Positions 1-34,508 of a stretch of DNA of 34,508 nt are shown here, piece by piece. Source of the DNA: Clostridia bacterium. Lineage in GTDB: Bacteria > Bacillota > Clostridia > Oscillospirales > CAG-272. The notes below the pieces were generated by a model. The model made no database searches and was not told the origin of the DNA. It was given only the letters and a program-made list of their open reading frames with translations. Numbering within the stretch: the stretch's first letter is position 1; every line of letters starts with the position of its first letter. Made by a program: the position numbers and the translations under genes. Location of the stretch: assembly GCA_017468385.1 (NCBI GenBank), contig JAFUIQ010000034.1, forward strand, positions 1 through 34,508, read 5' to 3'.

Positions 1-3
1 TAC

Positions 4-95
4 GGAAAGGTGGCTGAGCTGGTCTAAGGCGCACGACTGGAAATCGTGTGTCGGCTAATACCCGACCGAGGGTTCGAATCCCTCCCTTTCCGCCA
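4..95 (+). tRNA. tRNA-Ser (anticodon GGA)
   Basis: This is a class II tRNA with a long variable arm. The acceptor strands GGAAAGG (4-10) and CCTTTCC (85-91) pair perfectly. The anticodon loop CTGGAAA carries GGA, which reads UCC/UCU serine codons. The T-arm contains GGTTCGAATCC, and the discriminator G is followed by an encoded CCA (93-95). A hairpin terminator follows directly. The last 21 bases of the gene are duplicated downstream (see repeat features). Confidence 0.97.
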
Positions 96-97
96 AA

Positions 98-136
98 CAA
101 AAGAGGTATCCCATCAGGGATGCCTCTTTTGGTTTT
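98..136 (+). terminator. Rho-independent terminator after tRNA-Ser
   Basis: AAAAGAGGTATCCC, the loop ATCA and GGGATGCCTCTTTT form a long stem with one G-T pair, followed by GGTTTTT. It starts three bases after the tRNA CCA. Confidence 0.85.
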
Positions 137-249
137 TGATGGACAGCGAGGATTCGAAGGCCGCGTGTTAGAAAACCATCCAGTGGATGGTTTTCCCGCG
201 GCACCGCTCTGCCCGCAGGCAGGCGAATCCCTCCCTTTCCGCCAAACAT

Positions 250-282
250 AAACGGTGTCCCTTTTGGGATGCCGTTTTTGTT
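250..282 (+). terminator. Second terminator hairpin in the tRNA-tail repeat
   Basis: AAACGGTGTCCC, the loop TTTT and GGGATGCCGTTT form a stem followed by a T-rich run. It occupies the same place in repeat unit 2 as the tRNA terminator does in unit 1, with paired changes in the lower stem (GAGG/CCTC versus ACGG/CCGT). This suggests the hairpin was kept under selection after duplication. Confidence 0.7.
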
Positions 283-423
283 TTTTGTGTGGATCGAGAG
301 AATTCGAACCGAGTTGCGGAACGCAACCTCGCACCGAGCGCGCAGGTCGCGCGAGACCGAATCCCTCCCTTTCTATATACCCCCTCCCTTTCCGCCCAAA
401 GATCCCCCCTGTCGTCTGCGTTA

Positions 424-452
424 TTGACAAATACCGGCGCCTGTGATACACT
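424..452 (+). promoter_or_regulatory. Sigma-A promoter for the 478-1350 gene
   Basis: A perfect -35 TTGACA (424-429), a 17-bp spacer and -10 TACACT (447-452) stand just upstream of the ribosome site TTGGAGG of the next gene. Confidence 0.75.
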
Positions 453-477
453 GATAAAAAACTTTGGAGGACTGACT

Positions 478-1350
478 ATGCGTAATCTGACTATCAAGCG
501 CACCAAAACCTTTGTTGGCTGCCTGATGAAAATGAAATTCTATATCGAGGATCCCACATCCACGGAGATCACCATCGGCGGTGTCCCCTGCCGCAAGCTG
601 GGCGAATTGAAAAGCGGCAAGGAAATGACCGTGACCATCGGCGACGAAGCCGCAAAGGTCTTTGCCATCGTGGATTCTCTGAGCAAGGAATACTGCAACG
701 AGTTCTATCCCCTCCCCGCGGGATCGGAGGATGTTGTCCTGACCGGCAAGAATCATTTCAATCCCGGCAACGGAAACGCGTTCCGATTCGACAACAACGA
801 CAGCGAAGAAGTGCTGGCCAACCGCAAGCAGGGCACCCGCCGCGGCACGCCCATTCTTCTCTCCGCTCTGGTCATCGGCGTCGCCATTGGACTTTTCTTT
901 ACCAGCGGCCTTTTGCACGATTCGCCGAAGGATTCGTCCAAATCCTTTGCGGCGGAGGGCATTCAGATCACTTTGAACGAGGATTTCGAGCAGGCAGAGG
1001 TGGACGGCTTCTCCCTCATGTGCGAATCCCATTATATGGCGGTCATCGTCCTGCGGGAAGCGTTTGAGGATTACGAGGGGCTGGAGGAATGGTCTTTGGC
1101 AGATTACAGCCAGGTTCTGATGGAGAACAACGACTACGTGGATCATCCCCTCTCTTACCACAACGGAATCCCCTATTTCGAATACGACTACCACAATCCC
1201 GAAACGAAAGAGAATTTCCATTATACCATCTTCATGTATAAATCCGACGATGCGTTCTGGGCCGTGCAGTTTGCTACCCACAAATCCGCCGCCGACAGAT
1301 ACGCGGAGAAAATCAAAGGATTTGCCGAAAGCGTACAGTTTGCTAAATAA
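478..1350 (+). CDS. Single-pass membrane protein of unknown function
   Basis: This encodes a 290-residue protein of unrecognised family. The ATG at 478 is chosen because TTGGAGGACTG sits directly before it and a consensus promoter lies just upstream; the longer open frame runs back through the tRNA-tail repeats. Residues 1-120 are cytoplasm-like and include a compact beta-rich domain (about 15-110). One membrane segment lies at about 125-145, and the rest (about 150-290) is acidic and aromatic and presumably extracellular. The N-terminal part resembles small ligand-binding beta domains seen next to membrane anchors in Clostridia, but I cannot name it. The gene is monocistronic, with its own promoter and terminator. 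Confidence 0.8.
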   Translation: MRNLTIKRTKTFVGCLMKMKFYIEDPTSTEITIGGVPCRKLGELKSGKEMTVTIGDEAAKVFAIVDSLSKEYCNEFYPLPAGSEDVVLTGKNHFNPGNGNAFRFDNNDSEEVLANRKQGTRRGTPILLSALVIGVAIGLFFTSGLLHDSPKDSSKSFAAEGIQITLNEDFEQAEVDGFSLMCESHYMAVIVLREAFEDYEGLEEWSLADYSQVLMENNDYVDHPLSYHNGIPYFEYDYHNPETKENFHYTIFMYKSDDAFWAVQFATHKSAADRYAEKIKGFAESVQFAK

Positions 1351-1356
1351 AAATAT

Positions 1357-1397
1357 CCCCGGGCATCCTGCAGGATGCCCGGGGTTTTGTTTGTTTT
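1357..1397 (+). terminator. Strong terminator, probably bidirectional
   Basis: A 14-bp perfect stem (1357-1370 with 1371-1384, GC-rich and palindromic) is followed by TTTTGTTTGTTTTT. The A-rich left flank gives a weaker T-tract on the minus strand, so it may also end the convergent operon that stops at 1442. Confidence 0.9.
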
Positions 1398-1441
1398 TGA
1401 GTATATTGCCTAACCTAAATCCATCGTTTATTCGTGTGCTT

Positions 1442-2659
1442 TTACATCTGCTTATCCAAATCTCCTCTCCTCACACTGTTAAGAAAGGCCGAACCTGCAT
1501 ACATAGAGAAGTTGCCTACCTGGTCTCCATTATCCAGTAACAGCAATTTTCCCTGGGTTTGAAGCCACACTTTGAAAGGTACAGGATTAATAATCAGTAT
1601 TTGTTTGTTTTTCGATTCATATCCAAAATTGAACCACGATTCGTAGCGCATTATTTCACTTTTCAGGAACCGTAAAGGATAGACAAGGCATCCCTGACCA
1701 TTTGCAAATAAAATCATTTTGACAAATCTACGCACACCGCCTATTAGTTTGCACGAATATATCGATCCATTTATCCCGATAGAAAAGCTTTCTCCTTGAC
1801 TAAACAACCAAACGGAAAGATAGGGGCGGGATATAGTGCTCAGTGTATATCCTTTTTCAGCACAAATTTTTTGTAATTCAGTAATAAAAGTGCGACGTTT
1901 AAAATATGCACGTATGGCAATGTATAGTATCCAGGCCGCTACCCCAGCAATCAACACACTCAAAACCGCTGGTTGGTCAACAATATTTATTATCTCTTCA
2001 AATAACGGCATCAAAATAAAAACTACAAATGGAATCACAGTTGGCAAAAAACATCCCAGTGAGCAGAACACAATTCCAATAACTGTTATCTGTTCGTTAA
2101 ACTCTTTTTCCGTGTAGTCCATTCTTTTTTGGCCAACTTTATACCGAGTTGTCTTCCATTTATTCATGCAGGACAGACGGGCAACTAAATTAATCAACGA
2201 CATAATGGGAAACAGAATCACAAACAAAACTGCCTTGTCTGTCAAATTTGGTGTGCCAGTGGTAAATTGATTGACAATAGGCATGCAAAACCATTTTAGA
2301 GGCAACACCCAATAGAGAAGCGAAAACACAGCTTCTTCTATCCAAAAACGAATGTTACATAAAAAGAATCTACAACGCTCTCCCAATGTATGCAGTTCCA
2401 TCGATTTCTCATAGAATAGATTTCTCTGCATCTCATCGAATAGCACAACTGTTTTTACAAGGCAATAAAACAAAGGCAAAAACAACGCCACCCCCACCAC
2501 TGTGGGTGGGTTAAAGCCGAGCAATTCATCTTGAAAAGGATCTTCCGTCATTTTATAACTTGCAAAATACGAAATCTGAATCAGCAATAATGTAAGCAAA
2601 AATACTGTGCTAAATCGATCGACTCTTTTCCAAATTGCCGTAATTCTGCTTTTCTCCAT
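1442..2659 (-). CDS. Polytopic membrane protein, unrecognised, third gene of the PadR operon
   Basis: This encodes a 405-residue protein with about six hydrophobic segments: near residues 17-34, 55-72, 110-128, 142-160, 195-220 and 235-252. A soluble C-terminal part (about 255-405) probably faces the cytoplasm. I recognise no enzyme motif. The ATG at 2659 has AAAGGGTG at ribosome-site distance, and the gene begins 11 bases after the DUF2812 gene stops, so the two are surely co-transcribed. Base composition is clearly A/T-richer than the chromosomal genes on either side, which suggests acquisition as part of the PadR island. By analogy with other PadR-controlled membrane proteins it may take part in envelope stress or export. 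That is inference only. Confidence 0.75.
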   Translation of the reverse strand: MEKSRITAIWKRVDRFSTVFLLTLLLIQISYFASYKMTEDPFQDELLGFNPPTVVGVALFLPLFYCLVKTVVLFDEMQRNLFYEKSMELHTLGERCRFFLCNIRFWIEEAVFSLLYWVLPLKWFCMPIVNQFTTGTPNLTDKAVLFVILFPIMSLINLVARLSCMNKWKTTRYKVGQKRMDYTEKEFNEQITVIGIVFCSLGCFLPTVIPFVVFILMPLFEEIINIVDQPAVLSVLIAGVAAWILYIAIRAYFKRRTFITELQKICAEKGYTLSTISRPYLSVWLFSQGESFSIGINGSIYSCKLIGGVRRFVKMILFANGQGCLVYPLRFLKSEIMRYESWFNFGYESKNKQILIINPVPFKVWLQTQGKLLLLDNGDQVGNFSMYAGSAFLNSVRRGDLDKQM

Positions 2660-2670
2660 GATTTCACCCT

Positions 2671-3291
2671 TTATTCATACAACTGCATATCGGAATGTAG
2701 CTGCTTGCTCTTTTTCATTGCTTTTGTATACTGAAGCCACATGTTGATTCCGCACGCCAGGATAAAAAGGCCAATGGCACCAAAAAAGAGTATACCATTA
2801 ATTTTAGTCAGAATTTCTTGCGCGTGCTCTTCGCAAAAAGCTTCCAAATTTGTGAGAATCTTAACAATCGGCGGAATGGTAATAATTCCGGGAACAGCAA
2901 ACACCGCCCCCAGCACCGTACAAATGCATGCATACATACTATAACGTTTTGCTACATTTTTGTAGTGGGTTTGCCAACCTGTATTATCGCTGATAAACCC
3001 TCCGCTCATCTTCTCTGTCCTTGCCGTCAAATACAAAAAATTTTCCAAACCATCCCCTGAATGCGGTATACATTCATAGCCACACAGCACGGCAGCAGCG
3101 ATCATGTCGCCTGTGCTCCTTGCATCAACCGCACATATTTCGGTAAAGTATTCACCGGGCTCACAAGAAACGAATTTGTAAAAACTCCCAAATCGGATCA
3201 TTTCCAGTTTCCAGCCTTTTTGGTTCATACTATTTATAAATTTTTGTTCCTTTTCAAAAGAAGAAAAAACTTTTAATACTGTTTTCCTCAT
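2671..3291 (-). CDS. DUF2812-like membrane protein
   Basis: This encodes 206 residues. The first part (about 5-60) matches the DUF2812 pattern: a short helix with FEKEQKF and NSMNQKGW, followed by aromatic beta strands. The C-terminal part has two membrane segments (about 118-142 and 166-186). DUF2812 proteins are commonly found right beside PadR regulators in Bacillota, and here the gene starts two bases after the padR stop codon. GGAGGGTC precedes the ATG. The biochemical role of the family is unknown. A/T-rich composition is shared with both neighbours in the operon. Confidence 0.8.
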   Translation of the reverse strand: MRKTVLKVFSSFEKEQKFINSMNQKGWKLEMIRFGSFYKFVSCEPGEYFTEICAVDARSTGDMIAAAVLCGYECIPHSGDGLENFLYLTARTEKMSGGFISDNTGWQTHYKNVAKRYSMYACICTVLGAVFAVPGIITIPPIVKILTNLEAFCEEHAQEILTKINGILFFGAIGLFILACGINMWLQYTKAMKKSKQLHSDMQLYE

Positions 3292-3293
3292 AA

Positions 3294-3614
3294 TTAACGA
3301 CCCTCCTTGTAATACTTTTGTGCATTACTCAACATTTCTTCCAAACGGTGGATCTCTTTTTCCACAGCGGCCTTCCCAGTTTCCGTAATCACATACTCTC
3401 TGCGAGCAGGATCATTGCTTTCACATTCCGCAATGAGTCCTTTTCCGTTCAGCGCACTAAGCGCTCCATACAGTGTCCCCGCCCCCATACAGATCCGTCC
3501 ATTGGTGATTGTTTTGATGTTTTGCATGATTGCATAACCGTGAGACGGTGTCTGTAGAGATAAAAGAATATAGAATGCCGCTTCGGTCAGTGCTGACGTA
3601 TTGGTGATGCCCAT
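3294..3614 (-). CDS. PadR-family transcriptional regulator
   Basis: This encodes a 106-residue winged-helix repressor. The pattern TEAAFYILLSL, HGYAIMQNI, GAGTLYGALSAL and RREYVITETGK is the standard PadR N-terminal DNA-binding domain, followed by the short C-terminal dimerisation helix (about 85-106). I chose the ATG at 3614, preceded by GGGGGTAG, over an open frame that extends to 3755, because that longer frame would run through the promoter and the operator repeats. PadR repressors of this size usually repress their own operon and are relieved by small hydrophobic or antimicrobial compounds. It leads the DUF2812/membrane-protein operon and is divergent from the bile salt hydrolase gene. 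Confidence 0.9.
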   Translation of the reverse strand: MGITNTSALTEAAFYILLSLQTPSHGYAIMQNIKTITNGRICMGAGTLYGALSALNGKGLIAECESNDPARREYVITETGKAAVEKEIHRLEEMLSNAQKYYKEGR

Positions 3615-3625
3615 TTCTACCCCCA

Positions 3626-3672
3626 TATCGTTCGTCGATATATCGTTCACCGATATATCGGTTGGTGATATA
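3626..3672 (-). promoter_or_regulatory. PadR operator array: tandem ATATCG palindromes
   Basis: Two perfect copies of the palindrome CGATATATCG lie at 3636-3645 and 3651-3660, 15 bp apart. Partial copies flank them (ATATCGTTC at 3626-3634 and TGATATA at 3666-3672). The array lies between the padR promoter -10 and the padR start codon, the classic place for an autoregulatory roadblock. PadR regulators bind AT-rich palindromes of this kind, but the assignment to this protein is inferred from position. Confidence 0.75.
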
Positions 3673-3701
3673 ACTATACCACACGGTGTGTTATTTGTCA
3701 A
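3673..3701 (-). promoter_or_regulatory. padR operon promoter
   Basis: On the minus strand, -35 TTGACA (3701-3696), a 17-bp spacer and -10 TATAGT (3678-3673). The spacer contains ACACACCGTGTG, a further short palindrome. Transcription would start just before the CGATATATCG array. Confidence 0.85.
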
Positions 3702-3786
3702 TAGGGTATATTTAATTTTTCCGTCACACATAAATTCCCTCCGTTTTTTCCACAATATATATCAAATCTCACCACCGGAGGCTGTT

Positions 3787-4767
3787 ATGTGCACGGCAGT
3801 ATCGTACAAAACCAAAAACTTCTATTTTGGGCGGACGCTGGATTACGAGTCCACCTTTCCCACCCACATCACGGTGACGCCCCGCCGATTCCCCTTGAGA
3901 TTCCGTCACGGGGGCACGATGCGCGTCCATCACGCTCTGATCGGCATGGCCTATGTGGTGGGGGATTACCCTCTCTACTACGACGGGATGAACGAAAAGG
4001 GGCTGTGCATGGCGGGGCTGAATTTCGTGGGCAACGCGGTGTACCGCTCCCCCGCCTCCGAGGGAGACAACATCTGCCAGTTTGAATTCATCCCGTGGAT
4101 TCTGGGACAATGCGCCACGGTGGCGGAGGCGAGGGGGCTTCTTTCCCGGATCCGCTTGACGGACACGCCCTTCCGCGAGGATTTGCCCGTATCGGATTTG
4201 CACTGGATGATCGCGGATCGGCAGGAATCCATCACGGTGGAATCGGTGGCGGACGGGGTGCGGATCTATGACAATCCCGTGGGGGTGCTGACCAACAATC
4301 CGCCCTTTCCGGAGCAGATTTTCCGCTTGAACGACTTTATGCATCTGTCCCCCGGCGCGCCGGACAACCGATTCTCGGATAAGTTGGATCTGCGGCCGTA
4401 CAGCCGGGGAATGGGGGCCATGGGTTTGCCGGGGGATCTGTCCTCCCCTTCCCGCTTTGTGCGGGCGGCTTTCGTAAAAATGAACTCCGTTTCAGGCGAC
4501 GCGGAAGCGGAGAGTGTGGGGCAATTCTTTCATATATTGGGATCGGTGGAGCAACCTTCGGGATGCTGTATCGTGGGCGAGGGAGAATACGAGCGGACGA
4601 TCTACACCTCCTGCTGCAGTGCCGATCGGGGGATCTACTACTACACCACCTATGAGAATCCCGCCGTCACGGCGGTGGACATGACGCGGGAGGATCTGGA
4701 GGGAGTGCATCTTGTGCGGTATCCTATGCTGGGGGAGATGAGGATTTTTCGGCAGAATGGGGAATGA
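3787..4767 (+). CDS. bsh: Bile salt hydrolase / choloylglycine hydrolase (Ntn-hydrolase)
   Basis: This encodes 326 residues, the normal length for conjugated bile acid hydrolases, which split glycine or taurine from bile salts in the gut. The start MCTA exposes the nucleophile Cys2 after Met removal. The other family active-site residues are in place: Arg16 and Asp19 (FGRTLDYE), Asn79 (AGLNF), Asn170 (LTNNP) and Arg223 (SRFVR). DGMNEKGL, LHWMI and GLPGD also match the family. Penicillin V acylases share this fold, so the substrate is not proven, but the pattern is very close to what I recall of the Clostridium perfringens enzyme. GGAGG precedes the ATG. No signal peptide is seen, as expected for a cytosolic enzyme. 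It is divergent from padR. Confidence 0.93.
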   Translation: MCTAVSYKTKNFYFGRTLDYESTFPTHITVTPRRFPLRFRHGGTMRVHHALIGMAYVVGDYPLYYDGMNEKGLCMAGLNFVGNAVYRSPASEGDNICQFEFIPWILGQCATVAEARGLLSRIRLTDTPFREDLPVSDLHWMIADRQESITVESVADGVRIYDNPVGVLTNNPPFPEQIFRLNDFMHLSPGAPDNRFSDKLDLRPYSRGMGAMGLPGDLSSPSRFVRAAFVKMNSVSGDAEAESVGQFFHILGSVEQPSGCCIVGEGEYERTIYTSCCSADRGIYYYTTYENPAVTAVDMTREDLEGVHLVRYPMLGEMRIFRQNGE

Positions 4768-4796
4768 AAAAAGCAGGCGAAAAGCCTGCTTTTATA
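4767..4796. terminator. Bidirectional terminator between bsh and the acetyltransferase
   Basis: AAAGCAGGC, the loop GAAAA and GCCTGCTTT form a stem with A-rich and T-rich flanks on opposite sides. It serves both convergent genes. Confidence 0.85.
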
Positions 4797-5268
4797 GTAT
4801 CATTTCCATCTGCAATTCGGTGCCGAAGGGGAGTTGTTTTTCTTTTTCGTTGAATGCAAAGCCGAATTTTTGATAAAACCGGATGGCGCGATCGTTCCCC
4901 TGCAAGACCCACAAGACGATCTTATGCGAACCTGCCAGGCGAGTGACGGCCTCCTTCAAAAGAGCATATCCCAGTTTCATCCCTTGGTATTCTCTAAGCA
5001 AGTAGATGGCTACTATTTCATCCGCCCCATCTGTATCCTTGCTTTTCCCCACGCACGCAAATCCAACGGATTTCCCGTGCACCTTCAAAAGAAGTGTATT
5101 TTGCGGCCACTTGTGGGCCATTTTTACGCATTTTTCAAGGGTAATATTTTCCAGATACGCCTGCGGCATGAGTCCGGCGTATGTCTCGTGCCAGGATTTC
5201 CAATGCACATATCCTTTTTCGTCCATTTCCACCTCGGCGGTCATGGGACAGATTTCGTATTCAGTCAT
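4792..5268 (-). CDS. GNAT-family N-acetyltransferase
   Basis: This encodes 158 residues. It has the GNAT fold: an N-terminal WHETYAG region, a central beta strand, the acetyl-CoA site around residues 86-105 (VAIYLLREYQGMKLGYALL, a variant of the Q/R-x-x-G-x-G/A loop) and the late motif NDRAIRFYQKFGF (about 124-136). This subfamily acetylates small molecules or protein N-termini, and the substrate cannot be read from sequence. AAAGGAG precedes the ATG. The 3' end overlaps the shared terminator with bsh. Confidence 0.88.
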   Translation of the reverse strand: MTEYEICPMTAEVEMDEKGYVHWKSWHETYAGLMPQAYLENITLEKCVKMAHKWPQNTLLLKVHGKSVGFACVGKSKDTDGADEIVAIYLLREYQGMKLGYALLKEAVTRLAGSHKIVLWVLQGNDRAIRFYQKFGFAFNEKEKQLPFGTELQMEMIL

Positions 5269-5324
5269 AGAGATGAATCTCCTTTATTGTTAATTTATGT
5301 TGGCGCGTCCATCCTCGGTATGAT

Positions 5325-5846
5325 TCATTCATCGGCATACAATTCGTCATAATACCACCGCATGGGATTTTCGGCAATGTATTTCAAATGTTCCTCGTAA
5401 TCTTCTTTGCCGCGAATTATGTGGTCATAAAAACCTCGTTGCCATAGATTGATTTTTCCAAACCTGGTGTGAATTTCTTTGGATGCATTCATTTTGATAT
5501 ATCCAATCGCCTTCGAAATAACAGACCGACCTCGTAGGGGCGATTCACGAATCGCCCGCAATTCCTCACTATCTGTAATTATAACAAGAAGGTGAACATG
5601 ATTGGGCATAATAATATATCTGTCTATCGTTACCTCGCAACGCTCAGAATCATTCTTTATGATCTCATCAACAATTTTCCCGTATTCTGTTAATACGGTT
5701 TCGGGCGATTCGTGAATCGCCCCTACAATCTGGGATAACATACATTTTCTATTATGCGTACAGATTGTTATGAAATATGCTCCAGTAGAACTATAGTCAA
5801 AATTCTTCAATCGCATAGCTTTTCTCTTCGGCAAATTTTTGTCCAT
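5325..5846 (-). CDS. REP-associated tyrosine transposase (RAYT), copy 1
   Basis: This encodes 173 residues of the IS200/TnpA-REP family, single-strand DNA endonucleases tied to short palindromic repeats. The N-terminus KRLKNFDYSSTGAYF-like segment, the HUH motif in MPNHVHLL (about residues 84-91), LWQRGFYDHII and the KEDYEEHLKYIAENP block with the probable catalytic tyrosine are all present. The gene carries two exact inverted copies of a 25-base REP-like palindrome inside its own reading frame, encoding VGAIHESP and RAIRESPL. Composition is A/T-richer than its neighbours. It is a close relative of the RAYT at 10242-10754. No flanking target duplications or IS ends were seen. Confidence 0.9.
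   Translation of the reverse strand: MDKNLPKRKAMRLKNFDYSSTGAYFITICTHNRKCMLSQIVGAIHESPETVLTEYGKIVDEIIKNDSERCEVTIDRYIIMPNHVHLLVIITDSEELRAIRESPLRGRSVISKAIGYIKMNASKEIHTRFGKINLWQRGFYDHIIRGKEDYEEHLKYIAENPMRWYYDELYADE
5534..5558 (+). repeat. REP-like palindrome B inside RAYT copy 1
   Basis: The palindrome begins GTAGGGGCG, then ATTC and GAATCGCCCG, and folds into a stem of about 8-9 bp with a tiny loop. Its exact reverse complement (25/25) is at 5702-5726 in the same gene. It stays in frame and encodes RAIRESPL on the minus strand. Confidence 0.85.
5702..5726 (-). repeat. REP-like palindrome A inside RAYT copy 1
   Basis: This is an exact inverted copy of 5534-5558. It encodes VGAIHESP near the N-terminus of the transposase. 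The two copies could pair with each other over 25 bp in single-stranded DNA or mRNA. Confidence 0.85.
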
Positions 5847-5863
5847 ATCGGTTTTCTCCTATT

Positions 5864-6208
5864 TCACACCACCTGCTGCAGCCAACTGAGAAGATTATCC
5901 CACAGCCACATACCGGCCGGGGTAAGGAGGAGAGTCAGGGCAACTTCCAAGGCGATCTTCCACCGGAGGTAGGTATCGTGGTTGAGAAGGTGGCGGGCGT
6001 TGAGCGTAAGAAGGATCACCCATGCGGCAAACGCAAGGATTCCCGCAATCACGCAGAAGGGCAAAAAACGGGGATAGGATCCCGCACTGCCGAAGGGGGA
6101 CAGGGTGATGGCCGCCACGTTGAGAAAGCAGACTGCCCCGAGGGAGATCGCGGCGGCGTGGCCGAGGGGATACAAAATGAGGGGAACACCATTCGCAATT
6201 TTCTTCAC
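5864..6208 (-). CDS. Small membrane protein of unknown function
   Basis: This encodes 114 residues from a GTG at 6208, chosen because AAGGAGGTGAG stands seven bases before it. There are three to four hydrophobic stretches (about residues 8-40, 52-73 and 85-112), so nearly the whole protein is in the membrane. No family is recognised. It has its own promoter, divergent from nrdD, and no co-directional partner except the RAYT downstream. Confidence 0.65.
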   Translation of the reverse strand: MKKIANGVPLILYPLGHAAAISLGAVCFLNVAAITLSPFGSAGSYPRFLPFCVIAGILAFAAWVILLTLNARHLLNHDTYLRWKIALEVALTLLLTPAGMWLWDNLLSWLQQVV

Positions 6209-6239
6209 ACACTCACCTCCTTGGCAGTATTCCACAATC

Positions 6240-6269
6240 AGTGTAGCACATCTTCGTGCACTATGTCAA
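6240..6269 (-). promoter_or_regulatory. Promoter of the 5864-6208 gene
   Basis: On the minus strand, -35 TTGACA (6269-6264), an 18-bp spacer and -10 TACACT (6245-6240), about 30 bases before the ribosome site. Confidence 0.75.
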
Positions 6270-6305
6270 TACGGTAAAAAATCTGTCGAAAAGAGAAAAA
6301 ACCGA

Positions 6306-6334
6306 TTGACAACCACCACATTATATGGTATCAT
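6306..6334 (+). promoter_or_regulatory. nrdDG promoter
   Basis: -35 TTGACA (6306-6311), a 17-bp spacer and -10 TATCAT (6329-6334). The AT-rich segment between this and the start (about 6350-6378) could hold an NrdR site, but I could not match the two-box consensus with confidence. Confidence 0.75.
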
Positions 6335-6397
6335 CATAAGGCACGGACTACAATTTATTGAATATATAGTATATTACGGAAAGGATAACCAATCGGT

Positions 6398-8575
6398 ATG
6401 AAGATCATCAAGCGAAACGGCTCCGAGGCCGTATTTGATATTACCAAGATCATCCGCGCCATCTCCCAGGCCAACGAAACTGTGGACGAAGGCATCCGCA
6501 TGACCCCCACCCAGATCCGCCGCATCGCGGAGCGGGTCGTTCTGGCCTGCGAGGAATTGGGCCGGTCCCCCGGGGTGGAGGAAGTACAGGACATGGTGGA
6601 GCAGCAGATCATGGCACACGGTGCCTTTGAGGTGGCCCGCTCCTACATAACCTACCGCTACACCCGCAATCTGGTCCGTCAGTCCAACACGACAGACGAC
6701 AAGATCCTCAGCCTGATCGAATGCAACAACGAGGAAGCCAAGCAGGAAAACTCCAACAAGAATCCCATCATCAACTCCACCCAGCGTGACTATATGGCGG
6801 GCGAGGTGTCCCGGGACATCACCAACCGTATTCTTTTGCCGGCGGAGATCGTGAAGGCCCACAACGAGGGCATTATCCATTTCCACGACACGGATTACTA
6901 CGCCCAGCACATGCACAACTGCGATCTGGTCAATCTGGAGGACATGCTGCAGAATGGCACGGTGATCACCGGCACGCTGATCGAGCGTCCTCACTCCTTT
7001 GCCACCGCCTGCAACATCGCCACCCAGATCGTGGCTCAGGTTGCCTCCAATCAGTACGGCGGTCAGTCCATTTCTCTGACCCATCTGGCTCCCTTCGTAC
7101 AGGTGAGCCGGGAGAAAATCCGCACGGCGGTTCTGTCTGAGATGGAGGCCATCGGTGCCACTCCCTCCGAGGAGCAGATCAGCACCATCGTGGAGGAGCG
7201 TCTTCGTGAGGAGATCCGCCGCGGTGTGCAAACCATCCAGTATCAGGTGGTGACTCTGCTTACCACCAACGGACAGGCTCCCTTCGTGACTGTATTCATG
7301 TATCTGAACGAGGCCAAGGATGCGGCTGAAAAGCGGGATCTGGCCATGATCATCGAGGAAACGCTGAATCAGCGGTACCAGGGCGTGAAGAACGAGAAGG
7401 GCGTATGGGTCACCCCCGCCTTCCCGAAGCTGATCTACGTTCTGGAAGAGGACAACATCACCGAGGATTCCCCCTACTGGTATCTGACCAAGCTGGCGGC
7501 AAAATGCACCGCCAAGCGAATGGTTCCCGACTACATCTCCGAGAAGAAGATGCTGGAGTTGAAGGTGGACAAAAACGGTGAGGGACACTGCTACACCTGC
7601 ATGGGCTGCCGCAGCTTTTTGACGCCCTATGTGGATCCGGAGACCAATCAGCCGAAATATTACGGCCGATTCAATCAGGGCGTGGTAACTTTGAATCTGC
7701 CCGACATCGCTCTGTCCTCCGGCGGAAATCTGGACAAGTTCTGGAATATTTTTGACGAGAGACTGGAGCTTTGTCACGAGGCTCTGATGTGCCGTCACAA
7801 CCGTCTGAAGGGTACCTTGTCCGACGCGGCACCGATTCTGTGGCAGTACGGCGCCTGCGCACGGCTGGAGAAGGGTGAGCCTATCGACAAGCTGCTGTAC
7901 GGCGGATACTCCACCATTTCCCTGGGCTACGCGGGACTGTACGAGTGCGTGAAATACATGACCGGCATGAGCCATACCGATCCTGCCGCCACTCCCTTCG
8001 CTCTGGAAGTGATGGATTATCTGAACGCTGCCTGCCGCCGCTGGAAGGCCGAGCACAACATCGACTTCAGCTTGTACGGCACGCCCCTGGAATCCACCAC
8101 CTACAAGTTTGCAAAATGCCTGCAGAAGCGCTTCGGCATCGTAGAGGGTGTCACCGACAAGGGATACATCACCAACAGCTATCACGTGCACGTAACCGAG
8201 CCCATCAACGCCTTCGACAAGCTGAAATTTGAGGCGCAGTTCCAGCATCTGTCCCCCGGCGGCGCCATCAGCTACGTGGAAGTGCCCAACATGCAGCAGA
8301 ATCTGGATGCGGTTTTGGAAGTGATGAAGTTCATCTACGACAACATCATCTACGCCGAGTTGAACACCAAGAGCGACTACTGCCAGGAATGCGGATACGA
8401 CGGCGAGATCGCCATCGTGGAAGAGGACGGCAAGCTGATCTGGGAATGCCCCAACTGCAAAAACCGGGATCAGGACAAGATGAATGTGGCCCGCCGCACC
8501 TGCGGATACATCGGTACCCAGTTCTGGAATCAGGGACGGACCCAGGAGATCAAGGAACGGGTTCTGCACCTGTAA
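6398..8575 (+). CDS. nrdD: Anaerobic (class III) ribonucleoside-triphosphate reductase
   Basis: This encodes 725 residues. The enzyme makes deoxyribonucleotides from NTPs under anaerobic conditions with a glycyl radical. An ATP-cone regulatory domain occupies about residues 1-95 (KIIKRNGSEAVFD start). The barrel carries HFHDTDYY and the active-site region CYTCMGCRSF. A zinc ribbon is seen as YCQECGY and WECPNCKN near the C-terminus. The radical site is RRTCGYIG, with the radical glycine at about 703. The length is normal and no part is missing. AAAGGATAAC lies before the ATG at a slightly long distance. nrdG follows after 9 bases and shares the operon. The oxygen-sensitive enzyme points to an anaerobe. 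Confidence 0.97.
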   Translation: MKIIKRNGSEAVFDITKIIRAISQANETVDEGIRMTPTQIRRIAERVVLACEELGRSPGVEEVQDMVEQQIMAHGAFEVARSYITYRYTRNLVRQSNTTDDKILSLIECNNEEAKQENSNKNPIINSTQRDYMAGEVSRDITNRILLPAEIVKAHNEGIIHFHDTDYYAQHMHNCDLVNLEDMLQNGTVITGTLIERPHSFATACNIATQIVAQVASNQYGGQSISLTHLAPFVQVSREKIRTAVLSEMEAIGATPSEEQISTIVEERLREEIRRGVQTIQYQVVTLLTTNGQAPFVTVFMYLNEAKDAAEKRDLAMIIEETLNQRYQGVKNEKGVWVTPAFPKLIYVLEEDNITEDSPYWYLTKLAAKCTAKRMVPDYISEKKMLELKVDKNGEGHCYTCMGCRSFLTPYVDPETNQPKYYGRFNQGVVTLNLPDIALSSGGNLDKFWNIFDERLELCHEALMCRHNRLKGTLSDAAPILWQYGACARLEKGEPIDKLLYGGYSTISLGYAGLYECVKYMTGMSHTDPAATPFALEVMDYLNAACRRWKAEHNIDFSLYGTPLESTTYKFAKCLQKRFGIVEGVTDKGYITNSYHVHVTEPINAFDKLKFEAQFQHLSPGGAISYVEVPNMQQNLDAVLEVMKFIYDNIIYAELNTKSDYCQECGYDGEIAIVEEDGKLIWECPNCKNRDQDKMNVARRTCGYIGTQFWNQGRTQEIKERVLHL

Positions 8576-8584
8576 GGAGTTTTC

Positions 8585-9106
8585 ATGCATTACGGTGAGA
8601 TCAAAGACTGCGATATTGCCAACGGCATCGGGGTACGGATTTCCCTGTTCGTATCCGGCTGCCGCAATCACTGCCCCCACTGCTTTCAGCCCGAAACATG
8701 GGATTTCACTTACGGCGATCCTTTCACCCCGGAGGTGGAGGAAAAAATCCTGTCCATGCTGTCCCCTGCCTACATACAGGGGCTGACGGTTTTGGGCGGG
8801 GAGCCCATGGAAGCGGAGAATCAGCGGGATCTGCTTCCCTTCCTTCGCCGGGTGCGGGATGCCTATCCGGCCAAGACCATCTGGATCTACTCCGGCTTCA
8901 CCTTTGAGGAGCTGCACGATCCTGCCTGCCGGGCACGGTGCGAGGCGACAGATGTGATTCTGTCACTGATCGACGTACTGGTGGACGGCCGGTATGTGGA
9001 GGAGAAGCGAAACATATCCCTCCGCTTCCGCGGATCGGAAAACCAGCGGCTGATCGACGTACCGAAAACCCTCGCCGCCGGATCGGTGATCCTTTGGGGA
9101 AAATAA
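8585..9106 (+). CDS. nrdG: Anaerobic ribonucleotide reductase activating protein (radical SAM)
   Basis: This encodes 173 residues. It is a radical S-adenosylmethionine enzyme that installs the glycyl radical on NrdD. The 4Fe-4S motif Cys26-x3-Cys30-x2-Cys33 (GCRNHCPHC) is followed by LTVLGGEP, the SAM-binding glycine-rich strand, and the IWIYSGF strand. RNISLRFRGSENQR near the C-terminus is typical of the family. AAGGAG stands just before the ATG, overlapping the nrdD stop region, so the two proteins are likely made in coupled amounts. Confidence 0.97.
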   Translation: MHYGEIKDCDIANGIGVRISLFVSGCRNHCPHCFQPETWDFTYGDPFTPEVEEKILSMLSPAYIQGLTVLGGEPMEAENQRDLLPFLRRVRDAYPAKTIWIYSGFTFEELHDPACRARCEATDVILSLIDVLVDGRYVEEKRNISLRFRGSENQRLIDVPKTLAAGSVILWGK

Positions 9107-9111
9107 AAAAT

Positions 9112-9150
9112 CAGGACTTGCTGCCCTTGGCAGCAAGTCCTGTTTCGTTT
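9112..9150. terminator. Bidirectional terminator between nrdG and the lipid kinase gene
   Basis: A perfect 14-bp stem (9112-9125 with 9129-9142) has a 3-base loop, A-run on the left and TTTCGTTT on the right. It ends both convergent transcripts. Confidence 0.9.
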
Positions 9151-9151
9151 A

Positions 9152-10090
9152 TCATTTGGAAAGATTCTTCAGGGGCACGTAGCGGAGGGCCTCGGGAATG
9201 ATCTCTGCCCGGACACCGCAGGCGGGAATGATCTCCCCGTCCAGGCAGATGCGGGACACGGTATCCAGTGTGAACGCCTTACAGCGGCGGTATTCCGCGA
9301 TGGGCATGAAGGCAGGAGTAAGTGCCCGTGTTTCCGGATTGATGTGGGTACCGGCGCGATACGAGCCGACCACAGACAAAAATTTTGCGCGGGAAATGTT
9401 CTTCACCACCAGCACGTCCATAAATCCGTCGGTGGGGTCCGCCGTCGGCAGGCCCTTGAAGCCGCCGCCGCAATAGGGGCAGTTGGCCACAGCGGTGAGC
9501 AGAAATTCCCCTTCCATATGTTCTTCGTCGATCAGATCCTCCGAGCCGTTCTGCCAGATGCCGTGGAAGGACATACCGGTTTTTATCGTGGGCTTTTTCG
9601 TGAGAATCTTTGCCACGCCGGCGATATAGGAGGCGCTGTTGTTCATGGTGTGCTTCCGGCGCAATTCCTCCGACTCCGCCGCCACCTCGCAATCGAAGCC
9701 GATGTTCAGCATATTCAGCACGTACCGTCCGTTGACAGAGATCATATCCAGCATGATGTGATCCTGTCCCTCGGGGGGATCGAAGGCGGAGATGCCGCGG
9801 ACGAAATCGTTGCCCGATCCGGCGGGAACGATGGTGATGGACGCCCGCTTGCCGGCGCCGGCCATCATAATGCCGGTAGCGGCTTCCCCGGCGGTACCGT
9901 CGCCGCCGTAGACCACGAAATGGGTATCGGGATCGTGGAGGCACGCCTCGGCGATATAATCCGAGCACTCACCGGATCGCTCCGTCAGGTGGACTTCCGC
10001 ACCTGCTTCCTCCGCCGCACGGCGGGCATCATCCAGATACCGTCCGTTGCCTGCTGCGGGATTCATTACGTATACCAGTCGTTTCGACAT
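9152..10090 (-). CDS. Diacylglycerol kinase-family lipid kinase (YegS/BmrU-like)
   Basis: This encodes 312 residues. The DAGK catalytic domain is clear: NPAAGNG (residues 10-16), the nucleotide-binding GGDGT (62-66) and PAGSGNDF (89-96). The C-terminal beta-sandwich contains the DGEI turn of the family (in CLDGEIIP). These soluble enzymes phosphorylate diacylglycerol or related lipids and recycle them into phospholipid synthesis. The true substrate varies within the family. The start MSKRLVYVMNP fits the family N-terminus. It has its own consensus promoter. Confidence 0.92.
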   Translation of the reverse strand: MSKRLVYVMNPAAGNGRYLDDARRAAEEAGAEVHLTERSGECSDYIAEACLHDPDTHFVVYGGDGTAGEAATGIMMAGAGKRASITIVPAGSGNDFVRGISAFDPPEGQDHIMLDMISVNGRYVLNMLNIGFDCEVAAESEELRRKHTMNNSASYIAGVAKILTKKPTIKTGMSFHGIWQNGSEDLIDEEHMEGEFLLTAVANCPYCGGGFKGLPTADPTDGFMDVLVVKNISRAKFLSVVGSYRAGTHINPETRALTPAFMPIAEYRRCKAFTLDTVSRICLDGEIIPACGVRAEIIPEALRYVPLKNLSK

Positions 10091-10135
10091 ATTATGTACC
10101 TCGATTTATGTAAATACAAGGGGATTTATGTCCTT

Positions 10136-10164
10136 ATTATACAGGGAATCGGGGGGATTGTCAA
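10136..10164 (-). promoter_or_regulatory. Lipid kinase promoter
   Basis: A perfect minus-strand sigma-A promoter: -35 TTGACA (10164-10159), a 17-bp spacer and -10 TATAAT (10141-10136). Confidence 0.9.
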
Positions 10165-10181
10165 GCGAGAGGGTCACCGCT

Positions 10182-10208
10182 CATCCGTGAGTATATATTT
10201 CACGGATG
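10182..10208. repeat. Inverted repeat upstream of the lipid kinase promoter
   Basis: CATCCGTGA (10182-10190) and TCACGGATG (10200-10208) pair perfectly over 9 bp around the AT-rich loop GTATATATT. No T-tract follows on either strand, so it is not a standard terminator. It could be an operator or a remnant of the RAYT's end. Confidence 0.5.
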
Positions 10209-10241
10209 GGGTGGGATAAATGTATGAGCCGAAGCTTATCT

Positions 10242-10754
10242 CTATTCTTCTGTATATAACTCATCATAGTACCAGCGCATTGGATTTTCGTAGATGTATT
10301 TTATGTGTTCTTCATAGTCTTCGCGGTTTCGAATGATATGGTCGTTGAAATGTCTTTGCCAAATGTTTTCGCCGTATTCTTTATTGCAAAAGCGTTTGAA
10401 TGTTGATACAAACCGCGACACATACGAATGTTGTTTCACCGTAGGGGGCGACGTCCTCGACGCCCCGTCATTATGAACAAGCAACATAATGTGAATGTGG
10501 TTTGGCATAATTACGTATCGGTCAACCGATATATTATTATAGAAATTATTCAATTGGTTTATATATTTATCTGCGATTTTGCCATATGGCAATAATTCTG
10601 TGTCTTTCGGGGCGTCGGGGACGTCGCCCCCTACAATGCGGGATAAGATTCTTCGGCGATTTTCCGTACATATTGTGAGAAAGTATGCCCCGGATGAATT
10701 ATAATCAAAATTTTTCAATCTCGTCGGTTTTCTCTTTGGCAATTCGTTATCCAT
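10242..10754 (-). CDS. REP-associated tyrosine transposase (RAYT), copy 2
   Basis: This encodes 170 residues from the ATG at 10754 (MDNELPKRK, matching copy 1; an ATG two codons earlier is possible). The family blocks are DYNSSGAYFLTICT, the HUH motif in MPNHIHIML, IWQRHFNDHII and REDYEEHIKYIYENP. It is paralogous to the RAYT at 5325-5846, ending with almost the same residues (NPMRWYYDELY). Like that gene it carries two inverted REP-like palindromes in frame at the same two positions, but with a different stem sequence. It ends with TAG and has A/T-rich composition. Transcription would come from a promoter embedded in the pyk terminator. Confidence 0.9.
   Translation of the reverse strand: MDNELPKRKPTRLKNFDYNSSGAYFLTICTENRRRILSRIVGGDVPDAPKDTELLPYGKIADKYINQLNNFYNNISVDRYVIMPNHIHIMLLVHNDGASRTSPPTVKQHSYVSRFVSTFKRFCNKEYGENIWQRHFNDHIIRNREDYEEHIKYIYENPMRWYYDELYTEE
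10441..10467 (+). repeat. REP-like palindrome B inside RAYT copy 2
   Basis: The palindrome starts GTAGGGGGCG and ends CGCCCCG. It is inverted relative to 10608-10634 with one mismatch in 27. It shares the GTAGGGG/CGCCC frame with the copy 1 palindromes but has a different centre. In frame it encodes DGASRTSPP. Confidence 0.85.
10608..10634 (-). repeat. REP-like palindrome A inside RAYT copy 2
   Basis: This is the inverted partner of 10441-10467. It encodes VGGDVPDAP, at the position where copy 1 has VGAIHESP. Confidence 0.85.
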
Positions 10755-10770
10755 TTCCATCACCCACCCT

Positions 10771-10810
10771 ATTATAGCAAAAAAACGGCCGGGGGACAAT
10801 CCCTCGGCCG
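10771..10810 (-). promoter_or_regulatory. pyk terminator with an embedded promoter for RAYT copy 2
   Basis: On the minus strand, CGGCCG (10810-10805) pairs with CGGCCG (10791-10786), with GGG/CCC above it, followed by TTTTTTT: the pyk terminator. The loop supplies -35 TTGTCC (10799-10794). A 17-bp spacer, made of the descending arm and the T-tract, leads to -10 TATAAT (10776-10771). Confidence 0.75.
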
Positions 10811-10821
10811 ATTTCATACTA

Positions 10822-12249
10822 TTACCGATTCTTTTCTACGGTTTGGATGCGCAAGGCGGTGGCGGCGCCGGTATGGGTAGAGGTACCGGCGGTGATGACC
10901 ACCCGGTCACCCATATCGATATAGCCGCTCATCTTAGCGCAATCGATGGCGTGGCGATACATGGCGTCCTCCTCATACTGGTACAGCGCATGGACCGGGT
11001 ACACGCCCCAGGACAGGGCCAACTGATGGTAGGTCTTATCCTCCGGGGTGGCGGCGATGATGGGCTGGGCCGGGCGGTATTTGGACACGCACCGGGCGGT
11101 ATAGCCGGATTTGGTCAGGGCAATGATGGCGCTGGCGCCGATATCCCGGGCGGTGGTACAAGCGGCATCGCAGATGGCGCCGGTGGCGTCATCGATCTGG
11201 CTGTTGTAGCGGGCCGGTGCGCCGTATCCCAGCTCGAATGCGTCCTGCTCCGCCTGGCGTGCGATCTTGGACATGACGCGGACGACCAAGGCAGGATCCC
11301 GTCCGGCGGCGGTCTCGCCGGAGAGCATAATGGCGGATGTGCCGTCAAAGACGGCGTTAGCCACGTCGGTAATCTCCGCAGGGGTGGGGGTGGGGCTGGT
11401 GATCATGGACTCCAGCATCTGGGTGGCGGTGATGACCATCTTGCCTTCCTGATAGCAGCGGCGGATGAACTTCTTCTGCAGGCCGGGGAGTCTTTCAAAC
11501 TCGATCTCCACGCCCATATCACCCCGGGCCACCATGATGCCGTCGGAATGGGCCAGGATAGCATCGAAATTCTCCACGCCTTCCTCGTTCTCAATTTTGG
11601 CGATGATCTTGATCCGATGGCCGCCCCAGAAATCCAGGAAGTTACGGACGGCGATCACATCCTCCGCCGTGCGGACGAAGGAGGCGGCTATAAAGTCCAC
11701 GTCGTTCTCCACCGCGAAGCGGAGATCCGCCTCATCGGCCTCGGAGATATAGGGCAGGGACAATCGGGCATGAGGAACGTTGACGCCCTTTCGATCGGAG
11801 ATGGGGCCGCCGTTGCGCACGCGGCAGATCAGATCGGTATCGGTGGTTTCCTCCACCTCCAGCGTGATCCGTCCGTCATCCAGCAGCACCACGCTGCCGG
11901 GAGCCAACTGCTTGGCCATATCCGCGTAGGTAACGGATGCGATCTCGCCATTTCCCTCCACGGCATTACCGGTAAGGGTGAAGCGGTCGCCTTTTTTCAG
12001 GATTGCTTTTCCGCCGGCAAATGTGCCCAGGCGGATTTCGGGTCCTTTGGTGTCCAACATCACGGCGGCGGGAAGCTTCAATTCATCCCGCACACGACGA
12101 AAACGTTCCAGCGTTGTCTTGTGCATTTCATGGGTGCCATGGGAGAAATTCAGACGTGCCACGTTCATGCCGCCCAGCAGCATTTCCCGCATGACATTTT
12201 CGTCCGTTGACGCGGGACCGAGGGTACATACGATCTTCGTTTTCTTCAT
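10822..12249 (-). CDS. pyk: Pyruvate kinase
   Basis: This encodes 475 residues. The glycolytic enzyme transfers phosphate from phosphoenolpyruvate to ADP. The start MKKTKIVCTLGPAS is canonical, with TTGGAGG just before the ATG at 12249. NFSHG, LDTKGPEIR, the KIENEEG loop with the catalytic lysine, VARGDMGVE and the QMLESM segment for the active site are all present. The B-domain is intact. The C-terminal domain ends with the GTSTHTGAATALRIQTV effector region. There is no extra PEP-utiliser domain, unlike the longer enzymes of some Bacilli. It lies 56 bases downstream of the antiporter gene with no terminator between, so they are likely co-transcribed. Confidence 0.97.
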   Translation of the reverse strand: MKKTKIVCTLGPASTDENVMREMLLGGMNVARLNFSHGTHEMHKTTLERFRRVRDELKLPAAVMLDTKGPEIRLGTFAGGKAILKKGDRFTLTGNAVEGNGEIASVTYADMAKQLAPGSVVLLDDGRITLEVEETTDTDLICRVRNGGPISDRKGVNVPHARLSLPYISEADEADLRFAVENDVDFIAASFVRTAEDVIAVRNFLDFWGGHRIKIIAKIENEEGVENFDAILAHSDGIMVARGDMGVEIEFERLPGLQKKFIRRCYQEGKMVITATQMLESMITSPTPTPAEITDVANAVFDGTSAIMLSGETAAGRDPALVVRVMSKIARQAEQDAFELGYGAPARYNSQIDDATGAICDAACTTARDIGASAIIALTKSGYTARCVSKYRPAQPIIAATPEDKTYHQLALSWGVYPVHALYQYEEDAMYRHAIDCAKMSGYIDMGDRVVITAGTSTHTGAATALRIQTVEKNR

Positions 12250-12305
12250 AACAGAATCCTCCAAAAAATTCGGGGGGATGGGGATGCGGGACAATCCGGG
12301 GAAAT

Positions 12306-13577
12306 TTATGCTCTTTTATTGGGAGTCTTGATAATCTCGGGGCGGGGGCTGATATCACCGGCGGCCTGCAATGCCATACGGGTCAGGGCGGGGCCAACCA
12401 ATTCATAGACCAACACGGCAAACAAAACGATATTGCGGATCAAGATACCGCTTTCCGCCCCCAACTGGAGCGCGGTGATGGACATACCCAGCGCCACACC
12501 GGCCTGGGGAAGCAGAGTGATACCCAGATATTTAACGATGGAAGGGGAGCAGTGCACCATCTGCGCGCTGAAGCGGGCACCCGCATATTTTCCCACGGAA
12601 CGGGATGCAATATACGCCACGCCGATAGCCACGATGACGATATCGGTGAATACACTGAGTTCCAATTCCGCACCGCTCATTACGAAGAAGAGCACGAACA
12701 GGGGCGCAGTCCACTTATCCGTTTTCTCCATCAGATCCTCGGAGAAATCACAGATATTGCAGAATATGGTGCCCAGCATCATGCAGACCAGCAGGGTGGA
12801 AAAGCTTACATGCACCGGTCCGATATGGAAGTCCAGCATGGACAAACCGACGGTCAGCATAACGAAAGTAACCGCCATACTGAGACGCTTACTGCCCGAA
12901 TGGAAGTGCTTCTCCGCAAAGGTGAAGATGTAGCCCATAATCGCACCGAGGCCGAGAGAAACCACGATTTCCACGAGGGGATTGACCAGAATGGAGATCA
13001 GATCCATATTGCCGTCCTGCAAAGCACGGGCAATACCAAAGGAAACGGCGAAAATGATCAGGCCGACGGCGTCATCCAGCGCCACGATGGGGAGCAGGAT
13101 ATCGGTCAGCTCGCCCTTGGCTTTATACTGACGAACGACCATCAGGGTAGCGGCGGGAGCCGTTGCGGCGGCAATGGCACCCAGAGTGATGGCAACGGGC
13201 AGGGGCAGTTTGTCCGGCGCGATGAAATGGAAGGCGATCAGTACCGCATCCACGCAGATTGTGGTAACCACAGCCTGCACGATGCCGATGACGGTAGCCT
13301 GCACGCCGTTTTTGCGGAGCTGGGACAGACGGAATTCATTACCGATGGAGAAGGCGATAAAGCCCAGGGCCACCTCGGAGATGATGCTCAGAGAGGCAAT
13401 CTGCTCCATGGAATTGAAGCCCAGGCCGGGGATATTGAGCGCACCCAGCAGATAGGGTCCCACCAAAATACCGGCTACCAGATAACCGGTAACAGCGGGA
13501 AGCTTCAGGGGCTTTACAAAGCGGGAAAGAATAAGTCCCGCTGCCAGAGCAATAGACAGGCATAGCAAGGTAGTCAT
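12306..13577 (-). CDS. Cation:proton antiporter (CPA2 / KefB-type)
   Basis: This encodes 423 residues with about 12 membrane segments and no long cytoplasmic tail. LKLPAVTGYLVAGILVGPY near the N-terminus, GFIAFSIGNEF, and ALDDAVGL (about residue 165, the paired aspartates used for ion binding) match the Na+/H+ exchanger domain of the CPA2 family. It probably exchanges Na+ or K+ for H+ across the membrane. There is no TrkA-N domain. The ATG at 13577 was chosen because the hydrophobic MTTLLCLSIALA start and the GGAAAGG site fit it better than the upstream ATG, which lies in the leader. It leads the operon with pyk. Confidence 0.9.
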   Translation of the reverse strand: MTTLLCLSIALAAGLILSRFVKPLKLPAVTGYLVAGILVGPYLLGALNIPGLGFNSMEQIASLSIISEVALGFIAFSIGNEFRLSQLRKNGVQATVIGIVQAVVTTICVDAVLIAFHFIAPDKLPLPVAITLGAIAAATAPAATLMVVRQYKAKGELTDILLPIVALDDAVGLIIFAVSFGIARALQDGNMDLISILVNPLVEIVVSLGLGAIMGYIFTFAEKHFHSGSKRLSMAVTFVMLTVGLSMLDFHIGPVHVSFSTLLVCMMLGTIFCNICDFSEDLMEKTDKWTAPLFVLFFVMSGAELELSVFTDIVIVAIGVAYIASRSVGKYAGARFSAQMVHCSPSIVKYLGITLLPQAGVALGMSITALQLGAESGILIRNIVLFAVLVYELVGPALTRMALQAAGDISPRPEIIKTPNKRA

Positions 13578-13621
13578 GATGTAAAGTGACCTTTCCGAAC
13601 CTAAGTAATAATGATAACACA

Positions 13622-13637
13622 CGTATGTGATCATACG
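13622..13637. promoter_or_regulatory. Possible operator in the antiporter leader
   Basis: CGTATG (13622-13627) and CATACG (13632-13637) form a 6-bp inverted repeat with a 4-base spacer, just downstream of the -10 of the antiporter promoter. This position suits a repressor or an early mRNA hairpin. No matching regulator is identified. Confidence 0.45.
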
Positions 13638-13643
13638 CTGTAT

Positions 13644-13672
13644 ATTATACCCCTGATTTCATGAATTGTCAA
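13644..13672 (-). promoter_or_regulatory. Antiporter-pyk promoter
   Basis: A perfect minus-strand sigma-A promoter: -35 TTGACA (13672-13667), a 17-bp spacer and -10 TATAAT (13649-13644). Confidence 0.9.
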
Positions 13673-13702
13673 ACGGAATCGGAAAATATCCCCTTTTGCT
13701 GC

Positions 13703-13735
13703 CGCCGAAGTTTTGGCGATATTTTTTTGTTTCTT
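13703..13735 (+). terminator. Terminator-like hairpin in front of the phage-operon promoter
   Basis: CGCCGAA, a 2-base turn and TTTTGGCG form a 7-bp stem (13703-13718, including one G-T pair), followed by ATATTTTTTTGTTT. It points toward the particle operon and could insulate it from stray upstream transcription. Confidence 0.5.
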
Positions 13736-13794
13736 GTGCGAGATGCACAACGGGATGTGACAGATTATGTGCAAATCCCACTACTCGGCTTATA

Positions 13795-13824
13795 TTGACA
13801 GAACAGGTGTTCTTGTTGTATAAT
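13795..13824 (+). promoter_or_regulatory. SOS-controlled promoter of the phage-like operon
   Basis: -35 TTGACA (13795-13800), an 18-bp spacer and -10 TATAAT (13819-13824), both hexamers perfect. The first 12 bases of the spacer (13801-13812) read GAACAGGTGTTC, a perfect GAAC-N4-GTTC site whose inner AGGT fits the R-N-R-Y centre of the Bacillus subtilis LexA (DinR) box. LexA bound here would block RNA polymerase directly. The strong promoter would open on DNA damage. Confidence 0.85.
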
Positions 13825-13865
13825 ATTGCCACGGCGAACAAATGTACCAATTGAGGAGGACTGCT

Positions 13866-14219
13866 TTGAAACAAGAACAAACACAGCGGTTTCTGGATCG
13901 GTTTTCCCAATGCTATCTGCGGGAAGATGCCGCGGCCAAAGCGGGCATCACCGATGCAGAAGCCATCGCCTATCTGAAACGGCGGAGCACCCGCGCCGCT
14001 CTGGATGAACGGATTTCCGCCCGGCTGGCGGGAAATATGCTGAAACGTATCCTGCGGGAATACGAGGCCATTGCATTCGGCAAATCGGAGGATATCCGGC
14101 CGGGGGAACGGATCCGCGCGCTGGAACAACTCCGCCATCTGACATCCTCCGACACGCCGGGAGATACCGGCACACAGGGAGACGCTCCCTCCCTGATCAT
14201 ACGGTGTGAATATGTCTGA
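13866..14219 (+). CDS. Phage terminase small subunit-like protein
   Basis: This encodes 117 residues from a TTG at 13866, which has GAGGAGG six bases upstream; an ATG at 13842 lacks a ribosome site. The first 60 residues have the helix-turn-helix pattern of small terminases (FLDRFSQCYLREDAAAKAGI, then a second helix with AYLKRRS). The second half has a long helix for oligomer formation. Small terminases pick the DNA for packaging. The gene is first in the operon, right after the SOS promoter, and overlaps the large terminase start. It is short for the family (usually 140-180). Whether it still recognises a specific pac site or packages random DNA is not visible. Confidence 0.75.
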   Translation: MKQEQTQRFLDRFSQCYLREDAAAKAGITDAEAIAYLKRRSTRAALDERISARLAGNMLKRILREYEAIAFGKSEDIRPGERIRALEQLRHLTSSDTPGDTGTQGDAPSLIIRCEYV

Positions 14220-15489
14220 GTCCGTCGTATATTTCAACCGCACCTTCGCGGAGGCCAATCGGACCCGGTGCCGCTATCGCCTGCTGTGCGGCGGCGCGGG
14301 CAGCGGCAAAAGCCTGAACACCGCACAGGATTTCATTTTGAAATTATCCGATGTGCAGTATCGGGGGGCCAATCTTCTGGTGGTGCGCAAGACGGAATCC
14401 GCCTGCAGACACAGCGTGTTTGAGGAACTCCTCGGCGCGATTCTGCGCATATTCGGGAAGGATTTCGCCCGCTACTGGCAGATTCGTCAGGAACCCATGG
14501 AGATGACCTCGCTCGTGACGGGTGGGAGGATCATTTTCCGCGGGATGAAGGACGAGGCCCAGCGGGAGAGGGTGAAAAGCGTAGCGTTTGAACAGGGCAA
14601 GCTGACATGGATCTGGTGTGAGGAAGCAACGGAATTGCACATGGCGGATCTGGACATTCTGGATGACCGTCTGCGAGGCGATCTCACCATGGTGAATCCC
14701 CTGCTCTATTATCAGATCACGCTGACGTTCAATCCCATCAGCGCGGGACACTGGCTGAAAAAGCGATTCTGGGACGCGCCGCCCTCGCCCGACGTGTACC
14801 TGCATCACAGCACCTTCCGGGACAACGCCTTCATCGGCGAGGAATACGCCGCCCGCATGGAGCGGCGCGCCAAGGAAGATCCGGTGGGATACGCCGTGTA
14901 CGCTCTGGGGGAATGGGGCAACACGGGCACCGGGCTGATTCTCACCCGATGGCGGGTGGCGGATCTGGATCCGGATCCCGAGCACTACGACGGGTGCTGG
15001 ATGGCACAGGATTTCGGCTTCAACCACGCGGATTGCCTTCTGCTCATCGGCATCCGGGACGGGGTGATCTGTGTACTCAAGGAATTGTATGTGCGGGAAA
15101 AGGACACGGCCGAGATCATCCGTCTGGCGGAGGATGCGGGATTTCCGAAAGGGCGCACCATGTACTGCGACAGCGCGGAGCCGGATCGGATCCGCATGTG
15201 GCAGAAAGCGGGATGGCGGGCGGTGGCCGTCATCAAAGAACCGGGATCTGTGGCTTCCCAAATCGACTATCTGAAGCAGCACGAGATCCTGGTGGACGCG
15301 CGGTGCGAGAATGTGATCGATGAGCTCTCCAACTGGCGCTGGATGAAAAACGATTCCTCCGGGGAGATCCTGGACGAGCCCTGCCCCATCCATGACGATG
15401 CCATGGCGGCGCTTCGCTACGCCACCGAACCGCTCCGCCGCCCCGAGAGACGCCTCCGCACTCTGCCGAAGAACGCCCTCGGCATCTGA
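14212..15489 (+). CDS. Phage terminase large subunit (PBSX family)
   Basis: This encodes 425 residues from the ATG at 14212 (a GTG two codons earlier is possible). The ATPase half has a clean Walker A GGAGSGKS (residues 27-34), a Walker B-like IWCEEA (134-139) and the TFNPIS coupling motif. The nuclease half (about 240-425) has MAQDFGFNHAD with its metal-binding aspartates, YCDSAEPDRI, and the late HDDAMAALRYA block. All key residues look intact, so the motor should work. It pumps DNA into the capsid through the portal. The start overlaps the small terminase gene, which suggests coupled translation. Confidence 0.95.
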   Translation: MSESVVYFNRTFAEANRTRCRYRLLCGGAGSGKSLNTAQDFILKLSDVQYRGANLLVVRKTESACRHSVFEELLGAILRIFGKDFARYWQIRQEPMEMTSLVTGGRIIFRGMKDEAQRERVKSVAFEQGKLTWIWCEEATELHMADLDILDDRLRGDLTMVNPLLYYQITLTFNPISAGHWLKKRFWDAPPSPDVYLHHSTFRDNAFIGEEYAARMERRAKEDPVGYAVYALGEWGNTGTGLILTRWRVADLDPDPEHYDGCWMAQDFGFNHADCLLLIGIRDGVICVLKELYVREKDTAEIIRLAEDAGFPKGRTMYCDSAEPDRIRMWQKAGWRAVAVIKEPGSVASQIDYLKQHEILVDARCENVIDELSNWRWMKNDSSGEILDEPCPIHDDAMAALRYATEPLRRPERRLRTLPKNALGI

Positions 15490-15530
15490 TCCCCCGCTAA
15501 CTCCGTCTTCGCCCGAGAGGCGTTCTTTTT
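15471..15530 (+). terminator. Possible attenuator between packaging and structural genes
   Basis: GAACGCC-C-TCGG at the end of the terminase gene can pair with CCGA-GA-GGCGTTC at about 15512-15525, followed by TTTTT. The loop is long (about 30 bases), so it is a weak terminator at best, but it lies exactly at the boundary between the terminase and portal genes. Confidence 0.35.
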
Positions 15531-15575
15531 GGGCCAAGAAACGAACAAATGTTTTTATTACGAAAGGAACTATCT

Positions 15576-16826
15576 ATGCAAGACACCAAAGACATTCTTT
15601 TGCATCTGGAAGCATTTCTGCGCACGGATGCGCCCCGTCTTACCCGATTGAACGCCTACTATCTGGGAAAGCACGATATTCTCCGCGCACCGCGGGATCC
15701 CCTGAAGCCGGACAACCGTCTGGTCAACAATTTCTGCCGCAACATCACCGACTGCACGGTGGGCTATTTCATGGGCCGCGGCATCCGCTACGCGTCGGAT
15801 GACGATCGCACCATGGAGATGATCACCCGCGTCAGCACGGAAAACGACGAGCGTTTCGTCAATAACGCATTGGCAAAAGATCTTTCCGTTTGCGGACGCG
15901 CCGCTGAGCTTCTCTGGTATGACGATCTGCTTCATCCCCGCTTTACCCCCCTGTCCCCCGATTCCGTGATCCCCGTATACGACTCCGGTGTGGATCCCCG
16001 TCTGCGCTATGCCATCCGATTCTTCACAAAAGAAACCGGCAAAACCGCAGTGGAAGTGTACGATGAGACGGACATGACCGTCTACGACTACGAAAACGGC
16101 ACGCTCACCAAGAAGGAAACCATTCCCCACTTCTTCGGGGATGTGCCCGTGATCTTCTACGCCAACAACCGGGACAAGCAGGGAGATTTTGAGCCGGTAC
16201 TGTCTCTGATTGACGCATACAACCGCCTGCAGAGCGACAGCGTCAACGATTTTGAATTGTTCGCCGACAGTTATCTGGCCATCTCCGGCATGGGTGCGGC
16301 GGATGAGGAGGATCTCGCCCGCATCCGTCGGGATCGGGTCATTCTGCTGGACGACGGCGGCGAGGCCAAATGGCTGACGAAGAGCGTCAACGATGCGTAC
16401 ATCGAGAACATGAAGTCCCGCATTGCGAAGGACATCTACCGATTCTCCGGCACGGTGGACATGGCGGAGGAAACCCTGGCGGGCAATGCTCTGTCCGGGG
16501 TGGCGATTCGCTATCGATTGCTGAATTTCGAGAACCGCGTATCCGTGACGGAGCAGTATTTCCGCCGATCCCTGCACGCAAGATGGCAGATGATCTGCCG
16601 TCTTTTGAGTCTGGCAGGCGCCCCCTACGATGCCGCCGCCATCCGCACCATTTTCACCCGCAATCTGCCCGGCTTGCCAGAGGAAGCGGCGGACATGGCA
16701 CAGAAGCTGACGGGCATTCTCTCCCGCCGCTCCGTTATTGAGCATCTTCCCATGGTGGAGGACGCGGAGGCGGAGATGGAGCGAATCCGTCTGGAGGACG
16801 CTGTAGGTGAGGAGGTGATGGCATGA
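15576..16826 (+). CDS. Phage portal protein (SPP1 gp6 family)
   Basis: This encodes 416 residues, with GAAAGGAAC before the ATG at 15576. The N-terminal signature NRLVNNFCRNI and GYFMGRGIRY (about residues 47-72) is typical of SPP1-like portals, the dodecameric ring through which DNA enters. The central FEPVLSLIDAYNRLQSD (stem and crown region) and the clip region around the SGVAIRYRLLNFE segment (about 305-320) are also recognisable. The length is within the family range. The stop overlaps the scaffold start as ATGA. Confidence 0.92.
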   Translation: MQDTKDILLHLEAFLRTDAPRLTRLNAYYLGKHDILRAPRDPLKPDNRLVNNFCRNITDCTVGYFMGRGIRYASDDDRTMEMITRVSTENDERFVNNALAKDLSVCGRAAELLWYDDLLHPRFTPLSPDSVIPVYDSGVDPRLRYAIRFFTKETGKTAVEVYDETDMTVYDYENGTLTKKETIPHFFGDVPVIFYANNRDKQGDFEPVLSLIDAYNRLQSDSVNDFELFADSYLAISGMGAADEEDLARIRRDRVILLDDGGEAKWLTKSVNDAYIENMKSRIAKDIYRFSGTVDMAEETLAGNALSGVAIRYRLLNFENRVSVTEQYFRRSLHARWQMICRLLSLAGAPYDAAAIRTIFTRNLPGLPEEAADMAQKLTGILSRRSVIEHLPMVEDAEAEMERIRLEDAVGEEVMA

Positions 16827-17293
16827 CGGAGGAAATCATGGAGCAACCGGCGGAGGAAATCCGCGAGGAGATGGTCCCGGAGACCACGGAGGAAGTCGAA
16901 GACGCGGCCATCACCGCCGCTTATGAGGCGGGACGAGCCGCCGCCGCGCTGGAATCCGATGCCCGCATTGCGGCGTTGGAGGAACAGTTGAAGCAGGCCC
17001 ACCGTGCCGCCGCCCGTCGGGAGACGGAGATACTATGCGGCACCTATCTGCGGGAGCGGGGTCTCAGCGAGGAGATGGCCTCCTTCCTCCTCGCCCCCGG
17101 TGAGACGGAGGTAAAGGAGGAGGTCCTGCTCCACCGTGTGGAGGCCATCGCCGGGGCGGTGGAAGCCGCCGCCATGCGGGAGCTGCAGTCCCGCGCGCTG
17201 TCGATCCGCCCCGAGGGGGGCAAGAGCACCCCTTTGACGGGGGCGGTGATCCGCGACATGCCCATCGCCCGTCTGGCGGAGATCATGGGATGA
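16823..17293 (+). CDS. Capsid scaffolding-like protein
   Basis: This encodes 156 residues. It is very acidic at the N-terminus, with a helical, probably coiled-coil middle (about 30-75, AAYEAGRAAAALESD and LEEQLKQAHRAA), and a C-terminal tail. This is what phage scaffolding proteins between portal and capsid genes look like. They fill the procapsid and leave on maturation. There is no protease motif. The role is inferred from composition and position, and the sequence itself is not family-specific. GGAGG precedes the ATG, and the start overlaps the portal stop. Confidence 0.75.
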   Translation: MTEEIMEQPAEEIREEMVPETTEEVEDAAITAAYEAGRAAAALESDARIAALEEQLKQAHRAAARRETEILCGTYLRERGLSEEMASFLLAPGETEVKEEVLLHRVEAIAGAVEAAAMRELQSRALSIRPEGGKSTPLTGAVIRDMPIARLAEIMG

Positions 17294-17303
17294 GAGACGA
17301 TGT

Positions 17304-17327
17304 GGGGTGTTTTTGAAAAAACGCCCC
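17304..17327 (+). other. Hairpin in front of the major capsid gene
   Basis: GGGGTGTTTTT, a short turn and AAAAAACGCCCC form a stem of about 11 bp (one G/T mismatch-type pair). CCCCC and A-runs follow, not T-runs, so it is unlikely to terminate. Phage capsid mRNAs often have such hairpins as processing or stability elements. Confidence 0.5.
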
Positions 17328-17378
17328 ATACCCCCAAAAAATTTATCATTATATTGAACTACTGAAAGGAATTTATCA

Positions 17379-18410
17379 ATGAATACCATTTATGAAAATA
17401 CCGTTCTGGAAGCCAAGCTGACTGAGCTTCTCAACTCCAAGCTGGAGGTACGCTCCCTGATGACCGTGGATGACTCCCTCACCGAGAGTGCCGGTCTGAC
17501 CAAGGTGATCAACCGCTACACCTACAACGGCACTGTGGAAACGCTGGATGGCGGCGAGGCCAACTCTACCGCCGGCACCCTTCGCTTCACACCCGAGACG
17601 TACACCGTGAAGCGTTATCAGCAGACCTTCCGCTACAACGATGTGGAGGCTATGAAGGATCCTGCCCTGATCGACATGGCGCTGTCCGGCGCGGCCGATG
17701 TGATGGCCAACCAGCTGAGAAGCGAATACTTTGATCAGCTGAAGCAGGTACGCCACCGTCATCCCATCGCCTCCGACACCGTTTCCTACACCGACATTGT
17801 GGATGCGCTGGGCAATCTGGGCCGCGAGGTGGAGGATGGCCTGTTCATCCTCATGGGCACCGACGGACGCACCGCCATCCGCCGCGACAGCGATTTCATC
17901 ACCGCTCACCAGGGCGACATCCTGTACAGCGGTCAGTTCGGCACGCTGTGCGGCATCCCCGTACTGTTCTCCAAGCTGGTGCCTGCCGGCAAGGTGATCA
18001 TCACCGAAAAGGCGGCGGTCAAGTTCTTCGTGAAGCGCGAGGCCGGTCTGGAGCAGAGCCGCGACATCGAAAAGAAGGAAAACACCATCGTATACGAGCG
18101 TCACGGCGTGATCGCTCTGGTGGATGACACCTCCTCCGTGATCCTGGGCAAGGCGGCACCGGCACTGACCGTATCCGCATCCCTGAAGGATGGCATGGCC
18201 ACTCTCACCGTATCCGGCAAGAGCAAGGAAGGAAACAAGGTCTTCTACATGGCCGATGCGGATGCACCCCTTCTGGGCGATGATGTTTCCCTCTGGCATG
18301 AGTGGGACGGCACCTCTGCTATCGAGATCGGCGACGCCAAGTGCGTGGCCGTGGCCGAGGTGGATGCAGGCGGCATCACCGTCAAGAGCGGCTGTGCTTC
18401 TCTGAACTAA
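17379..18410 (+). CDS. Phage major capsid protein
   Basis: This encodes 343 residues, with AAAGGAA before the ATG. The N-terminal arm (1-35), the E-loop-like segment with NRYTYNGTVETLDGG, FTPETYTVKRYQQTFRYND, and the P- and A-domain parts (about 90-250, including DGLFILMGTDGRTAIR and GTLCGIPVLFSKLVPAGKVII) fit HK97-fold capsid proteins of Clostridia phages. Residues about 262-343 look like an added Ig-like surface domain (TVSASLKDGMATLTVSGKS). Codon use differs from its neighbours: arginine is almost only CGC/CGT and leucine CTG, the pattern of strongly expressed host genes. That fits a protein made in hundreds of copies. Confidence 0.9.
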   Translation: MNTIYENTVLEAKLTELLNSKLEVRSLMTVDDSLTESAGLTKVINRYTYNGTVETLDGGEANSTAGTLRFTPETYTVKRYQQTFRYNDVEAMKDPALIDMALSGAADVMANQLRSEYFDQLKQVRHRHPIASDTVSYTDIVDALGNLGREVEDGLFILMGTDGRTAIRRDSDFITAHQGDILYSGQFGTLCGIPVLFSKLVPAGKVIITEKAAVKFFVKREAGLEQSRDIEKKENTIVYERHGVIALVDDTSSVILGKAAPALTVSASLKDGMATLTVSGKSKEGNKVFYMADADAPLLGDDVSLWHEWDGTSAIEIGDAKCVAVAEVDAGGITVKSGCASLN

Positions 18411-18440
18411 TCCCGAACTACTGCACCCAAGGAGGCTAAC

Positions 18441-18758
18441 ATGATCATACCTCAGGAAATGCGTCTGCGTCTGGGCATGGACCCGGCAGACGACTCACAG
18501 GATCCCCTGATTTCCCTGCTTCTGGAGGGAGCAGAATCCTATGCCCGCACCTACTGCCGACTGCGGGAGGAGGAAGACGTTCCGAACGATCTGATCGTGC
18601 GGATGACACAGGAAGACTACGGCCGGTTGGAGGGGGCGGGCATCGCCTCCTCCACCCTGTCGGGTGCTGCGGAATACTACCGCTCCTCCTACAGCGATGA
18701 TGTGATGGGCGCCCTGCGCGCCCTCCGTCATCCCGGTACGGTGAGGGGGCGATTCTGA
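18441..18758 (+). CDS. Head-tail connector protein (gp6/gp15-like adaptor)
   Basis: This encodes 105 residues. The N-terminal half (RLRLGMDPADDSQDPLIS, SYARTYCRL) is the helical pattern of adaptor proteins that dock under the portal ring. The tail is arginine-rich. AAGGAGGC precedes the ATG. The stop overlaps the next gene (TGATG). The function is assigned from family resemblance plus its place right after the capsid gene. Confidence 0.75.
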   Translation: MIIPQEMRLRLGMDPADDSQDPLISLLLEGAESYARTYCRLREEEDVPNDLIVRMTQEDYGRLEGAGIASSTLSGAAEYYRSSYSDDVMGALRALRHPGTVRGRF

Positions 18759-19072
18759 TGCGCAAGCGAATGCAGGATATCTGCACCTTATACGATGTGC
18801 CGCAGATCACCCCCGACGGGGCCCACTCCGCCCGTTATCTGGGAGAGATCCGGGCCCTTCTGGTGGCCCGATCCTCCGAGGAAAACAACGCGGATGGACT
18901 CTCCCACGCCGCCCAGACTGTCAGCGCACTGATTCCCCTGCGATACACGCCTGCGGGCGGATTTGTACGGGGCATGTCCTTGGCGCAAAACGGCGTAACC
19001 TACCGGATGCTGACTCCCGTGAAGCTGTCCCGCCTGTGGGCCATCAAGTGCGTGCGCATCCACATCGGATAA
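18758..19072 (+). CDS. Head closure protein-like
   Basis: This encodes 104 residues rich in beta strands (TPDGAHSARYLGEIRALLV, FVRGMSLAQNGVTYRML). It sits where gp16-type head-closure (stopper) proteins lie in siphovirus gene order. No diagnostic motif is visible, so the assignment depends on gene order. It overlaps the preceding gene and is followed after 11 bases by the next. Confidence 0.6.
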   Translation: MRKRMQDICTLYDVPQITPDGAHSARYLGEIRALLVARSSEENNADGLSHAAQTVSALIPLRYTPAGGFVRGMSLAQNGVTYRMLTPVKLSRLWAIKCVRIHIG

Positions 19073-19083
19073 AGGAGATTCTT

Positions 19084-19440
19084 ATGCTGAAAACCGTACT
19101 TTCGGCGGCGACTGCCGCCATGACCGTACCGCTGTTCCCCGCTCCCACCTATCACGCGCCGCCCTGTGCGGTGTATCGGTATTACCCCGCCGGATCGGAC
19201 GGTGCGAAACGCACGGCCACATTCACCGTGCGCGTATTCGCATCTACCGTTACCGAAGCCGCGGAGGAGTTGAGCCGACTGCGCCGTGCGCTGGTCAGCG
19301 ACGGCGATCTGGGGCTTATCGGGGATGCGGACAATCTTCTCCTGGTACGGGAGACATCGGAGGGCGCCACCAGCGGATACGTCCGCGGAGCCCAGGTGTA
19401 TTTCATCCAGGCAGGATTCACCATATCAGGCCGCGCGTAA
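19084..19440 (+). CDS. Tail completion / minor capsid-like protein
   Basis: This encodes 118 residues from the ATG at 19084, with AAAGGAG before it. It has alternating short strands and a helix (VTEAAEELSRLRRAL) and ends in RGAQVYFIQAGFTISGRA, which fits gp17-type tail terminators (the joining ring between head and tail). It is assigned by pattern and position and is not diagnostic alone. Confidence 0.6.
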   Translation: MLKTVLSAATAAMTVPLFPAPTYHAPPCAVYRYYPAGSDGAKRTATFTVRVFASTVTEAAEELSRLRRALVSDGDLGLIGDADNLLLVRETSEGATSGYVRGAQVYFIQAGFTISGRA

Positions 19441-19481
19441 GCGGCAATCGGGTACGCCCGAAGAAAGGAAAAACGCAAACT

Positions 19482-19997
19482 GTGCTGCAAGAAGAAAAAA
19501 TCTTCGCCCTTGGCCCCGGCCGGCTGTACATCGCACCGGCGGGGATCCCCGAGAACAAGATACGCTCTCTTTTGTATTACGCGGGGCCGACCAAGGGCGG
19601 AGTGAAGTTGAAATATGAAACAAAAATCCACGAGATCACCGACTATCGAGGCAAGGTGATCCGCGCCATCCCCTACGGGGAGCGGCTTCGTGCCGAGGGG
19701 GTACTGGCGCGTCTGAATCCCCATGTACTGGCGGATGCCATCGGCGCGTCCTACGACAAGCGGATTCTGTCCTTTGGCGCGCGGCGCAAGACGGGGCGCA
19801 TCACCCGCATCCGTCTGCTGTTGGTATGCGCCATCCCGCCGGAGGCCGGCGGCGGAGAATTTGTTTTCTCCATGATCTGCACCGCCGCCTCCGGCACCGC
19901 TTTCACCTTATCTGCCGACCGGGATTCCTCCTACACCTTCTCCCTTTTGGGCGAATCGGACGGGGCCGGCATGCAGGGAAAGGCGGTGATCGGATGA
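19482..19997 (+). CDS. Tail tube protein-like
   Basis: This encodes 171 residues from a GTG (GAAGAAAGG upstream). FALGPGRLYIAPAGIPE followed by YYAGPTKGGVKLKYE and a beta-rich body is the typical start of tail-tube proteins in Bacillota siphoviruses. In ordinary phages this gene is followed by tail chaperones and a large tape-measure gene. Here it is followed at once (ATGA overlap) by the distal tail gene. Confidence 0.7.
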   Translation: MLQEEKIFALGPGRLYIAPAGIPENKIRSLLYYAGPTKGGVKLKYETKIHEITDYRGKVIRAIPYGERLRAEGVLARLNPHVLADAIGASYDKRILSFGARRKTGRITRIRLLLVCAIPPEAGGGEFVFSMICTAASGTAFTLSADRDSSYTFSLLGESDGAGMQGKAVIG

Positions 19998-20803
19998 AGG
20001 GCGGCATCACACTGTATTCCGAAGGCGGCAAGATCACCTTCGGCCGCGAGGGATACATCCTGCACGAAATCGAGAACGCCCCGCCGAAGGTACTGCCTGC
20101 CGGTTTGGGGACACGGGCGATCACCCTCCGCGGCTACATTCTGCCCACGGGGGAGGATGACACCGCCCGTCTGGCATCGCTGGACGCGTTGTCCCGCCGC
20201 GTCATGCGGCTGGTAATGGCGGAGGGGGGATTCTACATGGAGGAATGGGGGCGCACTCTGCATCTGTTCTGCACCGAGGCGCCCCATTTCTCCCGGGAAG
20301 CTCCCTTTGCGGAGGGAGATGCGGCCCTATTTACCGTGCGGGCGATCAGCGAGGAGAACATCCCCTATTACACCGAGGCGCCCCGTCAGGCATCCGCCCG
20401 GGGCATGGAGGGAAAGTTGGTTTTCCCTCTGGCCATCACGGAGCAGACCGTATTTGCCACGCTGTCCCAAAGCGGTGTGATTACGGTGGTCAATCCGGGG
20501 GATGTGCCCTGCGGGTTCACGGCCGCGATTACTGCGGATCGGGACACCGTGGATTCTATCACTCTGACATTGGGTGAGGAGCAGATCACGGTGTCGTATC
20601 CGCTGGCGGCGGGGGAGGTCATGACCATCTGCACGGTGCCGGGCCAGAAGGACGTGTTGTGCGGTGGTACTTCTCTTTTGTCCTGCGTGGACTGGCGAAG
20701 CACCTTTTTCCCACTGGCTCCCGGCGAAAACCGTCTGGCGTGGCAGGCAGAGGGCGGGGGTTGTCCCCGTCTGATCCTCACCCTCACGCCGCTGTATCTA
20801 TAA
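19994..20803 (+). CDS. Distal tail protein-like (Dit family)
   Basis: This encodes 269 residues from the ATG at 19994, overlapping the tail tube stop. The N-terminal half is the belt domain (GYILHEIENAPPKV, TRAITLRGYILPTGEDD, with the conserved R-x-I-x-L-x-G beta hairpin). The C-terminal half is a jelly-roll-like galectin domain with GDVPCGFTAAI. Dit forms the hub at the tail tip. The order Dit then Gp37-like then fibre is normal. Confidence 0.8.
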   Translation: MKGGITLYSEGGKITFGREGYILHEIENAPPKVLPAGLGTRAITLRGYILPTGEDDTARLASLDALSRRVMRLVMAEGGFYMEEWGRTLHLFCTEAPHFSREAPFAEGDAALFTVRAISEENIPYYTEAPRQASARGMEGKLVFPLAITEQTVFATLSQSGVITVVNPGDVPCGFTAAITADRDTVDSITLTLGEEQITVSYPLAAGEVMTICTVPGQKDVLCGGTSLLSCVDWRSTFFPLAPGENRLAWQAEGGGCPRLILTLTPLYL

Positions 20804-20819
20804 TGTAGAAAGGACAACT

Positions 20820-21827
20820 ATGTTGGATATGCAAATTTTTACACCAACCCTGTCCCTGCGTGCGGTATGCGACTGCGCCCTATCCGTTCACGCCACGGAA
20901 GAATACGATGCCCCCGGCTCCTGCACCGTTCTGGTGCCGCTCAGGCTGGCGGGGGCATTTGTCCCGGAGGGCATGATCTCCATCCCCGGCATCGGCGGGG
21001 GATACCAGATCGAATCCATCCGGGAGGATGGGGTCAGCGAGACGGCCACGATCACCGGCCGGGGGATTCTGCACCGTTTTACCCAGCGGATTCTGGCGGA
21101 TCCCTTCCCGTACGCCGGCACGGCGGAGGATGGCATCATCGATCTGGCCGCGAACTGCGGCGGGGATGCCCTGCCGGGCAATCTTTCCTGCATCAGCTAC
21201 GGCATCCCCGACACGGTGGATGTGCGGGCCGAGGCGGGATCTCTTCTGTCCGTGATGCGCACTCTGGCACGCCCGGCCGGACTGGGGCTGCATCTGCGGC
21301 TGGATCCGGCGGCCCGGGAATTTCTGTTCAGCGTGCGCACCCGGACCGCGGGCGGCACGTTTCTCTCCCGCTCCCTGGGCAATCTCCGCTCCGCCACCCA
21401 ATGGCAGGATCGGAAGAACTATGTGAACCGGGTGACGGTACGGGGGAAGGACGGCACATCCGTGACGATGGACGCCGCGGACTGCATCCGGGACGGATTC
21501 GATGACGCCGCCGCGCCGGTGCGGGAGTACCTATTGAGTGTACCCGATCTGTCCCAGGGGGATTTCGCCTCGGAGGCGGCCTATCTGGATGCCCTGCGGG
21601 GACGGGGGCTAAGTTTTCTGCGATCCCGCCGTCCAATTTTCTCCGCTTCGGCGGAAACGGACGAGGATACCGCCCGACGGGTGAGGCTGGGGGAGATCCG
21701 CCCGCTGGCCGATCCCCTTTTGGGGCGGTACGCCGGGGCGATCTGCACGCAAAAATCTCTTACAGCGGATAAAAACGGCATCCGGCACGCCATCTCGCTG
21801 TCCCTTATGCCGGATGAATCTGTTTAA
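20820..21827 (+). CDS. Siphovirus Gp37-like tail protein (tail hub)
   Basis: This encodes 335 residues, with AGAAAGGAC before the ATG at 20820. The pattern YDAPGSCTVLVPL, GGGYQIESIREDG, TITGRGILHRFTQRI, then a domain with LRSATQWQDRKNYVNRV, fits ReqiPepy6 Gp37-like proteins, which are short relatives of the Tal/gp27 baseplate hub. There is no peptidase domain. It would sit below the Dit ring. Confidence 0.8.
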   Translation: MLDMQIFTPTLSLRAVCDCALSVHATEEYDAPGSCTVLVPLRLAGAFVPEGMISIPGIGGGYQIESIREDGVSETATITGRGILHRFTQRILADPFPYAGTAEDGIIDLAANCGGDALPGNLSCISYGIPDTVDVRAEAGSLLSVMRTLARPAGLGLHLRLDPAAREFLFSVRTRTAGGTFLSRSLGNLRSATQWQDRKNYVNRVTVRGKDGTSVTMDAADCIRDGFDDAAAPVREYLLSVPDLSQGDFASEAAYLDALRGRGLSFLRSRRPIFSASAETDEDTARRVRLGEIRPLADPLLGRYAGAICTQKSLTADKNGIRHAISLSLMPDESV

Positions 21828-21842
21828 TAAAGGAGTATATTT

Positions 21843-23114
21843 ATGGAAAAATCTTTTCCCTTTAACGCCGCTCTGGTAGACGGTCAGCCAGATCGCGTAT
21901 ATTCCGCGGAGGATTTTGCCGCGGAGCGGGCGGCCTATGTTTCCAATGGCGTATGCGCCGGGGATGCGCTGCTTGTTACCCCGGGGGCCGGCGGCGGTAT
22001 GACGGTGGATGTGGCACCCGGTCTTTCGGTGATCGACGGCTACACCTACCGCAACACGGACCCCCTGACGCTGTCCGTTTCCGCGGCGGATGCGGTATAT
22101 CCCCGCCTGGATCTGGTGGTACTTCGCCTGGATCTGCACGCCCGGGAGATGCGCTGCGCCATCCTTTGCGGCACGCCGGCGGTGTCTCCCGTGCCTCCGG
22201 CGCTGACCGTGACGGAATCCGTTCACGAGATCCCGCTGGCACAGATCGCGGTGGCCGCCGGTGAGACGGTGATCGAAGCATCCCATCTGACCGACATGCG
22301 CCAGCGCGCCAGCTACATTTTGAACACGATGGATGTGGATGCGCTGCTGGATGAATACAAAAAGGCCATCACCGATCATTTTGACACCGAGGATGCGGCC
22401 GCCATTGCGGAAGCCGCTTCCGTTGTGCGCACCGATCGGGGCACCTACGAAGTACTGTGCGGGGACGGCATTTACCGCGACGCCTCCACCGTAACCAGCG
22501 GCCGTGTGGAGCTGTGCCGCTTTACGGAATCCGGCACCTTCCGCCCCGCGGATTATCCCACCGTGGACGGTCGGTACGACATCGTTCTGCAGGGCGGCGG
22601 CGGATCCGGCGCGGCGGCCACCCAGACCGGTAATGTTACCGTATACGGCGGGTCCGCCGGCGGATACATGTCCCTCTCCGGGGTGGCACTGATCCCCGAC
22701 AAGGACTACCCCGTCACCGTAGGCAAGGGCGGTGCGGCCCTGCCCAAGGGAACAGGCAACGGTGCCACCTCTGTCCAATCCGCCGGCAACGACGGTGGGG
22801 ACACCTCCTTCTGGAATTACACCGTTCCCGGCGGCAAGGGCGGCACGATGAACACCGAGCCCCAGCCCGTCAACACCGCCGGATTCACCTCCGAAGTAGG
22901 TACGGTGGGCGAAAACGGCAAGGGCGGCGATTCCCACTTTGCCCGCGGCGGTGCCAACGGCTGTGCTTCCTATGGCCTTACCCGGGAGGCAGGTGACGGA
23001 TCGCTCGGCTCCGGCGGCGGTGCTGTGGTGAAATACGATCTGTACGTGGGCAAGACCGGTGCCGGCGGCGACGGACTTGTGATCCTGTACGGCATTCCGG
23101 CGTGCGCGGAATAA
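21843..23114 (+). CDS. Tail fibre / receptor-binding protein, glycine-rich
   Basis: This encodes 423 residues; AAAGGAG precedes the ATG. The N-terminus (FPFNAALVDGQPDRVYSAEDFAA and a VAPGLSVIDGYTYRNTD block, about 1-160) is the particle-attachment part common to Bacillota tail fibres. A helical linker (about 165-200) leads to a glycine-rich C-terminal domain (about 235-423) with many GG and GGAG-type turns, like phage adhesins that recognise surface sugars or proteins. Its stop overlaps the next gene. Confidence 0.8.
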   Translation: MEKSFPFNAALVDGQPDRVYSAEDFAAERAAYVSNGVCAGDALLVTPGAGGGMTVDVAPGLSVIDGYTYRNTDPLTLSVSAADAVYPRLDLVVLRLDLHAREMRCAILCGTPAVSPVPPALTVTESVHEIPLAQIAVAAGETVIEASHLTDMRQRASYILNTMDVDALLDEYKKAITDHFDTEDAAAIAEAASVVRTDRGTYEVLCGDGIYRDASTVTSGRVELCRFTESGTFRPADYPTVDGRYDIVLQGGGGSGAAATQTGNVTVYGGSAGGYMSLSGVALIPDKDYPVTVGKGGAALPKGTGNGATSVQSAGNDGGDTSFWNYTVPGGKGGTMNTEPQPVNTAGFTSEVGTVGENGKGGDSHFARGGANGCASYGLTREAGDGSLGSGGGAVVKYDLYVGKTGAGGDGLVILYGIPACAE

Positions 23115-23656
23115 TGCTGCATCGGGGCATCTGCCCCGATTTTGCCGCTCTGGCGGCGGATGGGATCCGCTTTGCGATTCTGGCCGCCACGGCGGGACGG
23201 CAGGAGATCGCCCCGGATTTGTTTGAGAATCTGTCCTCCGCCCGGCGGGCGGGGATCGACACGGCAGTCTATCACGATCTGCAGGCGGGGGATCTGGCCG
23301 GGGCGGCGGGGGAAGCGCGGCATTTTCTGCGTGTGCTTTCCGGGATGGAATCCCCACCCCGGTGGGCCATATGCCGGGTGGAATCCCCTGCTCTGCCCTA
23401 TGATCGGGACAGGCTGACCCGGGCGGTGCGATTGTTTCTCACCATGATCCGCCAGGGGGGATATGCTCCCATGCTGTACACGACGGAGGATTTTTTGCGG
23501 CATCGGCTTTCCCCCATGGGGCCATACGAATTGTGTCTGGCCCGGTGGAGTGTGCCCGAGGCCCGGGCACTGACGCGCAATCCCCGCATCTGGGAATACG
23601 GGGAGGGGGCTGTGGGGGATCTGTCCCGGGCAGTACTTCTTAAAGGATATTTCTGA
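23102..23656 (+). CDS. GH25-like (lysozyme-fold) protein with lost catalytic residues
   Basis: This encodes 184 residues from the GTG at 23102 (an ATG at 23114 is the alternative). It aligns along its whole length with GH25 muramidases: RGIMLHRG for the usual GIDVSxxQG, GIRFAILAAT for GIxFxIIRxG, ICRVESPAL for the DxE strand, GGYAPMLYTTEDF, and RIWEYGEG for the IWQYS end. The first Asp is Met, the Asp of DxE is Arg (the Glu remains), and the last Asp (VDxN) is Leu. So the fold seems kept while activity is probably gone. It may now bind the cell wall as a targeting part of the tail. It is last in the operon. Confidence 0.75.
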   Translation: MRGIMLHRGICPDFAALAADGIRFAILAATAGRQEIAPDLFENLSSARRAGIDTAVYHDLQAGDLAGAAGEARHFLRVLSGMESPPRWAICRVESPALPYDRDRLTRAVRLFLTMIRQGGYAPMLYTTEDFLRHRLSPMGPYELCLARWSVPEARALTRNPRIWEYGEGAVGDLSRAVLLKGYF

Positions 23657-23686
23657 ATCCCTGCCGGTCGGCAGGGATTTTCTTTA
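23656..23686 (+). terminator. Terminator closing the phage-like operon
   Basis: AATCCCTGCC (23656-23665), the loop GGTC and GGCAGGGATT (23670-23679) form a perfect 10-bp stem followed by TTCTTT. It starts at the last stop codon and marks the end of the cluster. Confidence 0.9.
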
Positions 23687-23693
23687 TTCTGCG

Positions 23694-23734
23694 GGAACAT
23701 GTCACGGGATTTTTCGTCCAAAGGACAAAATCCC
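23694..23734 (+). promoter_or_regulatory. ECF-type promoter and inverted repeat before the sigma gene
   Basis: GGAAC (23694-23698), 16 bp and CGTC (23715-23718) match the general ECF promoter plan, consistent with autoregulation. An inverted repeat overlaps it: GGGATTTT..GTCC (23706-23719) pairs with GGACAAAATCCC (23723-23734), with a 2-base bulge. It may be an operator or mRNA hairpin. Confidence 0.6.
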
Positions 23735-23785
23735 TTGTAATATTCTCCCTTATACGCCGTTATATCCAGTGAAAGGATGAGTGCC

Positions 23786-24343
23786 ATGACCGACCGCCAG
23801 ATTATTGCGCTGTTTTTTGCCCGCTCGGAGGATGCCATCTCCGCTTTGCGGGAGAAATACGGGGCGTTATGCCGCCGCATTGCCATGAATATTCTGCGAA
23901 ACGAGAGTGACGCGGAGGAATGTGAATCCGACACCTATTTGCGGGTGTGGGAGACGGTTCCCCCCACGGATCCGGATCCCCTCTCGCCTTTTGTCATGCG
24001 CATTACGCGGAATCTGGCGCTGGATCGGTATCGCTACAACCACGCTGCCCGTCGGTACGGCGGGGGCGACGCCCTGCTGTCCGAGATGGAGGAAATTCTC
24101 GCCGCGCCGGACGGGGCGGAATCGGAAGCCTTGCGGGCGGAATTGTCCCGGTGCATTTCGGATTTTTTACGCACGCTGCGGGCGGAGGATCGGAAGTTAT
24201 TCGTACGGCGGTACTGGTATGGGGATGATATGGCGGCGCTGGCGACGCTGTTCGGACTGTCGGAAAACAGCGCGGCGGTAAAGCTGTTCCGCCTGCGCCG
24301 GAAGATGAAGGTGTATTTGGAGAAGGAGGGATTTGCGGTATGA
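23786..24343 (+). CDS. RNA polymerase sigma factor, ECF type
   Basis: This encodes 185 residues from the ATG at 23786, which lies 9 bases after GAAAGG. Region 2 (about 10-75: NILRNESDAEECESDTYLR-type helix and the WETVPP motif) is followed by a linker and region 4 (about 125-180) with FVRRYWYGDDMAALATLFG and the recognition helix in SENSAAVKLFRLRRKM. It directs RNA polymerase to envelope-stress promoters. It overlaps the next gene as ATGA, the usual layout for an ECF sigma and its membrane regulator. Confidence 0.92.
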   Translation: MTDRQIIALFFARSEDAISALREKYGALCRRIAMNILRNESDAEECESDTYLRVWETVPPTDPDPLSPFVMRITRNLALDRYRYNHAARRYGGGDALLSEMEEILAAPDGAESEALRAELSRCISDFLRTLRAEDRKLFVRRYWYGDDMAALATLFGLSENSAAVKLFRLRRKMKVYLEKEGFAV

Positions 24344-24999
24344 CAAGCGAAATGCTGCTGCGCGCCATCGGGGATATCGATGACGATCTGATCACTGAGG
24401 CGCAGGACATCCGGCCCGCACGGCGGATGCCACGCTGGGCGAAATACACGGCGGCGGCCGCCTGCATCGGTCTTTGCACCGTGGCGGTTCTCTCCCTCCC
24501 TGCCTTTATGAAATGCGGATCCATGGCACCGGAAAGTGCCAACAAGCAGGATGCGGCGATGATGGATCGGGAGGATTTCTCCTACACGGCGGAGGATGTG
24601 GCCAAGGACACCGTGGACGGCATTTTGATGCAGGGGGTGGCCTTCATCTTCTACGATGCGGAGGGAGAAAAGAGCTACCTTTGGTGGGATTATCCCGACG
24701 GAATTGTAAACACGGAGGAGGTACTGAGTGCCTATCTCCACGAGGCGGGATACGATATTGCCTGTCTGTCCGTAATCCGTGAGACGGAGGGCGAGAGCGA
24801 TGCGGTCTATGACATCGGCGGGGAGAGCGTGATCGAGCACACGGTGGGTGTGACCACCGTGACGGTGACGCTGGACGGGACTCCGGAGGAGAACATTCTG
24901 CGGGGGCTTGGCGAGACGGTACGCGGCATGGGACTGGGCTATGTGAAAGTGGTATCCATTCACGCAGACGGCCAGGAAATCTGGCGTGGGGAATGGTGA
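24340..24999 (+). CDS. Anti-sigma-like single-pass membrane protein
   Basis: This encodes 219 residues. There is a cytoplasmic N-terminus (about 1-35, LLRAIGDIDDDLITEAQ), one membrane segment (about 37-57) and an extracytoplasmic part with DGILMQGVAFIFYDAEGE and a beta-rich end. The N-terminal part with the IDDDLI motif is common in clostridial membrane proteins encoded just after ECF sigma factors. It has no zinc-binding HxxxCxxC motif, so it is not of the ZAS type. Its role as the sigma's inhibitor or sensor is inferred from the 4-base overlap and topology. Confidence 0.75.
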   Translation: MTSEMLLRAIGDIDDDLITEAQDIRPARRMPRWAKYTAAAACIGLCTVAVLSLPAFMKCGSMAPESANKQDAAMMDREDFSYTAEDVAKDTVDGILMQGVAFIFYDAEGEKSYLWWDYPDGIVNTEEVLSAYLHEAGYDIACLSVIRETEGESDAVYDIGGESVIEHTVGVTTVTVTLDGTPEENILRGLGETVRGMGLGYVKVVSIHADGQEIWRGEW

Positions 25000-25005
25000 G
25001 GTTGA

Positions 25006-25048
25006 AACCGGCAAAAGTGTTGCACTTTTGCCGGTTTTGTGTTATAAT
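25006..25048 (+). promoter_or_regulatory. Terminator of the sigma operon with an embedded promoter
   Basis: AACCGGCAAAAGTG, the loop TTG and CACTTTTGCCGGTT form a perfect 14-bp stem followed by TTGTGTT. The loop and descending arm supply -35 TTGCAC (25020-25025), then a 17-bp spacer and -10 TATAAT (25043-25048), driving the next gene. Confidence 0.8.
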
Positions 25049-25074
25049 GCGAAAAAAGGATACAGAGGTTGTAT

Positions 25075-25941
25075 ATGAAAAGTGTTGACGAAATCAAAAA
25101 ACGCCTTTCGGAAAATGATATAGATTATCTGTGGCGCAAACTGAAGCGGCGCATCAAACCATCCATTCATATAAATCCCGAAATGGCGGATGAGGACACA
25201 ATCCCACTCGGCGCTTCCAAACTGGGCGGTCGCCCCGATCTCCCCAAAAACACGGACTGGTTTTGGGAAAGCAATCTGGGCACGCCGCTGGCATTTATCT
25301 GCCAGATAAATTTTGCCGAAGCCAAACCATATGATATAGAAAACATACTTCCCTCCTCGGGCATTCTCTATTTCTTTTACAACAACATCAATGATACCGC
25401 GCCGTGGGGAGGTGATCCCAAAGATGCCTCCGGAAAAGCAGTCTACTATTACGATGGAGACCTATCAGAACTGGAGCGAAAGGATCCGCCTGACGATATC
25501 GATACCGAATGGTGCGTTTTTCCCTCGGCAAAAATGAATTTGGAGTTATCTTTCGATTTGCCCGGTCTCGACAGTTTTGCCCTCCACTCTCTGAAACTGA
25601 CGGACGATGCATATGACGACTATTGCATGCTCTTTGATGACGATGAATACGAAGCGCAACAGTTTAAGATTTTGGGGACGGCAGATGCCAGCACGGTCTA
25701 TGACGATCGGCTGGATTGCGAGATTGTGTCCCGGGGGCTGAACAGTAATGACACCTGCGGATGGAAAAGGAAACTTCTCCGACTCACCAATCTCAACCGT
25801 TGGAAAATGCTTCTCCAGATCGGAAATCACGACGATTTGAACATGTGGTGGGGCGATGTCGGCATGATGACTTTATGGATTGCCGAAAAAGATTTAAAGA
25901 AGAAAAATTTCGATAATACTTGGTTTATTCGTCATGCCTGA
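25075..25941 (+). CDS. DUF1963 (YwqG-family) protein
   Basis: This encodes 288 residues. The family core is IPLGASKLGGRPDLPKN (about residues 41-57), FICQINFAE, GILYFFYN, a long acidic middle, and a C-terminal DDLNMWWGDVGMMTLWI block, as in YwqG of Bacillus. Function is unknown. The family is sometimes encoded beside polymorphic toxins, for which there is no sign here. The ATG at 25075 follows an AGAGG site. Composition is A/T-richer than neighbouring genes, which suggests a separate history. It is transcribed from the promoter embedded in the upstream terminator. Confidence 0.85.
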   Translation: MKSVDEIKKRLSENDIDYLWRKLKRRIKPSIHINPEMADEDTIPLGASKLGGRPDLPKNTDWFWESNLGTPLAFICQINFAEAKPYDIENILPSSGILYFFYNNINDTAPWGGDPKDASGKAVYYYDGDLSELERKDPPDDIDTEWCVFPSAKMNLELSFDLPGLDSFALHSLKLTDDAYDDYCMLFDDDEYEAQQFKILGTADASTVYDDRLDCEIVSRGLNSNDTCGWKRKLLRLTNLNRWKMLLQIGNHDDLNMWWGDVGMMTLWIAEKDLKKKNFDNTWFIRHA

Positions 25942-25959
25942 TGAATATAGCCAAAGCGA

Positions 25960-25995
25960 AAACTCCCGCAGATTTGTCTGCGGGAGTTTTATTCT
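25960..25995. terminator. Bidirectional terminator between the DUF1963 and SLH genes
   Basis: AAACTCCCGCAGA (25960-25972), the loop TTTG and TCTGCGGGAGTTT (25977-25989) form a perfect 13-bp stem with A- and T-rich flanks. It lies between convergent genes. Confidence 0.9.
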
Positions 25996-27535
25996 ACTTC
26001 TCGATCACGTTCTTATACAGTCGGCTCAGGCAGGCGGCGATTTCTGCCCGATTGGCGGCTTTCGTCAGATCGGACATATCCGTGCCGATATCGAGGAGCC
26101 CGTTTTCCTTGGCCCAACATACGTAGGATTTCGCCCAGTCGCTGAAGGTATATTTGCTCACATCGGCGGTGGACGCCTTCGCTTTTTTCAGCAGATCGGC
26201 GTACCGGTAGAGGATGGTCATCACCTGCTCACGGGTGACGGAATCGTCGGGGGAGAATTTGCCGTCTCCGTGACCTTCCACGATCTTATTCTCCGCCGCC
26301 CAGGCGATGGCGTCGGTGTAGTACCAATCCCGCTTCACATCGGTGAACGAATTTTTCGCTTTGGGGGCGGGACATCCTGCCTGACGCCACAGAACGGTGA
26401 CGATCTGCCCTCTGGTGAGAGGTTCCGTCGGGCCGTAGGTGGTATCGGAGATGCCGTTCATCAAGCCCTCGGTGTTTACAAACTTCACGTCCTCGTAGAA
26501 CCAATCCTCTTTTTTCACATCGGTAAAAGGATTCTCCCAAGACTCAAAGCCGGGCATAACAAAATCGTTCAGCACAAACACGCCGTCGTAGTTGGTATCG
26601 GAGAGAGATTTCCAGCAGTTGGCGTTGAAATACATTTTCCCGTCGGAGGAAATGCCGCAGTCCTCGATCTCAAAGCAGCGGGGGTAATCGGAGCTCTCCA
26701 GATAGAAAATGAGATCCTCCCGGGGCTTCAGGGTGGGCGTTCCCTTTTCGATCTGGCTCAGATCAAAGCCGAGGACCAAACTCTGGTACACGGTTTCCAC
26801 CTCATAGCATCCGGCGTAGGAAGCGAGAACAATATCCCCGCACACGTCGATGCCCTGGTTGGCGAAGCCGGTGAAGTCCCGCTTCTTTCCGTTCACTTCC
26901 ACCGCGGTGGAATCCAGATAGCATTTTATATTGACGGAGATCTTCCCCTCCGTTTTATCCTTGGCTATTTTTCCGGTGGAGATGGTTTTATGGGACCACT
27001 TGAACAGGAAGGTAATATCCTTATCATCCACTTTATACACGGCAAAGCCGACGGGGTTGAAATTGCCCCCGTTATAGTGCAGCGTATACTGTGCCGTCTG
27101 GCGCAAGGTGGTTCCGTCCACCTCAAACACCACAATATTGCCGGTTTCGATATCGTTGCCCGAGGCGAGGACAAACAAATACTCTTTTCCGTCGATGACG
27201 GCCACATCCGCGTCGTTGGCGTGGCCCAGATTGGTGAAATAATTCTCTCCCGTGTCCCCATTTTTCATGATACGGGTACGGCCGGTATCCTTGTGTGTGC
27301 GGTACACGATGGCTTTGGTGTCCTTGCCCCCGGTCATCACAGAGTACAGATACGTATCGCCCACACCCATTCCCTGCTGACCGGTGCAGCCCAGGGTATG
27401 CTGGGTGGAAACGAGCTTTGTCCAGTTATCGTCGGTAATGGTTTCCGCCGCGGCGATAACGGGAGAGACAAGAGTGGTGATCAGAATCACCGTGCAGACG
27501 ATCCACGCTGTCCATCTTTTGGCTATATGTTTCAT
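25994..27535 (-). CDS. Secreted S-layer-homology protein with N-terminal beta-propeller-like domain
   Basis: This encodes 513 residues from the ATG at 27535 (GAGGAG upstream). There is a signal peptide (about 1-30, ending near SPVIAAAET). The region about 35-310 has repeated short beta strands with TLGCTGQQGMG and LGHANDADVAV, which recall helveticin J-type beta-propeller proteins (a weak likeness). Three SLH domains follow (about 320-375, 385-440, 455-505) with the FTDVKxxDWFYEDV, TRGQIVTVLWR and TREQVMTILYR motifs, which bind secondary wall polymers. So it is held at the cell surface. The stop codon is TAG. Its promoter is built into the terminator of the upstream operon. Confidence 0.88.
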   Translation of the reverse strand: MKHIAKRWTAWIVCTVILITTLVSPVIAAAETITDDNWTKLVSTQHTLGCTGQQGMGVGDTYLYSVMTGGKDTKAIVYRTHKDTGRTRIMKNGDTGENYFTNLGHANDADVAVIDGKEYLFVLASGNDIETGNIVVFEVDGTTLRQTAQYTLHYNGGNFNPVGFAVYKVDDKDITFLFKWSHKTISTGKIAKDKTEGKISVNIKCYLDSTAVEVNGKKRDFTGFANQGIDVCGDIVLASYAGCYEVETVYQSLVLGFDLSQIEKGTPTLKPREDLIFYLESSDYPRCFEIEDCGISSDGKMYFNANCWKSLSDTNYDGVFVLNDFVMPGFESWENPFTDVKKEDWFYEDVKFVNTEGLMNGISDTTYGPTEPLTRGQIVTVLWRQAGCPAPKAKNSFTDVKRDWYYTDAIAWAAENKIVEGHGDGKFSPDDSVTREQVMTILYRYADLLKKAKASTADVSKYTFSDWAKSYVCWAKENGLLDIGTDMSDLTKAANRAEIAACLSRLYKNVIEK

Positions 27536-27570
27536 GGGGATTCTCCTCAAACAGCAACTTTTCTGTGTAC

Positions 27571-27610
27571 ATCATAACACAAAACCCGCCGGGATGCAAG
27601 TCCGGCGGGA
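27571..27610 (-). promoter_or_regulatory. Terminator of the GntR-ABC operon with an embedded promoter for the SLH gene
   Basis: On the minus strand CCCGCCGG (27609-27602) pairs with CCGGCGGG (27592-27585), then TTTTGTGTT. The loop carries -35 TTGCAT (27599-27594), and after 17 bp comes -10 TATGAT (27576-27571). Confidence 0.75.
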
Positions 27611-27656
27611 TTTTTGCGCATATTTCACGGGGCGACTCATTCACCCATCTGCCTCG

Positions 27657-28634
27657 CTACTGCAGAAGCAGTGCCAGCGCCACGTAAGCGATGGCCACCT
27701 CCGCCGCCGCGAATATGATGACGCAAAGGGCGGCAAAATAGGGATTCTTCGGCTGTTTCACGAAGATCCATACAAGGGCGAAGGCCATCAGCGCCACGGG
27801 CAGAATGCCGAAGAGGATCAAGGCGATCACGGAAGCCACTTCTTCGGGCACATCGCCGGGAACTACCCAATCCAATTCATCCTCTTCGGGTACGGTGGCA
27901 TAATAGACGGCCAGCTCCTCCGTCAGATCTTCATCCGTCAGGCGGATAAAATACGTCGGCAGAGTACTGTCGATAGCATAGGAGCCGTTGCCATAGAAAT
28001 GATACTCCTCATAAAACGGGAAATACAGCAGATAAAAGATTTCATTGCCGTTCTCGTCATAATCCAGGAAGATATCGCCAATATACGTATACAATCCGAC
28101 ACCGGGATCCTCCCAATACAGCGGATGACTGATGCAATACTGCATTTTATTGGCAGGAGAAGTAACGACTTTACCGGTCGTCAGCCAGTTGTAAATGTCG
28201 TCCCCGTCCATGACGAAGCTCTCTATATCCCAGTACTCGGATTCGGTAGTATACTGACCGTTCGTTTTGTACTCCAGGAAATTCTGCACCTCCTCGACGC
28301 GACTCTCCTCCACAAAATAGCGGAGCGTATAATGGTCGTAGGTATCCATCAGGCTCACACACAGAATATGGGGTTGCTCCTCCACATACGTGATGGTCGT
28401 GTGCTCATATTTCTTTCGGATTTCCTCGTTTTCATATTTACCGGAGAGGGTCACGTCGGTTTCTCCCAACAGCTCCGCCCTCCCAAGGTCCACCGGCACA
28501 TAGGTTTTTCCGCGGAAGACGATTTCTTCAAAATCGTCGCAGATCGTGCAAGAATCCTCGGCGGCAAAGACCGGGGCGGCACACAAGGCAAACAAAAGCC
28601 ACAGCGCGGCACATATACAAAGCAGTTTTTTCAT
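27657..28634 (-). CDS. Secreted/membrane protein, fourth gene of the GntR-ABC operon
   Basis: This encodes 325 residues with a signal peptide (1-25, cleaved after VFA), a large acidic and tyrosine-rich outer domain (about 26-255) and two membrane segments at the C-terminus (about 268-296 and 300-325). Short Cys-x-x-Cys (SCTICDD) near the mature N-terminus could bind metal or form a disulphide. The family is not recognised. AAGGAGG lies before the ATG, and the gene starts 13 bases after the ABC permease gene, so it probably works with that transporter. It ends with TAG. Confidence 0.75.
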   Translation of the reverse strand: MKKLLCICAALWLLFALCAAPVFAAEDSCTICDDFEEIVFRGKTYVPVDLGRAELLGETDVTLSGKYENEEIRKKYEHTTITYVEEQPHILCVSLMDTYDHYTLRYFVEESRVEEVQNFLEYKTNGQYTTESEYWDIESFVMDGDDIYNWLTTGKVVTSPANKMQYCISHPLYWEDPGVGLYTYIGDIFLDYDENGNEIFYLLYFPFYEEYHFYGNGSYAIDSTLPTYFIRLTDEDLTEELAVYYATVPEEDELDWVVPGDVPEEVASVIALILFGILPVALMAFALVWIFVKQPKNPYFAALCVIIFAAAEVAIAYVALALLLQ

Positions 28635-28647
28635 TACACGCCCCTCC

Positions 28648-29490
28648 TTACACCAGATTCAATTTGCGCTCCAGCAGATAGGACTCCAGCATATAGAGCC
28701 CGGCGGCTGCCAGAACGTACACGCCCAATCCGATCAGCCCCAAAAGGCCCAGGGCCATTTTCGCGCTTTCCACTCCAAGATCGGCGATGCGGAAGAACAA
28801 ACTGTACATATTTCCGTCTGCCAGCAGAATCCGCACCGCACCGGTGCTGATGAAACTGTAGCCGTAATACAGCGCGATGGCGGTGAGAATCTTATACTTG
28901 CGAGAGATGATGGCGGCCACGGTGATGCACAGATAGATCACCAGGGTAGATGCCACGGAGGCCGTCAGCAAAACCAGCAGATACTCCAGTATGTACAGCG
29001 TCACGTAGCCGCCGCCCACTTCCCGGAGCACCTCGGACAGCTCCTGCCAGAAAATCTGCACGTCCTGCCAGAATTCCGCCCGGAAAATCTCCTCAGCAAA
29101 TCCGATAAACAGAGCCAGAACAAAATCCAGAATGATCACCACGCCGGTGATGAAATGGGTGATCAGGGCCATCAGCACTTTGGATGTCAGAAGCTGATGC
29201 TTTTTCACCGGCAAAGTGAAGGTGAGATATCCCTCATCCGTGAAGAAATGCTTGTAAAAGCGGACCAGGATCAGTACCCAGCTGATCACGGACAGCAAAG
29301 CAATTCCCAGTACGCAGAAGACCAGAGCCATCACGGACATAACCTGCAGAGCCGTATAGCGGGTGTTTTCCACTTTGAGAATGCGGATCAGAACGCCGGA
29401 GATTCCCGCCAGGCCCACGGTGGTAACAGCGGCGATCCACCAGTATTTGAGGATCGCGCGAAGATCGTATTTTAACAGTTTGCGGAGCAT
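28648..29490 (-). CDS. ABC transporter permease
   Basis: This encodes 280 residues with six membrane segments, starting MLRKLLKYDLRAILKYW, typical of ABC-2-like permeases next to YtrA-type regulators. GGGAGG precedes the ATG, which lies inside the end of the ATPase gene (19-base overlap). The substrate is unknown; relatives export cell-wall antibiotics or respond to envelope stress. Confidence 0.87.
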   Translation of the reverse strand: MLRKLLKYDLRAILKYWWIAAVTTVGLAGISGVLIRILKVENTRYTALQVMSVMALVFCVLGIALLSVISWVLILVRFYKHFFTDEGYLTFTLPVKKHQLLTSKVLMALITHFITGVVIILDFVLALFIGFAEEIFRAEFWQDVQIFWQELSEVLREVGGGYVTLYILEYLLVLLTASVASTLVIYLCITVAAIISRKYKILTAIALYYGYSFISTGAVRILLADGNMYSLFFRIADLGVESAKMALGLLGLIGLGVYVLAAAGLYMLESYLLERKLNLV

Positions 29491-30185
29491 CGGAACACCT
29501 CCCTGAAAAGTGCATCCAGCGACATGCCCGTTTCCTCGCGGACCGCATCGGCGGTGCCGGCGCGCAGAATCTTGCCGCTGTATCCCATAAACAGAAATTC
29601 ATCCAGAACCGGCTCCACATCCGCGATCAGATGGGTGGTGATGAGGATGGTGGAATCCGGGTCGTAGTTGCCCACGATGGTGCTGAGAATATATTCTCTG
29701 GCGGCGGGATCCACGCCGGCGATGGGCTCATCCAACAGATACAGCCGCGCCCGGCGGGACATGACCAGAATCAGCTGCACCTTTTCCTTTGTACCCTTGG
29801 ACAGGCTTTTCAGCCGGTCCGAGGGATCGATGTGCAGATCCGAGAGAAGCCCCTTGGCCTTGCCGGAATCGAAATCCCGGTAGAAATCGGCGAAATACTC
29901 CACCAGATCTCCCACCCGCATCCAGCTGTTGAAATAGGTTCTCTCCGGCAGATAGGACACCAGCGCCTTGGTTTCCTCGCCCACGGGCGTGCCGGCCACA
30001 GACACCGCCCCGGAGTCCGGCATAAGAAGGCCTGCCACGGTTTTCATCAGTGTGGATTTGCCGCAGCCGTTGGGGCCCAAAAGTCCCACGATCCGGCCGG
30101 CGGGCAAGGACAGGCTCATATTTTCCAGCACATATCGCCCGGTGCCGTACGATTTATACAAATTCTTACATTCCAGTACATTCAT
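29472..30185 (-). CDS. ABC transporter ATP-binding protein
   Basis: This encodes 237 residues. Walker A GPNGCGKST (about 38-46), the Q-loop region, the signature LSKGTKEKV (a known variant of LSGGQ), Walker B LYLLDEPIAGVDP and the H-loop ITTHL are all intact, so it should hydrolyse ATP. It pairs with the permease encoded by the next gene, with which it overlaps. It also overlaps the end of the GntR gene by 20 bases. Confidence 0.95.
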   Translation of the reverse strand: MNVLECKNLYKSYGTGRYVLENMSLSLPAGRIVGLLGPNGCGKSTLMKTVAGLLMPDSGAVSVAGTPVGEETKALVSYLPERTYFNSWMRVGDLVEYFADFYRDFDSGKAKGLLSDLHIDPSDRLKSLSKGTKEKVQLILVMSRRARLYLLDEPIAGVDPAAREYILSTIVGNYDPDSTILITTHLIADVEPVLDEFLFMGYSGKILRAGTADAVREETGMSLDALFREVFRCSANC

Positions 30186-30543
30186 CCGTCATTTCCTCCT
30201 GCAGCATATGAATCACGGTATCCCGATCCAAGGACAATTCCCCGGCCTGCCGCGCAAAATCCGCGATCAGCTTTTTGGCGGCGTTTTGCTGTGCCCGGGC
30301 AAGGACAGCGGCATCCTCCGTTACGTAGCAGCCCTGGGTGGTGCGGGATACCAGAATTCCCTCCGCCTCCAATTCGCCCACGGCCCGCTGTACCGTATTG
30401 GGATTCACCGCGGCCGTGACCGCCAGCTGCCGTACCGGGGGGATCTGCTCTCCGGGGCTGTACTCTCCTTTGAGGATCGCATTTCGCAGCCGATCCGCAA
30501 TCTGCACATACACCGGAGCGCGCTCATGAAAGCTCCAAGCCAT
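30166..30543 (-). CDS. GntR-family transcriptional regulator (YtrA-like)
   Basis: This encodes 125 residues from the ATG at 30543, directly after AAAGGAGGGAATAT; a longer open frame would cover the operator. The winged-helix domain is standard: PVYVQIADRLRNAILKGEYSPGE, LPPVRQLA-like QIPPVRQLAVTAAVNPNTVQRA, and a short helical C-terminus (about 75-125) as in the YtrA subfamily, which has no ligand domain. It likely represses its own operon (this gene, the ABC pair and the membrane protein) and releases it under cell-wall or peptide-antibiotic stress. The trigger is inferred from the family. Confidence 0.92.
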   Translation of the reverse strand: MAWSFHERAPVYVQIADRLRNAILKGEYSPGEQIPPVRQLAVTAAVNPNTVQRAVGELEAEGILVSRTTQGCYVTEDAAVLARAQQNAAKKLIADFARQAGELSLDRDTVIHMLQEEMTDECTGM

Positions 30544-30555
30544 ATATTCCCTCCT

Positions 30556-30585
30556 TTGTACTATTGTACTAAGACAATAATACAA
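30556..30585. promoter_or_regulatory. GntR/YtrA operator
   Basis: Half-sites TTGTACTATTGT (30556-30567) and ACAATAATACAA (30574-30585) form an inverted repeat, 11 of 12 positions matching, with a 6-base spacer. The right half overlaps the promoter -10 of the gntR operon, so binding would block transcription. Confidence 0.85.
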
Positions 30586-30609
30586 TAGGGCACATCCCCA
30601 TATCAATAA
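30580..30609 (-). promoter_or_regulatory. gntR operon promoter
   Basis: On the minus strand a TTGATA -35 (about 30609-30604), an 18-bp spacer and a TATTAT -10 (about 30585-30580), the latter overlapping the operator. Confidence 0.7.
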
Positions 30610-30655
30610 GATTTTGCAAATCATTTGCGGCTTTTTTGTGAACATCCCTTGTTAT

Positions 30656-30692
30656 GGAAAAACAGCCGCAGCGATCGCTGCGGCTGTTTTTT
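30656..30692 (-). terminator. Terminator of the symporter gene
   Basis: AACAGCCGCAGCG, the centre ATCG and CGCTGCGGCTGTT form a long perfect stem with an A-run on the left (a T-run on the minus strand) and TTTTTTG on the right. It ends the symporter transcript at 30702 and could act in both directions. Confidence 0.9.
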
Positions 30693-30701
30693 GTTCTTTT
30701 G

Positions 30702-32228
30702 TTAGTCATCCAGATGCGCGCTCTGCTCTGCCTGGATCTGCGGATCGTAGGAGAGGAGGGGCGCTTCGTCTTTATTCTTGATCTTGCGGTTGATGTAGTT
30801 GTTGGTGATCTTGATAACCAACGGGAACATCACCACCACGCCGATCAGGTTGGGGATCATCATGAAACCGTTGAAGGTGTCGGACAGATCCCATGCCAGG
30901 GAGGAGGTCATCACCGCACCGAACATAATGGTGATGATGTGGATGATCTTGAAGATGAAGGTGGTCTTGGTGCCGAACAGGTACTCCCACGCTTTCGAGC
31001 CGTAGTGGGACCAGCCCAAAACGGTGGTAAAGGCGAAGAGGAACATGGCGATGGCGATGAATTTCTCACCGATACCGCCCCAGGGGAACACCTGATTGAA
31101 GGCGCCGGCTACCAACGTCGCGTCGGTATAGCCCTCCAGGATGGCACCGGTTTCCAGATTGTACGCGCCGGAAGTGAGAAGCACCAGCGCCGTCATGGTG
31201 CAGACCACCATGGTATCGGCGAACACCTCAAAGATGCCCCACATACCCTGCTTTACGGGTTCTTTGATATTGGAGTTGGAGTGCACCATAACGGAGGAAC
31301 CGAGACCGGCCTCATTGGAGAACACGCCCCGCTTAAAACCCTGGGTCATGGCCGTCTTTACGGCTTCACCGGCAATAGCGCCCACAGCCGCGATGGGAGT
31401 GAATGCGTTGACGAAGATGGCCTTGAAGGCAGGCAGGATGGCGTCGTAGTGGATGCCGACGATGACGATGCTGCCGCAAACGAAGAGGACCACCATGAAG
31501 GGAACCAGTTTTTCTGCCACGTTGGCGATGCGCTTCAGACCGCCGAGCGTGATGAGGGCAGTAAGGGCCATAATTACGGCGCCCAGAAGCACGTTATAGA
31601 GGCTGGAGCCCATCATGGGGATGGAAGACAGCGCCTGCACGTCGAAAGCGCCCGCCACGTTGGCCACGATCTTATTGACCTGGCCCATGGAGCCGATACC
31701 GAAGGAGGCCAGAAGTGTGAAAATACAGAAGAGGATCGCCAGGATTTTGGCGGGGATCTTCATGCCCTTTATCTTGCCGAGACCGTCGGTGATGTAGTAC
31801 ATGGCACCGCCGGACCACTCGCCGTCCTTATTGCGGCGGCGGAAGTACATACCCAGCACGTTTTCGGCGTAGTTGGTCATCATACCGAAGAAGGCGGCCA
31901 CCCACATCCAGAACACGGCACCCGCGCCGCCCAGGCAGATAGCGGTAGCCACACCGGCGATATTACCGGTACCGACGGTGGCGGCCAGAGCGGTACACAG
32001 AGCCTGGAAGGGGGAGATGGTTCCCTTTTCCTTGCTGTGGCCGATGACCTTTTTCGTAAACAAATTGCCGATGGTGGATTTCCACCAAAGCGCCAGGTGG
32101 GATACCTGGAACACTTTTGTGCCCAGAGTCACGATGATACCCGTACCAATCAGCAAAGTCAGACCGGGGATACCCCAGATCTAGTCGTTGATAAGTTTGT
32201 TGATTTCCGTGAGTTTTTCAATAAACAC
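30702..32228 (-). pseudogene. Alanine/glycine:cation symporter (AGCS family) with an in-frame amber codon at position 16
   Basis: This encodes a sodium-coupled transporter for alanine or glycine, with about 10-11 membrane segments. It has GTGNIAGVATAI, the N-terminal GTGIIVTLGTKVFQ and SNEAGLGSSVM motifs of AGCS. Translation should start at the GTG at 32228, which has AAGGAGGAAG just before it: MFIEKLTEINKLIND, then TAG at 32181-32183, then IWGIPGLTLLIGTG in the same frame with no other fault to the end. The stop stands where relatives usually have an aromatic residue, so one change (TGG to TAG) would explain it. The next possible start is the TTG at 32156, which lacks a ribosome site. TAG is a true stop in at least three other genes here. 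It follows a glycine riboswitch, so glycine is a likely substrate. Confidence 0.85.
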
Positions 32229-32248
32229 GGCTTCTTCCTCCTTGAGAA

Positions 32249-32283
32249 AATAAAAAATGCGGTTTGCGTAAAACGCAAACCGC
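32249..32283 (-). terminator. Regulated terminator between the glycine riboswitch and the symporter
   Basis: GCGGTTTGCG, a 5-base loop and CGCAAACCGC form a perfect 10-bp stem (32274-32283 with 32259-32268), followed on the minus strand by ATTTTTTATTTT. It lies after the aptamers and before the gene, so glycine binding probably prevents it from forming. Confidence 0.85.
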
Positions 32284-32317
32284 CAATACAAACAAATACA
32301 GAACGAAAAAGTGTTGA

Positions 32318-32475
32318 CTTTGTCCTTTTGCCTGAGAGATTAGCGTAAAATCGCTTTGCACCTTCGGCACTCAATTGAATGAGCTTCTCCAAAGTTATGT
32401 CGGTCGGCAGTCCTCATCCTCGCGGACACCTGAGAGCGTTACTCCTTCGGCAGCTTTCGCTATTTCCTGCAGACG
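32318..32475 (-). ncRNA. Tandem glycine riboswitch
   Basis: On the minus strand two aptamers follow each other. Aptamer 1 (about 32475-32402) has GCTGCCGAAGGAG and CGCTCTCAGG. Aptamer 2 (about 32395-32318) has GTGCCGAAGGTGCAAAG and CTCTCAGGCAAAAGGAC, the best-known glycine riboswitch signature. The short linker between them is typical of cooperative tandem switches. Such switches usually turn genes on when glycine is high. In 32229-32609 I see only the riboswitch, its promoter and the regulated terminator, and no other gene. Confidence 0.95.
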
Positions 32476-32501
32476 TCATACATATTTATTCAGTTTTCGA
32501 T

Positions 32502-32530
32502 ATTATACTACGAATATTTACACAACGCAA
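32502..32530 (-). promoter_or_regulatory. Promoter of the glycine riboswitch-symporter transcript
   Basis: -35 TTGCGT (32530-32525), a 17-bp spacer and -10 TATAAT (32507-32502) on the minus strand. Confidence 0.75.
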
Positions 32531-32609
32531 TAGGTTTTTCACAAAAAATGTGGATTTCGTTCATTTTTCACATAATTTTGCGAAATGGCAGGGGATTATA
32601 CGGCATATT

Positions 32610-33470
32610 TCACGCCTTTTTCTTCCGAAAGCGGCGGACAATCAACACCACCAGCAGGCAGATACCCAGACAAATGGAGACACCCACACTCAGAACGCCG
32701 ACCAAAAATGCCACTCCCACCAATCCGATCAGATAGACAGGCGGGCCGCCCGAAACAGTCGCTGTAAGTCTATCCCCGGAAAGATCCAGCGCCAGATGGA
32801 CACCGCCGGGGAATCTGTCATTCACAAGCACTTCATTGGAAACACCAAGCACGCGGCCATTTGCATCTACATAGGCCATTTTGGCGGATTTGTATGCGGT
32901 GCGAAGGTATTCGAAGTCGTACTCCGCGTCGGGGATGCCGTAATATGTATAATAATATCCGCGGGATTCCTCCCGGATATCCAGATTCCATTGTGCTTCG
33001 ATCTGCTGCAATTTCTCTTTTGTGTCAGTGCCATAGGCCACATCCACCTCACACTCCATCCGATCGGATATACGGTGTGTTTTCATGCACAATTCTTCCA
33101 GTGTATCCGCATATTCTTCATGCAGTTCCCTGGGAATGCTGAAAAAAATGGTATAATGGGGCCGCCAATCCGACACGGCATCGGCAATATGAAACGTATA
33201 GCTTCTGTATCCGTCCGCGCAGTACCCCACGATCTCGCTGTCCCGGGAGATGCCGTAGGCTTCCCCGTTGGCTTCGTGGTACGGGACGTAGGCCTCATCC
33301 TCGGGGGAGATGGGCAAAAGCAGATCTATGTACGCAGTGTCGGTGGGGATATTAGCTTCATCCACAGAGACGCCGAAAAATTCATCCGGCCGCCAGGCAT
33401 ACACAGGGGTAGGAACGGACAGTAAGGAAACAAGGATCGCGCAAAGGACGACAGACCCTGCTTTTTTCAT
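32610..33470 (-). CDS. Secreted type I membrane protein of unknown function
   Basis: This encodes 286 residues with a signal peptide (1-25, ending PVYAW), an acidic outer domain (about 26-235) and one or two membrane passes at about 242-278, followed by a basic tail RRFRKKK. I recognise no catalytic motif. The design (signal peptide, outer domain, C-terminal anchor) is like that of the 27657-28634 gene, but the sequences are not obviously related. GGAGGTG precedes the ATG. It lies 28 bases downstream of the YwaF-like gene and is probably co-transcribed with it. Confidence 0.75.
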   Translation of the reverse strand: MKKAGSVVLCAILVSLLSVPTPVYAWRPDEFFGVSVDEANIPTDTAYIDLLLPISPEDEAYVPYHEANGEAYGISRDSEIVGYCADGYRSYTFHIADAVSDWRPHYTIFFSIPRELHEEYADTLEELCMKTHRISDRMECEVDVAYGTDTKEKLQQIEAQWNLDIREESRGYYYTYYGIPDAEYDFEYLRTAYKSAKMAYVDANGRVLGVSNEVLVNDRFPGGVHLALDLSGDRLTATVSGGPPVYLIGLVGVAFLVGVLSVGVSICLGICLLVVLIVRRFRKKKA

Positions 33471-33498
33471 AATACACCTCCGTTATGTTCCGCTGAGA

Positions 33499-34263
33499 TT
33501 ACTTCACTACCGCCAACTCCGACGCCCCTTTTTCCCGCTTCATCCGGGCGGCGCATCGGGTGATGGCCCAGACTATGCCCAGATACAAGACCACCAGCGG
33601 GATGGTGCCGTACATATACCAATAGGGAAAGGGGATCGCATGCCAGAAAAACTCCAGGAGGGGATTCCCCTCGGGGGACAGGGAGAACATATAATTCAGC
33701 TCCGCGATCTCGCCCTGCCAATCCAGAATCCCATTCTCCGCCGCATAGCGGTTCAGAAAACGATTGGCGAAATGGACCACGGTATAGATGGCCATGGTAA
33801 TGGCCACCGTATGGGGGGTGGTGCGGAAGTCGAAGCGGATAAGTCCCGTAGTAAAGAGGAGCACGGGCACCGCCACTTCCAGGGTATGGGGGATATAGTA
33901 AAAGAAAAACGCGCCGGAGGGGATAACAAAATCCGCCTGTCCCGTATTGACGATCAGCGCGAGAGCTGCCCCCAGGCACCAGAGCAGTGTAAGCGATCCA
34001 AGGACGCGGTTCCTGGACAGCACCGTCAGGGGGAGAAGGATGGCGTTGATGGAACACATATGTAAAGGGAGATACTCGATGGGAGAATCCCACATAAGCA
34101 GATTGAAAACAATGGCGGCGATGCCGGCAAAGGACAACACAAACAGGATGGCTGTCTGTTGTTTTTGGGGAAGTTTCCGCAGAAGGAAGTGGAGTCCCAC
34201 GATCGTCGCCGCGCTGAGAAGCAATGTGGCGATATGCTGCGGTGTAAAGGTGCCCCAAGGCAT
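33499..34263 (-). CDS. YwaF/TIGR02206-family integral membrane protein
   Basis: This encodes 254 residues with seven membrane segments. The pattern LHMCSINAILLPL, FYYIPHTLEVAVPVLLF, HFANRFLNRY and the late FPYWYMYGTIPL matches the YwaF family, whose function is unknown. The ATG at 34263 was chosen because it follows AAGAGATGAT and the promoter -10, and the longer frame has a poor N-terminus. It is first in an operon with the secreted protein gene. Confidence 0.85.
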   Translation of the reverse strand: MPWGTFTPQHIATLLLSAATIVGLHFLLRKLPQKQQTAILFVLSFAGIAAIVFNLLMWDSPIEYLPLHMCSINAILLPLTVLSRNRVLGSLTLLWCLGAALALIVNTGQADFVIPSGAFFFYYIPHTLEVAVPVLLFTTGLIRFDFRTTPHTVAITMAIYTVVHFANRFLNRYAAENGILDWQGEIAELNYMFSLSPEGNPLLEFFWHAIPFPYWYMYGTIPLVVLYLGIVWAITRCAARMKREKGASELAVVK

Positions 34264-34298
34264 GAGATCATCTCTTTTCGCGTGAGATTGGTAGGTAC

Positions 34299-34327
34299 AG
34301 TATACCACATATACGGAAAAATGGCAA
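34299..34327 (-). promoter_or_regulatory. Promoter of the YwaF-like operon
   Basis: -35 TTGCCA (34327-34322), a 17-bp spacer and -10 TATACT (34304-34299) on the minus strand. Confidence 0.7.
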
Positions 34328-34335
34328 GAGGAGAT

Positions 34336-34358
34336 AAAAAAAGACACCCGCGGGTGTC
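34336..34358 (-). terminator. Terminator after the partial gene at the window end
   Basis: GACACCC, GC and GGGTGTC form a 7-8-bp stem (34343-34358) with seven T's on the minus strand. It stands 13 bases after the stop codon of the partial gene. Confidence 0.85.
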
Positions 34359-34371
34359 CTTCTTCTTATAT

Positions 34372-34508
34372 TCACAACCACGCAAGCAAGCAAAGGATAA
34401 GTGCCATGGCCGTGGGCATCAGGGCAACGAATGCAATCGCTCCGCCGCCTTTTCCTATGGATGTTTTCAGATCGGGCTTGTGTTTTTTCAGTTTTTTCAG
34501 CCCATACA
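34372..34508 (-). CDS. 3' end of a membrane-protein gene (partial)
   Basis: An open minus-strand frame runs from the window edge to the TGA at 34374-34372 (45 codons seen). It has a basic segment (GLKKLKKHKPDLK) and then a hydrophobic end (GGGAIAFVALMPTAMALIL), so this is probably the C-terminal membrane segment of a larger protein. A terminator follows at once. The family cannot be told from this piece. Confidence 0.6.
   Translation of the reverse strand, partial: YGLKKLKKHKPDLKTSIGKGGGAIAFVALMPTAMALILCLLAWL

What the first reader, a model, noticed from the sequence alone, without database searches (positions are those of the whole stretch)
13795..23686. Compact SOS-controlled phage-particle operon without a tape measure, lysis or integration genes
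Twelve tightly packed genes, most spaced by 0-40 bases or overlapping, make a near-complete set for a DNA-packaging capsid and a tail tip (terminases, portal, scaffold, capsid, connectors, tail tube, Dit, Gp37-like hub, fibre, GH25-like). The tail tube gene is joined by an ATGA overlap to the Dit gene, exactly where every normal siphovirus has the tail chaperones and the largest gene, the tape measure. Nothing for integration, replication, repression, holin or lysis is present, and both ends are closed by regulatory DNA (own promoter, own terminator) between ordinary host genes. The frames are all open. This fits a domesticated particle, such as a gene-transfer-agent-like or PBSX-like system with a very short tail, better than a decaying prophage.
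Basis: partly seen in the sequence, partly recalled or inferred. Interest (0 to 1): 0.93.

Follow-up and report, generated by a model that had tools for sequence, protein, structure and literature searches.

The report
Stress-switched phage-derived particle, tail removed
A gut-type Clostridia bacterium, and several related genera, carry a compact gene set for a phage-like DNA-packaging shell whose long-tail genes have been cut out, which looks like a bacterial gene-transfer particle rather than a dead virus.

Summary
Window 13795-23686 is a closed operon of 13 genes: TerS, PBSX-type TerL, SPP1-type portal, scaffold, capsid, three connectors, tail tube, Dit, Gp37-like hub, fibre and a GH25-like protein. 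A consensus promoter holding a LexA box opens it; a terminator closes it. Tube and Dit overlap by ATGA. In phages of the same capsid family a 656-1001-aa tape measure follows (12 of 12 readable loci). In clusters like this one it is absent in 10 of 10 readable loci, from at least five genera; four of these also lack a recognisable tube. Cluster TerLs form one clade (100/100). All 13 genes show purifying selection (omega 0.055-0.20; gyrB 0.036). Two species pairs keep the cluster beside the same host gene. My reading: a domesticated, GTA-like, stub-tailed DNA-packaging particle under host DNA-stress control (LexA here; in some relatives an operator shared with gyrB). Closest known: FpGTA of Faecalibacterium (Nat Commun 2026); homology untested. 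Particle, cargo, release and delivery are inferred; the window has no recognised holin, its GH25 acids look broken, and the cluster is patchy. New variant of a known kind.

The parts
13795..13824 (+). Consensus sigma-70 promoter TTGACA-18-TATAAT with LexA box AGAACAGGTGTTCT (13800-13813) inside the spacer
   Evidence: exact boxes also before terS in L019, L020, L034
13866..14219 (+). Small terminase TerS (possible alternative ATG at 13842)
   Evidence: weak phrog_4102 E 0.023; position and homologues in L019/L020
14206..15489 (+). Large terminase TerL, PBSX family
   Evidence: tree
15576..16826 (+). Portal, SPP1 gp6-like (first ORF start is 15549)
16823..17293 (+). Scaffold, DUF4355-like
   Evidence: weak; relatives
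17379..18410 (+). Major capsid protein with about 80-aa C-terminal extension that L025 and the phage L017 lack
18441..18758 (+). Head-tail connector 1
18758..19072 (+). Head-tail connector 2
   Evidence: position; homologues in L019, L020, L032
19084..19440 (+). Connector 3 / probable tail terminator; its homologues in L039 and L042 sit directly before the phage tube
19482..19997 (+). Tail tube homologue
   Evidence: phrog_2175; phage homologues hit phrog_2175 and, in L035 and L051, major tail phrog_885/117; alignment
19994..20803 (+). Distal tail protein Dit, joined to the tube gene by ATGA
20820..21827 (+). Gp37-like baseplate hub
21843..23114 (+). Tail fibre / tip protein
23114..23656 (+). 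GH25-like protein whose D-x-E pair (catalytic in GH25, recalled) is broken
23655..23680 (+). Intrinsic terminator

Best explanation
A domesticated, GTA-like particle. Step 1 (inferred from sequence): DNA damage removes LexA from its box inside the promoter, and one operon is transcribed from promoter to terminator. Step 2 (inferred from families): scaffold and capsid build a procapsid on the SPP1-type portal; a PBSX-type terminase, with no phage genome of its own beside it, fills the shell with whatever DNA it meets, most likely host DNA. Step 3 (inferred): connectors close the head and the Dit-hub-fibre tip docks on a very short tube or, in four relatives, straight on the connectors, because the tape measure (and in some the tube) was removed. 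The result is a stub-tailed particle. Shown: gene order, absence of the tape measure in every readable relative, purifying selection, one TerL clade, two conserved host positions. Not shown: particles, cargo, release, delivery.
For: Operon closed by its own promoter/LexA box and terminator. No frame above 242 aa between capsid and Dit in 10 of 10 readable cluster loci (window, L020, L021, L022, L023/L024, L025, L032, L033, L034, L098), against 12 of 12 readable phage loci of the same capsid family with a 656-1001-aa ORF after the connectors; ten of these twelve were scanned and all ten hit tape-measure phrogs, the other two being identical copies of scanned ones. One TerL clade of 10 clusters, 100/100. 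Omega 0.055-0.20 in 13 genes. Antiporter neighbour shared with G100 at 74% identity; HAD-hydrolase neighbour shared by G216/G719 and G712 at 61% identity. TerL and capsid are 70-78% identical within the genus, GyrB 77-81%. Own genome has no match to PF10145 or phrog_1272 tape measures.
Against: Patchy: 9 of 395 family genomes at E <= 1e-60, 6 of 71 genera. In G043, same genus, the best antiporter match lies on another contig than the cluster, so the cluster moved, the genome was rearranged, or that match (62%) is a paralogue. All 13 omegas are above gyrB's 0.036; Nei-Gojobori gives 0.34-0.71 for tube, Dit, hub and fibre and about 1.1 for the GH25-like gene against L033. The GH25 acids are broken in window, L020 and L033 and the window has no holin that I recognised, so release is unexplained. 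Tip proteins diverge fast (33-56% identity to L020, L032, L033). The genomes are drafts. Two tape-measure families do not exclude an unusual one in trans; phrog_1272 gave weak unexplained matches in G100 and G029. No particle data.
Confidence: 0.7

Rival explanations
1. PBSX-like killing particle: the capsid and stub tail are kept because the tip with fibre and GH25-like domain kills or binds kin, and packaged DNA is irrelevant.
For: TerL is PBSX family; SOS box; hub among the fastest-diverging proteins (33-37% identity), as a kin-targeting tip would be; some relatives end with an XhlA-like gene (weak Pfam hit below cut-off).
Against: No sheath among the 13 genes, and in four relatives no recognisable tube, so little to pierce an envelope with; terminase, portal and capsid are the most conserved proteins (71-78% identity to L019, L020, L032, L033 where present, portal of G043), which points to DNA packaging.
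Confidence: 0.12
2. Ordinary decaying prophage that lost integration, replication and the tape measure.
For: GH25 acids broken and no holin recognised in the window; different place in G043; patchy distribution.
Against: 13 open genes with omega 0.055-0.20; the same loss in 10 of 10 readable loci from at least five genera; promoter, operator and terminator in place; one TerL clade, 100/100.
Confidence: 0.08
3. A capsid-forming satellite (cf-PICI-like, recalled) or a split prophage that borrows tail-length control and lysis from a helper phage.
For: Own capsid and packaging set with incomplete tail; LexA box.
Against: No integrase, repressor or replication gene among the 13 genes or the seven neighbours scanned (one neighbour, 10242-10817, has a transposase-like hit below cut-off); carries its own Dit, hub and fibre; own genome has no second portal relative at E <= 1e-3 and no PF10145/phrog_1272 match.
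Confidence: 0.06

Closest known systems
FpGTA of Faecalibacterium prausnitzii (Borodovich et al. 2026, PMC12946183; abstract, outline, sections 9, 10, 26 and found passages read)
   Same: Gut Clostridia; about 10-kb operon with TerS, TerL, portal, scaffold, capsid; no identifiable tail on the particles; baseplate and fibre in the part list; no replication or phage metabolism genes identified.
   Different: FpGTA has a second operon with baseplate, fibre, holin and endolysin, about 125 kb away in one strain; here head and tip share one operon. The paper calls FpGTA podovirus-like; here the tip is siphovirus-type Dit + Gp37-like hub. I saw no LexA box named for FpGTA in the parts read. Sequence homology could not be tested.
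PBSX of Bacillus subtilis (recalled)
   Same: PBSX-family TerL; SOS-linked; defective particle.
   Different: PBSX has a contractile tail, sheath, tape measure, repressor and lysis cassette; none recognised in the window operon.
RcGTA of Rhodobacter capsulatus (recalled)
   Same: Domesticated siphovirus-like head and tail tip on the host chromosome.
   Different: RcGTA keeps a tape measure and has unrelated control.
Phages of the same capsid family in IMG/VR (L017, L035, L042 and others)
   Same: Order TerL, portal, scaffold, capsid, connectors, tube (tube profile hit in 9 of the 12 readable loci).
   Different: They have an extra protein after the portal, small ORFs after the tube and a 656-1001-aa tape measure.

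Membership tests
Gene transfer agent | Structural phage genes on the host chromosome without integration or replication genes | tested here: met
   none recognised among the 13 genes and seven neighbours scanned
Gene transfer agent | Kept by selection and inherited at a fixed place | tested here: inconclusive
   selection met; fixed place met for two species pairs, not for G043
Gene transfer agent | Packages random host DNA and delivers it | not testable with these tools
   needs particles
FpGTA | TerS-TerL-portal-scaffold-capsid operon of about 10 kb | tested here: met
   against PMC12946183 section 9
FpGTA | Baseplate, fibre, holin and endolysin in a second distant operon | tested here: not met
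   tip genes are in the same operon in the window; a distant lysis operon was not searched for
FpGTA | Sequence homology to FpGTA proteins | not tested
PBSX-like element | PBSX-family TerL | tested here: met
   TIGR01547 E 4.6e-40, above cut-off
PBSX-like element | Contractile sheath and tape measure | tested here: not met
   not among the 13 genes
Capsid-forming PICI (features recalled) | Integrase and helper-dependent tail | tested here: not met
   no integrase among the genes scanned; own tip genes present
Complete siphovirus prophage | Tape measure between tube and Dit | tested here: not met
   4-base overlap at 19994-19997

The most novel reading that the evidence does not exclude
A family of siphovirus-derived gene-transfer particles in which the tail was removed in steps: the tape measure in all readable clusters, and in some lineages the tube as well, so that the Dit-hub tip sits straight on the head connectors. 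The operon has been re-wired to whichever host DNA-stress operator was at hand: LexA in the window's lineage, and in others a TTGTCCGTTTTGTCCG operator that in two genomes also stands before gyrB.
Probability: 0.42. Interest if true: 0.87.

Novelty: new variant of a known kind. Interest (0 to 1): 0.74.

Why it matters
Few GTA systems are known; [quoted passage not shown] Here is another, compact family with clear phage relatives, so the steps of domestication can be read: loss of the tape measure, absence of the tube in some lineages, and capture by host stress control. It also asks a sharp structural question: can a siphovirus Dit-hub tip dock on a head without any tube? And it predicts which Clostridia should release small DNA-filled particles.

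Tried and rejected
Tape measure elsewhere: PF10145 in G000, 0 matches at E <= 1; phrog_1272 in 8 cluster genomes: none in G000, G043, G712, G216, G016, G042; weak matches in G100 (best E 2.4e-10, four pieces in one 985-aa frame) and G029 (E 1.9e-7, 1218-aa frame), not followed. Only these two families were tried.

Tube hidden in the tubeless relatives: no tube-profile match at E <= 1e-4 in L022, L023/L024, L025, L098. The gene before Dit in L098, L023 and L025 matches the window's connector-3 profile (hhalign prob 78%), not the tube profile (prob 0.1%); tube against Dit profile 1.2%. L022 was not in that profile test; it has a 211-aa and a 63-aa ORF before Dit and L025 a 42-aa ORF, all without a phrog hit.

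Sequence searches of solved structures with tube and hub profiles gave nothing useful. Named phages: capsid at most 26.9% in the 12 of 50 rows listed, TerL up to 57.6%, Dit in 4 records, up to 29.8%. Capsid hits in G616, G116 (two loci) and G105 are phage-like loci with 842-965-aa ORFs; G301 and G343 look like a contractile layout (read from ORF sizes and first residues).

Codon dN/dS by Nei-Gojobori was near saturation, so I give ML omega as well; tree lengths of 14-36 for terS, scaffold, connector 3, Dit and hub make those values rough. Searches ran the models but my script did not catch omega; one search did, and one search added gyrB. In the portal test I dropped G043 because my ORF helper cut it at a TAA upstream of its probable start. 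A lexA control was not completed. Of the 28 loci: 3 are cluster-type, 12 readable phages (L037/L038 and L051/L054 have identical tape measures, L042/L057 93% identical), 9 end too early, 4 have broken frames.

Paper searches whose listings showed no report of this cluster; all but PMC12946183 seen as listings only.
Full report
WHAT IS THERE. The window is contig C32 (34,508 bases) of a 2.2-Mb draft genome in 62 contigs. The operon runs TerS, TerL, portal, scaffold, capsid, three connectors, tube, Dit, hub, fibre, GH25-like. GC is 61% in the operon against 51 and 53% in the flanks. The promoter is a 12-of-12 sigma-70 match with a LexA box in the spacer; the terminator starts at the last stop codon. 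The tube gene overlaps Dit by ATGA, so no base is left for a tape measure.

IS THE MISSING TAPE MEASURE REAL? I collected relatives by capsid: 13 of 295 family genomes at E <= 0.001, 9 of 395 at E <= 1e-60 with the profile, 5 of 394 genomes of the order at E <= 1e-30, of which only the window's own is cluster-type, 3 of 5 in the genus by portal, where the two without it are 83% and 64% complete, and 28 IMG/VR contigs. G719 is 100% identical to G216 over 28,001 bases, so it is counted once; one of the two bins probably holds a stray contig. That leaves 11 distinct cluster loci including the window: window, G043, G100, G029, G016, G216, G042, G712, and IMG/VR L032, L033, L034. G043 (L019) ends after connector 3. 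In the other 10 the largest same-strand frame between capsid and Dit is 115-242 aa: six have the tube directly before Dit (window, L020, L021, L032, L033, L034); four have no tube-profile match (L022, L023/L024, L025, L098). Among the other 25 IMG/VR loci, 12 could be read past that point and all 12 have an ORF of 656-1001 aa there. I scanned ten of these twelve ORFs; all ten hit tape-measure phrogs strongly, and the other two are identical to scanned ones. Nine of the 12 have a tube-profile match before it; a Dit-profile match after it was found in only two, L017 and L045, so in the others the right border of the comparison is inferred. L128, from the TerL scan, has tube, two small ORFs and a 628-aa tape measure. 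The window's tube is homologous to the tubes of those phages.

IS IT SELECTED? ML omega over 3-5 sequences per gene is 0.055-0.20 for 13 of 13 genes; gyrB of three species of the genus gives 0.036. Distances are large, so the small values are rough, but none is near 1. Nei-Gojobori on window against L020, L019, L032 and L033 gives 0.13-0.27 for TerL, portal and capsid and 0.34-0.71 for tube, Dit, hub and fibre; the GH25-like gene gives 0.5 and 1.1; the antiporter 0.13. Within the genus TerL and capsid are 70-78% identical, GyrB 77-81%. So the packaging half is held nearly like a host gene, the tip evolves faster.

HISTORY. Ten cluster TerLs form one side of a branch with 100/100 support against 23 other TerLs, picked by me from the 81 loci. 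Six of them (window, L020, L033, L019, L021, L034), all with a tube where it can be seen, form a sub-group (99/96). Window and G100 both have the antiporter divergently beside TerS; G216 and G712 both have a HAD hydrolase just after the last gene, 61% identical over 236 residues. Other flanks differ: RNase Y in G042, a tyrosine phosphatase in G043. In G043 the best antiporter match (62%) is on another contig. So inheritance in place is shown for two pairs, and movement or rearrangement probably also happened. None of the other 22 window genes tested matched near those sites.

CONTROL. Exact LexA-type boxes lie before TerS in the window, L020 (two), L019 (two, 150-280 bases up) and L034; L021 has none; L032 and L033 are cut off there. 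lexA of the own genome and of G043, G100 and G186 has a one-mismatch box, CAAACN4GTTCG, upstream; none was found at lexA-like genes of G042 and G029. The tubeless clusters have no exact LexA box. They share TTGTCCGTTTTGTCCG: with one mismatch allowed, it occurs once or twice per genome in G216, G712, G042 and G016, in 4 of 4 at the cluster, and in G712 and G016 the second place is before gyrB; the reversed control pattern has no match. In G216 the second, one-mismatch place is inside another ORF, and the 500 bases before gyrB in G216, G042, G000, G100 and G043 lack the motif. In G712 the cluster and gyrB promoters agree at 40 of 44 bases. Which protein binds this motif is unknown.

LYSIS. Relatives end with XhlA-like and holin-like genes (G216, G712; by similarity to each other, Pfam only weak for XhlA), a phage r1t-type holin and intact GH25 (L034), or intact GH25 (L025). 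In the D-x-E pair of L025 and L034, window and L033 lack the D and L020 lacks the E (that these are the catalytic acids is recalled). L033 keeps a holin-like gene. L020, like the window, has a hairpin with a T-run soon after this gene and no holin in the bases left on its contig (by eye). How particles leave the cell is open; a distant second operon as in FpGTA was not searched for.

COMPARISON. The FpGTA paper (PMC12946183; abstract, outline, sections 9, 10 and 26, and found passages) reports 40-nm particles without identifiable tails, 8.4-8.9-kb host DNA, and two operons; it also reports GTA-like packaging in Oscillospiraceae and Christensenellaceae without naming gene clusters for them in the parts I read. 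My cluster works like that system on paper, but I could not test homology, it has one operon, and its tip is siphovirus-type. I therefore call it a new variant of a known kind, not FpGTA. Paper searches showed no report of this cluster in their listings; most subscription journals are not held.

VERDICT. Domesticated, GTA-like, stub-tailed, DNA-stress-controlled particle: 0.70. PBSX-like killer: 0.12. Decaying prophage: 0.08. Satellite: 0.06.

Noticed in passing
L187:8294 (G712), L188:744 (G016), and cluster promoters L023, L025, L098, L189: A TTGTCCGTTTTGTCCG-type operator is shared by the particle promoter and the region before gyrB in two genomes; with one mismatch allowed it occurs once or twice per genome in the four genomes searched.
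   Followed up: partly
window 17379-18410, residues about 262-343: Capsids of 6 of 7 cluster loci in alignment A1 carry an extra C-terminal domain of about 80 aa that L025 and the phage L017 lack.
   Followed up: no
L023/L024 and L096/L097: G216 and G719, filed in different genera, share 28,001 identical bases; probably a mis-binned contig.
   Followed up: no
G000:C30:75116 and G000:C62:1315: lexA matches twice in the own assembly with the same score and the same upstream box, perhaps a duplicated contig end or strain mixture.
   Followed up: no
L205 and L206 (G301, G343; another family): Two species of one genus carry what looks like a contractile layout with a distant relative of this capsid; could be another domesticated particle.
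   Followed up: no
L033:1304; L034:3470; L019:1130 (exact); window 15542; L032:1947 (one mismatch): Further LexA-like boxes sit at gene gaps or gene starts inside the clusters; the one-mismatch ones are at the level expected by chance in the window.
   Followed up: no
L032:3086-3748: A 220-aa ORF without a match to cluster proteins or phrogs lies between connector 3 and tube in this one cluster.
   Followed up: no
window 10242-10817: Small gene on the left with a transposase-like (Y1_Tnp) Pfam hit below cut-off.
   Followed up: no
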